Shown here piece by piece: positions 1-64,000 of a stretch of 64,000 bases of DNA. The stretch is taken from NCBI RefSeq assembly GCF_003073135.1, contig NZ_PGDQ01000003.1, positions 186,001 through 250,000 of the forward strand, read 5' to 3'. This DNA comes from Euzebya rosea. Lineage in GTDB: Bacteria; Actinomycetota; Nitriliruptoria; Euzebyales; Euzebyaceae. The position numbers were made by a program, and so were the translations under genes. The notes under the pieces were generated by a model. The model saw only the letters and a list, made by a program, of their open reading frames with translations, was not told the DNA's origin and ran no database searches. Every line of letters begins with the position of its first letter. The first letter of the stretch is position 1.

Positions 1-221
1 GTCCGCCCTGTTGCGTTTTCGGGACTGATGCTGCAAACTAGCAGGCTCCCCCGGAATCCGCTCGGCGCCTGCCAGTGCTCCGCCCCCTGAACCCGAGTCG
101 GAAATGTGTGTGGGAATCACGCGCACGGGGAAGCATCGGGCCAACGAACGCGTTGTACGCGTGTACCCGCAACTCCAATCCTACCCGCCTCACACCCACG
201 AGGGAGTCTGATAGACCCTTG

Positions 222-1133
222 ATGAAGACTGTTCCGGAGGACCTTCTGGACCTCTACTTCAACGAACTCGGCACGGTGGACCTGCTCACCGCCGCGGACG
301 AGGTGCGCCTTGCCAAGGCTATCGAAGCCGGCAACGAGGCCGCCGCGATCCTCGAGTCGGGCGAGTTCGAGGACGCGGACCTGCGGAACCTCAACCGCCT
401 GGTCCGTGAGGGTCAGAACGCCTTCAACCACTTCGTGTCCGCCAACCTCCGACTGGTCGTCAACATCGCGGCCAAGTTCTCCAACCGCACCAAGCTGGGG
501 CTGGACGAGCTCATCCAGGAGGGCAACCTCGGCCTGATCCGCGCCGTCGAGAAGTTCGACTGGCGCAAGGGCTTCAAGTTCTCCACCTACGCGACGTGGT
601 GGATCCGCCAGGCGATCCAGCGTGGCATCGCCGCCAACGAGCGGACCATCCGCCTGCCCGTCGCGATGCACGACGCGGTCGTCAAGATCCGCGCCGCGCG
701 TTCCCGGCTGGAGGCGGAGAACGGCGAGGAGCCCTCGATCGAGGAGCTCGCCGAGGCCACGCGCCTGACCCCCGAGAAGGTCGAGGACGCCCTCGAGCAC
801 ATGCGCTCGGTTGCGTCCCTGGACCGCCAGGTCGGTGACGACAGCGACTCCAGCGAGCTCGGTGACTTCGTCGCCGTCGAGCCGGACTCCTTCACCACCG
901 AGATCGCCGAGGACGAGGTCCGCGGCGAGCTCCGGTCGGCTGTCGGCCACCTCGACGACCGCAGCGCCTACGTGCTCACCCGGCGGTTCGGCCTCGACGG
1001 CCGTGACCCGCTGACGCTGGACGCGCTCGGCAAGGAGCTCGACATCTCCCGCGAGTCGGTCCGCAAGATCGAGGGCCGCGCGCTGGAGAACCTCCGTCGG
1101 GACATGGCTGGCGCAGGCGCCGACGTCCGCTAG
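222..1133 (+). CDS. RNA polymerase sigma-70 factor, group 2 (SigA/HrdB-like)
   Basis: The product (303 aa) is a promoter-recognition subunit of RNA polymerase. Region 1.2 is at about residues 7-40. Regions 2.1-2.4 include DELIQEGNLGLIRAVEKF at about 95-112 and FSTYATWWIRQAI after it. Region 4.2 (about 270-294) carries the ISRESVRKIEGRAL helix-turn-helix. There is no long region 1.1, so it is shorter than a typical primary sigma and fits a group-2 factor, although a compact primary sigma cannot be excluded. The frame is open upstream to position 75, but the Arg/Ser-rich extra residues look non-native. I start at ATG 222, where homology begins; TTG 219 adjoins it and the only Shine-Dalgarno-like run (201-206) is distant. 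A terminator follows. Confidence 0.93.
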   Translation: MKTVPEDLLDLYFNELGTVDLLTAADEVRLAKAIEAGNEAAAILESGEFEDADLRNLNRLVREGQNAFNHFVSANLRLVVNIAAKFSNRTKLGLDELIQEGNLGLIRAVEKFDWRKGFKFSTYATWWIRQAIQRGIAANERTIRLPVAMHDAVVKIRAARSRLEAENGEEPSIEELAEATRLTPEKVEDALEHMRSVASLDRQVGDDSDSSELGDFVAVEPDSFTTEIAEDEVRGELRSAVGHLDDRSAYVLTRRFGLDGRDPLTLDALGKELDISRESVRKIEGRALENLRRDMAGAGADVR

Positions 1134-1177
1134 CCACTCCAGGACCGGTGTCACCTCCCGTGACACCCGCCATCGTT

Positions 1178-1206
1178 CGCCCGGGACCGCCAAGAGGTCC
1201 CGGGCG
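1178..1206 (+). terminator. Intrinsic-type hairpin after sigma gene
   Basis: Perfect 11-bp inverted repeat (1178-1188 with 1196-1206) around a 7-nt loop, 45 bp after the sigma factor stop. The following bases are only moderately T-rich, as is common in high-GC genomes. Confidence 0.7.
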
Positions 1207-1248
1207 TTCGTGTGTCCGGAGGTCCACCCGGGTGAGGCCGGGCCCGCT

Positions 1249-1277
1249 GTGGCATCCACGGCACGGTGGGCTAGGGT
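1249..1277 (+). promoter_or_regulatory. Candidate promoter of acyl-CoA dehydrogenase pair
   Basis: GTGGCA (1249-1254), 17-bp spacer, TAGGGT (1272-1277), lying 42 bp before the start codon. It matches the actinobacterial TANNNT -10 pattern. Inferred from sequence only. Confidence 0.4.
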
Positions 1278-1319
1278 GACTCGAGTCAGTTCTGGTCCAG
1301 CAACACCTCGGAGGCACAC

Positions 1320-2480
1320 ATGGATTTCCGCGACACCGCGGAGGAGGCAGCGTTCCGCAAGGAGGCGGCCGGCTGGATCGAGGACCGGCTCAGGGGCTGC
1401 CCGCACCCGCAGCCTTCCGGCCACGACGAACGGACCGTCAACTCCCGCTGGTGGCAGGAGCAGCTGGCCGACGGTGGCTGGGTCGGGCTGACCTGGCCCG
1501 AGGCGTACGGCGGCAAGGGGCTGCCCATCGCCTACGAGGCCATCTTCAACGCGGAGTCCGCGCGGCGGCACACGCCGGTGGGCATCAACATCCTCGGCGT
1601 CCTGCTCGCCGGGCCCACGATCATCGTGCACGGCACCGAGGAGCAGAAGCAGACGTACCTGCCCCGCATCCTCAACGGTGACGACATCTGGTGCCAGGGG
1701 TTCTCCGAACCCGGCGCCGGCAGTGACCTCGCGGGCCTCCGCAGCCGGGCCGAACGCACCGATGACGGATGGGTCGTCAACGGACAGAAGGTGTGGACGT
1801 CCTTCGCGCACGCGGCGAACCGGTGCATGTTGCTCGCCCGCACCGCCACCGTCGAGGAGACCGGCAGCAAGCACCAGGGCATCACCTACTTCCTGGCCGA
1901 CACCGCCGACATCGACGTCCGCCCGCTGGTGATGATCAACGGCGACGCCGACTTCAACGAGATGTTCCTGGAGGACGTGCACGTTCCCGCCGACCGCGTG
2001 CTCGGCGAGCTCGGCGGCGGCTGGCGCGTCGCGCTGACCACCCTCGGCTTCGAACGCGGCTCCCTGGCCTTCGCCACCGCCGCCGAGGCCGAAGCGGCGC
2101 TCGAACGGCTGGCCACGCGGATCGTCGAGCACGGCCTCGCCGACGACGCCGACGTGCAGCGCGAGGTCGGCCGCCTGGCCGCCGACGTGCGCTCGCTGAC
2201 CCTCACCACCATCCGACAGATGTCGGCGCTCTCCCACGGGCAGGCGCCCGGCGGCGACGGGTCGGCGGTGAAGCTCGCCTGGGCCCGCACGATGCAGGCG
2301 ATGACCCGCCTGGCGATCCGGGTGGGCGGCGACGCGGCCGTCAGCGGTGACGACTTCACCGACGCCGAGTGGATCAGCGGCTTCCTTCGTGCCCGCGGCA
2401 ACTCCGTCGAGGGCGGCACCGACGAGGTGCAACGAAGCATCATCGCCGAGCGCGTGCTCGGCCTGCCCCGTTCCCGCTGA
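1320..2480 (+). CDS. Acyl-CoA dehydrogenase, large-type partner
   Basis: FAD-dependent alpha,beta-desaturation of an acyl-CoA thioester (386 aa). The FAD/substrate-contact motif is GFSEPGAGSDLAGL at about residue 124, and the C-terminal family signature GGTDEVQRSIIAERVLGL is at about 362-380. GGAGG at 1310-1314 supports the ATG. A shorter acyl-CoA dehydrogenase-fold gene follows after 28 bp. In actinobacteria such adjacent pairs often form alpha2beta2 heterotetramers acting on bulky acyl-CoAs such as sterol side chains. The substrate cannot be read from sequence. Confidence 0.93.
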   Translation: MDFRDTAEEAAFRKEAAGWIEDRLRGCPHPQPSGHDERTVNSRWWQEQLADGGWVGLTWPEAYGGKGLPIAYEAIFNAESARRHTPVGINILGVLLAGPTIIVHGTEEQKQTYLPRILNGDDIWCQGFSEPGAGSDLAGLRSRAERTDDGWVVNGQKVWTSFAHAANRCMLLARTATVEETGSKHQGITYFLADTADIDVRPLVMINGDADFNEMFLEDVHVPADRVLGELGGGWRVALTTLGFERGSLAFATAAEAEAALERLATRIVEHGLADDADVQREVGRLAADVRSLTLTTIRQMSALSHGQAPGGDGSAVKLAWARTMQAMTRLAIRVGGDAAVSGDDFTDAEWISGFLRARGNSVEGGTDEVQRSIIAERVLGLPRSR

Positions 2481-2508
2481 GACCAGCCCACCGCACAAGG
2501 AGAGTGAC

Positions 2509-3459
2509 ATGGACGCAGTCCTGACCGAGGAGCAGCAGGCGCTGGCCGAGGCCGCCGAGGGGTTGTCCGCCGACGGCCTGACCGGTGCCCGGACCATGCT
2601 GGACGGCGGCGATGCCCCCGCCCGCCCCACCGCTGACCTGTTCGACGGCTTCAACGGCCTCGGCCTCGACAGCGGCGCAGGCGGAACGCTCGTCGATCTG
2701 GCCATCGTCGCACGGGCGCTCGGACGAACGGTCTGCCCGACCCCGTGGATGGCCCATCAGCTCGCGTTGCAGGCCGCCAGCGCCGCTGGCCTGGACATCG
2801 CCGACGGCCTCGCCGCCGACGCTCGCTGGGTGCTCGTGGACGGCGCACCCGTCGCCGTGCGCGAGGGTGGGACGGCCACCGCTGCGGTGCGGCTCGACGG
2901 GCCGACCGTCTCGCTGCACCCCGTGACCGGCGCCAGGCCGCGGACGGCGATGGACCCCTCTCGTCCTATGGCCGACCTCGAGCTCGGCGCTGCCATCGCC
3001 AGCGTCGACGGTCATGCCGACGCGGCCCGGGCACGGGTTCGGGCCGTCCTGGCGGCCGGCCTGACCGGGGTGGGGCTCGGGGCCGTCGAACGGGCGGTCG
3101 ACTACGCGATGCAACGCGAGCAGTTCGGCAAGGTCGTCGCGGCGTTCCAGGCGGTCAGCCACCAGCTGGCCGACGCCTGGACCGGCGTGGAGCTCGCGTG
3201 GTCGCTCGCGCTGTACGCCTGCTGGGCCACGGAGGAAGGGCGCGAGGACGCCGCCGCGGCCGTCGACGCCGCGGCGGCCAAGTCAGCGACGGCTGCGGTC
3301 TTCGCCGCCGAGCGCGGCATGCAGGTCCACGGCGGCATCGGGATCACCTGGGAGGCCGACCCACACCTGTCGTTGCGGCGGGCCATGGGCGACGAGGCGT
3401 GGATGGGCGGCAGCCGTCGGGCCGAGCTGGCCCTGGGGCGCGCGGTGCTTGCCCGCTGA
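2509..3459 (+). CDS. Acyl-CoA dehydrogenase, short partner subunit
   Basis: At 316 aa this is about 60 residues shorter than its neighbour. It keeps the C-terminal helical signatures YAMQREQFGKVVAAFQAVSH and QVHGGIGITWEADPHL, but its N-terminal half diverges and lacks a clear EPGAGSD motif. That is the usual look of the second subunit of heteromeric FadE enzymes, where FAD-binding and catalytic residues are divided between chains. ATG 2509 follows AAGGAGAG (2497-2504); an upstream open frame overlapping the previous gene is ignored. Co-transcription with 1320-2480 is inferred from spacing. Confidence 0.88.
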   Translation: MDAVLTEEQQALAEAAEGLSADGLTGARTMLDGGDAPARPTADLFDGFNGLGLDSGAGGTLVDLAIVARALGRTVCPTPWMAHQLALQAASAAGLDIADGLAADARWVLVDGAPVAVREGGTATAAVRLDGPTVSLHPVTGARPRTAMDPSRPMADLELGAAIASVDGHADAARARVRAVLAAGLTGVGLGAVERAVDYAMQREQFGKVVAAFQAVSHQLADAWTGVELAWSLALYACWATEEGREDAAAAVDAAAAKSATAAVFAAERGMQVHGGIGITWEADPHLSLRRAMGDEAWMGGSRRAELALGRAVLAR

Positions 3460-3465
3460 TCCGCA

Positions 3466-5244
3466 TCAGCGCAGGTCCACCTCGGTGACGTCATCGGGCT
3501 GCACCTCGTCGATGGGCTCCGTCACGGGCAGGGTGAACCTGATCCGCGTCCCCCCGGTCGGTGACTCCTCTGCCGTGATGGAGCCTCCGTGGGCGACGAC
3601 GGCGTCCCTGCAGGCGGCCAGCCCGAGACCGGATCCCATGTCCGATGCGGTCGGCGTCCGGTAGCCCGACTCGAACACCAGCTCGCGCTGGTCGGGCGGA
3701 ATCCCCTGCCCGTCGTCGTCGACGGTGACCGTCCATGTCGGGGTCGCGCTGTCGGTCCGCCGCAGCAGGACCGCCACGGTGATGCCGGGGCGATCACCGT
3801 GCTTCAGCGAGTTGCCGACCAGGTTGAGCAACACCTGCTTGAGCGTCGTCACGGGTGCGTCCACGGTGTCGTGGTTGCTCGTGAGGCTCACGGTCCCCCC
3901 GACGCGGCTGGCCTGCAGGGCGGTGAAGTCGACCAGCCAGGTCCGCAGCTCGTCGGTGGTGACGGGGGCCTCGGCGTTGGGCACCACGGCTCGGGCGTCG
4001 GCGAGCATCTCCGACACCAGGTCGGCCAGCGTCGTGGCGCTCGACTGGATGGTCTCCAGGCTCGTCTGCCGGACGGTCGGGCTGATGCCCTCGCGGGTGG
4101 CCATCTGCGCGAAGCCCTTGATGGCGGCCAGCGGCCCGCGGATGTCGTGGGCCACCCGGCGCGCGAACCTGGCCAACGCATCGTTGGACCGCAGGAGGTT
4201 GGCGTTGGCCTCCGACAGCTCGACCGACTGGCTGCGCAGGGCCTGCGTTCGGTGGGCAACCGTCTCCTCCAGCGTCGCGTTGAGCGCAGCCAGCTCGGCC
4301 GTGCGTGCCCGGACCTGCTGCCGCAGCAGGGCGACCCCGCCGGCGAAGACCAGCAGCAGCGCCAGCCCGGCCCACAGGAGCGGGACCAGCCATGTCGGCA
4401 GGGCCCGCTGGTCGGGGTCGGTCAGGTCGAACCCGGTCCACTGGACGTGGATGACCGACATCTCCGTCGGCGACACCAGCGAGCGCCCGACCCGGAGGAT
4501 CTCCAGCGGTGGGGAGTTCGCTCGGCCCCACGCCGACACCTCTGCCACGTCGATGGGTTCGCCCACGACCCGGAGCGTCCCGCGGTCCTGCTGTCGCAGC
4601 ACGTGGGTCGTCAGCGCGAGCGGACCCGCCCACAGGTCGACGTCGCCCTCGTACACCGCGCCGACGGCGTCCGGGATGGATGCTGCGGGCACGTACCGCA
4701 GCTCCGGGTACTCGGCGAGGATCCGTTCTTCCACCACGGAACCGGGGATGGACGTGACGGTGCGACCGTCGAGGTTCGCGGTGGAGAGGATGTCGGTTGC
4801 ATCCGGTCCGACGGCGAAGGCGACCGGCGTGTGGGCAAGCGTGTCGACGGGCTGGGCAAACGAGGTCAGGTCCGGTCGTGCGGCCAACCCCGGGAGGATG
4901 TCGATGGAGCCGTCGCGCAACGCCTCGACCGCCTCGCCCGGGTCGTCGAAGATCACGGTCTCGAGCTGGGCACCGACCTTGAGGGCCATCAGCTCGGTCA
5001 GCGCCATGGCCCAGCCCCCGGTCACCTGTCCGTCGACCACGACGACCGCCGGGGCGATGGTGCTCGTGGCGCCGACCCGGATGGGGCCGTCGGTGGCCAG
5101 CCATGTCCGCTGGTCCTCGGTGAGCAGGTCCGTCGACGGCTGGCCGGAACACGCGGACAGGACCAGCCCGAGGACCAGCCAGACCACCCCGCTGGGCCAG
5201 CTGCGGGACAGCGGGCGGTGAACGACGTTCATCGAGGGAATCAT
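3466..5244 (-). CDS. Sensor histidine kinase with extracytoplasmic solute-binding domain
   Basis: 592 aa. The N-terminus carries a hydrophobic segment ending in a lipobox-like LSAC (Cys32). Residues about 50-270 resemble a type-3 periplasmic solute-binding domain (SBP_bac_3), followed by a membrane segment near 283-307, a coiled-coil linker and a HisKA/HATPase core. The phospho-acceptor is His366 in RVAHDIRGPL; the N box is NLVGNSLKHG, and DDDGQGIP and GSGLGLA are G boxes. The layout is BvgS/EvgS-like with a single sensor domain and no receiver. No response regulator gene adjoins it. It converges on the dehydrogenase pair with only 6 bp between stops. ATG 5232 is an alternative start. Confidence 0.9.
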   Translation of the reverse strand: MIPSMNVVHRPLSRSWPSGVVWLVLGLVLSACSGQPSTDLLTEDQRTWLATDGPIRVGATSTIAPAVVVVDGQVTGGWAMALTELMALKVGAQLETVIFDDPGEAVEALRDGSIDILPGLAARPDLTSFAQPVDTLAHTPVAFAVGPDATDILSTANLDGRTVTSIPGSVVEERILAEYPELRYVPAASIPDAVGAVYEGDVDLWAGPLALTTHVLRQQDRGTLRVVGEPIDVAEVSAWGRANSPPLEILRVGRSLVSPTEMSVIHVQWTGFDLTDPDQRALPTWLVPLLWAGLALLLVFAGGVALLRQQVRARTAELAALNATLEETVAHRTQALRSQSVELSEANANLLRSNDALARFARRVAHDIRGPLAAIKGFAQMATREGISPTVRQTSLETIQSSATTLADLVSEMLADARAVVPNAEAPVTTDELRTWLVDFTALQASRVGGTVSLTSNHDTVDAPVTTLKQVLLNLVGNSLKHGDRPGITVAVLLRRTDSATPTWTVTVDDDGQGIPPDQRELVFESGYRTPTASDMGSGLGLAACRDAVVAHGGSITAEESPTGGTRIRFTLPVTEPIDEVQPDDVTEVDLR

Positions 5245-5568
5245 GTCATGTGTGGGGCTTCACGAGGGGGAGGGGTCGTGTTACGTTCGACGCAGTCGAG
5301 AACGAGGTTGATCCCCTCGAGCATCGTATCGAACAGGAGTCGCTCAGGGCTCCGCCCACGGCCATGGACAACGCGGTCGATACGAGAAGTCGACGACCTG
5401 GGAAGTAACCGATAAGGCTCCGGCAAGACGGTCCTCGCGGACCGCGCCGGGGCCTTACTCGTTTTCCGATGGGTCCGTGTGCAGTCCACGGGAAGCCCGA
5501 CGATGGAACATCCCGACGAACCGCGGAGTTGACCCGCACAGCGCAGCACGATCGACAAGGAGCACCCA
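5245..5568. other. Intergenic region with nested hairpin; no convincing gene
   Basis: This 324-bp divergent region separates the sensor kinase and the flavoprotein. The one notable element is the nested hairpin at 5414-5456. A 45-codon Arg-rich frame (5278-5415, GTG start after a purine run) ends inside that hairpin. It uses TTA, AGA and ATA codons that are rare here, so I do not call it a gene. No tRNA or known riboswitch is recognised. Confidence 0.6.
5414..5456 (+). terminator. Nested two-tier hairpin with T tract
   Basis: The outer arms 5414-5424 and 5446-5456 pair over 11 bp with one G-U wobble. Inside, CGGTCC/GGACCG (5429-5434, 5439-5444) closes a 4-nt loop. A TTTT run follows at about 5462. 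It looks like an intrinsic terminator on the plus strand, about 110 bp before the next start codon, so it may end a small RNA or attenuate the flavoprotein gene. Confidence 0.5.
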
Positions 5569-6969
5569 GTGAGCGAGACCTACGACGTGGTCGTCATCGG
5601 TGGAGGGCCAGCAGGCGAGAACGCGGGGGACCGGGCCGTCAAGGCGGGACTCCGCGTGGCGCTGGTGGAGAAGGAGCTCGTCGGGGGTGAGTGCTCGTAC
5701 TGGGGATGCATGCCCTCCAAGGCGCTGCTGCGCCCCGGGGAGGCGTTGGCTGCCCTTCGGCGTGTCCCCGGTGCACGTGCGGCGATCACGGGTGGGATCG
5801 ACGTGGACAAGGCGTTGGCGCGGCGCGACTCGTTGAGCGCGGGCCTCGACGACTCCGGCCAGGTCGAGTGGGTCGAGTCCGCGGGCATGGACCTGGTCCG
5901 CGGGCACGGGCGGCTGGCAGGAGAGCGGACGGTCGAGGTGACGGCCGAGGACGGCAGCGTCCGTACCCTGATCGCCGAGAAGGGCGTGATCATCGGCGTC
6001 GGGACGGGGGCTGCCATCCCGCCGATCGAGGGCCTGCGCGACATCAGGACGTGGACCAACCGGGACGTCACCCAGGCCAAGGAGGTCCCGGCGCGCCTGG
6101 TGGTCCTCGGGGGCGGGGTCATCGGCGTGGAGATGGCGCAGGCCATGCGCTGGCTCGGCAGCGAGGAGGTCACCATCGTGGAGATGGCCGACCGGCTTGT
6201 CCCGCGGGAGGAGGCGTTCGCCGGCGAGGAGCTTCGCGAGGCGCTGGAGGAGATGGGGATCACCGTGATGACCGGGGTGCGGATGGTCAGGGCCGAACGG
6301 TCCGCCGACGACGCGCCCGTCACCGCAACCCTGGAGGACGGCACGACGGTGACCGGCGACGAGATCCTCGTCGCGGTCGGTCGGCGCCCCCTGACCGACG
6401 ACCTCGGCCTGGACACCGTCGGCCTGGAGCCCGGCCGGTACGTGGAGGTGGACGACTTCCTGCGTGCCACGGGCGTCGAGGGTGGGTGGCTGTACGCCGT
6501 CGGGGATGCCAACGGGCGGGCGCTGCTGACCCACCAGGGCAAGTACCAGGCCCGCATCGCCGGGGACCACATCGGGGGCAGGGACGTCGGCCGAGGCGCG
6601 TGGGCCGACCACACCGCCGTTCCCCGCGTGGTGTTCACCGATCCCCAGATCGCGGCCGTCGGCATGACGGAGGCCGAGGCCCGCGAGCGCTGGGACAACG
6701 TCGACACCGTGCGGTACGACATGGGCCACACCGCCGGCGCGGCGACCACCGGGCAGGGGATCAGCGGGACCAGCCAGCTCGTCATCGACGCGGACCGGCG
6801 CGTCATCGTCGGCGCGACGTTCGTGGGCCCGCACGTCGGTGAGATGCTCCACGCCGCCACGATCGCCATCGTCGGCGAGGTCCCGCTGGATCGCCTGTGG
6901 CACGCCGTCCCGGCCTATCCCACGATGTCGGAGATCTGGCTGCGGTTCCTCGAGGCCCACGGCATGTGA
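5569..6969 (+). CDS. FAD/NAD(P)-dependent disulfide oxidoreductase (dihydrolipoyl dehydrogenase family)
   Basis: 466 aa flavoprotein: N-terminal FAD-binding GGGPAGENAG (11-20), redox disulfide Cys42-x4-Cys47, central NAD(P)-binding GGGVIGVEMAQ (about 179-189), second FAD motif YAVGDANG, and C-terminal dimerisation domain. In lipoamide dehydrogenases the C-terminal motif has a catalytic His (HPT..E); here it is AYPTMSE, with Tyr450 in place of His and Glu455 kept. This resembles SthA- and MerA-like relatives, so the substrate may not be lipoamide. No 2-oxoacid dehydrogenase genes adjoin it. GTG 5569 follows AAGGAG (5557-5562). A strong terminator follows. Confidence 0.88.
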   Translation: MSETYDVVVIGGGPAGENAGDRAVKAGLRVALVEKELVGGECSYWGCMPSKALLRPGEALAALRRVPGARAAITGGIDVDKALARRDSLSAGLDDSGQVEWVESAGMDLVRGHGRLAGERTVEVTAEDGSVRTLIAEKGVIIGVGTGAAIPPIEGLRDIRTWTNRDVTQAKEVPARLVVLGGGVIGVEMAQAMRWLGSEEVTIVEMADRLVPREEAFAGEELREALEEMGITVMTGVRMVRAERSADDAPVTATLEDGTTVTGDEILVAVGRRPLTDDLGLDTVGLEPGRYVEVDDFLRATGVEGGWLYAVGDANGRALLTHQGKYQARIAGDHIGGRDVGRGAWADHTAVPRVVFTDPQIAAVGMTEAEARERWDNVDTVRYDMGHTAGAATTGQGISGTSQLVIDADRRVIVGATFVGPHVGEMLHAATIAIVGEVPLDRLWHAVPAYPTMSEIWLRFLEAHGM

Positions 6970-7001
6970 CCGCTGGGGTTCTCCACGTCGACGCCCACCC
7001 G

Positions 7002-7041
7002 ACGGCCGTGCGCGAGCAGCGCACGGCCGTTCGTCGCTTTT
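7002..7041 (+). terminator. Intrinsic terminator after flavoprotein gene
   Basis: Perfect 12-bp stem (7002-7013 with 7019-7030), 5-nt loop, and a T run at 7038-7041. Confidence 0.8.
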
Positions 7042-7065
7042 CTGCCTCGAGTTGCGTCGCGTGGC

Positions 7066-7094
7066 TTGACACCGCCCCCACCGGTCTTTAAGTT
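7066..7094 (+). promoter_or_regulatory. Promoter of alpha-glucoside operon
   Basis: Consensus -35 TTGACA (7066-7071), 17-bp spacer, -10 TAAGTT (7089-7094). Expected start of transcription is near 7101, inside the palindrome at 7093-7118. Confidence 0.75.
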
Positions 7095-7118
7095 CGGCTA
7101 CTAAGTTAAGTAGCCGAA
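7093..7118. promoter_or_regulatory. Operator palindrome, probable ROK regulator site
   Basis: Perfect 10-bp arms TTCGGCTACT (7093-7102) and AGTAGCCGAA (7109-7118) around a 6-bp spacer. It overlaps the end of the -10 box and the predicted start site, so a bound protein would block initiation. It lies 15 bp before the ROK gene, which suggests autorepression relieved by sugar. Confidence 0.7.
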
Positions 7119-7132
7119 AGAAAGAGGGACGA

Positions 7133-8341
7133 GTGCTGGGCAACGCTGGCCGACGTGCCGACGTGCTGCGCGTCATCGCGCTGGACGGGCCGATCCCCCG
7201 CACCCGCATCGCGGATGCGCTGGGGGTGTCGAGCGCGACCGTCACCACGATCACCCGTGAGCTGATCGAGTCCGGCCTGGTGACGATGAGCGGCAAGCGT
7301 CCGGCCAGCGGGCGTCGGGGTCGTCCCCTGGAGATGTTGAGCATCGCCCCCGACGCCGCGACCGTGCTCGGGGCCAAGGTCAGCGACGACCACGTCACCG
7401 CCGTGACCACCGACCTGCGCGGATCCGTCACGGGACGCTGGGTGCTGCCCTTCGATCCTCGTCAGGACGATGCCCCCGCACGGCTGGGGCACCTGCTGCT
7501 GGACACCGTGGGTGACGTCCCGCTGGTGGGCGTGGGGCTCGGCGTCCCGGGCACCGTCGCCAACGGCGACGCCGGCGCCGTCACCACCCCCATGTTCGGC
7601 TGGCGCGACCTGCCGCTCGGCAGCACGGCCAGCGACATCCTCGGCGTGCCGGTCGTGGTGGACAACGACGTGAACACCCTCGCCATCTGGCAGCACCTGC
7701 ACGGTGCGGCGCGCGACGTCGAGAACTTCCTGACCGTCACGATCGGCCGCGGCATCGGCCTGGGGGTCCACCTCGACGGCGCCGTGCGGCGCGGCCGGGG
7801 CGGCGCGGGCGAGCTCGGTCACACGCTGGCCGTGCTGGACGGCCCCCGCTGCGAGTGCGGCCGGCGGGGCTGCCTCGAGGCGATCGCTGCCGACCCGGCG
7901 ATGGTCGGCCAGGCCCGTGATCGCGGCCTGCTCGAGGCCGACGGGGGCATCGATGACCTGCGCCGCCTGGCCGAGGACTCCGCCGAGGCGGCCGCCGTCT
8001 TCGCGACGGCGGGCGCCCATCTGGGACGGGCCGTCGCCAACCTCGTCAACCTCCTCGCGCCCGAGGCGATCGTCGTCGCGGGGGAGGGGGTCGCCGCCTG
8101 GCCGCTGCTGGCCGAGGGCTTCGTCCCGGCCTTCGACGCCGGTGTGCTCGACGTGCACGCCGACACCACGGTGATCGTGGAGCCGTGGGCGGACGATGCC
8201 TGGGCCCAGGGTGCCGCGGCGCTCGTGCTCGGCTGGGTGCTCGGCGTGGCCCCGGACACCGCCGGCCCGTCGACCTCCAGTCCACCCGACGCCGGCGGCC
8301 CGCTGGCCGAGCTCGACGGACCCACCGCGGTGACGGCGTGA
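7133..8341 (+). CDS. ROK-family transcriptional regulator
   Basis: 402 aa. The N-terminal winged helix-turn-helix (about residues 5-60) contains RTRIADALGVSSATVTTITR. The sugar-kinase-like ROK domain includes DNDVNTLAIW and the zinc-binding signature GH...CECGRRGCLEAIAAD (about 225-250). It most likely represses the transporter/hydrolase operon that it leads, acting at the palindrome immediately upstream. GTG 7133 follows an AAAGAGGGA ribosome site. The stop overlaps the next start codon (GTGA). The C-terminal tail is Pro/Ala-rich and probably disordered. Confidence 0.9.
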   Translation: MLGNAGRRADVLRVIALDGPIPRTRIADALGVSSATVTTITRELIESGLVTMSGKRPASGRRGRPLEMLSIAPDAATVLGAKVSDDHVTAVTTDLRGSVTGRWVLPFDPRQDDAPARLGHLLLDTVGDVPLVGVGLGVPGTVANGDAGAVTTPMFGWRDLPLGSTASDILGVPVVVDNDVNTLAIWQHLHGAARDVENFLTVTIGRGIGLGVHLDGAVRRGRGGAGELGHTLAVLDGPRCECGRRGCLEAIAADPAMVGQARDRGLLEADGGIDDLRRLAEDSAEAAAVFATAGAHLGRAVANLVNLLAPEAIVVAGEGVAAWPLLAEGFVPAFDAGVLDVHADTTVIVEPWADDAWAQGAAALVLGWVLGVAPDTAGPSTSSPPDAGGPLAELDGPTAVTA

Positions 8342-9222
8342 TCGTCGGCGACCAGGGGCCGAAGAAGGCGCTGACGATCGCCGGGTTCCTGCTGCCCTCG
8401 TTGCTGCCCCTGGCGTTGTTCACGCTGGGCCCGATGGCGGCGTCCCTGGGCATCAGCTTCCTGGACTGGGACCTGCTGACCTCGCCCGAGTGGCTGGGCA
8501 TCGACAACTACCGCGACCTCCTCGGCGACGCCCAGTTCTGGGCCGCCGTCCGCCACACGTTCTGGTTCCTCGCCCTCTACCTGCCGCTCGTCGTGACGGG
8601 TGGGCTGGGCATCGCGCTCGCCCTGAACACCGGCGTGCGGGCGATCGGGCTGTTGCGGTCGATGTACTTCCTGCCGGTCGTGACGTCCTGGGTGGTCGTG
8701 GCGCTGATGTGGAAGTGGCTGCTCAACCCCTCCACCGGGCTGGTCAACACCGTCCTCGGGTTCGTCGGCATCCAGGGGCCGGGGTGGTGGACCGATCCGA
8801 CGTGGGCGATGCCCGCCGTGGTGATCGCCACGGCCTGGAAGGACCTCGGCTTCGTCATGGTCATCTTCCTCGCGGGCCTCCAGGCGATCCCGGGGGACTA
8901 CTACGAGGCGGCCCTCGTCGACGGTGCCGGCTGGTGGGCGCGTTTCCGGTACATCACGCTGCCGCTGCTGTCGCCCTCGACCTTCTTCGTGCTGACCATC
9001 AGCCTCATCAACGGCTTCCAGGTGTTCGACCAGGTGTTCGTGATGACCGGCGGCGGGCCCGGCGGGTCGACGACCGTGCTGGTCGAGCGGGTCTACACCC
9101 ACGCCTTCCGGTACAGCCAGATGGGCTACGCGGCGGCGATGAGCTGGGTGCTGTTCGCCATCATCATCGGCGTCACCGCGCTGCAGTTCCGCGCGCAGGA
9201 CAGGTGGGTCCACTATGGCTGA
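8338..9222 (+). CDS. Sugar ABC transporter permease (MalF/LacF type)
   Basis: 294 aa inner-membrane permease with six predicted hydrophobic segments and the EAA loop YYEAALVDGAGWWARFRYIT, the site where the ATPase docks. GTG 8338 overlaps the ROK stop and matches the start of homology, without the upstream in-frame extension into that gene. It overlaps the second permease by 8 bp, so the two are translationally coupled. It belongs to the CUT1 family, whose usual substrates are di- and oligosaccharides. Confidence 0.93.
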   Translation: MIVGDQGPKKALTIAGFLLPSLLPLALFTLGPMAASLGISFLDWDLLTSPEWLGIDNYRDLLGDAQFWAAVRHTFWFLALYLPLVVTGGLGIALALNTGVRAIGLLRSMYFLPVVTSWVVVALMWKWLLNPSTGLVNTVLGFVGIQGPGWWTDPTWAMPAVVIATAWKDLGFVMVIFLAGLQAIPGDYYEAALVDGAGWWARFRYITLPLLSPSTFFVLTISLINGFQVFDQVFVMTGGGPGGSTTVLVERVYTHAFRYSQMGYAAAMSWVLFAIIIGVTALQFRAQDRWVHYG

Positions 9223-10141
9223 GTCCTCGCTCGTGGTCGACCGGGCCGAGCTCGACACAGCACCGGCCGCTCGCCCGTCCGCGGCGCCGGTGCGACGGGA
9301 CAGCCGGCACGACCGGCTGCGTCGACGCCGGCAGCTGTCCTCGATCGTCCGCACCGCGCTGATCCTGGCCGGTGCGCTGGTCATGCTGTTCCCCTTCGCG
9401 TGGATGGTCGCGACCTCGCTGACCAACGAGTCCCAGCTGTTCGGCACCCCCCGCCTGATCCCCGACCCGATCGACGCCACCGCCTACCGTCGGGTGGCCG
9501 ACACCTTCCCGCTGTGGCGCTGGATGGCCAACTCCATCGGCGTCGCCGTGGTGTCCACCACGCTCCAGGTCGTCACGAGCGCGATGGCGGCCTACGCCTT
9601 CGCCCGCTTCGAGTTCCGCGGCAAGCACCTGCTGTTCGGGGTGTACCTGGCGACCCTGATGATCCCGCTCCAGGTGCTGATCGTGCCGCTGTTCATCGAG
9701 GTCTCGCGGCTGGGCCTGCAGGACACCTACGTCGCGTTGCTGCTGCCCCTCATCGCCTCCCCGTTCGGGGTGTTCCTCCTCCGGCAGTTCTTCCTCGGCC
9801 TGCCTCCGGAGATCGAGGAAGCCGCCCGCATCGACGGCGCCGGCCACTGGCAGGTGTTCACCCGCATCGTGCTGCCGATGTCCAAGCCGGCCATCGCCAC
9901 CCTCGTGGTGTTCGCGTTCATGGCCGCCTGGAACAGCTTCCTGTGGCCGCTGGTCGTCATCAACTCCGAGCAGCTGATGACCCTGCCGCTCGGGCTGTCG
10001 CAGCTGCACGGCCGCTTCGCCACCGAGTGGAACCTCGTGATGGCCGGCTCGACGATCTCGGTCATCCCGATCGTCGCGCTCTACCTGTTCACCCAGCGAT
10101 ACGTCATCCAGGGCGTCGCCCTGTCCGGCCTGAAGGGCTGA
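9215..10141 (+). CDS. Sugar ABC transporter permease (MalG type)
   Basis: 308 aa. A basic, probably cytoplasmic N-terminus of about 45 residues precedes six hydrophobic segments. The EAA motif is EEAARIDGAGHWQVFTRIVL. It would pair with the upstream MalF-type permease to form the channel. The start lies within the end of the upstream gene (8-bp overlap). No ATP-binding subunit is encoded in the operon, so a shared MsiK/MalK-like ATPase elsewhere is expected. Confidence 0.93.
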   Translation: MAESSLVVDRAELDTAPAARPSAAPVRRDSRHDRLRRRRQLSSIVRTALILAGALVMLFPFAWMVATSLTNESQLFGTPRLIPDPIDATAYRRVADTFPLWRWMANSIGVAVVSTTLQVVTSAMAAYAFARFEFRGKHLLFGVYLATLMIPLQVLIVPLFIEVSRLGLQDTYVALLLPLIASPFGVFLLRQFFLGLPPEIEEAARIDGAGHWQVFTRIVLPMSKPAIATLVVFAFMAAWNSFLWPLVVINSEQLMTLPLGLSQLHGRFATEWNLVMAGSTISVIPIVALYLFTQRYVIQGVALSGLKG

Positions 10142-10200
10142 TGCACGTGACGTCGCTGACCGGACCATCCGCAACCCCCCAACAACGACAAGGAGCCGAC

Positions 10201-11598
10201 ATGGTCACCTCGACCACCACACGACTCGGGCAGCGCCTGCTGACCCTCCTCCTCCTGCTGGCGATGGTGGCCCTGGCCGCCTGCAGCAGCAGCGACAGCG
10301 ACGCCGCCGGCGACGACACCGGCTCGGCCGACAGCGCCGAGACGGCAGATGACGCCGCGGACGACACAGCTGACGACGCCGCCGACGAGTCGGCGGACGA
10401 GGGGGCCGACTCCGACGAGGCGGCGGGGGCGTCCGGGGACGCGGTCGAGCTGACCTACTTCACCTTCTCCGCGGCCCCCGACCACCTCGAGGACCTCGAC
10501 CGGATCATCGCCGGCTTCGAGGAGGAGAACCCCGGCGTCACCATCGAGGTGCAGACCGCCGCCTACGACGACTACTTCACCCAGCTCCAGACCCGCGTCG
10601 CCGGCGGCAGCGCCCCCGACACCTTCGAGCTGAACTACGAGAACTTCGTCACCTACGCCGAGGCCGGCACCCTGATGGACCTCGACGCCACCGTCGGCGA
10701 CGCCGTCGACCCGTCGGTGTTCTACCCGCGCGCCTACGAGGTGTTCGCCCACGACGGCGTCCAGTACGGCCTGCCCGCCACGTTCTCCAACGTCGTGCTC
10801 TTCTACAACGCCGACCTGTTCGACGCCGCCGGCATGGACTACCCGACCGCCGACTGGACCTGGGAGGACGAGCGTGCGGCGGCCGAGGCGCTGACCGACG
10901 CCGACGCCGGTGTCTGGGGCACCTTCCAGCCCGTGTCGTTCTTCGAGTACTTCAAGGTCCTCGCCCAGAACGGCGGGGAGTTCTTCACCGCCGACGGCAG
11001 CGACGTGGCGTTCGACAGCCCCGAGGGCGTCGAGGCCGCCGAGTGGCTGCTGTCCAAGGTCGGCACGATCATGCCGACGGAGGCCGACATGGGCGGGCAG
11101 GACGACGCCGCGATGTTCAAGTCCGGCCAGCTGGCGATGTGGCACAACGGCATCTGGCAGTTCGCCGCGATGGCCGACGCCGACTTCACCTGGGACGTCG
11201 TCGTGGAGCCCGGCAACACCACGGACGCATCCCACTTCTTCGCCAACGCCGTGGTGGCCTCCACCGACACCGAGCACCCCGACGAGGCTGCGGCCTGGCT
11301 GCAGTACATCGCGTCCTCCGACACCGCGGTCCAGACGCGGCTGGAGTCGGACTGGGAGCTGCCCGCCGTCGCCGACGAGTCGCTGTTCGAGCCGTGGCTG
11401 GAGGTGACCCCGCCGGCCAACCGTGCTGCGGTCTTCGAGTCGCTCGACGCCGTCGTCGTGCCGCCGGTCATCGCCCAGCAGGCACAGCTGCAGGACGCCG
11501 TCGACGCGGCGCTGGAGCAGGCCCGCCTGGGACAGATCGACGCGCAGGCCGCCGTCGACCAGGCTGCTGCCGACATCCGAGGGCTGCTGGGATCGTGA
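10201..11598 (+). CDS. Sugar ABC transporter substrate-binding lipoprotein
   Basis: 465 aa. Signal peptide with lipobox LAAC (Cys at about residue 28), then an unusually long Asp/Ala/Glu-rich linker of about 55 residues, then a family-1 solute-binding domain starting near VELTYFTFSAAPDHLEDLDR. The acidic low-complexity linker probably tethers the domain away from the membrane. ATG 10201 follows AAGGAG (10190-10195). The operon context (GH15 and GH31 downstream) suggests an alpha-linked gluco-oligosaccharide ligand. Confidence 0.93.
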   Translation: MVTSTTTRLGQRLLTLLLLLAMVALAACSSSDSDAAGDDTGSADSAETADDAADDTADDAADESADEGADSDEAAGASGDAVELTYFTFSAAPDHLEDLDRIIAGFEEENPGVTIEVQTAAYDDYFTQLQTRVAGGSAPDTFELNYENFVTYAEAGTLMDLDATVGDAVDPSVFYPRAYEVFAHDGVQYGLPATFSNVVLFYNADLFDAAGMDYPTADWTWEDERAAAEALTDADAGVWGTFQPVSFFEYFKVLAQNGGEFFTADGSDVAFDSPEGVEAAEWLLSKVGTIMPTEADMGGQDDAAMFKSGQLAMWHNGIWQFAAMADADFTWDVVVEPGNTTDASHFFANAVVASTDTEHPDEAAAWLQYIASSDTAVQTRLESDWELPAVADESLFEPWLEVTPPANRAAVFESLDAVVVPPVIAQQAQLQDAVDAALEQARLGQIDAQAAVDQAAADIRGLLGS

Positions 11599-12728
11599 GG
11601 AGGACGGTGAGGACCACGACGCCGGCGCTGCGCCGGCTGGTCGAGGACGGCCTGGTCGAGGCGAGCCTTCGGGTCATCGCCGACGGCCAGGCGCCCAGCG
11701 GGGCGTTCGTGGCCTCGCCGACCTTCGCGACCTACGACTACTCGTGGTTCCGTGACGGGGCGTTCATCGCCGATGCTATGAGCCGTCACGGACGCCACGA
11801 CGAGGCCGAGGCGTTCCACCGATGGTGCGCCGGCATCGTCGCCGACCGCCGTGACCGGATCGCCGAGCTGGTGGCCCGGGCACGGCAGGGCGACAAGCCC
11901 GCGCCCGAGGACCATCTGCGGACCAGGTACACCCTCGACGGCCGGGAGGCCGACGGGTTCTGGGAGAACTTCCAGCTGGACGGCTACGGCACCTGGTTGT
12001 GGGCGCTCCACGAACACCACCGGCGGACCGACCGTCCGCTGGCGGTGTCGCTGGACGTCATCGACAGCCTCGTCGAGTACCTGTCCACCTTCTGGGACGA
12101 ACCGTCCTACGACTGGTGGGAGGAGCACATCGAGCACCGTCACGTCTCCACGATGGTCTGCATCTGGGCCGGGCTCGACGCGGTGTCGGGGTGGGACGAG
12201 GTGCCGGTGGACGTGCGTCGGCGCGCGGCCGCTGCTGCCGGTGACATCCGCCAGCGCGTCGAGGCCGACGGGATCGTCGACGGGGCGCTGGTCAAGTGGC
12301 TCGGCAGCGACGCGGTCGATGCGAGCCTGGTCGCCTGCATCGTCCCGCTCGGCTTCCTCGACGTCGACGATCCCGTCGCCCGACGCACGATCGAACGCGT
12401 CGAGGACGAGCTGGCCCCCGCCGGGGTCCACCGCTACCTCGACGACGTCTACTACGGCGGCGGCCAATGGATCCTGCTGGCGGCGTTCCTCGGCTGGTAC
12501 CACGTCCGTGCCGGCCGCCCCGAGCGGGTCGACGAGCTGCTGACGTGGATCGCCGGGACCGCCGACGGGGACGGCCACCTGCCCGAGCAGGTGGCCGAGG
12601 ACCTGCTGCACCCCGACCACCTCGCGGGCTGGGAGGCCAAGTGGGGCCCCAGCGCGAACCCGCTGCTGTGGTCGCATGCGATGCTGCTCAGCGTCGTGGC
12701 CGACCTGCTGGAGACACCGACCCGATGA
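11595..12728 (+). CDS. Glycoside hydrolase family 15 (glucoamylase-like), cytoplasmic
   Basis: 377 aa with an (alpha/alpha)6-barrel signature: YDYSWFRDGAF near the N-terminus, WENFQLDGYGTWLWALHEH in the middle, and LPEQV plus NPLLWSHAML near the C-terminus. The Glu in LPEQV matches the usual catalytic base position. There is no signal peptide, so it would act on imported oligosaccharides, releasing glucose from non-reducing ends. GTG 11595 overlaps the preceding stop; GTG 11607, just after AGGAGG, is an alternative. It overlaps the GH31 gene by 4 bp (ATGA). It is shorter than many family members, which carry an extra N-terminal beta-domain. Confidence 0.87.
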   Translation: MRRTVRTTTPALRRLVEDGLVEASLRVIADGQAPSGAFVASPTFATYDYSWFRDGAFIADAMSRHGRHDEAEAFHRWCAGIVADRRDRIAELVARARQGDKPAPEDHLRTRYTLDGREADGFWENFQLDGYGTWLWALHEHHRRTDRPLAVSLDVIDSLVEYLSTFWDEPSYDWWEEHIEHRHVSTMVCIWAGLDAVSGWDEVPVDVRRRAAAAAGDIRQRVEADGIVDGALVKWLGSDAVDASLVACIVPLGFLDVDDPVARRTIERVEDELAPAGVHRYLDDVYYGGGQWILLAAFLGWYHVRAGRPERVDELLTWIAGTADGDGHLPEQVAEDLLHPDHLAGWEAKWGPSANPLLWSHAMLLSVVADLLETPTR

Positions 12729-14968
12729 CCGCTTCACCCCCCACCCCGGCCATCCGCCACGTCCCCGGGGGACGTGGACATGCCTACCGGCCGTCGCTGG
12801 ACCAGCGCGTGCCCGTCGTCCCCATCGCTGGAGACGTGATCGAGGTTCGTGCGCTCGTCGCCGACGGCCTCGAGGACGTGACCCTCGAGGTCGACCTGGA
12901 TGGTCACGTCGAGGGGATCCCCGCCACCCCGCTGGTGATGGCGGGGGACGACGGCGCCGACGACGACAGTCACCTCGCCGCCGCCGCGGCCGCGGGTGAG
13001 CAGGTCGAGGGCATGCACCCGGTCACCGTCGAGCTCGGGCCGTACGGGCCCGGTCAGCCGGTGGCCTACCGCTGGATGGCGGCCGACCAGGCCACCGAGT
13101 GGTTCGCCCTCGAGGTCGGCGTGTGGCTGCCCACCGGTGACGTGATGCGCATCCAGGGGCCCGAGGGGGCCGAGCACCTCGTCGACGACTTCGCCACCGA
13201 GGTCCTCGTCGCCGAGGGACGGCCCGTCCGTGCCCGCTTCGCCCTGCAGCTCGGCGACGACGACCACGTCATCGGACTGGGGGAACGGTTCCACGCCCTG
13301 GATCACCGTGGCCGGTCAATCGACACCGTCGTCTTCGAGCAGTACAAGGGCCAGGGGGAACGGACCTACCTGCCGGTCCCGTTCGGCCTGGTCGTCGGCG
13401 GGTCGGTCAGCTGGGGGTTCCACGTCGACACGACCCGGCGGTGCTGGTTCGACGTCGCCGCCAGCCAGGACGACCTGCTGGTCGTCGAGGTCGAGCTGGA
13501 TCCGGACGACCCCGCGGTCGACCTGTCGCTGTACCTGGGGGAACCCGCGGAGGTCATCAGCGCCTTCCTCGACGACACCGCTCGCCCGGGACGGGTGCCC
13601 AGCTGGGTGTTCCGGCCGTGGGCGTCCGGCAACGAGTGGAACACCCAGGCGAGGGTCGAGGCCGAGGTGGCGCGCAGCCACGACGAGGGCATCCCCATCG
13701 GGGTCATCGTGATCGAGGCCTGGGCCGACGAGGCGACCTTCACCGCGTTCCGGGACGCCCGCTACACCCCGCGGGCAGACGGCACGGCGTTCGGGCTGGC
13801 CGACTTCGAGTTCCCCGCCGGCGGGGCGTGGCCTGACCCGGTCGGCATGGTCCGCCGCCTCCACGAGCAGGGCACGAAGGTGCTGCTGTGGCAGATCCCC
13901 GTGCTGCCCGTCGACGTCCCCGAGGACCGCCTCGGCAGCGAGCAGCTGGCCCACGACCGTGACGTGCTGGTCGACAACGGCTGGGCCGTGCAGGAGGCCG
14001 ACGGGACGCCGTACCACAACCGTGGCTGGTGGTTCCCCGGGGCGCTCCTGCCCGACTTCACCTCGCGCGAGGCCACCGACTGGTGGCTGTCGCGTCGGCG
14101 CTACCTGCTGGAGGAGGTCGGCGTCGACGGCTTCAAGACCGACGGCGGCGAGCACGCCTGGGGCGACGAGTTGCGGTACGCCGACGGGACCCGCGGGGAC
14201 GAGACCAACAACCGCTTCGCCAACCTCTACGCCGAGGCCTATCACCGGCTGCTGGCCGCGACCGGGACCGACGGGGTGACGTTCTCGCGTGCCGGGTTCA
14301 CCGGCGCCGGGGCCTTCCCCTGCCACTGGGCGGGTGACGAGGACTCGACGTGGGAGGCCTACCGTGCCTCCATCACCGCCGGGCTGTCGGCCGGCGTGTC
14401 CGGGGTGTTCGCCTGGGGCTTCGACCACGGCGGCTTCTCCGGCGAGATCCCCGACCCCGAGCTGTACCTGCGCTCGGCGGCCATGGCGATGCTCTGCCCG
14501 ATCATGCAGTACCACTCGGAGTACAACCACCACCGGTCGCCGTCACGGGACCGGACGCCGTGGAACATCGCCGAACGCCACGGTGATCCCTCGGTGGTGT
14601 CGACCTATCGACGGTTCACCGAGATCCGCGAACGCCTCGTCGACTACCTCGACGAGCAGTACCACGCTGGCCTGGAGTCGGGGCTGCCGCTGATGCGTCC
14701 GCTCGCGCTCGGCTGGCCGACCGACCAGCGCATCTGGGACCACCCCCACCAGTACCTGCTCGGCGACGACCTGCTGGTGGCTCCGGTCACCGAGCCCGGG
14801 GTGGAGGAGTGGCGGGTCTACCTCCCCGCAGGGGCGTGGCTCGACGCGTGGGACGGCACACCGCACGTCGGCGGGGACGTCGTGACCGTGCCTGCCCCGC
14901 TGGATCGCATCCCGGCGTTCGTGCCCGACACCGACGCCGGCCGACGGGTGGCGGCGCTGCTGCGCTGA
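12725..14968 (+). CDS. Glycoside hydrolase family 31 alpha-glucosidase/alpha-xylosidase
   Basis: 747 aa. The N-terminal beta-sandwich is followed by a TIM barrel. The nucleophile is Asp473 in DGFKTDGGE, and the acid/base is probably Asp538 in GDEDSTW. HRSPSRDRTPWNIAE lies at the barrel end. There is no signal peptide. As last gene of the ROK-ABC-GH15-GH31 operon it should finish hydrolysis of the imported alpha-glycoside; GH31 covers alpha-1,4/1,6-glucosidase, alpha-xylosidase and sulfoquinovosidase activities, so the exact linkage is open. Start ATG 12725 overlaps the GH15 stop. Confidence 0.92.
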   Translation: MTASPPTPAIRHVPGGRGHAYRPSLDQRVPVVPIAGDVIEVRALVADGLEDVTLEVDLDGHVEGIPATPLVMAGDDGADDDSHLAAAAAAGEQVEGMHPVTVELGPYGPGQPVAYRWMAADQATEWFALEVGVWLPTGDVMRIQGPEGAEHLVDDFATEVLVAEGRPVRARFALQLGDDDHVIGLGERFHALDHRGRSIDTVVFEQYKGQGERTYLPVPFGLVVGGSVSWGFHVDTTRRCWFDVAASQDDLLVVEVELDPDDPAVDLSLYLGEPAEVISAFLDDTARPGRVPSWVFRPWASGNEWNTQARVEAEVARSHDEGIPIGVIVIEAWADEATFTAFRDARYTPRADGTAFGLADFEFPAGGAWPDPVGMVRRLHEQGTKVLLWQIPVLPVDVPEDRLGSEQLAHDRDVLVDNGWAVQEADGTPYHNRGWWFPGALLPDFTSREATDWWLSRRRYLLEEVGVDGFKTDGGEHAWGDELRYADGTRGDETNNRFANLYAEAYHRLLAATGTDGVTFSRAGFTGAGAFPCHWAGDEDSTWEAYRASITAGLSAGVSGVFAWGFDHGGFSGEIPDPELYLRSAAMAMLCPIMQYHSEYNHHRSPSRDRTPWNIAERHGDPSVVSTYRRFTEIRERLVDYLDEQYHAGLESGLPLMRPLALGWPTDQRIWDHPHQYLLGDDLLVAPVTEPGVEEWRVYLPAGAWLDAWDGTPHVGGDVVTVPAPLDRIPAFVPDTDAGRRVAALLR

Positions 14969-15041
14969 GACCGGGGTTGCTCCACGAGAACCGAGCGATG
15001 CCCGGGCAGGAAACGGGCGGCGTGTCGTCGAACCCTGTCCC

Positions 15042-16943
15042 ATGACCTTCCTGTCCCGTCGTGACCTGCTTCGTTACTCCGGCGCCGGTGCCGCTTCGCT
15101 GACCGCCGGCCGCACCCTGTTCGCCGCCGCGCCTGCCGCGGCGTCGCCCGCCGCCGTTTCCTCCGCTGGAGGGGCCTCCTCCTCCGCCGGCGCGGTGCTG
15201 GCGCACCTGCGGCCGACGACGGCGGCGCAGAAGGCCCTGATGGCCCACCTGGACGACACCCACACCACGTTCGACGACGGCACCGTCGAGGTGCTGCTGT
15301 GGGACGGCGACGAGGCGCGGCTGGACGCGGTCGGGATGGACTACGAGCTGGTCCCGGCGTCGTCGGACGCGGCGTCCGTCCGGCCCGCCGGGCTGCGGCC
15401 CCAGCCGGGGGAGACCGACGGCGAGTACCGGCTCGGCTCCGCGGTGTACGAGGCCGAGCTGAAGGCGCTGGCCGAGGAGCACCGCCCCTCCGGTCGGGTG
15501 CGGCTGCTGGAGATGCCGACGAAGTCGCTGCTCGGCAGGACCGTCTACGGCCTGGAGATCGCCACCGACGTCGCCAACGACGACGGGCGCCCGGTGGTCA
15601 TGCACGACGGCATGCACCACTGCCGTGAGTGGCCGGCCGGCGAGATGCCGATGATGTGGGCCCACGAGCTGCTGGAGAACTACGGCAGCGACCCCGTCAT
15701 CACCTCGATCGTCGACAACGCGCGCACGATCATCCTCCCGCTGGTCAACCCCGACGGGTTCGACCGGACGGTCGAGGCGGCCGCGCTGACCGGCCAGACC
15801 AGCGACAACAACCTGATCAACGGCTTCCCGCAGGCGCTCCTCGGCAAGGGCGACATGTGGCGCAAGAACGTTCGTGCGCTCAGCAACGAAGGGCCGCTGG
15901 AGCCCACGGGACCGATCGTCGGTGGCTCGCCCGTCGGCGCGTCCCAGCCGGACGCCTACGGCATCGACCTGAACCGCAACTACCCGTTCCACTGGGGCGA
16001 CGAGTCCGGCTCGTCCTCGGTCCCGGAGAGCCAGACCTACCGCGGGACACAGCCGTTCAGCGAGCCCGAGACCCACAACGTCCGTGACCTCGCCCTGGCA
16101 CACCTGCCCATCACCCACATCACCCACCACACGTCGGGCCAGCAGATGTTGATCCCGTGGGGTCGTGAGCCCCGCGAGATCCGCAGCCCCGACTGGCCGC
16201 ACATGTCGCGCATCGCCCGTGAGATGCGTGACGGGTACACCCACGAGGGGACGTTCTACGACGGCAACGGCTACGACCCGATCCAGGCGTTCAACCTGTA
16301 CCCGACGTCGGGGACGAGCCGTGACTACGGCCACGCGGCGACCCGGACGATCATCTACACCTTCGAGCACGGCACGGAGTTCCACGGGCCGTACGCCTCC
16401 ACGATCCCGGCCATGTACGAGCAGAACCGCGGCGCGTTCATCCGCCACTCGCTGGCGGCGCTGGAGCCCGGGGTGCAGGCGCGCATCACCGGGGAGGGGC
16501 CTGCCGGCGGCACCGTCGAGGTGTACAAGGCGTTCCAGACCCCGACCAACCTCCAGCTGTCGGGCACCCCGGTGATCTCCGTCGGTGGCCTGCCGACGGT
16601 GCAGGACCCGACCGGGGACGCGCTGCGGCCGACGCTGGTGGACGAGGAGCTCCGTCGCACGGTGCGGATCGGCGACGACGGGACGTTCGACCTGCGCGTG
16701 CCCCCGTCGAGCCGCCCGTACCTGCTCAACGAGAAGCAGCTGGACGACTTCGAGGTCGGTGACACCGAGCCCTACACCGTCACCGTGCGGGACGCTGACG
16801 GCGTCGTGCAGTACGAGTCGCTGGTCACCATCGAGCGCGGGTTCCACGCCGAGATCGGGCCCGACGTGCCGTCGGTGGTTCTCACCGGTGTGATCGACAC
16901 CAGCCCCACGCCGGGTGTGTGGCCGGTGCCCGCTCCGGACTAG
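15042..16943 (+). CDS. Tat-exported M14 zinc carboxypeptidase
   Basis: 633 aa. Twin-arginine signal SRRDLL (5-10) with a hydrophobic stretch and Ala-rich cleavage region. The zinc ligands are in HDGMHHCREWPAGE (about 188-201) and in HITHHTSGQQ (about 358-367). The substrate-binding DLNRNYPFHWGD is at about 308-319, and the catalytic Glu is in FEHGTEFHG (about 441-449). A C-terminal beta-rich domain of about 150 residues follows. It is probably a secreted peptidase or peptidoglycan-peptide carboxypeptidase. No good ribosome site precedes ATG 15042. It is 73 bp after the GH31 gene but functionally unrelated. Confidence 0.9.
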   Translation: MTFLSRRDLLRYSGAGAASLTAGRTLFAAAPAAASPAAVSSAGGASSSAGAVLAHLRPTTAAQKALMAHLDDTHTTFDDGTVEVLLWDGDEARLDAVGMDYELVPASSDAASVRPAGLRPQPGETDGEYRLGSAVYEAELKALAEEHRPSGRVRLLEMPTKSLLGRTVYGLEIATDVANDDGRPVVMHDGMHHCREWPAGEMPMMWAHELLENYGSDPVITSIVDNARTIILPLVNPDGFDRTVEAAALTGQTSDNNLINGFPQALLGKGDMWRKNVRALSNEGPLEPTGPIVGGSPVGASQPDAYGIDLNRNYPFHWGDESGSSSVPESQTYRGTQPFSEPETHNVRDLALAHLPITHITHHTSGQQMLIPWGREPREIRSPDWPHMSRIAREMRDGYTHEGTFYDGNGYDPIQAFNLYPTSGTSRDYGHAATRTIIYTFEHGTEFHGPYASTIPAMYEQNRGAFIRHSLAALEPGVQARITGEGPAGGTVEVYKAFQTPTNLQLSGTPVISVGGLPTVQDPTGDALRPTLVDEELRRTVRIGDDGTFDLRVPPSSRPYLLNEKQLDDFEVGDTEPYTVTVRDADGVVQYESLVTIERGFHAEIGPDVPSVVLTGVIDTSPTPGVWPVPAPD

Positions 16944-17019
16944 GCGACGGTCGGCGGTCGCGTCGGTACGCCTTGTGGTGACCCGCGATTCCGGATCGCG
17001 TGGGTCGGAGCGCTCGCGT

Positions 17020-18354
17020 TCAGCCCAGCTCGTGGCGAACCGCGACCATCCACTGCTGCAGCACGCTGATCTCGTAGTCGAGAGCCCCGCGTTCCCCGTG
17101 GCCGACCACGATCATGCGGTTTCCCGGTAGCGGGACCAGCATCCGGCCGGTCGCGACCGGGTTGGTGAAGGCTGCAGTGACCCCGTCAAGATCGACTGCG
17201 CCGGATCCGGCGGCGACGGCGTCGGCCACGACCTGATCGGCCGTCGTGTGGGCCGCGAGGTCGAGCTGGTGGACGAGGATGGTCAGGCCGTCCGTCCCGA
17301 AGGTCCGACCACTCGGGTCGGCCGTGGGCATCTCCGAGTACCCATCGGGGAGGCCCGCCACGAGCGCCTGCGCGACCTCGGGGTCGATCGCGGTCTGCAT
17401 CCTGCCGAGCGCTGCATCCAGGGCGGCTGAGGCGTCCACACCCTGGTCCCGGGATGCCTCGCACGGGGGGATGACCAGTGTCTGCGCCACCTGCAGCGGA
17501 GTCCGGTCGGTGATGCCGTTGGCGTCGGCGATCGGGCCGAACCGCAACGGGTCTCCGTAGACCGCATGGGCGATGCTGGAGAGGCTGTCCCCGGGCTGCA
17601 CGACGTAGGTGCGTTCCTCAACGGGGCCCGCGGGGCAGCCGACCGGGCTCGACGTCGCAGGTGGCCCGTCGGGAGCCATCGTCACCACGTTGCTGGGCTC
17701 GGATCGGGTGAGGGCCGTCTCTGCGAGGGTCTGCAGCCGCAGCTCGCTGCCGATGGCCCCCGCGATCGTGTCGACCACCTCGTGCTCGGCGTTGAGGGCG
17801 AACCAGACGGGCAACGCCTCGATCGGTGCCCAGAACATCGAGTCCAACGCGTCCCGACCGAGCACCATCGTCGGCATTGCCAGTCCGGCGTCGGCCAGGG
17901 CCTTTCGGGATCCATCCTCTTCGGCATCGACGGCCAGCCCGATGATCTGCACATCGAGGTCGGCGGCCGCCAGGAGCGCCAGGTCGTCCAGGCAGGGTTC
18001 GCACCAGTCAGCCCACGCGTAGAGGATCAGCGGCTCACCCGCGAAGTCCGTGATCGCGAGTTCGTCGCCGGCCAGCGTGGTCCCCCTGAGGCTGTCGGCC
18101 GGCGGGGGGATCGCGGTCGTACCGGCGGTCGGCGTTGTGCCGACTGACACGTCAGGTGCCGGTGTACCGACGAGACTCGTGATCACGAGACCCACGAAAA
18201 GGACGCCCGTGCTGGCGGCCACACTGCCGACGACCCGCCGGGCACGCCGTTGCTGGACGGAGCGAATTCGGGCCGCACGCCGTTGGATCTCGTCCATGTC
18301 CAGCTCGTCGACCCCGGGCGCCGACTCCAGGATTGCAGTACGAACATCAGTCAT
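17020..18354 (-). CDS. Membrane protein: anti-sigma-like N-terminus, TlpA-like redoxin and LysM
   Basis: 444 aa. A charged cytoplasmic N-terminus (1-40) precedes one membrane helix (42-62). An outer thioredoxin/TlpA-like domain has active site WCEPC (Cys118, Cys121), and a LysM peptidoglycan-binding module (about 249-297) begins TYVVQPGDSLSSIAHAVYGD. About 145 further residues show no domain I recognise. It overlaps the ECF sigma gene by 8 bp, the usual place of an anti-sigma factor, so I infer a membrane-bound regulator or effector that senses wall or redox state. No anti-sigma zinc finger is present; function is not established. Confidence 0.8.
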   Translation of the reverse strand: MTDVRTAILESAPGVDELDMDEIQRRAARIRSVQQRRARRVVGSVAASTGVLFVGLVITSLVGTPAPDVSVGTTPTAGTTAIPPPADSLRGTTLAGDELAITDFAGEPLILYAWADWCEPCLDDLALLAAADLDVQIIGLAVDAEEDGSRKALADAGLAMPTMVLGRDALDSMFWAPIEALPVWFALNAEHEVVDTIAGAIGSELRLQTLAETALTRSEPSNVVTMAPDGPPATSSPVGCPAGPVEERTYVVQPGDSLSSIAHAVYGDPLRFGPIADANGITDRTPLQVAQTLVIPPCEASRDQGVDASAALDAALGRMQTAIDPEVAQALVAGLPDGYSEMPTADPSGRTFGTDGLTILVHQLDLAAHTTADQVVADAVAAGSGAVDLDGVTAAFTNPVATGRMLVPLPGNRMIVVGHGERGALDYEISVLQQWMVAVRHELG

Positions 18355-18877
18355 CGATGGCCACCTCGTGCTGGTCGCGGATGTGGACTGGGCTATCGGG
18401 ATGCCAGTCGAGCTGGGGGCTCGTACGCAGGTTCGTCGTGGCCTGGTGGCACAGCGCCTTGACCGTCCCCGGCCTGCACCCCATGGCGTGGGCGGTCTGC
18501 GCGACGCTCAGGTCGGCCAGATGCCGGAGCGACATCGCCAGCCGCTGACGGGGCGGCAGCGCCGCGAGCGCCCGGTCGATGGCCATGCGGGTAGCGGGGT
18601 CAGGGATGTCCGCGGGTTCGGTCGCTCCAGTACTCGGGAGCGTTCGTTGTCGCTCGCGCAGGACGTCACGGGCCAGGTTCACGCCGATCCGGTAGGCGTA
18701 GCCACCCGGCGAGCGCATGGTCCGGACGCGAGACCAACGCACGAGGACCCGGGCGAGCGCCTCCTGGGCCAGGTCCTGACCCAGCGCCACATCACCGGTG
18801 TAGACGGCGAGGGACTGCGCCAGCGGCCGCCAGTGCTGACGGCAGAAGGCCTCGGGATCGTCAGGGATGTGTTGCAT
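18347..18877 (-). CDS. ECF-type RNA polymerase sigma factor
   Basis: 176 aa, the SigE/SigM type of extracytoplasmic-function sigma: region 2 with YTGDVALGQDLAQEALARVL at about 28-46, and region 4 with LPPRQRLAMSLRHLADLSVA and the recognition helix in CRPGTVKALCHQA. The start is ATG 18877, which has GGAGG 4 nt upstream (18882-18886); GTG 18880 would be too close to it. Translationally coupled to the TlpA-LysM membrane protein. A perfect 7-bp palindrome (18940-18954) lies 63 bp upstream and may be a terminator for the previous gene or an operator. Confidence 0.9.
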   Translation of the reverse strand: MQHIPDDPEAFCRQHWRPLAQSLAVYTGDVALGQDLAQEALARVLVRWSRVRTMRSPGGYAYRIGVNLARDVLRERQRTLPSTGATEPADIPDPATRMAIDRALAALPPRQRLAMSLRHLADLSVAQTAHAMGCRPGTVKALCHQATTNLRTSPQLDWHPDSPVHIRDQHEVAIDD

Positions 18878-18939
18878 CACCCTCCCAACCCATTCAGTGC
18901 CCCCAACGGTTTAGTCCGGTCGCAACAGGTTGCCCGGCA

Positions 18940-18954
18940 CGGCCATCATGGCCG
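18940..18954. repeat. Short palindrome upstream of ECF sigma gene
   Basis: CGGCCAT and ATGGCCG arms (18940-18946, 18948-18954) around one base. It lies between the lipoprotein stop and the ECF start on the same strand, so it could be a weak terminator or regulatory site. Confidence 0.35.
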
Positions 18955-19015
18955 GAATCACTCAGGACGCGTGACTGCAGAGGGTGCATGACCTCCCTCG
19001 GGCGTCCGACCCAGG

Positions 19016-20119
19016 TCAGCGGGGCACGAAGCTGATGGTGCCGGTGCCCTCGCTGACCGTCGCGTAGCCGGGCGGCCGGTCGCCGCTGGCGGGTAGCCAG
19101 GTGATCGCCTCGCCCTGGGGTTCCGCGGCGGTCGGCACCTCCTGGGCGGTCCAGTCGGCGATCGTGGCCGGGTCGGCGTCGGGGGAGGGTGGGGTCAGCA
19201 CGACCGCGCTGTCGTAGGTGCGCAACAGCAGGCGTCCGTCGTCGGGGTGGCGTGCCGCGTCGGTGACGAGCAGTCCGGCGAACATCGCGAGGATCGGGAG
19301 TCTCGGGACGGGGATGTCGAGCGTGGCGAGCTCCTGGAGCGGGCCGTCGGCGAACGCGGCGGGGGCGAAGAGGCGGGTGACGTCCTCCTCGCGGGTGAGG
19401 ATCCACGGGCGCGCGTCGGGGCCGATGACCATCGATTCGGCGTTCACGGGGCCGTCGGGGTAGGTGAAAGCGGCGGTCGTGACCTCGACCGTGGCCGGGC
19501 CGTCGACGGTTGCGGGTTCGGGGAAGCGGTGGACGCGGATGGCGTCGTGGGCAGGCAGGTTGTCGCCGATGTCGCCGACCCAGATGCACGGCTGCGGGTC
19601 GGTGGTCGTGCAGGGGGCGACGGCCAGGGCCTCGGTGTCGACGCCCTCGACGCCGGCCATGGTCACCTCGCCGAGGACCGTGCCGTCGGTGCGGATGGCC
19701 CAGACCGACGTCGTGCCCGGACCGTCGTCGAGCAGCCACAGGCGGTCGGGGTCGACGCTGCTGGCCGCGATGCCGCTGGCCTCGGGGATCGACTCGACGG
19801 GGAAGGTACCGAGGGTGGTCGGCTCCGGATCGTCCTCGAGCGCCTCGGGGGACGTGGCTGGGTCCTCGGTCGCTGGGCTGCCGGTGGGTGCGGGGCTGCT
19901 GGCGGGGGGAGTCGACGGTGGGAGCTGGGGTTCGGCCTCCGGGGTCGACGGGGGGAGGGCGGTGGCGTTGGGGTCCGGCGGCGGGACCGCGACGGCGTTG
20001 GGGTCGGGTGCCGAGTCCGTGCATCCGGCGCTGCCGAGCAGCAGGAGCGCGGCGAGCCCGGTGGCCACGACAGCCCGTGTCCGGGGCCGAGGCTGCGAGG
20101 AGGAGGAGGGAGTGGGCAC
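19016..20119 (-). CDS. Lipoprotein with beta-propeller-like domain, function unknown
   Basis: 367 aa from GTG 20119. The signal sequence has a lipobox GSAGC (Cys33). A Pro/Ser/Thr/Ala-rich linker of about 90 residues follows. The C-terminal 250 residues have repeated strands such as DPDRLWLLDDG, CIWVGDIGDN and YPDGPVNAESMVIGPD, resembling a six-bladed propeller of the SdiA-regulated/phytase-like kind. The frame is open to 20428, but the extension is Pro/Arg-rich and overlaps the divergent gene, so I reject it. Probably extracytoplasmic and membrane-anchored; no enzyme motif is recognised. Confidence 0.8.
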   Translation of the reverse strand: MPTPSSSSQPRPRTRAVVATGLAALLLLGSAGCTDSAPDPNAVAVPPPDPNATALPPSTPEAEPQLPPSTPPASSPAPTGSPATEDPATSPEALEDDPEPTTLGTFPVESIPEASGIAASSVDPDRLWLLDDGPGTTSVWAIRTDGTVLGEVTMAGVEGVDTEALAVAPCTTTDPQPCIWVGDIGDNLPAHDAIRVHRFPEPATVDGPATVEVTTAAFTYPDGPVNAESMVIGPDARPWILTREEDVTRLFAPAAFADGPLQELATLDIPVPRLPILAMFAGLLVTDAARHPDDGRLLLRTYDSAVVLTPPSPDADPATIADWTAQEVPTAAEPQGEAITWLPASGDRPPGYATVSEGTGTISFVPR

Positions 20120-20283
20120 GCGGTCGAGTCTGCCGCGGTACCGGGGTGGGCCCGACTGCGGGGCATGGCCGGCCGTCGGGGTGGCTTGGGTGGGTGACGC
20201 GGGGGCTGGGGGCGATGTCCCACCCCTGGCGTACCTTGATCGGTACATCGAGAGCTGGATTTCGGGAGGAGGTGAACGCGACG

Positions 20284-22191
20284 ATGACCACGGCGGTGGA
20301 CCGGCGGGTGGCTGGTCAGGACGAGGCGGGTGCAGCCGGGTCGGGCAGCTGGTGGGGTGGCCGGGTGGCTGAGGTGTGGTTGTCGGAGGAGGATGTCGTC
20401 GCCTACCTCGCGGAGGAGCTGCCGGCATCGGGTGGTGGGGTGCCCGAGGTGTGGCTGGTGGGGGAGGACGGGGCGGACTACACGGTTGGTGAGCCGCCGG
20501 AGGACGGGGCCGGGGGCCTGGGCGGTCCGGGGGCTGCCGACCCGGTCGTGCTGGTCGCTGAGGCGTTGGGTGTCCTGGGTCGGCTGAACGACTGGCTGGC
20601 GGGCATGGCTACCGGCACCGCCTCGGGGGTGACCGACGACGGTGCCTCGGGAACCATCGAGCCCGGGACGGTCCGGCGTGCGATGGAGGGACTCGCGGGG
20701 ATCGACGCGGCACTGTCGGCGGCGCGTCTGCGGGGAATCGTGGCCGCAGATGTGGCGGGTCTGCCCGAGTGCGACGGTGCGGTGTCGTTGTCGACGTGGG
20801 TGGCGGGGGTGTTCGGCCTGTCCGGGGCCACGGCGGCACGGGAGGTGCGTCTGGCGGTCGGCCTGGCTGACGATGGGGAGGTGTTGGACCGGTTGCAGGC
20901 GGGGGTGATCTCGCGGGATCATGCGGCCGGGTTGGTGGCGGCGGCGGAGAAGCAGGCGGCCGATCAGGACGCCGCCGCCCGCGCCGAGGCCGCACGGCAG
21001 GACGCCGAACGCCAGGAGCGTCGTCTGGCCGACGAGCGGGCCCAGGCAGAAGCCGCCACGCTGGCGGAGCGGATGCGTCTTGCCCGCGAGGCCGCGGCAC
21101 GGGAGGAACGGCTCGCCCGGGAACGCGCCGAAGCGGCCGCCGAGCAGGCGGCCGCCGACGAGGCGGCTCTTCGTGCCCGTCAGGAGGCGTTGTTGGAGTC
21201 GGCGGTGGCGGGGGCGTCGCCGGATCGGGTGCGGACCGAGGCCAACACGATGCGGGCTGCTGATGTGGCGGCGTTGGAGCGTGCTGCCGCGGCGCAGCGG
21301 GCCCGCCGATCGGTGACCTTCGGGTCCGACCGGATCACCGGGCAGACGGTGCTGCGGGTGGTGCTGACCGACACCGACCGCGAGCTCCTCCAATCAGGGA
21401 TCGAGGCAGCCCATGTCTTCGACCCGCCCGACACCCCCGAGGCGGAACGACGCACCCCCGAGCAGCGTCGCTACGACGCGTTCCTCGACCTGGTCACCGC
21501 CGGGCTGCAGGCGGGTGAGCTGCCCACGTCGCGTGGCATCAAGCCGCACGTGACGGTGACGGTGCCGCTGGCGACGTTGACGGGTGAGGCAGAGGTGGCC
21601 GGGGTGGCCGGGTTCGGCACGGTCGTCTCCCCGGAGACGGCACGTCGGTTGGCATGTGATGCCCGGCTGACCCGGGCGATCGTGGATGCCCGAGGGGTGC
21701 CGTTGGACATCGGTCGGACCACACGGGCGTGGACGACAGCCCAGCACACGGCCGCCAAGCTGTTGTTCGGTGGGTGTGGGTTCCCGACTGCTGATCGGAC
21801 GCCGTGTGGTCGGCCGATCGGCTGGACGGACCTGCATCACGTCCAGTGGTGGCGTCACGGCGGCCCGACCGATCAGGACAACGGGGTGCCGTTGTGCCGC
21901 CATCATCACAACGCGGTGCACCACGACGGCTGGCAGCTGACCTTCGACCTGCCCACCGGCACCGTCACCGTCCACCGCACCCGCGACGGTGAGACCGTCA
22001 CCCGGACCACCCGGTTTCCCGACGACAACCCCAGACCCCAATCGCGAACCCCGGCCAGCCCGGGCCTGACGAAGCCGTCAGGACCCGACGGCCCGGCCGG
22101 ACCCGCCGACCGGAACGCCCCAGGCCGCACGGCCCCCGGTCGGACTGGCCCGGACTGGGACGATCCCGGCGACGGACGACTACCGATCTGA
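20284..22191 (+). CDS. DUF222/HNH endonuclease-domain protein (13E12 repeat family)
   Basis: 635 aa. DUF222 region about 90-440. The C-terminal HNH nuclease motif is DLHHVQWWRHGG...NGVPLCRHHHNAVHHDGW (about 516-550), with a preceding zinc-type GCGFPTADRTPCGRP. A highly charged Ala/Arg/Glu helix of about 85 residues (218-302) interrupts DUF222 and is predicted coiled coil. The Pro-rich tail is low complexity. ATG 20284 lies 8 nt after AGGAGGTGA (20267-20275), an ideal ribosome site that decides the start. Such genes are multicopy in many actinobacteria and of unknown role; association with mobile introns or DNA repair has been suggested. Confidence 0.88.
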   Translation: MTTAVDRRVAGQDEAGAAGSGSWWGGRVAEVWLSEEDVVAYLAEELPASGGGVPEVWLVGEDGADYTVGEPPEDGAGGLGGPGAADPVVLVAEALGVLGRLNDWLAGMATGTASGVTDDGASGTIEPGTVRRAMEGLAGIDAALSAARLRGIVAADVAGLPECDGAVSLSTWVAGVFGLSGATAAREVRLAVGLADDGEVLDRLQAGVISRDHAAGLVAAAEKQAADQDAAARAEAARQDAERQERRLADERAQAEAATLAERMRLAREAAAREERLARERAEAAAEQAAADEAALRARQEALLESAVAGASPDRVRTEANTMRAADVAALERAAAAQRARRSVTFGSDRITGQTVLRVVLTDTDRELLQSGIEAAHVFDPPDTPEAERRTPEQRRYDAFLDLVTAGLQAGELPTSRGIKPHVTVTVPLATLTGEAEVAGVAGFGTVVSPETARRLACDARLTRAIVDARGVPLDIGRTTRAWTTAQHTAAKLLFGGCGFPTADRTPCGRPIGWTDLHHVQWWRHGGPTDQDNGVPLCRHHHNAVHHDGWQLTFDLPTGTVTVHRTRDGETVTRTTRFPDDNPRPQSRTPASPGLTKPSGPDGPAGPADRNAPGRTAPGRTGPDWDDPGDGRLPI

Positions 22192-22197
22192 CCCGCA

Positions 22198-22232
22198 CCC
22201 CGCCGCCGGCGGGGCCCTCGGGCTGCCCCGAG
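22198..22232 (+). terminator. Tandem GC hairpins after DUF222-HNH gene
   Basis: Two adjacent hairpins: 22198-22204 with 22208-22214, and 22217-22222 with 22227-22232. No T run. Confidence 0.45.
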
Positions 22233-22317
22233 CCAAGCCGACCGGTTGTACGCGGGTGATCCGGGCCCCGGCACCGCCGTGGCGCGGTCCCTCGCCGAGG
22301 CTGTCACACCGCCGCGA

Positions 22318-22323
22318 TATGGT
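22318..22323 (+). promoter_or_regulatory. -10 box TATGGT, leaderless start for helicase
   Basis: TANNNT hexamer ending 6 nt before ATG 22330, with no Shine-Dalgarno sequence. The transcript would begin at or next to the start codon. Confidence 0.45.
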
Positions 22324-22329
22324 GAACAG

Positions 22330-24396
22330 ATGTTCGACTCCGACGTGTCTGACGCCTTCGCCCACCTCAACAGCGCCCAGCACGAGGCCGTGTCCTTCGG
22401 GGACGGTCCGCTCCTGATCCTGGCCGGGGCAGGCACCGGCAAGACCACGACCCTCGCGGCGAGGGTGGCCCGACTCGTCGCCGACGGCGTCGACCCGCAG
22501 CGCATCCTGCTGCTGACCTTCACCCGGCGGGCCGCCGGCGAGATGTTGTCGCGTGCCGGACGCATGGTCGCGGCGGCTGGGGTACCCGCCTCGACCGGCA
22601 AGGTCATGGGCGGCACGTTCCACGCGATCGCGAACCGGCTGCTTCGCCGCTACGCCGACCGCATCGGCCTGGCCACCGACTTCGGCCTGCTGGACGCCGC
22701 AGACGCCGCGGACCTCATCGACCTCGTCCGTGACGACCTCGAGGTGGCCAAGGGCACGTCGAGGTTCCCTCGCAAGGCCACCCTGGCCGGCATCTACGGA
22801 CGGGTGGTCAACAGCCGGGTCCCGCTGAAGGCGACGCTGGAGTCCCAGTACCCCTGGTGCGCGGAACACGCCGAGGCGATCGGGCGGGTCTTCACCGGCT
22901 ACGGCCAGCGGAAGCGGGCGCGCAACCTGCTGGACTACGACGACCTGCTGCTGTTCTGGAAGGTCCTGGCAGAGGCCGAGGGCATCGGCGACGAGCTCGG
23001 CGGCAGCTTCGACCACGTCCTGGTCGACGAGTACCAGGACACCAACGCCCTGCAGGCAGAGATCGTCGCTGCCCTGCGCCGCACGAACGACAACGTGACC
23101 GTGGTCGGCGACGACGCGCAGGCCGTCTACGGGTTCCGGGCTGCGTCGGTCCGCAACATCCTCGACTTCCCGCAGACGTTCCCGGGCACCAGGATCGTCC
23201 GGCTCGAGCAGTCCTACCGGTCAACGCAGCCCATCCTCGACACGGCCAACGCCCTGGTCGCCGAGATGGTGCAGACCAAGGAGCATCCCGAGTTCGGCAA
23301 GTCGCTGTTCAGCGACCGGCTCGACGGCCCGCAGCCGCGCCTCCACACCTGTCACGACGAGGACGACCAGAGCGCCCGGGTGTGCGACGCGGTCCTCGAC
23401 CGCCGCGAGCAGGGCACGCCGCTGACCCAGCAGGCGGTGCTGTTCCGCACGTCGCACCACGCCGACCTCCTCGAGCTCGAGCTCTCCAGGCGCAACATCC
23501 CCTACGTGAAGTACGGCGGCCTGAAGTTCCTTGAGGCCGCCCACGTCAAGGACCTCGTGTCGCTGCTGCGGTTGCTGGACAACCCCGACGACGAACTCGC
23601 CTGGTTCCGCATCCTCCAGCGGCTCGAGGGCATCGGCCCGGGACGAGCACGCACCCTGATGGACGCCATCGGGGTGGGGGAGGGCGGTGTCGCGGTCGCC
23701 CAGCTCGGTGATCGTGTCGTCGACGCCGCCGTCCACCTGCCTGCCGCGGCTGAACGGGCCGTCGTCGGGCTGGCCGTCGCGCTCGCCGACACCGCGGCAA
23801 TCGACGAGGTCGCCGGGCAGGTCCAACGGCTGCGCGAGTGGTACGGCCCGGTGTGCGCCCAGACGTTCGAGGATCCGATCCCGCGCATGGCCGACCTCCA
23901 GCAGCTCGAGGTCCTCGCCGAGCAGTCGACCAGCCGAACGCGTTTCCTCGACGACCTCGTGCTCGACCCGCCGGCGTCGACCGGTGACCTCGCCGGACCG
24001 CCGCTGCTCGACGAGGACTACCTGATCCTGTCCACCATCCACTCCGCCAAGGGCCTGGAGTGGGACACCGTGCATCTCCTGCACGCCGCCGACGGGATGA
24101 TCCCGTCGGACATGAGCACCGGCGACCCCGACGAGGTGGAGGAGGAACGGCGGCTGCTGTACGTGGCCCTCACCCGCCCCCGGTACGAGCTCGACGTCTA
24201 CGTACCGCTGCGGTACTACCACCAGCGGTTCGGCTCCGGGGACCGGCACAGCTTCGGCCAGGTGTCACGGTTCCTGCAGGGCCCGGTGCGCGACACCATG
24301 GCTCGCGTGGGCCCTCGAGAGGTCGAACGAGACGTGCCGGTGCTGGCCGGCACCGCCGCCGACCGGGTCGACGCGCTGCTCGAGGAACTCTGGTGA
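22330..24396 (+). CDS. UvrD/Rep-type ATP-dependent DNA helicase (SF1A)
   Basis: 688 aa with the complete SF1A motif set: Walker A GAGTGKTTT (33-41), motif II VDEYQDT (about 231-237), motif III VVGDDAQAVYGFR, motif IV RLEQSYRS, motif V TIHSAKGLEWDTVHL and motif VI RRLLYVALTRPR. A 3'-5' helicase acting in repair or recombination. It fits the ATP-dependent helicase group around UvrD2/PcrA, but there is no C-terminal HRDC domain as in mycobacterial UvrD2. The usual Gln motif is present as LNSAQHEAV. The gene appears leaderless. Confidence 0.92.
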   Translation: MFDSDVSDAFAHLNSAQHEAVSFGDGPLLILAGAGTGKTTTLAARVARLVADGVDPQRILLLTFTRRAAGEMLSRAGRMVAAAGVPASTGKVMGGTFHAIANRLLRRYADRIGLATDFGLLDAADAADLIDLVRDDLEVAKGTSRFPRKATLAGIYGRVVNSRVPLKATLESQYPWCAEHAEAIGRVFTGYGQRKRARNLLDYDDLLLFWKVLAEAEGIGDELGGSFDHVLVDEYQDTNALQAEIVAALRRTNDNVTVVGDDAQAVYGFRAASVRNILDFPQTFPGTRIVRLEQSYRSTQPILDTANALVAEMVQTKEHPEFGKSLFSDRLDGPQPRLHTCHDEDDQSARVCDAVLDRREQGTPLTQQAVLFRTSHHADLLELELSRRNIPYVKYGGLKFLEAAHVKDLVSLLRLLDNPDDELAWFRILQRLEGIGPGRARTLMDAIGVGEGGVAVAQLGDRVVDAAVHLPAAAERAVVGLAVALADTAAIDEVAGQVQRLREWYGPVCAQTFEDPIPRMADLQQLEVLAEQSTSRTRFLDDLVLDPPASTGDLAGPPLLDEDYLILSTIHSAKGLEWDTVHLLHAADGMIPSDMSTGDPDEVEEERRLLYVALTRPRYELDVYVPLRYYHQRFGSGDRHSFGQVSRFLQGPVRDTMARVGPREVERDVPVLAGTAADRVDALLEELW

Positions 24397-24399
24397 CTC

Positions 24400-24440
24400 T
24401 CGACCGACTCCACACCCTCGCGCTAGAATGATGTAATCAT
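24400..24440 (+). promoter_or_regulatory. Promoter with overlapping palindrome upstream of protease gene
   Basis: TCGACC (24400-24405), 18-bp spacer, TAGAAT (24424-24429). A perfect palindrome ATGATGTAATCAT (24428-24440) covers the expected transcription start near 24436, so the promoter is probably controlled by a dimeric repressor not encoded next to it. Confidence 0.5.
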
Positions 24441-24465
24441 GTAACTGTCGAGGAAGGTTGTCGCC

Positions 24466-25440
24466 ATGTCCGTCCCCACCATCGACATCGCCGGAGTGGC
24501 CGATCGGGTCGCCGCAGGCACCGTCGGCGTTCGCGCCAGGGGACGGCGAGGCACCGGCGTGCTGCTGCCCGAGCACCGCGTGCTCACGACTGCGCACAAC
24601 GTGCGGGGTGGCCGCGTCGAGGTCCTCCGGGCCGGTGGGACGCCCCTGCCCGCCCAGGTCCTCGGGGTCGCCGAGGACCTGGACCTGGCGGTCCTGGCGA
24701 TCGATCCGGCAGGCGTCGCCGTCGCCCCGGCGGTCCGCACCGTCGGCGATGCCCTCGACGCCGCCGGACGCGACGGCGAGGATGGCAACGACGCTGGGGA
24801 GGACTGGGCCCCCTTGCTGTGGACCGACGACGCCGTGCCCCCGGTCGGCACCCCGGTCGTGGCTGCTGCAGCCCCCGACGGCATCGTCAGGCTCACCGCG
24901 GGCACCGTTGCCACCACCGGGGCACGGTTGCGCACGGGCACCGGCAGCCCGCTCGGCGACCTGCTCGAGCACACCGCGCCGCTCCCGCATGGCGCGTCCG
25001 GTGGCCCGGTCGTCGACGGCGAGGGACGGGTGGTGGGCATGGACGTCAACAGGGTCGAGGGTGGCCTGTACCAAGCGGTCCGTGCCGACGACGTCCTCCG
25101 CGACGTCGTCGACCGGTTGGCTCGTGGCGAGGTGCCCCGGCGTCGGCGGCTGGGTGTGCAGGTCGTGCCGGGCAGGACGGCTACATGGCTCCGCGCAGCG
25201 GTCGGGCTGGCCCCCGCCGACGGCGTCCTGCTGGCGGGTGTCGACCCCGACGGGCCGGCCGCCGCCGCCGGCCTCGGGCGTGGGGACCTGCTGACCGCGA
25301 TGAACGGCACCGTGCTCCGTGGTCCCGATGACCTGCTGCTCGCCCTCCGCACCGCGGGGGAGGAGGTGCACCTGGTCGCCCGTCGTGGCGCCGATGCCCC
25401 CAGAACGATCGACGTGCGCACCCGGCTCGCCGAGTCCTGA
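24466..25440 (+). CDS. Trypsin-like (S1C/HtrA-type) serine protease with PDZ domain, apparently cytoplasmic
   Basis: 324 aa. The catalytic triad is visible: His44 in LTTAHNV, Asp73 in DLDLAVLAI, Ser178 in HGASGGPVV. A C-terminal PDZ-like domain (about 225-310) includes GVLLAGVDPDGPAAAAGL and GDLLTAMNG. Unlike most DegP/HtrA proteins it has no signal peptide or membrane helix, so it should act in the cytoplasm, perhaps in protein quality control. ATG 24466 follows GAGGAAGG. The promoter overlaps a palindrome. Confidence 0.85.
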   Translation: MSVPTIDIAGVADRVAAGTVGVRARGRRGTGVLLPEHRVLTTAHNVRGGRVEVLRAGGTPLPAQVLGVAEDLDLAVLAIDPAGVAVAPAVRTVGDALDAAGRDGEDGNDAGEDWAPLLWTDDAVPPVGTPVVAAAAPDGIVRLTAGTVATTGARLRTGTGSPLGDLLEHTAPLPHGASGGPVVDGEGRVVGMDVNRVEGGLYQAVRADDVLRDVVDRLARGEVPRRRRLGVQVVPGRTATWLRAAVGLAPADGVLLAGVDPDGPAAAAGLGRGDLLTAMNGTVLRGPDDLLLALRTAGEEVHLVARRGADAPRTIDVRTRLAES

Positions 25441-25554
25441 CACCCGGACGGCACCGTCCTCGAGGACGGCGCCGACATCCGATCGGTCCGTCGACGAACG
25501 GTCCCGGTACCCGGAGGACCGACACTCGTGTGCCACGCGGTGGGTACAGCACAA

Positions 25555-25590
25555 CGCCCTGCCCGGAGACGAGGGGTCCCGGGCAGGGCG
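25555..25590 (-). terminator. Terminator between protease and SigH-type genes
   Basis: Perfect 12-bp stem (25555-25566 with 25579-25590), 12-nt loop, 46 bp beyond the SigH-type stop. It is followed on the minus strand by TTGT. It may serve both convergent genes. Confidence 0.7.
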
Positions 25591-25635
25591 TGTGGCGGCG
25601 GGGTTGGGCGGCGGCCGCTTGGACGTCGGGTGGGG

Positions 25636-26283
25636 TCAGTCCGTCGGACGGATGCGGCGCTCCTGGACGTACTGCTCGAGCTTGCGCTTGACCCGCTGGA
25701 GGGCGTTGTCGATGGCCTTGGCGTGTCGGCCCAGCTCGACGGCGATGTCGGAGTAGGACTCCCCGCTCACGTAGCGAACCAGCACCTCGGTCTCGAGGTC
25801 GCTGAGGACCTCGGCGCAGAAGGAGCGGAGCTGGTCGAGGTCGGTCGCGGACGTGATCCTGTGGATCGGGTCCTGCCCGTCATCGGCGATCCGCTCCCGG
25901 TACTCCATGTCGGAGTCGTCCTCGTGGCTGACCGAGCCGGTCAGCGACACGTAGGCGTTCAGCGGGGCGTGCTTGCGGCGGTTCGCGCCCTTGATGGCGG
26001 TGATGACCTGCCGGGTGACGCAGAGGTCGGCGAAGTGGCGGAAGCTGGGATGCTTGCTGCGGTCGTAGTCCCGGACCGCCTTGTACAGCCCGATCATGCC
26101 TTCCTGGATGACGTCCTGGCGGTCGCCGCCGGACAGGAAGTAGGTCTTGGCCTTGGCACGGACCTGCGGACGGAAGCGCCTGAGCAGCTCGGCCAGCGCG
26201 GCCTCGTCCCCGGTGCGGGCAACCTCGACCAGGTCCTCGTCGGCCAGCTCGGTGCTGTCGGGGGCAAGCGTCGCAGTCGTCAC
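25636..26283 (-). CDS. SigH/Spo0H-type sigma-70 family factor
   Basis: 215 aa. Region 2 begins ADEDLVEVARTGDEAALAEL and contains QDVIQEGMIGLYKAVRDYD; FADLCVTRQVITAIKGANRRKH follows, a signature typical of sporulation SigH. Region 4 includes YSDIAVELGRHAKAIDNALQRVKRKLE. This family is named from Bacillus Spo0H, yet homologues occur in several deep actinobacterial lineages with no known sporulation. GTG 26283 follows GAGGA. No sporulation gene is seen in the window, so the regulon is unknown. It is divergent from the hybrid kinase with 159 bp between. Confidence 0.88.
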   Translation of the reverse strand: MTTATLAPDSTELADEDLVEVARTGDEAALAELLRRFRPQVRAKAKTYFLSGGDRQDVIQEGMIGLYKAVRDYDRSKHPSFRHFADLCVTRQVITAIKGANRRKHAPLNAYVSLTGSVSHEDDSDMEYRERIADDGQDPIHRITSATDLDQLRSFCAEVLSDLETEVLVRYVSGESYSDIAVELGRHAKAIDNALQRVKRKLEQYVQERRIRPTD

Positions 26284-26442
26284 AGTCCTCGTCCTTCCGG
26301 TGGGCGGCGAACCGGTGGATCGGCTGCCGTCTCATCCCGTACAACGAGGGGGTTCGTCGGGCGTTACGGTTTTCTTCTCGGCGATCGAACCTGCCGGCAC
26401 GTTCACCAACGGGCACACTGCGTAGCGAACGCTGTTCAGCCG

Positions 26443-28467
26443 ATGACCTCACCCCCCGCCTCCCCGCTCCTCGACCTGCTCGATCACATCGATCGCGCGG
26501 TCAGCGTCGACGCGGTCCTGGCCGGGCTGGCAGCGGTGCTGACGACCGTGCCGGGTGTGCGGGGAGTCACCCGGTGGCCGGTCCCGGCCGTGCACGGCCA
26601 GCGGGACCTCGTCGCGCTGCCGACACGCATCCAGCAGGTGCTCGCGTCGGAGGCCAGCGTCACGGAGCACCCCGGCCACGGGACGGTGTTGGCCGTGGGG
26701 GCCGGCGGCCGACCGGTGGGGATCCTGGACCTGACCGTCGACAACGATGGCCCACCCTCCATCGAGCTGCTCGAGGGGTTGACCCGAACCGCGGGCGTGG
26801 CCTGCGAGCGGCTGCTCGACGCCGACCGACGGCGAGTGCAGGCCACCGAGGTCGCTGCGCTCCACCAGGTCATGGAGGGTGTGGCCGCTGCCACCACGGC
26901 CCAGGAGGTGGCCGCGACGGCAGTGCAGGTCATGGTGGACGCCTTCGGCTGGACCGCGGGGATGGTGGTCCGCGACCCGGGATACGACGACGTCGTCGAG
27001 GCCACTGCTCCCGTGGTCGGGAGCGTGGTGGTCCTCGCCGAGCGCGGCACCGCCGACATCGACGCCGACGCACTCCACGCGGTCGTGGCCGGTGGCCAGG
27101 GCCTCCGAGGCGAACGTGCGGGCGAGACGCTGCCGGGTGACCTCGTGCACGGCCTCGTCTGGCCGCTGCACGGGCCGACCAACACGAGGTTGGTGATGGT
27201 CAGCACCGACGCCAACGACCTGCCCGAGGGCATGGGCACCCTGCTGGCCTCGACGGCGCAGATCGCGTCCTTGGTGCGCGCCGGCCTGGAGCGGATCGAG
27301 CATGCCGCGCGCGAACGCCGGGCACACGAGGCGGAGCGGGCCAACCGCGCCAAGTCCGAGTTCGTCTCGCGGATGAGCCACGAGCTGCGGACGCCCCTGA
27401 ACGCCGTCCTGGGCTTCGCACAGCTCCTCGAGCTCGAGCCGCTGGCCGACGACGCCCGGGACTCCCTCCAGCAGATCCGCGCGGCCGGCCAGCACCTGCT
27501 CGGGCTGGTCGACGAGGTGCTCGACATCTCCCGCATCGAGGCCGGGTACCTGCCGCTGACGGCCGAGTCGCTCGACGTGCGAGAGGTCGTCCAGCAGTGC
27601 TGCTCGCTGGTGGCGCCCGCAGCGGAGGCCAACGAGGTCACGTTCCTGGTCGAGCCGTCCGAGGGATCCGGTCCGTGGGTCAGGGCCGACCGGCAGCGGA
27701 TGACCCAGATCCTGCTGAACCTGCTGTCCAACGGGGTGAAGTACAACCGGGTCGGCGGCCGGGTCGTCATCCGGCTCGAGCAGGAATCAGACGATGTCGT
27801 CGTGCGGGTACGGGACACCGGGGTTGGCATCCCCGCCAACCGCATGGCCCAGCTGTTCATGCCGTTCGAACGGCTCGGCGCCGAGGTGTCGGGGGTGGAG
27901 GGCACGGGTCTCGGGATGGCGTTGTCCCGTCGGCTGGCCGAGGCCATGGGCGGAGGGCTCGACGCCACCTCCACGGTCGGTGAGGGCACGGAGTTCCGCC
28001 TCGTGCTGCCGGTGGGCGACCCGGTGCTGGACCTCGAGGACACCCACAGCGGGACGGCCCGGGCCGCGATCGGGACCGGTTCCGCAGGGACCGTCCTCTA
28101 CGTGGAGGACAGCAGGATCAACGCCAAGCTGGTCGAGCGGGTCCTCCGTCGACGTCCAGCGGTCCATCTCGTGCACGCACCGGATGGCACGCGCGGGCTG
28201 GACTGGGCCGTCCGCGACCGGCCGAACCTGGTGCTGCTGGACCTGGGCCTGCCCGACCTTCCCGGGTCCGAGGTGCTCCGGCGCCTCCGCGAGGACCCGC
28301 GCACCGCGACGATCCCGGTGGTGGTGGTCAGCGCCGACGCAACCCCGGACCGGGTCCAGGTGCTGCGGGAGGCGGGCGCCGACGACTACCTGTCCAAGCC
28401 GTTCGACATCGACTCGCTGCTCGGCGTGGTCGACGCCCACATCGGCGACCGCATCCCGATGGACTGA
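26443..28467 (+). CDS. Hybrid sensor histidine kinase with C-terminal receiver
   Basis: 674 aa, no membrane segment, so a cytoplasmic sensor. The N-terminal 290 residues look like two GAF-type domains. HisKA has MSHELRTPLNAVLGF with phospho-acceptor His313. HATPase has NLLSNGVKYN, DTGVGIP and GTGLGMALS. The receiver occupies about 545-670, with Asp600 in LVLLDLGLPD and Lys in LSKPFD. It is followed after 13 bp by a receiver-HD-GYP gene, so phosphorelay to that protein is the simplest model. The input signal is unknown. A long upstream open frame antisense to the SigH-type gene is rejected. Confidence 0.9.
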   Translation: MTSPPASPLLDLLDHIDRAVSVDAVLAGLAAVLTTVPGVRGVTRWPVPAVHGQRDLVALPTRIQQVLASEASVTEHPGHGTVLAVGAGGRPVGILDLTVDNDGPPSIELLEGLTRTAGVACERLLDADRRRVQATEVAALHQVMEGVAAATTAQEVAATAVQVMVDAFGWTAGMVVRDPGYDDVVEATAPVVGSVVVLAERGTADIDADALHAVVAGGQGLRGERAGETLPGDLVHGLVWPLHGPTNTRLVMVSTDANDLPEGMGTLLASTAQIASLVRAGLERIEHAARERRAHEAERANRAKSEFVSRMSHELRTPLNAVLGFAQLLELEPLADDARDSLQQIRAAGQHLLGLVDEVLDISRIEAGYLPLTAESLDVREVVQQCCSLVAPAAEANEVTFLVEPSEGSGPWVRADRQRMTQILLNLLSNGVKYNRVGGRVVIRLEQESDDVVVRVRDTGVGIPANRMAQLFMPFERLGAEVSGVEGTGLGMALSRRLAEAMGGGLDATSTVGEGTEFRLVLPVGDPVLDLEDTHSGTARAAIGTGSAGTVLYVEDSRINAKLVERVLRRRPAVHLVHAPDGTRGLDWAVRDRPNLVLLDLGLPDLPGSEVLRRLREDPRTATIPVVVVSADATPDRVQVLREAGADDYLSKPFDIDSLLGVVDAHIGDRIPMD

Positions 28468-28480
28468 CCCGAGGCCCCGC

Positions 28481-29524
28481 GTGCATCCTCCCGAGACCCA
28501 TCACGACGCCCGCATCCTCGTCATCGACGACGAGCCGACGAACGTGCTGCTCCTGCGCCGGATCCTCGGCCACGAGGGGTACCGGCACGTGCATGCGACG
28601 ACCAACCCGATGGCCCTGCCGGAGATGCTGGAGCACGGCTGGCCCGACCTGGTGCTGCTGGACCTCAACATGCCGGGCATGGACGGGTTCGAGGTGATGG
28701 GCCTGCTGGAGGACCTCAACGACCACGGGACGTTCCTGCCGATCCTCGTCCTCACCGCCGACGCCAACACGGCGACCCGCGACCGGGCGCTGGCCGGCGG
28801 TGCCATGGACTTCGTCACCAAGCCGTTCGACCGCACCGAGGTCCTGCTGCGAATGCACAACCTCCTGCAGACGCGCTGGTTGCACGCGCGACTGGAGGAC
28901 CACAACCGGATGCTGGAGTCCCGGGTCAGGGACCGCACCGCCGAGCTCTGGCGGGCCCAGGCCGAGACCGTGGACCGGCTGGCGCTGGCCGCGGAGTTCC
29001 GCGACGACCAGACCGGCAAGCACATCCGTCGCGTCGGCGACACCTCGCGGGCGATCGCCCTGGAGCTCGGCATCGACCACGACCGCGCCGAGCTGATCGG
29101 GCTCGCCGCCCCGCTGCACGACCTGGGCAAGATCAAGGTCCCGGACCGGGTGCTGCTCAAGCCCGGTCCCCTCGACGAGGACGAGTTCGCGATCATCAGG
29201 ACCCACACGGAGGTGGGTCACGAGCTCCTCCGCGACAGCGAGTCGCCGTTGCTGCAGCTGGCGTCGGTCATGGCGCTGCACCACCACGACCGGTGGGACG
29301 GGCACGGCTACCACGACCTCCGGGCTGAGGAGATCCCGCTCGAGGCCCGCATCGTGAGCGTGGCCGACGTCTACGACGCCCTCACCCACGAGCGCTGCTA
29401 CAAGGCGGCATGGCCCGAGGACATCGCCCGCAAGGAGATCGCCGACGCGTCCGGGCAGCAGTTCGACCCCGCCGTCGTGGAGGCGTTCCTCGAGGTCGTC
29501 GACCGGCCCGTCACCGCGGGATGA
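28481..29524 (+). CDS. Response regulator with HD-GYP domain (RpfG-like)
   Basis: 347 aa. Receiver about 8-125 with DDEP acidic pair, Asp61 in LVLLDLNMPG and Lys in VTKPFD; a coiled-coil linker; and an HD-GYP domain with His213-Asp214 in LHDLGKIKVPD, HHHDRWDGHGY and PLEARIVSVADVYDALTHERCYK. The GYP motif reads GYH (Pro replaced by His). HD-GYP proteins hydrolyse cyclic di-GMP through a metal centre whose ligands seem intact, so the change may affect partner binding more than catalysis. Probable output of the preceding hybrid kinase. GTG 28481 has only a weak ribosome site. Confidence 0.88.
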   Translation: MHPPETHHDARILVIDDEPTNVLLLRRILGHEGYRHVHATTNPMALPEMLEHGWPDLVLLDLNMPGMDGFEVMGLLEDLNDHGTFLPILVLTADANTATRDRALAGGAMDFVTKPFDRTEVLLRMHNLLQTRWLHARLEDHNRMLESRVRDRTAELWRAQAETVDRLALAAEFRDDQTGKHIRRVGDTSRAIALELGIDHDRAELIGLAAPLHDLGKIKVPDRVLLKPGPLDEDEFAIIRTHTEVGHELLRDSESPLLQLASVMALHHHDRWDGHGYHDLRAEEIPLEARIVSVADVYDALTHERCYKAAWPEDIARKEIADASGQQFDPAVVEAFLEVVDRPVTAG

Positions 29525-29546
29525 CCCACACGCGCATGACGCGGAT

Positions 29547-29568
29547 GCCCGCCGGTGGACCGGCGGGC
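29547..29568. terminator. Bidirectional terminator between HD-GYP and typA
   Basis: Perfect 10-bp inverted repeat (29547-29556, 29559-29568) between convergent genes whose stops are 55 bp apart. Confidence 0.65.
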
Positions 29569-29578
29569 GAGCACGGGA

Positions 29579-31465
29579 TCAGGCGTCGTTCTTGGCGCGC
29601 TTGGCCTGGCGGGCGCGGAGGTTCTGGTCCAGCTCCACCTTGCGCAGGCGGATGGCGTCGGGGGTGACCTCGACGCACTCGTCGCCGCGCATCCACTCCA
29701 GCGCCTGCTCCAGCGCCATGACCTTCGGCGGGGTCAGGCGGACCAGCTCCTCGCCGGTCGCGGAGCGGATGTTGTTGAGCTTCTTCTCCTTGGTGACGTT
29801 GAGGTCCATGTCCTCCGACCGGGCGTTCTCGCCGACGATCATGCCCTCGTAGACGTCCTCACCGGGGCCGACGAACATCACACCGCGGTCGGACAGGTTC
29901 TGCAGGGCGAACGCCGTCACCGGGCCCTTGCGGTCGGCGACGAGCGAGCCGGTGTTGCGGGTGCGGACCTCGCCCATCCACGGCACGTACTCCTCGAACA
30001 CGCGGTTGAGGACACCGGTGCCGCGGGTGGCGGTCAGGAACTCGGTGCGGAACCCGATGAGGCCACGGGTCGGGGCCAGGTAGTCGATGCGGACCCAGCC
30101 GGTGCCGTGGTTGGTCATGGCGACCATGCGACCGCGGCGTTCGGCCAGCAGCTGGGTGACGGTGCCCGAGTGCTCCTCGGGGACGTCGACGGTGACGCGT
30201 TCCAGCGGCTCGTGGGTCTTGCCGTCGATCTCCTGTGGGATGACCTGCGGCTTGCCGACGGTCAGCTCGAAGCCCTCGCGACGCATCTGCTCGACGAGGA
30301 TGGCCAGCTGCAGCTCGCCGCGACCCTTGACCTCCCACGCATCCGGGCGGTCGGTGTTGGACACGCGGAGCGCCACGTTGCCGATGAGCTCGCGGTCCAG
30401 GCGGTCCTTGAGGACACGGGCGGTGACCTTGTCGCCGGACCGGCCGGACAGCGGGGAGGTGTTGATCCCGATGGTCATCGCCAGCGTCGGCTCGTCGACG
30501 CGGATGCCCGGCAGGGCCACGGGGTTCTCGGGGTCGGCCAGCGTGTCACCGATCATGACCTGCTCGATGCCGGCGACGGCGCAGATCTCGCCCGGCCCGA
30601 CCCGTTCGGTGGGGACGCGCTCCAGGCCCTCGGTGGTGAACAGCTCGACGACCTTGACGTTGCGCTTCTCGCCGTGCTCGTCGATCCAGGCGACCTGCTT
30701 GCCCTTCTCCAGGTGGCCGTTGTGCACGCGGCACAGCGCCAGGCGGCCGAGGTAGGGCGAGGCGTCCAGGTTGGTGACCAGCGCCTGGAGGGGGTGCTCG
30801 GGGTCGTGGGAGGGCGGCGGGATGGTGTCGAGGATCGTGTCGAACAGCGCCGTCAGGTCCTCGCCGGGGGTGTCGGGGTCCAGCGAGGCGGTCCCGGCCT
30901 TGGCGTTGGTGTAGACGATCGGGAAGTCGATGCTGTCCTCGTCGGCGTCGAGGTCGAACAGCAGCTCGAACACCTCGTCGACGACCTCGGCCGGGCGGGC
31001 GTCGGGCCGGTCGATCTTGTTGATGACCAGGATCATCGGCAGCCCGGCACGGTCCGCGCCGGTCCGGGTCATCTGCATCGCCTTGCGCAGCACGAAGCGC
31101 GTCTGCGGCAGGGGACCCTCGGCGGCGTCGACCAGCAGGGCGATCCCGTCGACCATGGACAGGGCGCGCTCGACCTCGCCACCGAAGTCGGCGTGACCGG
31201 GGGTGTCGACGATCGTGACCTTGGTCTCGCCGCGATCCCCCTTGGCCGGCAACCGCACCGCGGTGTGCTTGGCCAGGATGGTGATGCCCTTCTCCTTCTC
31301 CAGGTCGCCGGAGTCCATCACGCGGTTGGCGACGTCCTGGTTCGCACGGAACGTGCCGGACTGGTGGAGCATCGCGTCGACAAGGGTGGTCTTGCCGTGG
31401 TCGACGTGGGCGACGATGGCGATGTTGCGCGAGTCGTCGCGGGTTGCGCGGGTGGGGGTGGACAT
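29579..31465 (-). CDS. typA: Ribosome-associated GTPase TypA/BipA
   Basis: 628 aa translational GTPase acting in ribosome assembly and stress adaptation. G1 is AHVDHGKTTLVD, G3 is VDTPGHADFGGEVER, and G4 is NKIDRPDA. EF-G-like domains III and V and the TypA-specific C-terminal domain follow, including RGLIGFRTEFLTATRGTG and AALEQ-type QALEWMRGDECVEVTP near the end. Length matches the family (about 610-630). I start at ATG 31465 (MSTPTRATRDDSRN); an in-frame ATG at 31501 would add 12 residues outside homology. It lies 121 bp downstream of the PPOX gene on the same strand. Confidence 0.95.
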   Translation of the reverse strand: MSTPTRATRDDSRNIAIVAHVDHGKTTLVDAMLHQSGTFRANQDVANRVMDSGDLEKEKGITILAKHTAVRLPAKGDRGETKVTIVDTPGHADFGGEVERALSMVDGIALLVDAAEGPLPQTRFVLRKAMQMTRTGADRAGLPMILVINKIDRPDARPAEVVDEVFELLFDLDADEDSIDFPIVYTNAKAGTASLDPDTPGEDLTALFDTILDTIPPPSHDPEHPLQALVTNLDASPYLGRLALCRVHNGHLEKGKQVAWIDEHGEKRNVKVVELFTTEGLERVPTERVGPGEICAVAGIEQVMIGDTLADPENPVALPGIRVDEPTLAMTIGINTSPLSGRSGDKVTARVLKDRLDRELIGNVALRVSNTDRPDAWEVKGRGELQLAILVEQMRREGFELTVGKPQVIPQEIDGKTHEPLERVTVDVPEEHSGTVTQLLAERRGRMVAMTNHGTGWVRIDYLAPTRGLIGFRTEFLTATRGTGVLNRVFEEYVPWMGEVRTRNTGSLVADRKGPVTAFALQNLSDRGVMFVGPGEDVYEGMIVGENARSEDMDLNVTKEKKLNNIRSATGEELVRLTPPKVMALEQALEWMRGDECVEVTPDAIRLRKVELDQNLRARQAKRAKNDA

Positions 31466-31586
31466 CGGAGGAGCCTTCGGGCGAACGGACGGCGGGCCCA
31501 TCGGTCGACGGGCCCGCTCTGGCCGTCAAGGGTAGCGGCCGTCATGTGTCCCTCACCGGTCCGACCGGCCGTCCCCCGGCGCCCGG

Positions 31587-31988
31587 TCAGGCGTCGTCGG
31601 GAGCGCGGCCCATCATGCGGTCGATGGTGATCTCGATCGCGACCCGGTCGGGGTTGGTACGCGGTGGGCGGTAGCGCTCGGTGTAGCGACGGACCGCCTC
31701 GGCGACGTCGTCGGGGTCGTCGGTCACACGCCCCCGGCCCTCCACCGTCAGCCAACGGCCGCCGTCGACCTGGCTGACGACTGCCCGGCCGCCGCCGCCG
31801 ACGTTGCGGGCCTTCACGCTGGCGGCGTTGGTGATGATCCGGACCGTGGGGCCCTCGGGGTCCCAGGTGAACCCGACGGGGACGACATGCGGGGTGCCGT
31901 CGGGCCGCAGGGTGGTCAACGTCGCCAGGTGGCGTTCGGCGAGGAAGGCGAGGACGCCAGGTGGGGGATCGGTGTGGTCGATGCTCAC
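31587..31988 (-). CDS. PPOX-class (pyridoxamine 5'-phosphate oxidase-like) flavin/F420 protein
   Basis: 133 aa split-barrel protein. [20 protein letters not shown] at about 22-41 and [15 protein letters not shown] match the actinobacterial PPOX-class F420-dependent family, which binds F420 or FMN and reduces varied substrates. GTG 31988 overlaps the adenosine deaminase stop (GTGA), so the pair is translationally coupled. Function beyond flavin/deazaflavin binding cannot be assigned. Confidence 0.85.
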
Positions 31989-33058
31989 CGGGTGGCACCC
32001 AGCGCCTCGTAGCCGGGCTTGATGACGTCGTCGATCAGCGCCAGCCGTTCGTCGAACGGCCAGAAGGCGCTCTTCATGGCGTTGATGGTGACCCAGCGCA
32101 GGTCCTCCAGCGTCCAGTCGAACGTCTCGACGAGGGCGGTCATCTCCGAGGTCATCGACACGTTGCTCATCAACCGGTTGTCGGTGTTGACCGTCACCCG
32201 GTAGCGCAGCCGCTTGAGCAGGTCGATTGGGTGCTCGGCCAGCGAGGGGGCGGCACCGGAGTGCACGTTGGAGGTGGGGCACATCTCGAGGGGGACGCGG
32301 TTGTCGCGCACGAACGCGGCAAGCCGCCCCAGGTGGGCGGTGCCGTCCTCGTCGACGGTGATGTCGTCGACGATGCGGACGCCGTGCCCCAGCCGTTCGG
32401 CGTTGCAGAACTGCAGCGCCTCCCAGATGGAGGGCAGCCCGAACGCCTCACCCGCGTGGATGGTGATGTGCGACAGCTCCCGCTGTATCAGCTGGAACGC
32501 GTCGAGGTGGCGCGTCGGGGGATACCCGGACTCGGCGCCGGCGATGTCGAAGCCGACGACACCCTCGTCCTTGTGGCGCATGGCCAGCTCGGCGACCTCG
32601 CGGGAGTGGGCGGCATGGCGCATCGCGGTGATGAGTGTGCCGATCGTGATGCCCCGGCCGGCCGAGCCCTTCCTGAACCCGGCGAGCACGGCCTCCACGA
32701 CCTGGTCCATGTCGAGGCCGTGCTCGAGATGCTGCTCGGGGGCGAAGCGGACCTCGGCGTGGACCACTCCGTCGTCGGCCAGGTCCTCGGCGCACTCCTG
32801 GGCGACCCGCATCAGCGAGTCGGGGTCCTGCATGACCGCCACGGTGTGGCGGAAGCCCTCCAGGTACAGCTCGAGGGACTTGCGGTCCGCGCCGCGGGTG
32901 AACCAGGCAGCCAGGTCGTCGGGGTCGGTCGTCGGCAGCTCGTCGTAGCCCTGTTCGGCGGCGAGCTCGATCACGGTCTGCGGTCGCAGTCCTCCATCGA
33001 GGTGGTCGTGCAGGAGGACCTTCGGTGCCTTGCGGATGGTTTGGGCGTCGAGGGACAT
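31985..33058 (-). CDS. add: Adenosine deaminase
   Basis: 357 aa zinc amidohydrolase converting adenosine/deoxyadenosine to inosine/deoxyinosine for purine salvage. The metal/substrate motif [12 protein letters not shown] (about 13-24) is the actinobacterial form. [17 protein letters not shown] and CPTSNVHSG follow in the expected order, and [15 protein letters not shown] is near the C-terminus. ATG 33058 is chosen; the open frame upstream overlaps the divergent esterase start. A CATGAT hexamer 6 nt before the start suggests a leaderless transcript. Confidence 0.94.
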
Positions 33059-33128
33059 GCCGCGATCATGCCAGCGTGGACAAGGGCTCGTGCAGCATCG
33101 TGGTCGACACGTGCGCCATGATTGGGGC

Positions 33129-34055
<927 letters not shown>

Positions 34056-34097
34056 CCCGCACCCTCCGAGCACGGCCGGGCCCCGGACCGGGCTGGC

Positions 34098-34123
34098 CTC
34101 GCGAGAACGCCTCGCGAGAACGC
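34098..34123. repeat. Tandem 13-bp repeat
   Basis: CTCGCGAGAACGC occurs twice head-to-tail (34098-34110, 34111-34123) in the gap between the esterase and azlD stops. CTCGCGAG is itself palindromic. Confidence 0.6.
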
Positions 34124-34126
34124 CGG

Positions 34127-34453
34127 CTACAGGACGGCGTCGAGGCCCAGCAGGACGCCCATGCCGACCAGCAGGGTCAGCACGATGTTGCGGGTCCGCC
34201 ACATCACCAGCACGGCCGCGAGAGCGGCGGGCAGGCGAGGGTCGAGCAGGTCGATCGAGCCGTCGGCGGACCCGCCCCGGAAGACCGCCGGGGCCACCAG
34301 GGCGGCCAGGGCTGCTGCGGGGATCATGCGCAGCCCCTCCTGCACGACCGGCGGCAGGGCGGTCGCGCGGTGGGCGATGGACAGGAACGACCAGCGTTCC
34401 AGCAGCGTGCCGACGCCACCAACGATGGCGATGGCCCAGAGGGTGCCGGTCAT
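34127..34453 (-). CDS. azlD: Branched-chain amino acid exporter subunit AzlD
   Basis: 108 aa, four predicted membrane segments, including the family signature MWRTRNIVLTLLVGMGVLLGL near the C-terminus. AzlD works with AzlC as an exporter of branched-chain amino acids or analogues. ATG 34453 overlaps the azlC stop by 4 bp (ATGA), so the two are coupled. Confidence 0.9.
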   Translation of the reverse strand: MTGTLWAIAIVGGVGTLLERWSFLSIAHRATALPPVVQEGLRMIPAAALAALVAPAVFRGGSADGSIDLLDPRLPAALAAVLVMWRTRNIVLTLLVGMGVLLGLDAVL

Positions 34454-35256
34454 GCCGCCTCCTCCCGGCCGGTGTCGTCCGGGGTCGGCTCGACCTGCAC
34501 CGCTCGACCACCGGCGACCGTCGCCGACTGGCGGTCCAGGGAGCCGTTGCGGACCGACGTCGCGAGGCCCACGGACACGCCGGCCGCCGCGGCGAGCAGC
34601 AGGCCGAGGTTGGCCGGCAGGCCCGCGGCGAGGGTGGCGACCAGCGCGCTGGCCACGGCCGCGAGCAGCGTCGCCCGGTCGGTGAGCGCCGGCACCAGCA
34701 GGGCGGCGAACACCAACGGGATGGCGAACTCGATCGGGACGTCGGCGGGGATGGCCGCGCCGGCGAGCGTCCCCGCGATCGTGTAGCCCTGCCAGCAGGC
34801 CCACAGCAGCCCGCCGGCACCCGTGTAGTAGGCCACCCGGTGGGCCAGGCCGGGGTTGTCGGTCAGCCGGGCGATCGTGACCGCGTAGGCCTGGTCGGTC
34901 AGCAGGTAGGCCACGCCGAGTCGCCGGTGCGCCGGCTCCTCGCCGAGGTGCACGGCGAGGCTCGCGGAGTACATCAGGAACCTGGCGTTGATGACCACGA
35001 TCGTGCCGATCACGATCGGAGCGGCGGCGCCCTGGGCGATCAGGTCGAGCGCCGCCAGCTGTGCTGCGCCGGCGAAGACGAACGTCGAGAAGACGCTGGC
35101 GCCCCATGCCGGCATGCCGGCCTCCAGCGCGGCGATGCCGGCAAGCAACCCGAACGGGGCCATGCCGAGCACGACGGGGGAGATGTCACGCATGCCCGCG
35201 AACACCGCGGACCGCGCCGTCGCGAACGTCGCCGTCGACGTGGGAGGGGTGGCCAT
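34450..35256 (-). CDS. azlC: Branched-chain amino acid exporter subunit AzlC
   Basis: 268 aa membrane protein. The family signature FGLLAGIAALEAGMPAWGAS and FVFAGAAQLAALDLI lie in the first third, followed by INARFLMYSASLAVHLG and LTDQAYAV. About seven hydrophobic segments. I start at ATG 35256 (MATPPTST); the frame extends to 35334 without homology. Whether export is linked to the IlvM-like regulator at 39.6 kb is speculation. Confidence 0.92.
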   Translation of the reverse strand: MATPPTSTATFATARSAVFAGMRDISPVVLGMAPFGLLAGIAALEAGMPAWGASVFSTFVFAGAAQLAALDLIAQGAAAPIVIGTIVVINARFLMYSASLAVHLGEEPAHRRLGVAYLLTDQAYAVTIARLTDNPGLAHRVAYYTGAGGLLWACWQGYTIAGTLAGAAIPADVPIEFAIPLVFAALLVPALTDRATLLAAVASALVATLAAGLPANLGLLLAAAAGVSVGLATSVRNGSLDRQSATVAGGRAVQVEPTPDDTGREEAA

Positions 35257-35337
35257 CCGGGACACTGTGGGTCGCGGGCCGACGCGCTGCAACAGGTCCG
35301 CGAAGTGGACCGCTGCGTCAGCTGCGCAGGGCACCCG

Positions 35338-35790
35338 TCATGGGAACCTCGCCTGCACGGCCTTGCGGACGTCGGCGTCGAAGCGTCGCTCGACGACGCT
35401 GAAGCGCTCAGCCCGGTCGATCTCGTCGTTGACCTGTCCGCACCAGTCCGCGGCGACGGCAACACCGCGGTCGCGTGCGACGTCCTCGAGGGCCGCGGAC
35501 TCGATCCAGCGACCGACGTTGGCCAGCATGGCCAGCCGCTCCATCCGGTCCTCCGCGTCGGCCACGTCCTCGAGGTAGGTCGTCACCAGCACGTCGACCC
35601 CGTCGTCCGCGGCGTCCATCACGATCTGGGCCAGCTCCATGACGTGGTTGATGTCGCGCTCCTCGTGGAACACGAGCATCAGGGCCGCCGCCCGCTGGAC
35701 CCGGTCCTCCTCGTCGGGGCTGCGCAGCCGCTTCAGCTCACGGTTGCGCTCGGTCCGCTCGCGTTCGGGGTTGGGGAGCTTGTAGGCCAT
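35338..35790 (-). CDS. Hypothetical helical cytoplasmic protein
   Basis: 150 aa, charged and mostly helical, with no signal peptide or membrane segment. It begins MAYKLPNPERERTERNREL and contains EERDINHVMELAQIVMDAAD and VNDEIDRAERFSVVERRFD. I recognise no domain. Codon bias matches neighbours, and a TAGGGT box (35800-35805) lies 9 nt before the ATG, which supports a real, leaderless gene. It is 82 bp upstream of azlC on the same strand but probably a separate unit. Confidence 0.7.
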   Translation of the reverse strand: MAYKLPNPERERTERNRELKRLRSPDEEDRVQRAAALMLVFHEERDINHVMELAQIVMDAADDGVDVLVTTYLEDVADAEDRMERLAMLANVGRWIESAALEDVARDRGVAVAADWCGQVNDEIDRAERFSVVERRFDADVRKAVQARFP

Positions 35791-35799
35791 GTGGAGGCA

Positions 35800-35805
35800 A
35801 CCCTA
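35800..35805 (-). promoter_or_regulatory. -10 box TAGGGT, leaderless hypothetical gene
   Basis: TANNNT hexamer on the minus strand, 9 nt before ATG 35790; no ribosome site is present. Confidence 0.4.
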
Positions 35806-35841
35806 TCCGGCCGGGCGCCGGCCGAACCATGCCGCGTCTGC

Positions 35842-37257
35842 TCAGCGCAGCCGCAGGGCCATCTTGCCGGGGTTGAGGATGCCCGCCGGGTCCAGCGCGT
35901 CCTTGATGGCCTGCTGGACGTCCATCGCGTCCTCGCCGACCTCCCGCTGCAGCCACTTCTCCTTCAGCAGACCGATCCCGTGTTCGCCGGTGACGGTGCC
36001 GCCGAGCGCCAGCGCCGCCTCGAGGATGTCGTCGAACGCCTGCATGGCCCGCACCTTGCCGTCGGCGTCGTCATGGTCCCAGCGCAGGGTCGGATGCATG
36101 TTGCCGTCCCCGGCATGGCCGTAGCTGTAGATCTCCGTGCCCCGGTCAGCGGCGATCCGGGCGGTGCTGGCGAGCAGCGCCGGGACCTGCGAACGCGGGA
36201 CGCCGACGTCCTCCAGCAGCGCGACGCCGTGTCGTTCGACCGCCGGCAGCGCCAGGCGCCGGGCCTGCAGGAACGCCTCGCCCTCGTCGGGGTCGTCGGT
36301 CCGCGCGACGAACGTCGCGCCGTGGCGGGCACAGATCTCCTCCATGGCGGCCACGTGTCCGGACCGGTCGACGGCAACGTCGCTGCGCATCAGCAGCAGG
36401 GCCGCCGCGTCGGTGTCGAGGTCCATGCGCTGCCACTCCTCGACCGCACGGATCGTGGAGGCGTCCATGATCTCCAGCAGGGCCGGGGGTTCGCCCTCGC
36501 AGATCTCCACCACTGCCCGGCCTGCGTCGCCGAGGTCGCCGAAGAAGGCGACCAGCGTGCTGGCGGGCGGGGGCAGCGGCCTGATGCGGAGCCGGGCCCT
36601 CGTGACCACCCCGAGGGTGCCCTCGCTGCCGACGATCAACGACGTCAGGTCGTAACCGGCGACGGACTTGATGGTGCGGCTGCCGGTCTCGATGACCCGC
36701 CCGTCAGCCAGGACGACCTCCAGCCCTGCCACCCAGTCGCGGGTCACGCCGTACTTCAGGCAGCACAGGCCCCCGGCGTTGGTGGCGACGTTGCCGCCGA
36801 TGGAGCAGAACGCCATGGACGCCGGGTCGGGGGCGTACCACAGCCCGTCGACCGCCAGCTCCTCCTTCAGGGCCAGGTTCATGATGCCGGGCTCGACCTC
36901 GCAGAGCCGGTCGGCGGGGTCGACGTCGAGGATCGACGTCATCGCCTCCATCGACAGCACGATCCCGTCGTCGACGGCGTTGGACCCGCCGTGCAACCCG
37001 GCCCCGGCACCACGGGGCACGACCGGGACGCGGTGGCGGGTCGCGGTGCGCATCACCTGCTGGACCTCACCGGTCGACCTGGCCCGGATCACCGCCGCCG
37101 GCGTGCCGGCACGCAGGTCGGGGGCGCGGTCGGTCCGGTAGGACGCCAGGACGTCGGGGTCGGTCAGGAGGCGGCCGGCAGGAAGGGCCCGGGACAGCTC
37201 GTCGAGCGCGGCGGCGACGTGCTCGGGCACGGGGCGGGTCTCGGTTGGGGTGCGCAC
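35842..37257 (-). CDS. FAD-linked oxidase, GlcD/D-lactate dehydrogenase type
   Basis: 471 aa. The PCMH-type FAD-binding domain includes VPVVPRGAGAGLHGGSNAV (about 80-98), CSIGGNVATNAGGLCCLKYG and IVGSEGTLGVVT. The C-terminal FAD_oxidase_C domain has GHAGDGNMHPTL and GEHGIGLLKEKWL. Oxidises a 2-hydroxyacid such as glycolate or D-lactate. No GlcE/GlcF partner is next to it. GTG 37257 is chosen, because the frame upstream runs into the divergent exporter; a TATGGT box 6 nt before it suggests a leaderless mRNA. Confidence 0.9.
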   Translation of the reverse strand: MRTPTETRPVPEHVAAALDELSRALPAGRLLTDPDVLASYRTDRAPDLRAGTPAAVIRARSTGEVQQVMRTATRHRVPVVPRGAGAGLHGGSNAVDDGIVLSMEAMTSILDVDPADRLCEVEPGIMNLALKEELAVDGLWYAPDPASMAFCSIGGNVATNAGGLCCLKYGVTRDWVAGLEVVLADGRVIETGSRTIKSVAGYDLTSLIVGSEGTLGVVTRARLRIRPLPPPASTLVAFFGDLGDAGRAVVEICEGEPPALLEIMDASTIRAVEEWQRMDLDTDAAALLLMRSDVAVDRSGHVAAMEEICARHGATFVARTDDPDEGEAFLQARRLALPAVERHGVALLEDVGVPRSQVPALLASTARIAADRGTEIYSYGHAGDGNMHPTLRWDHDDADGKVRAMQAFDDILEAALALGGTVTGEHGIGLLKEKWLQREVGEDAMDVQQAIKDALDPAGILNPGKMALRLR

Positions 37258-37263
37258 CCGTCC

Positions 37264-37269
37264 ACCATA
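37264..37269 (-). promoter_or_regulatory. -10 box TATGGT, leaderless oxidase gene
   Basis: Minus-strand TANNNT hexamer ending 6 nt before GTG 37257. Confidence 0.45.
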
Positions 37270-37307
37270 CGGTGGCGAGGACCGGGCCCGGCGCCACACT
37301 GTGCCCC

Positions 37308-38282
37308 GTGCCCGCTGCCCGACCGTCCCGATCCACGCCGCCACCCGACGGCGGGCCCACGGGGCCGCCACGGTCATCGGCCAGGACCCGCGGGGTGGTG
37401 CTGGTGCTGCTCGGCGCGGTCCTGTGGGGGACCACGGGCACCGCCCAGGCGCTGGGCCCCGAGGGCGCGAGCCCGCAGGCGGTCGGGATCACCCGCCTTG
37501 TCGCCGGCGGCGCCGTGCTGACCGCCTGGATGCTGGTCTCCACGCGGCTCTCCACGCGGCCCTCCACCCCCAGCACGCCCACCTCGCCGGCGGGCCTGCC
37601 GCTGCTGCCGATGCTGTGCGGGGCCGTCGGGGTCGCGGCGTACCAGCTGTCGTTCTTCGCCGCCGTGGACCGTGCCGGGGTGGCGGTGGGAACGGCGGTG
37701 GCAATCGGCTCCTCGCCGGTCTTCACGGGCCTGATCGAGTGGGCGGTCAGCGGACGTCGCCCGACGCCCAGGTGGTGGTCGTCGACCGGCATCGCGACCA
37801 TCGGGCTGGTCCTCCTCGCGGGGCCCGGCGGCGGTGCGTTCGCCGGCATCGGGCTGGCGTTGCTCGCCGGCCTCTCCTACGCCACCTACGCGGTGTCGTC
37901 CAAGCAGCTCCTCGACCGGTGGCCGCCGGCCCGCGCCATGGCCGCGGTGTTCGGCGGGGGAGCGGTCCTCGTGCTGCCCCTCCTCGTCGGGCTCGACCTC
38001 GGCTGGCTCGCCGACCCGCGGGGGATCGCGATGCTCCTGTGGCTTGCCGGGCCGACCATCCTCATCGCCTACCTGCTCTACGGTGCCGGGCTGCGCGAGG
38101 TGACCGCTGCGGTGGGCGCGACCCTCAGCCTGGCCGAGCCGCTGACGGCCGCGATCCTGGCCGTCGGGATCCTGGCGGAACGCCCGACCGTGCTGCAGCT
38201 CGTCGGTGCCGCGGCGATCGGCGTCGGGCTGGCGATCCTCGCCGTGCCCAACCGCCGAGTCGGGGCGTCGCCGGTCGTGTGA
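37308..38282 (+). CDS. EamA/DMT-family exporter
   Basis: 324 aa with about ten membrane segments in two EamA halves; the first starts GVVLVLLGAVLWGTTGTAQAL and the second contains GLALLAGLSYATYAVSSKQLL. Members export amino acids or other metabolites; the substrate is not predictable. GTG 37308 is taken, with a CACACT hexamer 7 nt before it; the start is uncertain by up to 20 codons because the N-terminus is Pro/Arg-rich. Confidence 0.86.
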   Translation: MPAARPSRSTPPPDGGPTGPPRSSARTRGVVLVLLGAVLWGTTGTAQALGPEGASPQAVGITRLVAGGAVLTAWMLVSTRLSTRPSTPSTPTSPAGLPLLPMLCGAVGVAAYQLSFFAAVDRAGVAVGTAVAIGSSPVFTGLIEWAVSGRRPTPRWWSSTGIATIGLVLLAGPGGGAFAGIGLALLAGLSYATYAVSSKQLLDRWPPARAMAAVFGGGAVLVLPLLVGLDLGWLADPRGIAMLLWLAGPTILIAYLLYGAGLREVTAAVGATLSLAEPLTAAILAVGILAERPTVLQLVGAAAIGVGLAILAVPNRRVGASPVV

Positions 38283-38369
38283 CCCTGCGTGATGGTCGTG
38301 ACCTCAGGTCACCGCGGTGCCGGCCGATCATGCATGGTGGAGGCCCTCCCCGACGGAGGGATCGGAACC

Positions 38370-39533
38370 GTGCATGTGCTCTTCGTCGACGACAACCCCG
38401 GCAGGCTGACGCAGCTCGCCGGTGAGGTTGCGTCCGCGTACGGCTGGACCACCTCCACCGCCTCGAGCATCGGCGAAGTCGTCGGGGCGCTCACCGCCCA
38501 ACGCTGGGACGCCCTCGTCGCAGCCGACGACGAGTTCGGCGACGGCAGCAGCGCGCTGGCGCTGGCCCGGCTCAAGCAGCCGTCCGCGACGCGGTGCCTC
38601 GTGCGCCTGGATCCGGGTGGAGGGTCCGCGACTGCGCTCGCCGTCGCCGAGATCGCCCACCGTGTCCTCGACGACGTGCCGACCCCAGCCGCCCTCAAGG
38701 CGATGCTCGTCGTCATGGGCGTCGGCGGCATGCGGGCGCCGCAGGACCTCGTCGACAGCGTCGGTGCGGTCGCCGGACTGCCGTCCGTGGCGCGCATCCT
38801 CACCGACCTGAAGACCATCCTGACCGATCCGGCCTGCAGCCCGGACCGGGTCGCCGCCGTCGTGCGCACCGAACCGGCCATCGCCGCCAAGGTCCTGCAC
38901 CTCGCCAACGCGGGCCTGGCCGGTCGTGCCGGCAGCGTCCACGACCTCGAGCAGGCCGCGGCGCTGCTCGGCATGCGCGTGCTCCGCCAGGTCGTCCTCG
39001 CCTCCGCAGCCTTCGCGGCTGCCGAACAGCTCGGCGTCGATCCCACCCTCGTCGCGGCGGTGCAACGCCACGGGGTCGCCGTGGCTGCGGCGGCCATGGC
39101 CTCGGGCACGTTGCCGCCGCATGCCGCCATCGGCGGGTTGTTGCTGGACATCGGCCTGCCGCTGATGGCGCTCACCTGGCCCGACGTGCACGCCGAGCTG
39201 CGGGCGATGGTCCACGAACGTTCGGTGCCGCTGCACGTGGAGGAGATGCGCGTGCTGGGCACCTCCCATTCCGAGGCCGGCGCGCTGCTGGCTCGTCGCT
39301 GGTCGCTGCCGACATCGATCGTCGAGATGGTCGCCGGCCACCACTTCGTCCCGCGTTCCCCGGTTCCCGAACGCCGGGCACTGGGCTACGTCGTGCACCG
39401 GGCCGCCCAGCTCGGCGACCCGGCCGGACGCGACATCCACGACCACGGCGTCGAGCTCGACGTGCCGGAGTGGGTCGACCGGTGGCGGGTCGAGGACGTC
39501 GAGTGGGCAGGACCACCCGACACCCGGGGATAG
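38370..39533 (+). CDS. Receiver-like/HDOD domain protein
   Basis: 387 aa. N-terminal receiver-like domain (about 1-115) beginning VHVLFVDDNPGR: the acidic pair is kept, but the phospho-acceptor region reads AADDEFGDG without a clear conserved Asp-x-x-x-P. A C-terminal HDOD domain contains PSVARILTDLKTIL, VLHLANAGLAG, ALLGMRVLRQVV and HSEAGALLARRW. HDOD proteins act in signalling without a known catalytic activity. GTG 38370 lies 9 nt after GGAGGG (38355-38360). Paralogous to 40200-41315, with about the same length and motif order. Confidence 0.85.
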   Translation: MHVLFVDDNPGRLTQLAGEVASAYGWTTSTASSIGEVVGALTAQRWDALVAADDEFGDGSSALALARLKQPSATRCLVRLDPGGGSATALAVAEIAHRVLDDVPTPAALKAMLVVMGVGGMRAPQDLVDSVGAVAGLPSVARILTDLKTILTDPACSPDRVAAVVRTEPAIAAKVLHLANAGLAGRAGSVHDLEQAAALLGMRVLRQVVLASAAFAAAEQLGVDPTLVAAVQRHGVAVAAAAMASGTLPPHAAIGGLLLDIGLPLMALTWPDVHAELRAMVHERSVPLHVEEMRVLGTSHSEAGALLARRWSLPTSIVEMVAGHHFVPRSPVPERRALGYVVHRAAQLGDPAGRDIHDHGVELDVPEWVDRWRVEDVEWAGPPDTRG

Positions 39534-39597
39534 CCCGCCACCCCCGGACGAGCCCGACGTCGGAGACCGGGGGGCGACGCGAGCCCCGGGGTCCGGG

Positions 39598-39903
39598 TCA
39601 GCTCGTCAGCGCGGGGTGCTCCACACGAGCGCGGCGAACGCTCGGCAACGACTCGATGCGTGCCAGCAGGGTGGTCAGCCGATCGGGTGTCGCGTCCGGA
39701 TCGGTCCCGATGATCTCGATGACCGCCTCGGCCACGTCCCGCGTCGGGCCGGCGGGGCGGTACCGGAGGTCGCCGATCTGCAGGCCCCTGCCCTCGACGA
39801 GGGCGATCACCCGGGCGAGGGCGCGGCAACGATCGTCGAGCTCCAACCGCAGGCGGGTCGGCGCAGGCGGGCTGGCGGGTGGTCCGTGGGGGGAACGCCT
39901 CAC
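39598..39903 (-). CDS. IlvM-like ACT-domain protein (acetolactate synthase small-subunit type)
   Basis: 101 aa. A single ACT-like fold, with RLRLELDDRCRALARVIALV at about 20-39 and AEAVIEIIGT, ending ARIESLPSVRRARVEH. It aligns by eye with E. coli IlvM, the small regulatory subunit of acetohydroxyacid synthase II, in strand/helix order and spacing. No catalytic ilvB/ilvG gene adjoins it. GTG 39903 follows GAAGGA with 7-nt spacing; an ATG at 39966 would place the start inside the upstream hairpin. Preceded by a branched-chain-rich leader peptide and hairpin, so attenuation is likely. Confidence 0.7.
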   Translation of the reverse strand: MRRSPHGPPASPPAPTRLRLELDDRCRALARVIALVEGRGLQIGDLRYRPAGPTRDVAEAVIEIIGTDPDATPDRLTTLLARIESLPSVRRARVEHPALTS

Positions 39904-39962
39904 GTGAAGGTCCTTCGTCGGAGGGCCGGCGAGGGGCGACACGGGGAGCAGGGTGCGATGGT

Positions 39963-39991
39963 CCACCGGGCCGCTCCTGCCTGCCCGGTGG
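39963..39991 (-). terminator. Attenuator-like hairpin before IlvM-like gene
   Basis: Perfect 9-bp stem CCACCGGGC (39983-39991 read on minus) with GCCCGGTGG (39963-39971), 11-nt loop, starting 11 nt after the leader peptide stop and ending about 60 nt before GTG 39903. There is no U run, so it could end transcription inefficiently or block the ribosome. Confidence 0.55.
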
Positions 39992-40002
39992 TCGGTCGGG
40001 GG

Positions 40003-40089
40003 CTAGGAACGCCCGCCGATGATGAGCACAGCAGAAGCGCAGCCGAGTACGAGGTCGGCTGCGAGGGTGGCTACCAGCTGCTGCTGCAC
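40003..40089 (-). CDS. Putative branched-chain amino acid leader peptide
   Basis: 28 codons from GTG 40089 to TAG 40003. The peptide ends in a Cys-Ala-Ser-Ala-Val-Leu-Ile-Ile run and has 5 Leu, 3 internal Val and 2 Ile among 28 residues. A TAGCGT -10 box (40097-40102) ends 7 nt before the GTG, which would make the transcript leaderless. A strong hairpin and an IlvM-like ACT gene follow. This is the arrangement of ilv attenuation leaders. The composition could also fit a membrane-spanning micropeptide, and chance is possible at this length. Confidence 0.5.
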   Translation of the reverse strand: MQQQLVATLAADLVLGCASAVLIIGGRS

Positions 40090-40096
40090 GGGGGAC

Positions 40097-40102
40097 ACGC
40101 TA
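40097..40102 (-). promoter_or_regulatory. -10 box TAGCGT before leader peptide
   Basis: Minus-strand TANNNT within an extended TGCTAGCGT context; transcription would start at about 40090, next to GTG 40089. The -35 match is poor. Confidence 0.4.
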
Positions 40103-40199
40103 GCACCGGATCGGGGCGCACGACCAGCGATACCTCATGTACCGGTGTCGTCCGCCGATGGAGGTTGCGTCGTCCGTCCGTTCCATCGGGGAACCACCA

Positions 40200-41315
40200 A
40201 TGTTCATGCTCGTCGTCGACGTGCCCGGGGGTGTGCTGTCGCGCGCTGCCACGGAGCTGCGCGACCGGTTCGGGTGGACCATCGCCCTGGCCGAGGACGG
40301 GGTCGGCTGCCTGGGGCACCTGCGCAGCCAGCGATGGGACGCGGTGGTCGCCGCGCGGACCGTCGGGCACATCGGCGGTGCGACGTTGTTGACCCTCGTC
40401 AGGAGCATCCAGCCGTCGGCGGCCCGCCTGCTGGTCGACGAGCAGGACGAGCGCCTGCCGTCATCCGGTGTCGAGATGGGCGTCGCCCATCGGGTCCTGA
40501 CCCGCGAACCCTCCGCGACCACGCTGCGCGCCGTGTTGCTGGCGCTCGACGCAGCGCCAGCGAACGTGCCCCACGACCTGCAGCAGGCCATCGGTCGGGT
40601 CGCCGGCCTGCCGCCGACCCACGGGATCCTCTCGGATCTGCGCGACCTGATGGAGGATCCGGAGGTCTCCACCGACCGGATCGCGACGACGGTCGGTCGC
40701 GACCCGATGCTCGCCGCCAGGGTCCTGCACCTCGCCAACGCCGGGTTCGCGTCGCACAACGTCGTCATCTCCAGCCTCGCCCAGGCCGCCGCGCTGCTCG
40801 GCGTGGAGACGCTCCGGCAGGTGGTGATCGCCTCAGCGGCCTTCTCGGCCGTGTCGTCGTTGGACGTGGCACGCGACGTGATCGAGCACTCGCAGCGCCA
40901 CGGCGTTGCGGCTGCCCGCATGGCGGCCAGCATGCCGGACCTGCCGCCGCACGCCCGGACGGGGGCGCTGCTGCTGGACATCGGCATGCCGTTGATGGCG
41001 CTGGCATGGCCCGAGGACCATGCCGTCCTGCGCGAGCAGAGTCGTCGCCGCGGTCAGCCGCTGCACGAAGCCGAGCAGGAGGCGTTCGGCGTCACGCACG
41101 CCACTGCGGGGGCCCTGCTCGCCAGGCGGTGGTCGTTGCCGAAGGTGCTGGCCCGGATGATCGACGGCCATCACCTGCCCCCCCTCAGCGAGGAACCGGA
41201 CGACCGGGCGCTGGGGTTCCGGGTGCACCATGCGGTCCAGACCGCACTGCACCCCGACGGGGTGGACGTCTACGACGTCGTCGTGCTGGACGGCCTGCCC
41301 GCCTGGGTGCAGTAG
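40200..41315 (+). CDS. Receiver-like/HDOD domain protein, paralogue
   Basis: 371 aa. The N-terminal domain (about 1-110) has the receiver outline but has lost its acidic residues (MFMLVVDVPGG; VVAARTVG at the phospho-acceptor strand). The HDOD part has PTHGILSDLRDLM, VLHLANAGFAS, ALLGVETLRQVV and HATAGALLARRW. Clearly related to 38370-39533 by duplication, with the second copy more degenerate. ATG 40200 is used; ATG 40158 is possible. The IlvM-like gene lies between the paralogues on the other strand. Confidence 0.85.
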   Translation: MFMLVVDVPGGVLSRAATELRDRFGWTIALAEDGVGCLGHLRSQRWDAVVAARTVGHIGGATLLTLVRSIQPSAARLLVDEQDERLPSSGVEMGVAHRVLTREPSATTLRAVLLALDAAPANVPHDLQQAIGRVAGLPPTHGILSDLRDLMEDPEVSTDRIATTVGRDPMLAARVLHLANAGFASHNVVISSLAQAAALLGVETLRQVVIASAAFSAVSSLDVARDVIEHSQRHGVAAARMAASMPDLPPHARTGALLLDIGMPLMALAWPEDHAVLREQSRRRGQPLHEAEQEAFGVTHATAGALLARRWSLPKVLARMIDGHHLPPLSEEPDDRALGFRVHHAVQTALHPDGVDVYDVVVLDGLPAWVQ

Positions 41316-41350
41316 CAACCGGTCCTGCGGCAGCTGCCACCCGGCGCGGT

Positions 41351-41379
41351 TCGGCACGGCGGGACCGGCCCGCTACCGT
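41351..41379 (+). promoter_or_regulatory. tyrS promoter, leaderless
   Basis: TCGGCA (41351-41356), 17-bp spacer, TACCGT (41374-41379); the hexamer ends 8 nt before ATG 41388 and no ribosome site is present. No T-box leader is possible in this space. Confidence 0.5.
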
Positions 41380-41387
41380 TCCTCGGC

Positions 41388-42671
41388 ATGAGCACCAACC
41401 CTGTGGACGTGCTTCGCGAACGCGGCTTCGTCCAGGACATCACCGACGAGGATGGCCTCCGGGCCCGGTTCGACGAGGGGCCGGTCACCTTCTACGTCGG
41501 CTTCGACCCGACCGCGGTGTCCCTGCACGCGGGCAACCTCGTCGGGATCATGGCGATGGCGTGGCTGCAGCGGATGGGGCACCGCCCGATCGCCCTCGCC
41601 GGTGGCGGCACGGGACGGATCGGTGATCCCTCCGGTCGGGACGACGAACGGCAGGTGCTGGACGAGGACGTCCTCGCGACCCACCTGGAGGGGATCAGGA
41701 CGCAGCTGGGCCGGTTCCTCGACCTGTCCGAACCCGAGCGGGGCCTGCTGGTCGACAACTACGACTGGCTGCGCGACATCGGCTTCATCCCGTTCCTGCG
41801 GGACGTTGGGCGCTACTTCAGCGTCAACCAGATGATCGCCCGCGAGTCGGTCAAACGACGCCTGGAGAACCGAGAGCAGGGCATCAGCTTCACGGAGTTC
41901 TCCTACCAGCTGCTGCAGGCCTACGACTTCGCCCACCTGTTCGAGACCGAGGGCTGTGTGCTGCAGGGCGGGGGGTCCGACCAGTGGGGTAACATCACCG
42001 CTGGCACTGACCTGATCGGCCGCATGCACGACGGCCGGGCCTTCGGCATGACCTGGCCGTTGCTCACCACCGCCAGCGGGGCGAAGTTCGGCAAGTCCGC
42101 CGGCAACGCCGTGTGGCTGGACGCCGAGATGACGTCGCCCTACGCCTACTTCCAGTACTGGATCAACGCCTCCGACGACGACGTCCGGCGGTTCCTCACG
42201 ATGTTCACCTTCCTCGAGCTCGACGAGGTCGAGTCGGTGATGGCCGAGCACGCCCAGGCGCCGCATCGTCGTATCGCCCAGCGACGGCTGGCGATGGAGG
42301 CCACGAGGATCGCCCACGGCGAGGAGGGGCTGGCCGACGCCGAGCGGGCCACCGAGGTGCTGTTCGGCAACGAGGCCTTCACCGGCCTGTCCGATGCCGT
42401 GCTGGCCGAGGCGTTCGCCGCGGCGCCGTCGGTGTCGTTGCCGGCAGACGCGATCGGCACCGGCACGAGCGTCGCCGAGTTGATGACCACCGCCGGGGCA
42501 GCCAAGTCCAACGGCGAGGCCCGGCGACTCGTCGACCAGGGCGGCGTGCGGATCAACAACGTCAAGGTCGACGACGCCGACCGCGCGCTGACCGCCGACG
42601 ACCTCGCGACCCCGACCACCCTCGTCCTGCGAGTGGGCAAGAAGCGCTACTGGCTGGCACGGCTGGGCTGA
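41388..42671 (+). CDS. tyrS: Tyrosyl-tRNA synthetase
   Basis: 427 aa class I aminoacyl-tRNA synthetase. YVGFDPTAVSLHAGNLVGIM contains the HIGH-equivalent HAGN. GRIGDPSGRDDER, SYQLLQAYDFAHLF and QGGGSDQWGNITAG are Tyr/ATP-site motifs, and KFGKSAGNAVWLD holds the KMSKS-equivalent KFGKS. A C-terminal S4 RNA-binding domain (about 360-427) includes AKSNGEARRLVDQGGVRINN. Length and motifs match the Bacillus-type TyrRS. Convergent with the acyl-CoA ligase, 17 bp between stops. Confidence 0.96.
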   Translation: MSTNPVDVLRERGFVQDITDEDGLRARFDEGPVTFYVGFDPTAVSLHAGNLVGIMAMAWLQRMGHRPIALAGGGTGRIGDPSGRDDERQVLDEDVLATHLEGIRTQLGRFLDLSEPERGLLVDNYDWLRDIGFIPFLRDVGRYFSVNQMIARESVKRRLENREQGISFTEFSYQLLQAYDFAHLFETEGCVLQGGGSDQWGNITAGTDLIGRMHDGRAFGMTWPLLTTASGAKFGKSAGNAVWLDAEMTSPYAYFQYWINASDDDVRRFLTMFTFLELDEVESVMAEHAQAPHRRIAQRRLAMEATRIAHGEEGLADAERATEVLFGNEAFTGLSDAVLAEAFAAAPSVSLPADAIGTGTSVAELMTTAGAAKSNGEARRLVDQGGVRINNVKVDDADRALTADDLATPTTLVLRVGKKRYWLARLG

Positions 42672-42688
42672 GCCCGGCCGGGCCGCGC

Positions 42689-44284
42689 TCAGCCCAGCGA
42701 GGGATGCTCGCAGCGCAGGAGGTGCCGCTTGAGGACCTTGCCGGTGGCGTTGCGCGGCAGCTCGCCGACCACGACGACGCGCTTGGGGACCTTGTAGCGG
42801 GCGATCCGCTCCCGTAGCCAGGCACGGACGTCCTCGGGGTCGACGTCGCCGACGACGTAGGCCCGCAGCACCTGCCCGAACTCCTCGTCGGGCACCCCGA
42901 TGACGGCCAGGTCGGTGATGTCGGGGTGACCCTCGAGGACCTCCTCCACCTCCGAGGGGTACACGTTCTCTCCGCCGGAGACGATCATCTCGTCGCCGCG
43001 GCCGGTCACGAAGAGGTACCCGTCGAGGTCGACGTAGCCGAGGTCGCCGATCTCGACCGGGCCCCGGTGGGTGTCGGAGCCGGTGTAGCCGGCGAACTCC
43101 ATCCCGGTGGTGACGCGCAGCCGGCCGATTTCGCCGGGCGGCAGCCGACGGCCGTCCTCGTCGACCACCTCCACGCGCATGCCCGGGCCCGGTCGGCCGA
43201 CGGTGCCCCGGCGCTCGCGGAAGTCCGCTGGCGTGGAGATCGACACCCAGCCGGCCTCGGTCGAGCCGTACAGGTCGTAGGTGACCTCGCCCCACCGCTG
43301 CTGGGCCCGCTGCCGCAGGGCGACCGGCAGGGCCGAGCCGCTGGTCAGGATGATCCGCAGCCGTCCGGGGCCGCCGGGGCCGCCCTCCTCCAGCGCCCGT
43401 CGCAGCTGGACGGGGACCAGCGCAGCCGCGTCCACTTCGTGCTCGTCGACGATGCGCTGGAAGTCGGCCGGATCGAAGTGGCGGGGCAGGATCGAGGTCG
43501 CCCCGATCAGCATGGCCGCGCCGGCCACCCCGCCACCGAAGCCGTGGAACAGGGGCGGGCCGATCAGCAACCGGTCGCCGCGCTGCAGCGGCACCTTCAT
43601 CACGAAGCCGAGCATCGCCCCGAGACCGGACGCCCCGACGCTGCGCTCTGCGCCCTTCGGGGATCCGGTCGTGCCGGACGTGTGGATGACGACCTTGCCG
43701 GTGCCGCGCACGAACGGGGCCGAGCTCGACGCCGAGGCCAGCGCCGTCTCGTAGCTGCCGCCGGGGCCGATCGTCAGCAGGACCGGTGGGTCCTCGAGGT
43801 CGCGGACGGCGTGGGCGACGGCGTCGGTGAACTCCTCGTCGACGACCAGCACGGCCGGGCGCTGCATGTGGAGGATCCGGCCGACCTCGCTGCCGGTCGC
43901 CCAGGTGTTGAGGGGGACCGGCGCCAGGCCGGAGCGGCCCCCCGCGGCGTAGCACTCCAGCGCCTCCCTGCCGTTGCGGACCATGAACGCCACGCACCCA
44001 CGCGGTTCGCCGTGCTGCAGCAGCGTGTTGGCCAGGCGCGTGACCCGGTTGTCGAGCTCCGCCCAGGTGAGCATGCCGCGGTCGTCGATCACCGCGACCG
44101 CATCGGGCTGCGTGCCGGCCTGGAAGGCGACCGCCAGGCCCAGGTTGGGACGCAGCATCGGCAGCTCGAGCACCATCCCGAGCAGCGACGGGCGCGGCAG
44201 CATCGGCCGGATGACACCGGCCCGGACCAGCGCGCGCACGCCACCGATCACGTCACCGGGGCTCAGGGATGGAAGGCCGAACAT
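42689..44284 (-). CDS. Acyl-CoA synthetase (AMP-forming ligase)
   Basis: 531 aa adenylate-forming enzyme. The ATP-binding loop is IHTSGTTGSPKGAERS (about 202-217), followed by DLYGSTEAGWVS, TGRGDEMIVSGGENVYPSEV and the C-terminal catalytic Lys in GKVLKRHLL. It activates a carboxylate, probably a fatty or aromatic acid, to the CoA thioester. It is a FadD-like family member, and the acyl-CoA dehydrogenase pair at 1.3-3.5 kb may share a pathway only in the broad sense. ATG 44284; a GGAAAG sequence upstream is a weak ribosome site. Confidence 0.92.
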   Translation of the reverse strand: MFGLPSLSPGDVIGGVRALVRAGVIRPMLPRPSLLGMVLELPMLRPNLGLAVAFQAGTQPDAVAVIDDRGMLTWAELDNRVTRLANTLLQHGEPRGCVAFMVRNGREALECYAAGGRSGLAPVPLNTWATGSEVGRILHMQRPAVLVVDEEFTDAVAHAVRDLEDPPVLLTIGPGGSYETALASASSSAPFVRGTGKVVIHTSGTTGSPKGAERSVGASGLGAMLGFVMKVPLQRGDRLLIGPPLFHGFGGGVAGAAMLIGATSILPRHFDPADFQRIVDEHEVDAAALVPVQLRRALEEGGPGGPGRLRIILTSGSALPVALRQRAQQRWGEVTYDLYGSTEAGWVSISTPADFRERRGTVGRPGPGMRVEVVDEDGRRLPPGEIGRLRVTTGMEFAGYTGSDTHRGPVEIGDLGYVDLDGYLFVTGRGDEMIVSGGENVYPSEVEEVLEGHPDITDLAVIGVPDEEFGQVLRAYVVGDVDPEDVRAWLRERIARYKVPKRVVVVGELPRNATGKVLKRHLLRCEHPSLG

Positions 44285-44463
44285 CGTCGGTTCAGCTTTC
44301 CACGGCGACCGTACGGGCCGGTAATCCGACGCCGGACGGGGTGACGAATCGCACCGATCCCCGACCGCGGGGAGGAATCACGCCGCGAGCGGCGAACCAA
44401 CGCCGGGAAGCCACCGTGGCCGGGTGACCGCCGCCTGCCGCGACCGATCGACCGGAGTCCCCC

Positions 44464-45090
44464 ATGACCATCACCGTCCGCCTGCTCGCCGCGTTGTTCG
44501 CCCTCGCCATCCTCGCCCCAGCCGCGATGGCCGACCCCACCTACACCGAGACCGACGACCGGTTCTACCTCCGCGGCACCGGATGCGGGGCCGAGACCGA
44601 CCTGTTCCTCAGCGACAGGTCCGGCGAGGACGACTACGACGGCTGCGGAACCATCGGCGGCCTGCCGGTCAACGAGGTCCTCGCGGCCGAGGGCAGCGGC
44701 GGCGAGACGCTGACCACCCGTGGCACCGCCCCGATCATCGTCGACGCCAACCGTGACCTCGTGGTCGTCATCCGGACGGAGTCCTGGTTCGGTGACGGCA
44801 TCCCCGGTGCCGGTCAGTCCGTCGTCGACGTCGCCATCACCGGGACTCCGGCTGCCGGCGGCTTCGTCCCGGTCGCCCTGGGCTCCGGCTCCTCGGACGA
44901 GATCGTCGTCGGTGCGGACAACGCCACCCACACGATCACCCTGGACATCCCCGACACCGCCCACCTCGCCGAGCTGAGCAACCTGTCGCTGGAGATCAGC
45001 TGGCACGGGGCCAACATCAACGTCAACAACCTGGGCATGTCCGGTGACAGCCACTTCACCGTCCCCACCCTCGAGGTCGTCCAGGACTAG
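44464..45090 (+). CDS. Secreted protein of unknown function
   Basis: 208 aa. Sec signal peptide (hydrophobic [17 protein letters not shown], cleavage after AMA at about residue 23). The mature part is acidic and beta-rich, with two Cys (GTGCGAETD and YDGCGTIGG) that could form a disulfide. No family recognised. The mature region ends in alternating strands, suggesting a beta-sandwich. Followed by a good terminator, so it is a single-gene unit. Confidence 0.8.
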
Positions 45091-45109
45091 GGTTCGGACC
45101 ACCTCGACC

Positions 45110-45138
45110 ACGCCGGCGTGCCCTCGGGCCGCCGGCGT
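45110..45138 (+). terminator. Terminator after secreted protein gene
   Basis: Perfect 9-bp stem (45110-45118 with 45130-45138), 11-nt loop. Confidence 0.6.
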
Positions 45139-45217
45139 CGTCGTGTCCGGGACCATCCACGCCGTCGGAGGGGACACGCGCGGCCGACCACGAGGCGTTG
45201 TGCCTGCACCCGGCGGT

Positions 45218-45223
45218 TAGGGT
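45218..45223 (+). promoter_or_regulatory. -10 box TAGGGT for aconitase transcript
   Basis: TANNNT hexamer placing the transcription start near 45230, so the mRNA would have a 5' leader of about 120 nt whose first stem starts at 45238. No clear -35 at standard spacing. Confidence 0.4.
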
Positions 45224-45237
45224 GGGCGACAACACAT

Positions 45238-45295
45238 GGCGGATGCCCGATGCGGCTCCGGATACCTCAGGGCCAGCCTCGGGTAGGCATCCGCC
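45238..45295 (+). promoter_or_regulatory. Structured 5' leader element upstream of aconitase
   Basis: A perfect 10-bp stem GGCGGATGCC (45238-45247) with GGCATCCGCC (45286-45295) encloses 38 nt, including a further possible CCCGA/TCGGG pairing and an inner GGCT/AGCC stem. It lies at the extreme 5' end of the predicted transcript, about 55 nt before the start codon. It does not match a riboswitch I know. Confidence 0.5.
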
Positions 45296-45350
45296 AGCCG
45301 GATCGGCAAGAATCACCGTCCACGAGCACCCCCACAGGAGAGACCCCACC

Positions 45351-48140
<2,790 letters not shown>

Positions 48141-48156
48141 CTCGACCGACCTCCTC

Positions 48157-48188
48157 GACGGCCCCGGCGCTCCTGCGTCGGGGCCGTC
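48157..48188 (+). terminator. Terminator after acnA
   Basis: Perfect 10-bp stem (48157-48166 with 48179-48188), 12-nt loop, 16 bp after the stop. Confidence 0.7.
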
Positions 48189-48244
48189 GTCGTCGGGAGA
48201 CCGCCTCGGTCGTCCCGGTCGTGGCCTGACATGCTGGCGGGACC

Positions 48245-48703
48245 ATGCGCCGCTACTCCCTGCCCCTCGTCCTCGCCCTCGGCGCCGCCGGGCTGGCCTA
48301 CGCCCGGGGTCCGCTCGACCTGACCTGGAACATCACCCCGCTCGCGGTGGGCGTGGTCGCGTTGCTCGCGGCGGCGACCCTCCCCAACCCGCGCCCGTGG
48401 ACGGTCGGCATCGTCCTGGTCGTGTGGGGTGCCGCCGTCCTGCTGGTGCGCGAGGGGCCCCTGCCGGGTCGCGAGGCCCCCGTCTACATGGTTGCGCTCG
48501 GCCTCGCCCTGCTGGTGGCCCAGGTCGTGGCCGACGGGCGGGGCGACGGGGTGGTCAAGGGTGCGGCGCTGACGATGCTGAGCAGCGGTGCGCTGTTCTA
48601 CGCGGCCTTCGACGTGCCCGAGCTGACCCGATGGTGGGTCGTGGCTGCTGGGCTCGGTGCGGCAGCAGTCGTGGAGTTCGCACGGTCCTCGCGCGGGCGA
48701 TGA
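48245..48703 (+). CDS. Small integral membrane protein, unknown function
   Basis: 152 aa with five or six predicted membrane segments covering almost the whole chain (LPLVLALGAAGLAYARG, LAVGVVALLAAATL, IVLVVWGAAVLLV, MVALGLALLVAQVV and others). No family recognised. ATG 48245; no clear ribosome site. GC pattern and placement between two terminator-bounded genes support a real gene. Confidence 0.7.
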   Translation: MRRYSLPLVLALGAAGLAYARGPLDLTWNITPLAVGVVALLAAATLPNPRPWTVGIVLVVWGAAVLLVREGPLPGREAPVYMVALGLALLVAQVVADGRGDGVVKGAALTMLSSGALFYAAFDVPELTRWWVVAAGLGAAAVVEFARSSRGR

Positions 48704-48794
48704 CGGACCCGTGCGGGCGGACATGTGTGAGGACCGCAGGATCGGAAAGGTCTGTAGGTGACCGTCACCCCAACCCCTGGAGATGTGATCACCC

Positions 48795-49406
48795 ATGGCA
48801 ACCGCGACCCGCACCCGCCCCAACGTCCTGTCCTACAGCGCCTACGCCCTGATCGGCGCGGCTGACCGTGCCCTGCAGGAGACCCGTTCGCTGGCCGGTC
48901 GCCGCGAGGAGCTTCCCGACGACCTGGCACGCCAGCTGGAGGAGTCCGTCGAGCGCATGCGCGAGTCCCTCGACAAGGTGGTCGACCACCTCGGCAGCCG
49001 CGTGAAGCGGACGACCGGCGAGGCGAACGAGACGCTCGACGACTTCGCCGCCCGTGGCCGGGCGATCCTCGACCGGATCCGCGAGACCGACGAGGTCACC
49101 GAGGCCCAGCAGGACCTCGACCAGGCTCGCCAGGGCTGGATGGGTGCCGTCACCACCCTGCGTCGCAACGCCGAGGGCGTGGTCAGCCGCGTGAAGGCCG
49201 CCGGCACCATGACCGGCGAGGCCGCCAGCAGCACCGTCCGCGCCGCGGAGTCCATGGGCGACAACGTCGTGGAGGCCCGCGACCGCGCCCAGCTGCAGGA
49301 CATGACCAAGGACGAGCTGTACGAGATGGCCACCACGAAGGACATCGACGGACGCTCGACGATGACCAAGGCCCAGCTCGTCGACGCCCTCAGCGCGACC
49401 AGCTAG
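48795..49406 (+). CDS. Helical protein with C-terminal Rho_N/SAP-like domain (HbhA-like)
   Basis: 203 aa, no signal peptide. The first 60 residues (RTRPNVLSYSAYALIGAADR) resemble the start of mycobacterial heparin-binding haemagglutinin-type proteins; a long coiled-coil follows (about 45-165). The C-terminal 35 residues (DMTKDELYEMATTKDIDGRS, then TMTKAQLVDAL) form a Rho-termination-factor N-like helix-loop-helix that often binds nucleic acid. It may associate with nucleoid or envelope. A small palindrome (48757-48769) lies upstream. GGAG precedes ATG 48795. Confidence 0.78.
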   Translation: MATATRTRPNVLSYSAYALIGAADRALQETRSLAGRREELPDDLARQLEESVERMRESLDKVVDHLGSRVKRTTGEANETLDDFAARGRAILDRIRETDEVTEAQQDLDQARQGWMGAVTTLRRNAEGVVSRVKAAGTMTGEAASSTVRAAESMGDNVVEARDRAQLQDMTKDELYEMATTKDIDGRSTMTKAQLVDALSATS

Positions 49407-49440
49407 CCGCAACGGCCGGCAATCACGGCCACGTCACGAC

Positions 49441-49473
49441 GACGCCCCCACCTCGACTCGAGGTGGGGGCGTC
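49441..49473. terminator. Bidirectional terminator, 16-bp perfect stem
   Basis: Perfect 16-bp arms (49441-49456, 49458-49473) between convergent HbhA-like and PadR genes; the longest inverted repeat I found. Confidence 0.85.
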
Positions 49474-49490
49474 GCCATGTGCTGTGGCGA

Positions 49491-50174
49491 TCAGTCCTCG
49501 GCGAGCAGGCGGTACAGCGCCTTGCGGGCGTCGGAAAGGATCTCCTTCGCCGCCTCGACGTGGTCGGGGTCGCCGCTGGTGGCCACCGCCATCACCGCAC
49601 CGGCGGTGCTGGCGATCTCGTCTCGGAGGGAGGAGAGGTGGTCGTCAGCGGTGTCGCCGACGCTGTCCCACGGGTTGTCGTCGGCGTCCTCCGCAGCCGC
49701 CCGGCCCTCGTCGGTCAGGGAGAAGACCCGGCGACCGCCGTCCTTCTCGCCCTCGACGAGGCCCTCGTCCTCGAGCTGGGACAGGGTGGGGTAGACCGAA
49801 CCGGGGGAGGGGCGCCAGACGCCGCCGGAACGCTCCGACATCTCCTGCATCAGCTGGTAGCCGTGCATCGGCTCCTCGGCGAGGAGGGAGAGGATGGCCG
49901 CGCGGATGTCCCCACGGCTGGCTCGGGGGCCACGCCCCCAGGGGCCGCCGCGACGACCGCCGCGCCCGCCCCGGCCGCCACCGAACATCATGGTGAACGG
50001 GTCGAACGGGGGAGGGCTGCCGTGGCGGTGCCGTCGCCCCCGTCCGGGGGGCGGCGTGTGGTCGTGGTCGTGGTCGGGATCGCTGGCCATGGCAATCATC
50101 TTGCGGACCCAGGGCGGCATGGCGTCGTAGGCCTGTCGCCACGGGTCGTCGTAGGGGATGGACGAGCTGTGCAT
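49491..50174 (-). CDS. PadR-family transcriptional regulator
   Basis: 227 aa. An unusual N-terminal extension (about 1-85) rich in His/Asp, Pro and Gly/Arg (DPDHDHDHTPPP, GGGRGGRGGRRGG) precedes the winged-helix PadR core: RGDIRAAILSLLAEEPMHGY, WRPSPGSVYPTLSQLEDEGL and GRRVFSLTDEGR. A C-terminal helical dimerisation part follows. The His/Asp run could bind metal. ATG 50174 follows GAAAGGTGGG. CGATATATCG 68 bp upstream is probably its own operator. Confidence 0.9.
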   Translation of the reverse strand: MHSSSIPYDDPWRQAYDAMPPWVRKMIAMASDPDHDHDHTPPPGRGRRHRHGSPPPFDPFTMMFGGGRGGRGGRRGGPWGRGPRASRGDIRAAILSLLAEEPMHGYQLMQEMSERSGGVWRPSPGSVYPTLSQLEDEGLVEGEKDGGRRVFSLTDEGRAAAEDADDNPWDSVGDTADDHLSSLRDEIASTAGAVMAVATSGDPDHVEAAKEILSDARKALYRLLAED

Positions 50175-50241
50175 CGCAACCCACCTTTCGTGCGGTTGAC
50201 GTGTTGGTGCTCGGGGCAGGAACGACCCTCGCGAGGCATCA

Positions 50242-50251
50242 CGATATATCG
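50242..50251. promoter_or_regulatory. Palindromic CGATATATCG, probable PadR operator
   Basis: Perfect 10-bp palindrome, strikingly AT-rich for this genome, in the region between the divergent padR and HAD genes. PadR-family sites often contain a GATATATC-like core. Confidence 0.6.
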
Positions 50252-50318
50252 GGACATGTCGAACGTCACGTCCTTTGCCGTTTCCTTGCCGGGCGACACG
50301 GGCTGGAGCCGGTCGTCG

Positions 50319-50324
50319 TAGGGT
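50319..50324 (+). promoter_or_regulatory. -10 box TAGGGT, leaderless HAD gene
   Basis: Ends 7 nt before ATG 50332; no ribosome site. Confidence 0.45.
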
Positions 50325-50331
50325 CGGGGCC

Positions 50332-51003
50332 ATGACCACGATCGTCTGCGACGTGAACGAGACACTGCTCGACCTCGCGGGCCTGGACGATGCCTTCCGC
50401 GACGTGTTCGCCGACCGGTGGGGAGAGGTCAAGCGCCTGTGGTTCGCCCGGCTGCTCCACACCTCCACGGTGATGGCGACGGTCGGGACGTGGCAGGACT
50501 TCGGTGTCGTGGCGCGCGCGGTCCTGCGGGACACCGCCGAGCGCCTGGCGCTGCCGCTGACCGATGCGCAGGCGGGGGACCTCGTCGGTGGGATGCGTGA
50601 GCTCGGGGCGCACCCGGATGTCGTCGACGGCATCGCCGCGCTCGTCGACGCCGGGCATCGGGTGGTGGCGCTGACCAACTCCGGACAGGCGACGGCGGAG
50701 GCACAGCTGGCCCACGCGGGCCTGGCCACCCGGCTGGACCGCATCCTGTCGGTCGATGCGACGCTGCGGTTCAAGCCCGACCCGGCGGTGTACGCCCATG
50801 CCGCGGAGGTGCTGGAGGCCGCGCCGAGCGAGCTGGTTATGGTCGCAGCCCACGACTGGGACTGCGCAGGGGCCATGCGGTGTGGGTGGCGGTCGGGGTT
50901 CCTCCGGCGGCCCGGACAGACCTACAACCCGCTGCTGCAGCCGCCGACATGGCAGGCGGACGACCTCGTCGCCCTTGCTGCCGCCATCGGGGATGCGGGC
51001 TGA
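50332..51003 (+). CDS. HAD-superfamily hydrolase, haloacid dehalogenase type II
   Basis: 223 aa. Nucleophile motif VCDVNETLLDL (Asp at residue 7), motif II LTNSG, conserved Lys in RFKPDPAVY and the acidic end motif MVAAHDWDCAGA match type II 2-haloacid dehalogenases/related phosphatases. Cytoplasmic. Whether the true substrate is a halogenated acid is unknown. Divergent from padR with the palindrome between, so padR control is possible. Confidence 0.88.
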   Translation: MTTIVCDVNETLLDLAGLDDAFRDVFADRWGEVKRLWFARLLHTSTVMATVGTWQDFGVVARAVLRDTAERLALPLTDAQAGDLVGGMRELGAHPDVVDGIAALVDAGHRVVALTNSGQATAEAQLAHAGLATRLDRILSVDATLRFKPDPAVYAHAAEVLEAAPSELVMVAAHDWDCAGAMRCGWRSGFLRRPGQTYNPLLQPPTWQADDLVALAAAIGDAG

Positions 51004-51040
51004 GCGAGCGCCAGCACCGGCGGCCGGGACCCCGTCGGGA

Positions 51041-51325
51041 TCAGAGCCAGTCCGTCGAGCGGGTGCCGCGACGGCGGCAGGCCGGCGTGTCCTGGCGGAA
51101 CCGTTGCACCGCGTGCTGGCGGACACCGGGGGTGACCCGGACCAGCGGTTCGGCAGGTGCCGTGACCGGTGCGACGCCGGTGAGGGCGAGCAGGGCCTGC
51201 GTGGTGCGGGCCTCGCCGTAGAGCCGACGGAGCTGGTCGGCCGCGACGTCGGCGTGGGTGATCCGCATGAGTCCTTCGGCCACGACCTGGATGCGGGTGG
51301 CGTCGTCGGCGACGGGGTGGATCAC
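51041..51325 (-). CDS. Small hypothetical protein
   Basis: 94 aa from GTG 51325, which has GAGGAG 7 nt upstream (51333-51338), a good ribosome site that favours a real gene. It begins VIHPVADDATRIQVV and contains DQLRRLYGEARTTQALLAL. The C-terminus is basic. No domain, signal peptide or membrane segment recognised. Confidence 0.5.
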   Translation of the reverse strand: MIHPVADDATRIQVVAEGLMRITHADVAADQLRRLYGEARTTQALLALTGVAPVTAPAEPLVRVTPGVRQHAVQRFRQDTPACRRRGTRSTDWL

Positions 51326-51424
51326 GGCCTGGCTCCTCGGCTGGGGGTGTGTTGCCGATCCCAACGACGGCCGTCGTCCGACGTGACGGTCGGTCCACGA
51401 GAACCTGTCCGGACTCCGCCCCCC

Positions 51425-52108
51425 TCAGGCCCCGCTCTCGACCCGTTGGAACAGCACCACCTCACAGATGCTGGCGTTCGCCTGTCCGTCGACGGTGGCG
51501 TGCGTGAACGTGTTGGCCATGCCCACGACCATGTTGCTGAGGGTGCCGACCCGAACCTGCATGCCCGCCACCGCCAGCTCCGCACCGTCGACCGGGCGAG
51601 GCGGCAGCCTGTCAGGCGGATAGTCGATCGACACGACGTCATCGTTCGCATGGACTCGACCGGTGGTGATCCCTTGCTCCTGCCAGACGGTGTTCAGCGG
51701 TGTCCTGGCCACAACAGTGGCCCATCGGTAGCGCCACCCCGTCGCGAGCAGCTCGGCCACGACCCACTCGTCGCCATCGATGGTGGCCATCACCGAGGAT
51801 CCAACCGGTAGTCCTGCGAGGTCGCCGAGCGCCACGTGGACGGTGAACCGCTCCTCGTCCGCCGTGCCCACCCATGCGCGGTCGAGCTCGTACATGCGCG
51901 CACCGTGGGGTTGCTGATCGTCGAGGCTGTCGAGGAAGTGTGGTTCGACGGCCGATGCCTGTGTGGCGGGCAGTCTGCTGCAGGCCGTCGGTCGAGCCAC
52001 CTCTGCCGAGGCCGGGGCCGCGGGTCCCATCGGGGTCAGGAGGCACGCCGCGACTGCGAGGGCCAGCAGTGCGGTTCCGCCGCGGTGCATCGTCGGTGTG
52101 TGTGTCAT
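51425..52108 (-). CDS. Secreted protein of unknown function
   Basis: 227 aa. Sec signal peptide with hydrophobic ALLALAVAACLLTPMGPAAP, cleavage near ASA at residue 35. The mature domain is beta-rich and has one Cys pair candidate (TACSRL; SICEVV). No family recognised. First of a run of secreted genes (51.4-53.1 kb) next to a membrane-anchored ECF sigma gene; lies 73 bp downstream of the next secreted gene on the same strand. Confidence 0.8.
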   Translation of the reverse strand: MTHTPTMHRGGTALLALAVAACLLTPMGPAAPASAEVARPTACSRLPATQASAVEPHFLDSLDDQQPHGARMYELDRAWVGTADEERFTVHVALGDLAGLPVGSSVMATIDGDEWVVAELLATGWRYRWATVVARTPLNTVWQEQGITTGRVHANDDVVSIDYPPDRLPPRPVDGAELAVAGMQVRVGTLSNMVVGMANTFTHATVDGQANASICEVVLFQRVESGA

Positions 52109-52181
52109 CGGTTCACTCCCGTGCGGGGTCGGGCGCCACGGCTGCAGCGCCCGACCCCGTGTCAGACGATCAGAAGCGGGG

Positions 52182-52673
52182 TCAACCGATCCGGATCGAG
52201 GGCATCCGGATGGAATCGCCGTCGGGGCAGTAGATGCACCCCTCGGTCAGGGTGACCGTCGTGGGGTTGGCCGACGAGCCGGTCGCGACCCGGACCTCGG
52301 TGCCGCCCTGGAACAGGGTGATGTAGTCGATCTCCGGTGCGACCTGCAGCGTGGGACCGCCCACGATGGGCAGGCGAACGCCTTCGAAGTGATAGGCGTA
52401 GTCGAGCACCTGGCCGCCGGCAACGTCCACGCCGTACTGCTGCCGGGTGCTGAAGATCTCGTCTCCGCTGAGGTTGTAGATCTGCACGGTCACGTCGATG
52501 TAGGGGTGCGTGCTGTGACAGGTGACCCGGACCGTCTCGGCGCGTGCGACCTGGTCGATGATCACACATGGACCGGGGACTCCCCCCGAGCCGCTCGTCG
52601 TGGAGGCGCTGGCCGGAACGGCCATCACCGAGAGCAGCAGGGCCACGAGGGCGGCCCGAAGAACGTTGCGCAT
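52182..52673 (-). CDS. Secreted protein of unknown function
   Basis: 163 aa. Signal peptide MRNVLRAALVALLLSVMAVP with ASA cleavage at about residue 24. The mature part has four Cys (PGPCVII, VTCHSTH, GCIYC), probably two disulfides, and predicted beta-strands. The ribosome site GGGAGAA precedes ATG 52673. Probably co-transcribed with 51425-52108. Confidence 0.8.
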   Translation of the reverse strand: MRNVLRAALVALLLSVMAVPASASTTSGSGGVPGPCVIIDQVARAETVRVTCHSTHPYIDVTVQIYNLSGDEIFSTRQQYGVDVAGGQVLDYAYHFEGVRLPIVGGPTLQVAPEIDYITLFQGGTEVRVATGSSANPTTVTLTEGCIYCPDGDSIRMPSIRIG

Positions 52674-52920
52674 GACTGCATTCTCCCGTCGTTGTTCGTC
52701 ACGGCGGATGCTCCGCCGTGAGGTCCCCGGCCAGCAGCCGGCGACTGACCCTCCCTACGCCCGACGCGGGCGTGGGTAACAACGATCGACGGAACTTCTC
52801 CGCAGACACCCGAGATCCTCGATCTCTCGGTTACCTCGCGGCGTCTGGGACGTAGCAGAGACCGAGGTTGCACCGCGCAGACCTGTCGCCCGTTCGGGCC
52901 CCGTGTCGAAAGGACCTGTC

Positions 52921-53073
52921 ATGTCGAGGATCACCCCGAGCGTGCTCGCCGTCGTCGTGAGCATGCTGCTGCTCACCGTCCCTGCGGCTGCCTCGGCAGA
53001 AGCGGAGTCCGGTGACGGCACGTACTGCGTGAGGCTGCTCGGCTCGATCGCCTACTGCATCAGCTACCAGTAG
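52921..53073 (+). CDS. Small secreted Cys-pair peptide
   Basis: 50 aa, a short frame easily missed. ATG 52921 has GAAAGGA 6 nt upstream (52908-52914). A signal peptide (residues 1 to about 24, hydrophobic VLAVVVSMLLLTVPAAASA) precedes a mature peptide of about 25 residues containing TYCVRLLGSIAYC and ending ISYQ: two Cys nine residues apart. The stop codon overlaps the last 14 bp of the convergent ECF gene. No modification or transport genes adjoin it. It could be a small adhesin, toxin or signalling peptide; function unknown. Confidence 0.65.
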   Translation: MSRITPSVLAVVVSMLLLTVPAAASAEAESGDGTYCVRLLGSIAYCISYQ

Positions 53074-54229
53074 GGGCCGGACGCGACGTCGGGGCGTTCC
53101 GTTCGCACGAGAGAACGGGTATCGCCCCGGACCCGCTGCACACCGGTTCGGAAACCGGAGTCGTGTTCGGGTCGTCGACGGAGACCTCCACGACGGTGGT
53201 CGTTCCCTCGCCCACCTCGGCTTCCACCGAGATCACGTAGGGGGCGGCCTCGTCGAACCCGGGACCACCGCGCAGCGGTGTGCCCGGAACCCCGACGGAG
53301 GGGAGCGCGACCTCGGGCGCCCATGCCTCCCCTGCATCGGATGTCGACGGGGGCTGCGTTCGCGTCGAGACCCCGTCCACCGTCTGGGGCGTCGCTGTCG
53401 AGCCGGTCGGAACGCCGGCGGGATCGGCGTGGCGCCGGTCGGTCTCGGTCCAGGTGTTGGACACGGGGCGCTCGCGCTCGCCGACGTCGGGGCCCCAGCC
53501 GAACAGCGTCACGACGAGGAGGGGCACGACCGCTGACAACGCACCGGTGCCCACCACGCCCGGCGACAGCCACCTCGCCACCTTCCGTCCTGCGTGCCAC
53601 TGCAGCCTGAGCCAAGGGGCGCCGAGGGCGGTCCCGGCTGCATCCCGCAGCGCTCGACGCGCCCGGTGCAGGGACTGCTTCATCGCGTTGTAGCTGACTC
53701 CGGCAGACGCCGCGGCTTCACCGATGCTGGCACCGTCCACCTCCACGGCCACCAGGACCGCCTGATGTCGCCCCGGCAGGCGTTTCCACGAGCGCAGCAG
53801 CAGGTCCAGCTCCTCGATTCGCTCGTCCTCGGGCGGGACCCTTGCGAACGCCTCCATGCGCGTGCTGTCGCCAGCGGGAACGGGGTGACGTCGACGGCCG
53901 TCGGAGATCGCGGTGTTGACGGCGATTCGCCGGAGCCAGGGCCACAGCTGCGCATCCGGGTCGACGCGCTCGATATGTGCGAACGCCTTGACCCACGTGT
54001 CCTGTGCCAGGTCCTCGGCCCGTGCCCGGTCCCCGTGGGTCCACCTGCAGAGGACGGACACGAGGCGACCGTGGTACCGCGCGAAGAGGGCGGCACCGGC
54101 GTCGTGGCAGCCTGCCCTGGCCATCTCGACCAGCTCGCCATCCGTCCGGTCCTCGAGGCGACGGGACTCGACGTCGATCGACGGGGGACGTGGCTGCACA
54201 CGAGATCGCATGGACCGTTGCTTCGACAC
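53060..54229 (-). CDS. ECF sigma factor fused to membrane helix and outer domain
   Basis: 389 aa. Region 2 (about 28-115) has ARYHGRLVSVLCRWTHGDR and AEDLAQDTWVKAFAHI. Region 4 (about 140-200) has LPGRHQAVLVAVEVDGASIG and GVSYNAMKQSLHRARRAL. After a basic linker comes one membrane helix (about 224-244, VVGTGALSAVVPLLVVTLFG) and about 145 outer residues rich in Thr/Ser/Pro with a C-terminal Cys pair (PVCSGSGAIPVLSC). Such sigma-membrane fusions would hold the factor at the envelope. GTG 54229 is used; ATG 54211 is an alternative. It lies 97 bp after the tRNA-Val gene. Confidence 0.85.
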   Translation of the reverse strand: MSKQRSMRSRVQPRPPSIDVESRRLEDRTDGELVEMARAGCHDAGAALFARYHGRLVSVLCRWTHGDRARAEDLAQDTWVKAFAHIERVDPDAQLWPWLRRIAVNTAISDGRRRHPVPAGDSTRMEAFARVPPEDERIEELDLLLRSWKRLPGRHQAVLVAVEVDGASIGEAAASAGVSYNAMKQSLHRARRALRDAAGTALGAPWLRLQWHAGRKVARWLSPGVVGTGALSAVVPLLVVTLFGWGPDVGERERPVSNTWTETDRRHADPAGVPTGSTATPQTVDGVSTRTQPPSTSDAGEAWAPEVALPSVGVPGTPLRGGPGFDEAAPYVISVEAEVGEGTTTVVEVSVDDPNTTPVSEPVCSGSGAIPVLSCERNAPTSRPAPTGS

Positions 54230-54325
54230 GAGAAGCAGAAGTCCTCCAGGGTTTCGCGAACATCCTGGTCCACCGGGGCAGAACGACCGAGGACCCCAGA
54301 GCCAATCGGCTGTGGGGTCCTCCGG

Positions 54326-54401
54326 TGGTGGGCGATACAGGGCTCGAACCTGTGACCTTTTGGTTGTCGACCAAACGCTCTCCCAGCTGAGCTAATCGCC
54401 C
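54326..54401 (-). tRNA. tRNA-Val (anticodon GAC)
   Basis: 76 nt including encoded CCA. The acceptor stem GGGCGAT/ATCGCCC, D arm GCTC..GAGC, anticodon stem TTTGG/CCAAA with loop TCGACAA (anticodon GAC), and T arm ACAGG-TTCGAGC-CCTGT all pair perfectly. Confidence 0.97.
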
Positions 54402-54466
54402 GGGGACGGGAGATGGTAGCGGCTCGTGTTCGCGGCAGCAATTCGTGGACACGGCAGGATGGCGGC

Positions 54467-54886
54467 ATGGCACAGGCAGACCCCAGAGCAGTCCTCGAGG
54501 CGGCCGAATCCGTGGCGGTGGTCGGGTGTTCGACATCGCCGATGAAGGCCGCACACCGCATCCCCCTGATGCTGCAGCAGATGGGCTACGACGTCCGGCC
54601 GGTCCACCCGACCGCTACGGAGATCCTGGGCGTCCCCGCCGTCCCGACGCTGGCCGAGCTCGACATCGTGCCGGACCTCGTGGTGGTGTTCCGACCCTCG
54701 GCCGAAGCTGCCGGCGTCACCCGCCAGGCCATCGAGGCCGGTGCCCACGCGGTCTGGCTGCAGCAAGGCATCGCCTCCACGACAGCCGAGCAGGCGGCCG
54801 CTGAGGCCGGCATCGACTTCGTGCAGGACCGCTGCTCCGGAGTCGACGCCCAGCGCTTCGGCATCGACAAGCGTTCGGCGGCCTGA
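54467..54886 (+). CDS. CoA-binding domain protein (YccU type)
   Basis: 139 aa Rossmann-fold protein of the CoA_binding_2 family: VAVVGCSTSPMKAAHRIPLM (about 17-36), VRPVHPTATEILGVPAVPTL and WLQQGIASTTAEQAAAEAG, ending QDRCSGVDAQRFG. Family members bind CoA or related nucleotides; the role is unresolved. ATG 54467 is used, as the frame further upstream is non-homologous. Confidence 0.9.
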   Translation: MAQADPRAVLEAAESVAVVGCSTSPMKAAHRIPLMLQQMGYDVRPVHPTATEILGVPAVPTLAELDIVPDLVVVFRPSAEAAGVTRQAIEAGAHAVWLQQGIASTTAEQAAAEAGIDFVQDRCSGVDAQRFGIDKRSAA

Positions 54887-54900
54887 CGCGTCAGCCTGCT

Positions 54901-54923
54901 GGACGCCCCAGCCGGGGGCGTCC
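54901..54923. terminator. Bidirectional terminator
   Basis: Perfect 9-bp stem (54901-54909 with 54915-54923), 5-nt loop, between convergent stops at 54886 and 54926. Confidence 0.75.
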
Positions 54924-54925
54924 GA

Positions 54926-56020
54926 TCAGTTGGAGTGCAGGAAGTGGATGACGTCGCCGTCGACGACGACGTACTCCTTGCCCTCCTGGCGCATCCTGCC
55001 GGCGTTCTTGGCGGGCTGCTCGCCGCCGTGCTCGACGAAGTCGTCGTAGCTGATGACGTTGGCGCGGATGAAGCCCTGCTGGATGTCGGAGTGGATCTTG
55101 CCGGCCGCCACCGGCGCCGGTGACCCGGCCCGGACCGTCCACGCCCGTGCCTCCTGCGGCCCGACCGTGAAGAAGGTCAGCAGTCCGAGCAGCTGGTAGG
55201 CCGCGTGGATCAGGCGGTCCAGGCCGGATCGCTCCAGGCCCAGCTCGGCCAGGAACTCCGCGCGCTCCTCGGCGTCGAGCTCGGCGATCTGGGACTCCGC
55301 CTCGGCGGAGATGACGACGACCTCGGCACCTTCGGCCGCGGCGATCTCACGGACCGTGTCGACGTGGGCGTTGCCTTCGGGCAGGTCGCCCTCGCCGACG
55401 TTGGCGACGTACAGCATGGGCTTGGCGGTCAGCAGCCCGACCTCGGCGACCTCCTTGGCGTCCTCGGCTGGCACCTCGAAGGTGCGGGCCACGTTGCCCT
55501 CCTCGAGGTGGGCCTCGAGGCGGCTGAACAGCTCGGTGTGGCGGATGGCCACCTTGTCGCCGGACTTGGATGACCGCTTGGCGCGTTCGACGCGCTTGGT
55601 GACCGCGTCGAGGTCCTTGAGCAGCAGCTCGGTGTTGATGACCTCGATGTCGCGAGCGGGATCGACCGAGCCGTCGACGTGCACGATGTCGTCGTCGTCG
55701 AAGCACCGCACGACGTGGGCGACGGCGTCCACGGACTGGATGTGGGACAGGAACTTGTTGCCCAGCCCCTCGCCCTGCGAGGCGCCCTTGACCAGCCCGG
55801 CGATGTCGAGGAACTCCACGGTGGTGGCGATCCGCCGCTTGGAGTCCGCGAGCCGCTGGAGGGTGTCCAGGCGTTCGTCGGGAACCGGAACGCTCCCGAC
55901 GTTGGGCTCGATCGTGGCGAACGGGTAGTTCGCCGCTTCCGCGCCTGCGGCGCTGACCGCGTTGAAGAGGGTTGACTTGCCCACGTTGGGCAGTCCGACG
56001 ATGCCGACCTGAAGTGCCAT
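54926..56020 (-). CDS. ychF: OBG-family ATPase/GTPase YchF
   Basis: 364 aa. P-loop GLPNVGKSTLFNA (9-21), the hallmark NYPFATIEPNVG, G3 DIAGLVKGASQGEG, and NVGE in place of the G4 NKxD, which is why YchF prefers ATP. The C-terminal TGS domain has FFTVGPQEARAWTVRAGS and SDIQQGFIRANVI. Ribosome-associated, stress-related. Usual length. Convergent with the CoA-binding gene. Confidence 0.96.
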   Translation of the reverse strand: MALQVGIVGLPNVGKSTLFNAVSAAGAEAANYPFATIEPNVGSVPVPDERLDTLQRLADSKRRIATTVEFLDIAGLVKGASQGEGLGNKFLSHIQSVDAVAHVVRCFDDDDIVHVDGSVDPARDIEVINTELLLKDLDAVTKRVERAKRSSKSGDKVAIRHTELFSRLEAHLEEGNVARTFEVPAEDAKEVAEVGLLTAKPMLYVANVGEGDLPEGNAHVDTVREIAAAEGAEVVVISAEAESQIAELDAEERAEFLAELGLERSGLDRLIHAAYQLLGLLTFFTVGPQEARAWTVRAGSPAPVAAGKIHSDIQQGFIRANVISYDDFVEHGGEQPAKNAGRMRQEGKEYVVVDGDVIHFLHSN

Positions 56021-56072
56021 GACCCCACACTGTGCCCGCTGCCCCCCTGGATGTCGAAGCGCAGCCCCCGCG

Positions 56073-56078
56073 TATCCT
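56073..56078 (+). promoter_or_regulatory. -10 box TATCCT, leaderless hydrolase gene
   Basis: Ends 7 nt before GTG 56086, inside the short gap after divergent ychF. Confidence 0.4.
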
Positions 56079-56085
56079 CGCCCCC

Positions 56086-56817
56086 GTGATGCACATCGAC
56101 TACGACGGTCCCGAGGACGGCGTGCCGCTCGTGCTGCTGCACGGGGGCATCGGCACCGGCCGCTACCACTGGTCGAAGCAGGTCAAGGGGTTGACCGCCG
56201 CCGGCTTCCGGCTGCACATGCCCGACCTGCCCGGCCACGGCCACACCCCGGTGGGGGAGGGGACCTACAGCCGGCAGATGCTGGTCGACGCGGTGCGTGC
56301 CCATCTCGAGACCCTGGAGCGTCCGCCGATCGTGGCCGGCTTCTCCATGGGTGGCCACACCGCACTCGCCCTCGCCGAGGACCACCCCGAGCTGTTCGCC
56401 GGCCTCGTCGTCGTCGGCGTCAGCGTGCGCGACCACGAGGGGCTGCGCCGCTGGCGGACCAACTTCGACCCCGACGTGCTGGAGGAGCGCTACGAGCTGT
56501 GGGCCAAGCAGCTGTCGAAGCTGCACGCCCCGCTTGGTGGTCCGGACGCATGGCGTGAGGTGTGCAACCGGGACTCCGGTGGCCTCCAGGTCGACGTCGA
56601 CCTCGAGAAGCTCCAGCGCTTCGACGTCCCGACGCTGCTGATCCGTGGCGACGGCGACACGACCGTGGACCCCTCCCACTTCGCGGAGCTCCGTTCCATC
56701 TGGCCGCACGCGGAGGAGTTCGTCGTGCCCGGTGGTGGTCACGACGTGCAGCTGACCCGCTCGCGGGTCGTGGCCCCCGGGCTGCTGGACTTCCTCGGCC
56801 GGGCCGTCGACGCATGA
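56086..56817 (+). CDS. Alpha/beta hydrolase
   Basis: 243 aa. VLLHGGIGTGRYHW forms the oxyanion region, Ser is in AGFSMGGHTALALA (about 83), acid Asp in LLIRGDGDTTVDPSHF (about 187), and His in PGGGHDVQLTRS (about 222). No signal peptide. The substrate is not predictable; it could be an esterase, lactonase or C-C hydrolase. GTG 56086 fits the leaderless spacing; ATG 56089 is equally possible. Confidence 0.9.
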   Translation: MMHIDYDGPEDGVPLVLLHGGIGTGRYHWSKQVKGLTAAGFRLHMPDLPGHGHTPVGEGTYSRQMLVDAVRAHLETLERPPIVAGFSMGGHTALALAEDHPELFAGLVVVGVSVRDHEGLRRWRTNFDPDVLEERYELWAKQLSKLHAPLGGPDAWREVCNRDSGGLQVDVDLEKLQRFDVPTLLIRGDGDTTVDPSHFAELRSIWPHAEEFVVPGGGHDVQLTRSRVVAPGLLDFLGRAVDA

Positions 56818-56830
56818 CGGTTGCAGGCGC

Positions 56831-57724
56831 GTGGAAGAATCGGTCGTCGTGAACGTCGTCCGATTCGATCATCGTCCCGAAGGGCTCCGCCGCCCCACCC
56901 TCGTCGCCGCCTTCGAGGGGTGGAACGACGCGGGCGAAGCCGCCACGGGTGCGGTCGAGGCCATGGCCCTGGCGACGGAGGCCAGCCGGTTCGCCGACAT
57001 CGACCCGGAGGAGTTCTTCGACTTCCAGGTCGCCCGGCCGATGGTGCGCTGGGAGGGCGAGCAGCGGACGCTGGAATGGCCCATGAACGAGTTCAGCGCG
57101 GCCAGCCTGGACGGCGACACCGACGTGGTGTTCCTCCGGGGCCGCGAGCCGAACCTGCGGTGGCGGACCTTCACCGAGGGGATCGTCCGCACGGCCCGCG
57201 AGCTGGACGTGGCGCGCATCGTCACCGTCGGCGCCCTGCAGGTGGACCGGCCCCACACCCGTCCCGTGTCGATGACCGGCACCGCCAGCGACGACGAGGT
57301 CGCGAAGCGCCACGGGCTGCGGCGCACCTCCTACGAGGGTCCGACGGGGATCGTGGGCGTGCTGCACCAGGCCGCCAGCGAGGCCGGCATCGAGGCCGTC
57401 TCCTTCTGGGTCGGCGTGCCCCACTACCTGGCCGGTACCGCCTACCTGCAGGCGTCGCTCACGCTGGCCGAGCAGGTCGGCCGGCTGGTGGGCAGCAGCT
57501 TCGACCTCGATGAGCTCCGCGAGGAGGCGCAGGACCAGCTGCAGGACATCGCCGAGCTGGTCGCGGAGGACGACGAGCTTGCCGACTACGTCGAGGAGCT
57601 CGAGCGGCGGGCCGACTCCGAGCCCGACCCGCTGCACAACGACGAGCTGCCGACCCCGCCGGTCAGCGGCGAGGAGCTGGCGCGCGAGTTCGAGCGGTAC
57701 CTGCGGGACCGGCCCGCGGACTGA
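56831..57724 (+). CDS. PAC2-family protein
   Basis: 297 aa. VAAFEGWNDAGEAATGAVEA (about 25-44), FLRGREPNLRWRTFTEGIVR and VTVGALQVDRPHTRPVSMTG match the PAC2 (proteasome assembly chaperone-like) family common in actinobacteria. The C-terminal third is acidic and helical (AQDQLQDIAELVAEDDELAD). Function in bacteria is undefined, and no proteasome gene is in the window. GTG 56831 (or GTG 56849); 13 bp after the hydrolase stop, so probably one operon. Confidence 0.9.
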   Translation: MEESVVVNVVRFDHRPEGLRRPTLVAAFEGWNDAGEAATGAVEAMALATEASRFADIDPEEFFDFQVARPMVRWEGEQRTLEWPMNEFSAASLDGDTDVVFLRGREPNLRWRTFTEGIVRTARELDVARIVTVGALQVDRPHTRPVSMTGTASDDEVAKRHGLRRTSYEGPTGIVGVLHQAASEAGIEAVSFWVGVPHYLAGTAYLQASLTLAEQVGRLVGSSFDLDELREEAQDQLQDIAELVAEDDELADYVEELERRADSEPDPLHNDELPTPPVSGEELAREFERYLRDRPAD

Positions 57725-57725
57725 C

Positions 57726-57744
57726 GTCGGGGGCAACCCCCGAC
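57726..57744. terminator. Bidirectional terminator
   Basis: Perfect 8-bp stem GTCGGGGG/CCCCCGAC with a 3-nt loop between the convergent PAC2 and YqeY genes. Confidence 0.7.
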
Positions 57745-57753
57745 CGCGAGGGC

Positions 57754-58209
57754 CTAGGCGCCCAGCTCCTCGCGGACGATCTGGTTGACCAGCTTGCCGT
57801 CGGCCTTGCCCTTCACCCGCGGCATCAGCTGCCCCATGACCTTGCCCAGGTCGCCGGGCTCGCTGGCGCCGGTCGCGGCGACGACCTCGGTGACGATGAC
57901 GCGGATCTCCTCGGCGCCCATCTGTTCGGGCAGGTAGTCCTCGATGACGGCCAGCTCGGCCTGCTCCTTGTCGGCCAGCTCCTGGCGGCCGTGCTGGGTG
58001 TAGGTCTCGATGGACTCGCGGCGCTTCTTGGCCTCGCGGGTCAGGATCTCGGTGACCTCCTCGTCGGTCACCTCGGTCCCGCCGCGGCCCTCCTGGACCC
58101 GCAGGTTCTTGATGCCGGCGAGCACCTGGCGGAGCGTGGCGGTGCGGATGCTGTCCCGCGCCTTCATGGAGGTCTTGAGGTCGTCGCTGATCTGGTCGGC
58201 AAGGCTCAT
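57754..58209 (-). CDS. GatB/YqeY domain-containing protein
   Basis: 151 aa. MSLADQISDDLKTSMKARDS then TATLRQVLAGIKNLRVQEGR, RREKS-like REAKKRRESIETYTQHGRQEL and LVNQIVREELGA are typical of the stand-alone YqeY tRNA-amidotransferase-like tail domain. Function unknown. ATG 58209; the -10 box is 7 nt upstream. Confidence 0.93.
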   Translation of the reverse strand: MSLADQISDDLKTSMKARDSIRTATLRQVLAGIKNLRVQEGRGGTEVTDEEVTEILTREAKKRRESIETYTQHGRQELADKEQAELAVIEDYLPEQMGAEEIRVIVTEVVAATGASEPGDLGKVMGQLMPRVKGKADGKLVNQIVREELGA

Positions 58210-58216
58210 GGCCGGC

Positions 58217-58222
58217 AGGGTA
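58217..58222 (-). promoter_or_regulatory. -10 box TACCCT, leaderless yqeY-type gene
   Basis: Minus-strand hexamer ending 7 nt before ATG 58209. Confidence 0.45.
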
Positions 58223-58256
58223 CGCCCTGCAGCCGTGCCTGCCCACCGAGGCTGCG

Positions 58257-58262
58257 TACCCT
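58257..58262 (+). promoter_or_regulatory. -10 box TACCCT, leaderless HAD gene
   Basis: Plus-strand copy of the same hexamer ending 8 nt before ATG 58271; the divergent promoters are 34 bp apart. Confidence 0.45.
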
Positions 58263-58270
58263 CTGGGGCC

Positions 58271-59149
58271 ATGACCACGATCGAGACCTCCGCCCTGGGT
58301 CCCGGTGGGCGCCATGCCGACTGGAACCCGACCCTGCCGATCCGCTGGGTCCTCCTCGACGTCGACGGCACCCTCGTGGGGCCGACCGGCACCGTCACCG
58401 AGGTCGTCGCCGAGGCCACCCGTGCCCTCGCGGCCACTGGGGTGGCGGTCGGCTACGCGACGGGACGCAACGTCGCCGGGGTCATCGACGTGCACCAACG
58501 GCTGGGCCTGTCGGGACCGCATGTCGTCCTCAACGGTGCACAGGTCAGGCAGGACGGCCGAGCGGTGGTCACGCGGGGCCTGACCGACGAGCAGCTGGCC
58601 GCGGTCCTGCAGCTGTGCGACGCCGAGGGGCTCTACGCCGAGCTCTACACCGACGAGGGGTTCCTCGTGACGGCGATGGACGAGCGGTACCGGCCGCACT
58701 GGGACGAGGTCATCGGCCAGCCGATCGGCACGATCGAGACCCACCCGCCGGCGCCCGGTGAGGTCATCAAGGCCACGATCGTCGCCCACACCGACGCCGA
58801 GCTGATCGGGGTGGTCGACGCCGTCACGGCGCTCGGCCTGAGCGCGGGCGCCGCGACCTCGCCGGTCACGCCCGGGCTGACCTACGTCAACATCACCCGC
58901 GGCGACGTCGACAAGGGCACCGCGATCCTGGCGACCGCCGAGGCGATGGGGATCGATGCCTCGCAGATCGCCGTCGTGGGCGACGGCGCCAACGACCTGC
59001 CCATGATGGGCGTCGTCGGCACCGCCATCGCCATGGGGGACGCGCCGCAGGCGGTCAGGGACGCCGCCCACCTGGTCACCGACGTCGTGCTGAACGACGG
59101 CGCCGCCGTGGCGTTGCACGACCTGCTGGCCTGGGCCGTCCGGCCCTGA
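58271..59149 (+). CDS. HAD-superfamily hydrolase, Cof type
   Basis: 292 aa. VLLDVDGTLVGPTG (nucleophile Asp in DVDGT, about 30), ATGRN motif II, Lys in VDKGTAIL and VVGDGANDLPMMGVVGTAIAM motif IV, with a C2 cap between about 90 and 200. These are cytoplasmic sugar- or cofactor-phosphate phosphatases. The N-terminal 22 residues before the fold are extra. Confidence 0.93.
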   Translation: MTTIETSALGPGGRHADWNPTLPIRWVLLDVDGTLVGPTGTVTEVVAEATRALAATGVAVGYATGRNVAGVIDVHQRLGLSGPHVVLNGAQVRQDGRAVVTRGLTDEQLAAVLQLCDAEGLYAELYTDEGFLVTAMDERYRPHWDEVIGQPIGTIETHPPAPGEVIKATIVAHTDAELIGVVDAVTALGLSAGAATSPVTPGLTYVNITRGDVDKGTAILATAEAMGIDASQIAVVGDGANDLPMMGVVGTAIAMGDAPQAVRDAAHLVTDVVLNDGAAVALHDLLAWAVRP

Positions 59150-59163
59150 GCCCCCGCTCGGCC

Positions 59164-60294
59164 TTAGCGCAGGCCGAGGTCCTCCGCGCAGGCCGGCCAA
59201 GCCGACCAGCCGCGCAGCTCCCACAGGGATATGCCGGCCTGGACCTGGCGCTCGCGGGAGGCGTCCTCGACCGGTCCCACCCCGCCGACGCGACGCCAGT
59301 CCGCCGGACCGATGGCGAGGCCACCGGCCCGTCCGGTCTCGTCGGGTGCGGCCGACCAGTCACCACCGGAGGCGCAGTCGGCCAGACGGTCCCAGGTCGG
59401 GGTGTAGTAGGGGTCACCGACGCGAAGGTCGTCGGGCGTCACGAGGTCGGGCAGCGCCGCGCGGGGGAGGTCCTTGTGGGCGACGCCGCCGCGGGCGTAG
59501 GAGCGGGCGTCGGCGGGCCCGGCCATCAGCGAGGCACCCCCCAGCGCCGCGGTCAGCCCGACCACCGCCATCACGGTGGCGGCCACCAGCCGCGTGGCAG
59601 CCACGAGCCATCGAGGACGGCCGGCGGGAGGTGGCCCGTCGGCCGACACGACCGGGTCGTCGACCCGGTCCGGTGCCGTCACGGTGGGCACCTGGCGGAT
59701 CAGGTCCCGGAGCGGAGAGAGGTCGACGGTCCGGTCGGGATCCTCGACTTCGCTGCCGTGGGCGTCCCCGACGGCGGGCGCTTCCTCCGGCCCGGCGATG
59801 CGCACGGCAAGGAGTCCGTGGACAGCGGTCGCCCGTGGATCGTCGGGCCCGCGCGGGTCGTCCCGCGGCACGGTGACGGGCGGTGGCAGCGGCGGTGGCT
59901 CGGGGACCTGACGGGCCGGCTGGCGCGACGGGGGCGGGGTGGGCGGCACCAGCTGCTCGGCGGTCGGGGCCGGCATGCACGTCCACCGGGCGCGGGCAGC
60001 TGCGATCCCGACGGCCATGGCGTCCTCGACCAGCGCGCAGTGGTCGCAGGACAGGTGATGGGCGGTGGCCCCGGCCGTGGGGCGGAGGAACCCGGCGAGG
60101 TACTGGTCGCACTCGTCCGGCACGATTGCCAGGTCATCGGAGGCCATCAGCCGGCCGACGATGACCAGCCGCGCCGCGGTGTCCCGGTCGCATTCCAGCA
60201 CGTCGGCGACGACACCGAGGGACAAGCGGGCGCCGTCGTGCAGCAGCGTCGCCCGCTGCGACGCCTCCCGGGATGTACCTGCCGTGATCACCAT
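59164..60294 (-). CDS. Zinc-finger anti-sigma-like membrane protein with degenerate Rpf ectodomain
   Basis: 376 aa. The N-terminus (14-50) resembles a sigma region-4 helix-turn-helix (LSLGVVADVLECDRDTAARL). A zf-HC2-like zinc site follows (Cys62, His79/80, Cys83, Cys86 in HHLSCDHC). Pro-rich cytoplasmic linker 107-229, membrane helix about 230-258, then an outer domain ending WDRLADCASGGDW, GGLAIGPADWRRVGG and WSAWPACAEDLGLR, the Rpf (resuscitation-promoting factor) pattern. Active Rpfs have Glu after the first Cys (CESGG); here it is Ala308, so muramidase activity is unlikely. It probably binds peptidoglycan and signals inward. No sigma gene adjoins it. Confidence 0.78.
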   Translation of the reverse strand: MVITAGTSREASQRATLLHDGARLSLGVVADVLECDRDTAARLVIVGRLMASDDLAIVPDECDQYLAGFLRPTAGATAHHLSCDHCALVEDAMAVGIAAARARWTCMPAPTAEQLVPPTPPPSRQPARQVPEPPPLPPPVTVPRDDPRGPDDPRATAVHGLLAVRIAGPEEAPAVGDAHGSEVEDPDRTVDLSPLRDLIRQVPTVTAPDRVDDPVVSADGPPPAGRPRWLVAATRLVAATVMAVVGLTAALGGASLMAGPADARSYARGGVAHKDLPRAALPDLVTPDDLRVGDPYYTPTWDRLADCASGGDWSAAPDETGRAGGLAIGPADWRRVGGVGPVEDASRERQVQAGISLWELRGWSAWPACAEDLGLR

Positions 60295-60365
60295 CGGTGA
60301 GGATTCAACCCTGTCGCCGCGCCGATCCGCCGGAACCTCCGCAGCAGGCGTCGGCCCGTCGGGGA

Positions 60366-61394
60366 TCAGTCGCGGGTGATCAGCCCGACGTCACGCAGCC
60401 ACGTCTCGGTGGCCGCCATGCCGGCCTCCAGGGTCACCCTCGGTGACCACCCGAGCAGTCGCTGGGCCTTGTCGATGGACGGCGTCCCCGTCTGGCTGAT
60501 GAACTCCAGGGCCCGGCTGGAGAACGGCGGCGCCAGTCCGAGCGGGCGCATGACCTTCTCCGCCGCGACCGTCAGCGCCCCGGCAGCAGCCCTCGGCAGC
60601 GACGGCAGCGTGCGGTCGAGCATGGCCCCGTAGGCCCCGAAGAACGTGGCCGCGGTCACCCCGGCCCCGCCGGTGATGTGGAAGACCTCCCCGGCACCCG
60701 CCGGGCTCGTGGCCGCCAGCAGCGCGCCCTCCACGAGGTCGTCGACGTAGGTGGGGGTCATGATCCCCTCCCCGCCGTCGACCAGCACGAAGAGGTTGCG
60801 GTCGATGAGCTGCACGATGCGCACCGTCCACTGGGCGGAATGGGGGCCGTAGACGTGGAGCGGGCGGACGATCGTCAGCGGCAGGCCGCGGGCGGCGACC
60901 ATCAGGGCCTGGTGTTCGGCCGCGACCTTGGAGTCGGTGTAGGGGTTTCCGCTCGCACGAACCGGATGGGTCTCCTCGGCCCCGTCGGGGAACCCGCGTC
61001 CAAGCACCACCGCGGAGGAGAGGTGCAGCATCCGGCCCACCCCTGCGTCGAGGCAGGCGTTGGCGACCGTCCGGGTGCCGCCGACGTTGACGTCCCAGTG
61101 GGCACGTTCGTCCCCGGTCTCGGCCAGCAGCGCCGCGGTGTGCACGACCAGGTCCGCGCCGTGGAGCAGGTCGACCCAGTCGCCCCTGCGGGTCACGTCG
61201 CCGCTGACCACCAGCGGCCCCGGCCGCACGTCGACCCCGGTCACCTCCCAGCCGTCGCCCTTGAGTCGCTGGACGAACGACCGGCCGAGGAACCCGGCGG
61301 CCCCGGTCACCACCGCACGACGCGTGGTCGGCTCCGAACCGGCAGCCCGTGCCCCGGCTGCTGTGGCCGAGTCGTCGGACACCCCGTCGGTCAC
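60366..61394 (-). CDS. NAD-dependent epimerase/dehydratase (extended SDR)
   Basis: 342 aa. Rossmann motif VTGAAGFLGRSF (about 29-40), Ser in LHLSSAVVLG, Tyr/Lys in NPYTDSKVAAEH, and RPLHVYGPHSAQW. It resembles 3-beta-HSD-like and sugar-epimerase SDRs; LVVHTAALLAETGD favours the 3-beta-HSD-like branch. The start is only 4 bp from the M3 peptidase stop, so both share a transcript. Substrate unknown. Confidence 0.9.
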   Translation of the reverse strand: MTDGVSDDSATAAGARAAGSEPTTRRAVVTGAAGFLGRSFVQRLKGDGWEVTGVDVRPGPLVVSGDVTRRGDWVDLLHGADLVVHTAALLAETGDERAHWDVNVGGTRTVANACLDAGVGRMLHLSSAVVLGRGFPDGAEETHPVRASGNPYTDSKVAAEHQALMVAARGLPLTIVRPLHVYGPHSAQWTVRIVQLIDRNLFVLVDGGEGIMTPTYVDDLVEGALLAATSPAGAGEVFHITGGAGVTAATFFGAYGAMLDRTLPSLPRAAAGALTVAAEKVMRPLGLAPPFSSRALEFISQTGTPSIDKAQRLLGWSPRVTLEAGMAATETWLRDVGLITRD

Positions 61395-61398
61395 CGTG

Positions 61399-63252
61399 TC
61401 ACCGTCCGGGCACGGCGCCGGCGGACGGACCGGCCGCGGCCGTGGGCACGACCGTGTCCGCGAGCCGCTCGGCCCGCGCGATGAGCCCCTCGAGCACCTC
61501 GAGGCCGGACTGCCAGAACTCCGGGTCGGCCAGGTCGACGCCGAGCGGGGCGAGCAGGTCCTCGGGTGACTCGCTGCCGCCCTTGGACAACATCGTCAGG
61601 TAGGCGTTGACGAAGGCGTCGCCGTCGGCCTGCCAGCGTTCCAGCAGGGCGAAGGACAGGAGGTTGCCGAAGGCGTAGGCGTAGACGTACCCGGGGGAGT
61701 GCACGAAGTGCGGGACGTAGGACCACCAGTGGGCGTACCGGTCGCCCAGCCGGACGGCACCGTCGAACATCTCCCGCTGGGTGGACATCCAGATGCCGTT
61801 GAGGTCCTCAACCGACAGCTGGCCGCTGGATCGCCGCCGTGTGTGCACCTCGTCCTCGAAGCGGAACATGGCCACCTGCCGGAAGATCGTCGCGATCTCG
61901 CCGTCGATGCGGCGGGCCAGCAGGCGCAGCGTCGTCGCCTCGTCGGTGCTGGCCGCCTCCAGGCGGCGGTGGGTCACGGTCTCGCCGAACACCGACGCGG
62001 TCTCGGCCATCGTCAGGGGGACGTCGAACGATGACTGGACGACGTCGCGCTGCAGGAAGCCGTGGATGCCGTGGCCGAGCTCGTGGGCGAGGGTCATCAC
62101 GTCGTTGTCGGTCCCGGTGAAGCTGAGGTTGATCCACGGGTGCTGTCCGGGCACGGCCACACAGAACGCCCCGGGCTGCTTGTGTTCGCCGGGGACGGCG
62201 TCGATCCACCCCTCCTCGAAGTGCATCTCGACGATCTCCGCGGCGACGGGGGAGAAGTCGGCGTAGGCCGCGGTCACCAGCGCGCGGGCTTCGTCCCAGC
62301 CGAACCGCTGGGGCGCGTCGCCCAGCGGCAACGGTGCGTAGCGGTCGTGCTCGGCGAGGGTGTCGAGCCCCATCAGGCGAGCCTTCAGGCGATACCAGCG
62401 GCCGACCAGGTCGTAGCGTGCGGTCACCGCGTCGACGAGGGTGCGGACCTGCATGTCGCTGACCTCGTTGGCGAGGTTGCGGACGTGCAGCCAGCTGTCG
62501 TGCCCCCGGAGCTCGTCGCGGATGGCGTGGTCCTGCACGAGCGTGTCGTAGATGGACGCGCGGATGCGGAGCTCGCCCATCAGGGCCATGGAGATGCCCT
62601 CGGTCGCGGTGTCGCGGACACGCCGGTCGGGGGACTGCAGGTCCGCGGTCGCGTGCTCCAGCGGTCGTGGGGGACCGTCGGGACGGGGGACCTGGATGGT
62701 GGAGCTCATGTTGGCGAACAGGCGCTGCCACGCCGCTGGGCCCGTGGGGCCGAGGGCGGTCAGGATCCGCTCCTCGGCTTCGCTGAGCACGTGATCGCGC
62801 TGGCGACGAAGGGTCGTCAGGTAGTGGCGGTGGCCGGCGAGGGCCGGCTCCTGCAGGACCGTGGCGACCCGGTCGTCGGGCAGGGCCAGCAGCTCCAGCT
62901 CGAGGAACAGGACCTCCTGCTGGGCCGTCGCGGTGACCTCGGCCAGCCGTGCGGCCAGGGCCTGGCGGGCCGGGTCGTCACCGTCGGTGGTGACCCGCAG
63001 GTTGGCGTAGGTCGAGGCCCGGCGGACGGGCAGGACCAGCTGCTCGTACTCGGTGATCGCGGCGGCCAGCCGTGGGGCGTCGAGGTCGGCAATCCGCCCC
63101 TTCCACCGGGTCGCGAAGGCCCGTGCGTGGCCCAGGGTGCCGTCGATGACGTCGAGCAGCTCGCGGTCGTCGGGACCGTCGAACAGGTCGGACAGGTCCC
63201 AGGTCGGCGGGTCGTCGTTGGTGCGTGCCGGCGGTGCTGCGGAGGTCGTCAC
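61399..63252 (-). CDS. M3-family oligoendopeptidase (PepF type)
   Basis: 617 aa cytoplasmic zinc metallopeptidase. The motif HELGHGIHG (about 390) supplies two His and Glu, and the third ligand Glu is in MAETASVFGE about 26 residues on. PGYVYAYAFGNLL and other PepF C-terminal motifs follow; the N-terminal helical domain begins PPTWDLSDLFDGPDD. It degrades oligopeptides of about 6-20 residues. GTG 63252; a TAGGCT box lies 7 nt upstream. Confidence 0.93.
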   Translation of the reverse strand: MTTSAAPPARTNDDPPTWDLSDLFDGPDDRELLDVIDGTLGHARAFATRWKGRIADLDAPRLAAAITEYEQLVLPVRRASTYANLRVTTDGDDPARQALAARLAEVTATAQQEVLFLELELLALPDDRVATVLQEPALAGHRHYLTTLRRQRDHVLSEAEERILTALGPTGPAAWQRLFANMSSTIQVPRPDGPPRPLEHATADLQSPDRRVRDTATEGISMALMGELRIRASIYDTLVQDHAIRDELRGHDSWLHVRNLANEVSDMQVRTLVDAVTARYDLVGRWYRLKARLMGLDTLAEHDRYAPLPLGDAPQRFGWDEARALVTAAYADFSPVAAEIVEMHFEEGWIDAVPGEHKQPGAFCVAVPGQHPWINLSFTGTDNDVMTLAHELGHGIHGFLQRDVVQSSFDVPLTMAETASVFGETVTHRRLEAASTDEATTLRLLARRIDGEIATIFRQVAMFRFEDEVHTRRRSSGQLSVEDLNGIWMSTQREMFDGAVRLGDRYAHWWSYVPHFVHSPGYVYAYAFGNLLSFALLERWQADGDAFVNAYLTMLSKGGSESPEDLLAPLGVDLADPEFWQSGLEVLEGLIARAERLADTVVPTAAAGPSAGAVPGR

Positions 63253-63259
63253 GGGCGGC

Positions 63260-63265
63260 AGCCTA
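63260..63265 (-). promoter_or_regulatory. -10 box TAGGCT, leaderless peptidase gene
   Basis: Minus-strand hexamer ending 7 nt before GTG 63252, in the 48-bp gap after the preceding gene. Confidence 0.45.
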
Positions 63266-63300
63266 TCCGGGCATGGTGTCCGGGTGGCCCGCCCGAGGGG

Positions 63301-63726
63301 TCAGTGCGTCGCGCCTGCACCGTCGGCATCGCGGGCGGCGCCGATCATGTCGTCGAGGCCGCTGGCGGCCAGCGCCGAGTGGACCGCACGGAGGGTGGCG
63401 GCGAGGGTGTGGCGGACCGACACGGTGACCATGCCCGGCTCGGCGTCGACGTCGACATCGACGTCGGCACCGTCGGCGGTCAGCACCGTCGTGGGGGCTG
63501 GCGGCCACACCGGGTCATCCGGGTGGTCCTCGGCCAGGTAGTCCCAGGTCTCGGGTGCGATGGAGTCCAGCAGCTCCGCGACGCGGTCGAGGTCGCCGAT
63601 CAGGCGGGGGAGGGTCTCGCCGACCTCGTGCAGCAGGTCGTCGACCACCGCGGCGTGCTCGCGGCAGTACAGGTGGTCCGGTGGCAGGGACTCCCCGCAC
63701 ACCGCGCAGACATCATCTCGGTACAT
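63301..63726 (-). CDS. Small zinc-ribbon-like hypothetical protein
   Basis: 141 aa. The N-terminus has CAVCGESLPPDHLYCREH, a treble-clef-like C-x2-C ... C-x2-H site that probably binds zinc. The rest is acidic with helices and a beta-rich middle (ADVDVDVDAEPGMVTVSVRH). No family recognised. ATG 63726 overlaps the upstream gene's end by 14 bp, so they are coupled. Confidence 0.72.
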   Translation of the reverse strand: MYRDDVCAVCGESLPPDHLYCREHAAVVDDLLHEVGETLPRLIGDLDRVAELLDSIAPETWDYLAEDHPDDPVWPPAPTTVLTADGADVDVDVDAEPGMVTVSVRHTLAATLRAVHSALAASGLDDMIGAARDADGAGATH

Positions 63727-64000
63727 CGGCGCCGAGGATATCGGGGGGCTGCACGTCGGTGTCCCGCGTGGCCGGGTGCGTGTCGCTGGCCTGTGTGTCG
63801 TCGATCCGGATGTCGAGGGCGCGCAGCCACCCGTCGCCCGTGATGCCGGCGGCGGGCAGGGCCTCCACGGCAGCGGCACGGTCGGTGGGCGTCCCGCACA
63901 GGTCGGCCTCCAGCAGGGTCACCAGGGCGCGGGTCGGCACGTCCTGGGCGTCACCGACGGCGTCGAGGGCGTGGTCGAGGTGGGCACGGACGGCGGCCGG
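63713..64000 (-). CDS. Hypothetical protein, C-terminal part only (cut by window edge)
   Basis: The frame is open from the window edge at 64000 to the stop at 63713 (95 codons). Visible residues include RALVTLLEADLCGTPTDRAA and GDGWLRALDIRIDDTQ; no domain can be named. The start lies outside the window; an internal GTG at 63940 is not needed. Overlaps the zinc-ribbon gene by 14 bp. Confidence 0.6.
   Translation of the reverse strand, partial: PAAVRAHLDHALDAVGDAQDVPTRALVTLLEADLCGTPTDRAAAVEALPAAGITGDGWLRALDIRIDDTQASDTHPATRDTDVQPPDILGADVPR

What the first reader, a model, noticed from the sequence alone, without database searches (positions are those of the whole stretch)
39598..40102. Branched-chain leader peptide, hairpin and an orphan IlvM-like ACT gene
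Seen: a 28-codon frame with 10 internal Leu/Val/Ile residues, stop, then a perfect 9-bp hairpin, then a GTG-start gene with good ribosome site encoding an IlvM-like ACT protein. A TAGCGT -10 box would start transcription at the leader's first codon. Known: ilv operons are controlled by attenuation through such leaders, and IlvM is the acetohydroxyacid synthase II small subunit. Unusual: no ilvB/ilvG follows, so a regulatory subunit alone would be attenuated, and it sits between two HDOD paralogues.
Basis: partly seen in the sequence, partly recalled or inferred. Interest (0 to 1): 0.72.

Follow-up and report, generated by a model that had tools for sequence, protein, structure and literature searches.

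The report
Isoleucine leader peptide before orphan ACT gene
A tiny gene that ends in a run of isoleucine codons sits in front of a lone regulatory-subunit gene; the same layout recurs in distant relatives, so the cell probably senses isoleucine shortage there, although no enzyme gene follows.

Summary
At 39598-40102 (- strand) there is a TAGCGT box, a 28-codon leaderless frame starting 7 nt after it, a perfect 9-bp hairpin, and a lone small ACT gene.

On its own the window's leader is weak: its Ile/Leu/Val content is not significant (P = 0.08), the peptide drifts, and there is no terminator. Relatives change this. A profile search found 14 more orphan ACT genes of the same type in another group of the phylum. 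In 13 of the 14, a leaderless mini-ORF of 21-29 codons precedes the gene and ends in an Ile-rich run just before its stop, where hairpins begin. In 12 distinct leaders Ile is 35 of 96 of the last eight residues and 1 of 178 elsewhere. Of 60 control mini-ORFs, none has two Ile there. The Ile-codon strand pairs with a downstream strand that co-varies with it.

The ACT protein groups with acetohydroxyacid-synthase small subunits. All four genus genomes also keep a normal ilvB-ilvN pair.

Best reading: an isoleucine-sensing leader attenuator, probably translational, controlling a spare IlvM-type subunit. Direction and partner are inferred.

The parts
40097..40102 (-). -10 box TAGCGT (TAGTGT in G001), 7 nt before the leader's first codon (9 nt in G001); predicts a leaderless transcript
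   Evidence: the 12 distinct class-B leaders have T[AG]NNNT 5-10 nt before the start; no -35 consensus found
40003..40089 (-). Leaderless leader ORF, 28 codons, VQQQLVATLAADLVLGCASAVLIIGGRS*; Ile codons only in the last eight positions
   Evidence: start, stop and late Ile kept in G003 and G001; class-B counterparts
40026..40089 (-). P1: long hairpin formed by the 5' part of the leader ORF (outer arms 40081-40089/40026-40034; inner arms GCAGCCGA/TCGGCTGC)
   Evidence: predicted MFE in G000 and G003, weaker and register-shifted in G001; RNAalifold shows no both-sided covariation
40005..40015 (-). End of the leader ORF (CGGGCGTTCC + T of the stop) that can pair with AGGAGCGGCCCG at 39967-39978; competes with the P3 hairpin
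   Evidence: constrained folds -29.8 (this pairing) against -32.8 kcal/mol (P3) in G000; -33.4 against -29.3 in G001
39963..39991 (-). P3: perfect 9-bp hairpin CCACCGGGC-AGGCAGGAGCG-GCCCGGTGG; no U-run follows
   Evidence: identical in G003 and, but for the outermost pair, in G001; one exact core copy in each of three genomes; no terminator
39911..39916 (-). Shine-Dalgarno-like GAAGGA, 7 nt before the likelier ACT start
   Evidence: GAAGGA in G003, CGAGGA in G001
39598..39903 (-).
   Evidence: ACT fold by AlphaFold2, Foldseek best hit E. coli IlvN 5ypp; ACT domain changes 25 synonymous to 17 nonsynonymous codons between G000 and G003

Best explanation
This is an isoleucine-sensing leader-peptide attenuator that controls a spare, IlvM-type ACT regulatory subunit. 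Transcription starts at or next to the leader's first codon, so the message is leaderless and a ribosome loads on its 5' end. It translates 28 codons and meets Ile codons just before the stop, where the RNA begins a set of hairpins. The end of the frame can base-pair with RNA downstream of the stop. A ribosome held at the Ile codons by lack of charged tRNA-Ile should block that pairing, and the downstream leader should refold so that ACT is made; with plenty of isoleucine the ribosome leaves, the closed structure forms, and ACT stays low. Shown: frame, late Ile codons, hairpins, pairing potential, recurrence in 13 of 14 relatives. Inferred: leaderless transcription, stalling, direction of response, control at translation, and ACT binding to IlvB or another branched-chain enzyme.
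For: Recurrence: 13 of 14 orphan ACT loci of the G313 order have a leaderless mini-ORF with a late Ile/Val run and a hairpin starting at the stop. Ile 35/96 in the last eight residues against 1/178 elsewhere in 12 distinct leaders; 17/56 against 1/111 with one per lineage, Fisher 2e-8. The three window-genus leaders carry Ile only in the last eight (5 of 24 residues, counted by eye on the peptides). Control: 0 of 60 other leaderless mini-ORFs in 422,594 strand-bases have two late Ile. The J5/J3 swap test favours native pairs (-16.3 against -12.9 kcal/mol; p 2e-5 for 12, 0.004 for 7). ACT is of AHAS-subunit kind. Genes of branched-chain or 2-oxo-acid breakdown lie beside 4 of the 11 loci whose flanks were called. 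Leader more conserved than spacer.
Against: The window's leader alone is not significantly branched-chain rich (P = 0.08). G003 replaces one Leu and one Ile; G000 and G001 differ by 14 nonsynonymous and 2 synonymous codons. RNAalifold on the three genus sequences shows no both-sided covariation, and the whole G001 leader folds hardly better than shuffles. The stop-proximal structure differs in layout between the window genus and the relatives. One of 14 relatives (L067) has no leader. G002, same genus, has no orphan ACT hit. Relatedness inflates the swap test.
Confidence: 0.72

Rival explanations
1. Classical transcription attenuation: a terminator hairpin forms when isoleucine is plentiful and an antiterminator when it is short, as at ilvB.
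For: Same ingredients (leader peptide, competing stems). The genus's own ilvB leader looks classical. In one genus of relatives the first hairpin is followed by CCTTTGT or CCTCTGT.
Against: No intrinsic terminator in 39590-40200. No U-run after P3 in any of the three genus sequences, nor in most relatives.
Confidence: 0.15
2. A structured small RNA or protein-binding RNA element; the short frame is incidental and the Ile codons arise because that strand must pair with its partner.
For: Nucleotide-level constraint exceeds peptide-level constraint in the genus. The Ile-codon strand does pair downstream. A seven-nt loop carrying UCCU could kiss the AGGAG loop (sequence).
Against: A start codon at the box and an open frame are kept in all 15 distinct leaders. 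Ile number is kept while ATC/ATT and Ala/Ile order change (IAIII, IAIIII, IIAII). 0 of 60 control mini-ORFs match.
Confidence: 0.1
3. Chance frame and hairpin in a G+C-rich intergenic region.
For: Window composition alone is P = 0.08; short open frames are common in such DNA.
Against: All comparative results.
Confidence: 0.03

Closest known systems
ilvB/ilvBNC leader-peptide attenuators of Actinobacteria (ilvB-II motif; M. tuberculosis ilvB1NC; PMC1262725, PMC10272879, PMC13236596)
   Same: Short upstream frame with Ile/Leu/Val codons, competing RNA stems, branched-chain gene downstream.
   Different: Those control the AHAS operon and carry an intrinsic terminator with a U-run; here a lone ACT gene follows and no terminator is found. 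In this genus ilvB has its own separate leader.
LEU element upstream of leuA in Actinobacteria (PMC1262725, section 7 read)
   Same: [quoted passage not shown] the codon run itself forms a base stem.
   Different: Leucine codons pairing with the Shine-Dalgarno box and a pseudoknot before leuA; here Ile codons pair with a strand upstream of the Shine-Dalgarno box, before an ACT gene.
E. coli ilvL-ilvXGMEDA and IlvM (record NC_000913)
   Same: Leader peptide plus IlvM-type small subunit.
   Different: There ilvM is encoded next to ilvG for its catalytic subunit (a pseudogene in that strain); here the subunit gene is alone.
Translation attenuation of cysteine genes in M. smegmatis (mentioned in passages of PMC13236596)
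   Same: Upstream frame pairing with downstream RNA to control translation of the next gene.
   Different: Cysteine genes, not isoleucine and ACT; tested in the laboratory there, not here.

Membership tests
Amino-acid leader-peptide attenuator | Short frame with codons of the regulating amino acid clustered near its end | tested here: met
   Ile 35/96 against 1/178 in relatives; late Ile in all three genus leaders. Translation itself not tested.
Amino-acid leader-peptide attenuator | Mutually exclusive RNA structures linked to ribosome position | tested here: inconclusive
   Competing folds within 3-4 kcal/mol and pairing swap test; predictions only.
Amino-acid leader-peptide attenuator (transcriptional class) | Intrinsic terminator before the gene | tested here: not met
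   0 terminator-like sites in 39590-40200; no U-run.
Amino-acid leader-peptide attenuator | Expression responds to the amino acid through tRNA charging | not testable with these tools
   Needs a reporter assay.
AHAS small regulatory subunit (IlvM/IlvN/IlvH) | ACT fold and sequence kinship to AHAS small subunits | tested here: met
   AF2 model bab-bab, mean pLDDT 77.5; Foldseek best 5ypp IlvN 5e-6; profile A5 best 8 PDB matches all AHAS small subunits; hhalign to IlvN 94.8%.
AHAS small regulatory subunit (IlvM/IlvN/IlvH) | Reaches curated NCBIfam/Pfam cut-offs | tested here: not met
   Window protein: no NCBIfam hit and ACT_4 only 13-14 bits against 27. As a set, 7 of 14 match IlvM PRK11152 and 9 of 14 ACT_5 at E <= 0.01.
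AHAS small regulatory subunit (IlvM/IlvN/IlvH) | Gene next to a catalytic-subunit gene (usual, not strictly defining) | tested here: not met
   No ilvB/ilvG beside it; the genus's ilvB lies next to its own ilvN.
AHAS small regulatory subunit (IlvM/IlvN/IlvH) | Binds and activates a catalytic subunit | not testable with these tools
   Needs purified proteins.
LEU element | Codon run paired with the Shine-Dalgarno box, leuA downstream (pseudoknot not tested) | tested here: not met
   Downstream gene is ACT; in relatives the codon run pairs 43-56 nt after the stop, upstream of the Shine-Dalgarno box.
T-box riboswitch or other Rfam family | Match to the Rfam model | tested here: not met
   Only a tRNA at 54329-54401 reaches threshold in the window; nothing at the locus.

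The most novel reading that the evidence does not exclude
An isoleucine-starvation switch of enzyme subunits: when isoleucine runs low, for instance because excess valine shuts the IlvB-IlvN enzyme, the leader lets a second, IlvM-like small subunit be made. It lacks the usual ligand loop, replaces IlvN on the single IlvB, and keeps the enzyme running in the presence of valine. The attenuated product would be a spare subunit, not the pathway enzyme.
Probability: 0.22. Interest if true: 0.78.

Novelty: new variant of a known kind. Interest (0 to 1): 0.62.

Why it matters
Leader-peptide attenuators are known in front of biosynthetic operons and synthetase genes. Here one sits in front of a lone regulatory subunit, in two distant groups of one phylum, with a leaderless message and without a terminator. 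If it works as read, these bacteria adjust the feedback behaviour of branched-chain metabolism, rather than the amount of enzyme, in response to isoleucine. It also points to a set of small proteins that present family libraries miss: the window protein reaches no NCBIfam or Pfam cut-off.

Tried and rejected
Rejected readings. (1) ACT as the cell's only AHAS small subunit: rejected, since all 4 genus genomes have one ilvB and one ilvN over cut-off, adjacent. (2) The GTG in the hairpin as gene start: rejected on its frame in G001 and on drift. (3) The hairpin as a dispersed repeat: exact core only at this locus in the three genomes; 3-mismatch matches elsewhere are no commoner than the reversed-pattern control. 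(4) Known riboswitch or T-box: no Rfam match. (5) HDOD genes as part of the unit: absent from G001.

Led nowhere. hhalign of the three-genus profile to IlvN was weak (3.5%) until class-B members were added. A tree of 22 ACT domains is poorly resolved, with long branches; IlvN forms one group, and a single origin of the orphans is neither shown nor excluded. The MAFFT core alignment of 12 leaders did not align the downstream strand, so no per-pair covariation count was made. L132 (an IlvN fragment, read) and L149 (taken as IlvN next to ilvB; its matched frame was not read through) were set aside. Fold search lists many ACT and ferredoxin-like folds at tied scores, so fold alone does not place the protein among AHAS subunits.

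Errors of mine, corrected: one search read the ilvB loci in a wrong frame or strand; one search's ACT row for G000-G003 used a wrong frame for G003 (redone; its other rows stand); one search gave a stop from wrong coordinates; one search did not find the ilvB start in two of four loci, so its folds for those two are meaningless; one search's fixed window missed the partner strand in some sequences (p 0.00025 for 12, 0.0028 for 9), and one search used windows placed by eye after the second hairpin. In one search the leader of L095 (inside L109) starts one codon upstream under the scan rule and so is probably counted among the 60 controls rather than the real ones.

Rows dropped: L097 (leader identical to L096) and L067 (no leader) from the counts.

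Full report
WHAT IS THERE. On the minus strand of 39598-40102 lie, in order, a TAGCGT box (40097-40102), a GTG-started 28-codon frame (40089-40003), a perfect 9-bp hairpin (39991-39963) and a small ACT gene ending at 39598. The window is G000:C3:186001-250000. 'Class B' below means the orphan ACT loci of G313's order.

THE GENUS. Two of three other genus genomes have the ACT gene: G003 (78% identity) and G001 (62%); G002 and the other 37 relatives searched do not (3 of 41 genomes with a match, G000 included). G003 keeps the HDOD neighbours. G001 has no HDOD match, and there the ACT gene lies directly between the FAD-oxidase gene and tyrS. In all three the box, the start codon (GTG, GTG, ATG), the reading frame (with one in-frame codon deletion in G001) and the stop are kept; the hairpin is identical in G003 and, but for its outermost pair, in G001. 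Leader plus hairpin is 127, 127 and 126 nt long. It is 96% identical between G000 and G003, while the spacer is 83% and the upstream 50 nt 74%. The peptide itself is not conserved: 2 of 3 changed codons are nonsynonymous against G003, and 14 of 16 against G001.

WHY THE WINDOW ALONE IS WEAK. Ten Ile/Leu/Val of 27 has P = 0.08 against a background of 0.235 from four window proteins. G000's leader folds unusually well (z -4.0), G001's does not (z -1.0). RNAalifold on the three gives no both-sided pair changes. There is no terminator and no -35 match, and no Rfam family.

THE RELATIVES. A search of 396 phylum genomes with the three-sequence profile found one further short ACT gene, in G313. Adding it, and searching 232 genomes of G313's order, gave 99 genomes with a match, most of them ordinary IlvN, and among them 14 with a short orphan ACT gene: G313, G624, G176, G592, G586, G532, G587, G591, G598, G597, G603, G602, G600 and G599. 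Searches (399 genomes of the class; 396 of the phylum) added no new confirmed orphan, so the family is rare and patchy. One of the 14, L067 (G592), closely follows a 2-oxoacid dehydrogenase E2 gene and has no leader. In the other 13 there is a leaderless mini-ORF of 21-29 codons upstream (the scan returned exactly one candidate in each of 12, and L097 is identical to L096). Examples are MTSQLTEPLAQRASIVIAIAT, MLPSHQTCLAVPGLSLRSIAVITS, MAQRSRTDVPRDRARGRSAAAIVLTITA, MEPFATDLVSNGFACSIAIIIR and MEPLPTHRALSGSPIAIIIIR. All end in an Ile/Val run and are followed at once by a hairpin that begins at the stop codon; the stem has at least 7 perfect pairs in 9 of the 12 distinct ones.

STATISTICS. In the 12 distinct leaders Ile makes up 35 of 96 of the last eight residues and 1 of 178 of the rest (Fisher 2e-17). 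With one leader per lineage it is 17 of 56 against 1 of 111 (2e-8). As a control, the window and 12 fetched loci hold 60 other frames that meet the same promoter-start-length rule in 422,594 strand-bases; none has two Ile among the last eight, against 10 of the 12 real leaders recognised there. Within one genus the Ile number is kept while ATC and ATT and the Ala position change (IAIII, IAIIII, IIAII), which favours coding over base composition.

RNA STRUCTURE. Minimum-energy folds of most class-B leaders show the same plan: a hairpin inside the frame; the Ile-codon strand (J5) paired with a strand 43-56 nt after the stop (J3; for example ACCACC with GGTGGT in L069, ACCGCC with GGCGGT in L094, ATTACCAGCT with AGCTGGTAG in L086); two hairpins enclosed by that pairing; and a further hairpin around the Shine-Dalgarno region. 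In a swap test native strands pair better than exchanged ones (mean -16.3 against -12.9 kcal/mol; permutation p 2e-5 for 12, 8e-4 for 9, 0.004 for 7 lineages). Windows were set by eye, and relatedness inflates these values. In the window genus the layout differs: the end of the frame can pair with the loop and 3' arm of the hairpin, competing with the hairpin itself (-29.8 against -32.8 kcal/mol in G000, -33.4 against -29.3 in G001). So the idea is shared, the geometry is not.

THE ACT PROTEIN. AlphaFold2 gives a bab-bab ACT fold (mean pLDDT 77.5); Foldseek ranks E. coli IlvN first, but many ACT-like folds tie in the second look. By sequence, the 14-member profile (3 genus and 11 class-B proteins) finds eight AHAS small subunits before anything else in the PDB (6e-13 to 1.2e-3), matches the genus's IlvN with hhalign probability 94.8%, and 7 of 14 members match IlvM PRK11152 and 9 of 14 Pfam ACT_5 at E <= 0.01. 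The window protein alone reaches no curated cut-off. By eye on the alignment, 11 of 14 orphan proteins lack the glycine of the NRPG loop of IlvN, as does IlvM; the three that have it (PGVL) are of one genus. That this loop binds the inhibitor valine, and that IlvM-type enzymes resist valine, is recalled, not tested.

CONTEXT. All four genus genomes have one ilvB and one ilvN over cut-off, side by side. Upstream of ilvB there is a separate short frame (MPQRLLILVPVVRQASAVATR in G002; VTHRVVGYGTRSYGILVVARASGPALGV in G001; MQRCMVGYALGRYLVPFRASDPCAAA in G000), followed in G000 and G003 by a strong hairpin. That is the classical arrangement, and it is not at our locus. Flanks of 11 class-B loci (10 with a leader, plus L115, which is the locus of L067) were gene-called, and Pfam was run on selected neighbours of six of them. 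Genes of branched-chain or 2-oxo-acid breakdown stand near the orphan gene in four: L106 (Glu/Leu/Phe/Val dehydrogenase; for it L063 was scanned), L108 (dehydrogenase E1 alpha and beta), L110 (E1 alpha and beta, Glu/Leu/Phe/Val dehydrogenase, Lrp/AsnC) and L115 (E2). Whether those E1/E2 genes are the branched-chain kind was not tested.

MECHANISM. Shown: the frame, late Ile codons, hairpins at the stop, strand complementarity, recurrence. Inferred: leaderless start, translation, stalling at Ile codons under shortage of charged tRNA, release of the closed structure, and hence more ACT protein when isoleucine is short. Absence of a terminator favours control of translation. The partner of the ACT protein is unknown; IlvB is the first candidate, a 2-oxo-acid dehydrogenase the second.

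LITERATURE. PMC1262725 (passages and section 7 read) describes leader peptides at ilvB, leuS and leuA (LEU element) in Actinobacteria. PMC10272879 and PMC13236596 (passages read) treat ilvB uORF attenuation. PMC4833913 (passages read) treats leader genes generally; the words isoleucine and Euzebya do not occur in its main text. Searches (listings seen) showed no paper on a leader peptide before an orphan ACT or IlvM-like gene; the library lacks most subscription journals.

VERDICT. A real, conserved regulatory unit; a new variant of a known kind. Interest 0.62.

Noticed in passing
38289-39533 and 40137-41315 (+): Two HDOD paralogues (45-46% identical) flank the ACT unit in G000 and G003 but are absent from G001, so they were inserted or lost around a standing ACT-tyrS neighbourhood; the second has a weak response-regulator match.
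   Followed up: partly
L043, L044, L045, L046 (upstream of ilvB): The genus's ilvB-ilvN operon has its own branched-chain leader peptides; in G000 and G003 a strong hairpin follows, and a GCGTCTG strand after the codons may pair with the strand before that hairpin.
   Followed up: partly
L115 (G592) 2660-3766 and ACT start 2652 (-): In one relative the orphan ACT gene directly follows a 2-oxoacid dehydrogenase E2 gene without a leader, hinting at a role in keto-acid breakdown.
   Followed up: partly
window 54329-54401 (-): A tRNA gene, the only Rfam match at threshold in the window.
   Followed up: no
window 40005-40015 and 39974-39978: A seven-base loop with UCCU around the leader stop could pair with the AGGAG in the P3 loop (kissing loops).
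   Followed up: no

Follow-up and report, generated by a model that had tools for sequence, protein, structure and literature searches.

A predicted membrane protein of Euzebya rosea combines a putatively inactive Rpf domain with a sigma-factor-like inner module

Introduction

Rpf proteins rouse dormant actinobacteria, and the mechanism by which actinobacteria sense released wall fragments is, to our knowledge, an open question. Sigma factors of the ECF48, ECF52 and ECF53 types carry a zinc part of the ZAS type and membrane helices in one chain (PMC8999054); in SCO4117 the chain also includes a carbohydrate-binding domain and a Pro-rich stretch (PMC5826349), and glycosyl hydrolase domains are predicted in some ECF52/53 proteins (PMC10766802). 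The RsgI anti-sigmaI factors of Clostridium thermocellum are one-pass proteins with an outer carbohydrate-sensing domain, and eight of the nine have a sigma factor as partner (PMC12203970). Among the Rpf enzymes themselves, RpfC has the catalytic residue Glu16 and a disulfide Cys15-Cys76, and its Phe35 and Ile58 line a hydrophobic pocket beside the catalytic Glu (PMC4648573).

Here we describe P0001, a protein of 376 amino acids encoded in a window of 64,000 nucleotides of Euzebya rosea (the whole stretch of DNA that was analysed; contig NZ_PGDQ01000003.1, positions 186,001 to 250,000). Its open reading frame was found where an earlier interpretation made from the letters alone (the sequence-only reading) had placed it, and its parts are listed in Table 1.

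Results

Table 1. Features of the P0001 gene and its neighbours (positions in the window).
Feature	Position	Strand	Basis
Whole ORF P0001: sigma4-like HTH, HxxxCxxC (ZAS-like) part, Pro-rich linker, membrane helix, putative pseudo-Rpf	59164..60294	-	Orthologue L008 82% identical; dN/dS 0.20 overall
Sigma-region-4-like helix-turn-helix, residues 9-51	60142..60270	-	Family profile against SigJ/SigC sigma4 and ECF sigma4s; weak PF08281 in paralogues; three-helix model, pLDDT 93
Zinc anti-sigma-like helical part, residues 60-103, candidate ligands C62, H79, C83, C86	59986..60117	-	Column conservation, modelled helices; no Pfam zf-HC2 match
HHLSCDHC site, residues 79-86	60037..60060	-	H, C, C invariant among relatives
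Pro-rich cytosolic stretch, residues 108-141	59872..59973	-	Near-identity with orthologue
Single membrane helix, residues 236-254	59533..59589	-	Hydropathy 2.0; helix 228-255 in model
Rpf domain, predicted catalytically dead, residues 299-376	59167..59400	-	PF06737; RpfC/E/B by sequence and fold; dN/dS 0.086
Ala308 codon, catalytic Glu position	59371..59373	-	Glu in 70/70 other class Rpf domains; Ala also in L008
AGGLAI (residues 323-328) replacing cleft motif YGGLQF	59311..59328	-	Q, F invariant 70/70, Y 59/70 in other class Rpfs
Upstream neighbour, same strand: NAD-dependent epimerase/3beta-HSD family (context)	60366..61394	-	
Convergent neighbour: HAD (Cof-type) hydrolase (context; start codon uncertain)	58010..59149	+	

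P0001 resembles ECF48, ECF52 and ECF53 in its order of sigma region 4, ZAS-type part and membrane helix, to which ECF52/53 add a Pro-rich stretch or an outer glycan-related domain. Of their one-chain plan, the membrane helix and the outer domain are present, and the ZAS part is recognised by motif only. Those proteins are sigma factors and have kept region 2, whereas P0001 gave no match to sigma region 2 (PF04542), residues 1-8 being all that precedes its helix-turn-helix (HTH), and its family is therefore no member of ECF48/52/53 as defined. Their outer domains are carbohydrate-binding or glycosyl hydrolase domains in ECF52/53, whereas that of P0001 is an Rpf domain, apparently a dead one. 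The likeness to RsgI would be one of working on the outer side, the inner domains being unrelated as far as known. RpfC, RpfE and RpfB (4ow1, 4cge, 4kl7) share with P0001 the sequence family, fold, disulfide cysteines and Trp frame, but they are secreted or anchored enzymes, whereas P0001 lacks the catalytic Glu and cleft residues and is fused to an intracellular regulatory module. A search of the open-access literature found no paper on an Rpf domain fused to a sigma4-ZAS-like module or on an Rpf pseudo-enzyme, which is not proof of absence. The sequences thus point to a known plan of sigma, ZAS, membrane and outer glycan-related parts in one chain, and the differences here appear to be the Rpf as outer domain, its inactivity in P0001 and the absence of region 2.

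Residues 299-369 matched the Rpf profile PF06737 with 54.2 bits (E 2.3e-14; profile cut-off 27 bits), and sequence comparison likewise matched the C-terminus to M. tuberculosis RpfC (4ow1, 7e-13), RpfE and RpfB. In the AlphaFold model of the full chain, the domain has a pLDDT of about 94-97 and aligns with RpfC and RpfE at TM 0.87-0.90 and 1.1-1.7 A, so that both the Rpf-like C-terminus and, with Ala308 aligned on RpfC Glu16 and the Trp, Cys and Gly frame intact, the replacement of the catalytic Glu agree with what the sequence-only reading had proposed. In an alignment of 72 distinct Rpf domains, of which 71 come from the class, the catalytic position is Glu in all 70 others and Ala only in P0001 and its orthologue, where the Glu of an active Rpf is accordingly missing. 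The same Glu is present in all of 24 other Rpf domains from the phylum-survey loci, several of which overlap with this set. Of 396 genomes sampled from the phylum, a set without G003, the genome that holds the orthologue, only that of Euzebya rosea matched a pattern of the Ala version (E to A, same spacing, exact motif).

Nine columns invariant in the 70 domains are unchanged in P0001 (W301, C307, W313, G324, G325, W333, W366, P367, C369), including both disulfide positions, C307 and C369. Four are altered (Glu to Ala308, Gln327 to Ala, Phe328 to Ile, Ile351 to Val), and Tyr323, a Tyr in 59 of the 70, is also Ala. Positions 328 and 351 were equated by motif with Phe35 and Ile58 of RpfC; the changes to Ile and Val thus map to the pocket residues, and the residue loss is centred on the cleft. 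Since Gln327, Phe328 and Tyr323 have changed too while fold residues and disulfide cysteines are intact, the loss of Glu is no point accident. Judged by alignment and model, the Rpf domain of P0001 is one that has lost its active site and retained its fold. The loss of Gln327 and other YGGLQF residues besides Glu argues that glycan binding has changed as well, and with these cleft residues gone peptidoglycan is not assured as the ligand. In a tree of the 72 domains, P0001 and its orthologue form a very long branch; their grouping with the active paralogues described below was not rejected by the AU test (p 0.27), nor does the tree establish it. In another genome (G037, locus L020, 1774-2919), a normal Rpf gene has beside it an Rpf-like frame that is degenerate or split (TIWDALADCETGDRIDGE ... 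GGLQF).

The orthologue in G003 (L008, 1501-2601, + strand) is 82% identical to P0001 and shares Ala308, AGGLAI, the neighbours and the gene order, the locus itself being highly similar in the two genomes; the Ala is thus not the strain-specific change that the sequence-only reading had named as a possible objection. The gene is present in two of the four genomes of the genus and missing from the other two, and in G001 the epimerase and HAD genes adjoin with nothing between them. A scan of genome contigs for orthologues returned only an ordinary Rpf of Gordonia effusa, and a plasmid search returned Rpf-domain matches alone. Between the two species dS is about 0.6. The gene as a whole has a dN/dS of 0.20, with 0.086 in the dead Rpf domain, 0.098 in the inner module and 0.53 in the linker (residues 141-225); the corresponding value for the active paralogue's Rpf domain is 0.045. 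The value of 0.086, set against 0.53 in the linker, indicates that the dead domain is under selection, and its conservation in a second species under purifying selection makes a non-catalytic role likely. With an open frame in both species and a constrained domain, P0001 is, on this comparison, neither a pseudogene nor a sequence error. The Pro-rich cytosolic stretch (EQLVPPTPPPSR.PARQVPEPPPLPPPVT) is nearly identical between the species, the linker that follows having diverged to 55%, and could possibly be a protein-docking segment.

Searched with a profile of residues 1-118, each of the four Euzebya genomes yielded a paralogue that has its parts arranged as in P0001 and retains the Glu (LAQCESSGDW or similar); that of Euzebya rosea lies at G000:C19:68812-70107 (-), and its counterparts are in G001, G002 and G003. 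The host genome encodes three other Rpf-domain proteins, all with Glu, one of them being this paralogue. An architecture that the sequence-only reading did not know is therefore present a second time in the same genome, and ECF52/53 fusions with outer glycan-active domains have been described. The active paralogues have the sigma4-like HTH, HxxxCxxC part, membrane helix and Rpf domain in the order of P0001, but unlike P0001 they retain the catalytic Glu, YGGLQF, a basic recognition helix and a longer outer linker. The combination of HTH/HxxxCxxC and Rpf was seen only in the genus Euzebya across the class and the phylum sample. Further relatives within the taxonomic order, which have no Rpf domain, carry an ECF-like sigma2 remnant (YAWWLTGD), a sigma4-like HTH and an HxxxCxxC part; several also have a membrane helix. 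A third relative within the genus (L130, 529-2037 (-) in G000:C27, with L128 and L129) has an ECF-like sigma2 remnant, a sigma4-like HTH, an HxxxCxxC part that has lost its cysteines, a membrane helix and an outer part that appears rich in beta structure; it gave no significant Pfam match. At locus L196 (4896-7264), the active paralogue adjoins a polyphosphate-kinase-2-like gene, and no sigma gene was seen nearby.

In the inner module, the region-4-like HTH of the sequence-only reading gained support through the relatives: the family profile built from relatives of residues 1-118 matched sigma region 4 of SigJ (5xe7) with E 0.013, together with several ECFs and sigma4 of SigC. The sigma-70 region 4 profile PF08281 did not match P0001, and three of the four active paralogues reached E 0.001-0.01, under the cut-off. 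In the phylum survey, a 32-bit profile match covered both sigma region 4 and the C-terminal HxxxCxxC part of a complete ECF sigma factor. Because the more distant relatives are ECF-like proteins that carry the HxxxCxxC site in one chain, the inner part appears to be sigma4-ZAS-like with sigma region 2 left out. The net charge of the HTH recognition helix is +1 to +2 in the dead copy and +3 to +4 in the paralogues and true ECFs, and this poverty in basic residues makes DNA binding doubtful.

The zf-HC2-type site of the sequence-only reading stood as a motif and not as a profile match: H79, C83 and C86 never vary among 12 aligned relatives and position 62 holds C or H, a ligand order as in the ZAS site, and the zf-HC2 profile (PF13490) matched neither P0001 nor its paralogues. 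A profile-profile comparison with zf-HC2 domains of related genomes was in register and scored above 300 of 300 column shuffles, although the reversed profile scored almost equally and the score vanished when C and H were removed. The zf-HC2/ZAS assignment of P0001 is therefore a putative one, made from motif and position only. The inner module was modelled as one compact unit (pLDDT 93, pTM 0.86), with helices of the zinc anti-sigma-like part at 60-69, 74-82 and 84-105; Foldseek and VIA-align gave generic HTH matches alone (DeoR Z 5.1, RsiG-WhiG Z 4.4) and nothing ZAS-like among the matches listed, which says little. Taken from sequence relationships, the inner part appears to be sigma-factor-derived and is probably zinc-binding, and with a vestigial sigma region 4 inside it, it may act in cis and not on a partner.

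The chain has a single strong hydrophobic helix near residues 236-254, as the sequence-only reading had noted. Basic residues number six N-terminal and none C-terminal of the helix in the G000 and G003 paralogues, as against three and two in P0001, which is ambiguous; the nature of the domains suggests that the N-terminus lies inside and the C-terminus outside. The outer linker measures 41-46 residues in the dead form (46 in P0001) and 71-104 in the active paralogues, that of the G000 paralogue being about 100 residues long and Pro-rich; the dead domain would thus lie nearer the membrane than in the paralogue. After the membrane helix, the segment LMAGPADARS (59500-59560, -) is identical in both species and resembles the A-x-A site of signal peptidase, and the Rpf domain might be released there.

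No sigma gene adjoins the P0001 gene or its active paralogue, and a promoter and terminator scan gave no signal. The nearest sigma gene (53060-54229) is 5 kb off and outside the block conserved in G003. This gene, on the - strand, had no counterpart in the corresponding stretch of G003; its product is a complete ECF sigma factor (PF04542, PF08281) that has a C-terminal membrane helix of its own and a Ser/Thr/Pro-rich tail.

Discussion

Our preferred reading, to which we give a probability of about 0.5, is that P0001 is a transmembrane regulator which uses its pseudo-Rpf as a sensor or docking domain and whose inner sigma4-ZAS-like module comes from an ECF sigma/anti-sigma fusion minus region 2. 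The loss of the active site in a domain still kept by selection suggests that the former enzyme is now probably a sensor or docking part. The receptor that the sequence-only reading had envisaged, controlling a sigma factor from inside, is favoured insofar as the dead Rpf is real, conserved, under purifying selection and joined through a membrane helix to a sigma4-like/HxxxCxxC part; the absence of an adjacent sigma gene speaks against it. By descent, an ECF sigma factor would have been fused to its own zinc anti-sigma domain and would then have lost sigma region 2. The sensing, signal transfer and output that we infer for P0001, together with its ligand and partner, would run as follows: outside, about 46 residues from the membrane, the non-cutting Rpf fold would sense or dock either a ligand or a protein partner in the inner zone of the wall; this contact, or strain on the wall, would alter P0001 or cause its cleavage; and the inner module would in consequence bind differently to its target, for which a sigma factor or RNA polymerase is the likeliest candidate. 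A tentative extension is that the fusion lost region 2 and gained an outer Rpf, and that a duplicate lost its active site to become a pure wall sensor, so that enzyme and pseudo-enzyme versions of the receptor would coexist in one cell and would link transcription to wall growth or resuscitation with no need of a separate sigma factor as partner.

It is conceivable, if rather improbable, that the dead Rpf instead serves as a decoy or adaptor, which would bind the wall or the partners of active Rpfs and so limit or place the three Glu-bearing Rpf proteins, the inner part being a vestigial anchor. In mycobacteria, the partner of RpfB in an interaction of wall enzymes is reportedly RipA. An interaction between RpfB and an antagonistic wall enzyme of mycobacteria (PMC2912383) offers a precedent for such a role, and the three Glu-bearing proteins of the genome (one of the same architecture) and the retained fold surface with its lost cleft fit it as well; an inner module constrained as strongly as the Rpf domain (dN/dS 0.098) would be needless for a plain anchor. 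We consider it unlikely that P0001 is a classical anti-sigma factor that acts in trans on an unlinked ECF sigma factor and frees it by proteolysis after sensing wall fragments. The HxxxCxxC site with an upstream C/H in ZAS-like order would suit that function, as would the RsgI-like pairing of one membrane helix with an outer domain (PMC12203970), but a sigma gene is adjacent in neither species, the zf-HC2 profile is unmatched and the sigma4 remnant of the same chain could fill the ZAS surface. The lack of a sigma gene beside either the P0001 gene or its paralogue makes the role in trans weaker than the receptor scheme.

Recent decay, in which a redundant copy of the active paralogue is turning into a pseudogene, might be suspected from the presence of the gene in only two of four genomes and from the adjoining neighbours in G001, but the frame is open in both species, the same Ala, Ala and Ile replacements are fixed in both at a dS of about 0.6, and the dead-domain dN/dS of 0.086 largely refutes it; we hold it to be very improbable. 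There is equally little to be said for an Rpf domain that is still an enzyme by way of another catalytic residue: the fold is intact in the model and the acidic D306, D312 and E343 are close by in sequence, but the Glu is invariant in 70 of 70 class relatives and the invariant cleft Gln and Phe have gone together with it.

Under the preferred reading of P0001 as a transmembrane regulator, its family would represent a sigma/anti-sigma fusion that has lost region 2, probably a stage in the evolution of regulators. A conserved pseudo-Rpf wired to a sigma-derived module, beside a Glu-intact twin in the same genome, would be a natural pair for asking whether Rpf folds sense besides cutting.
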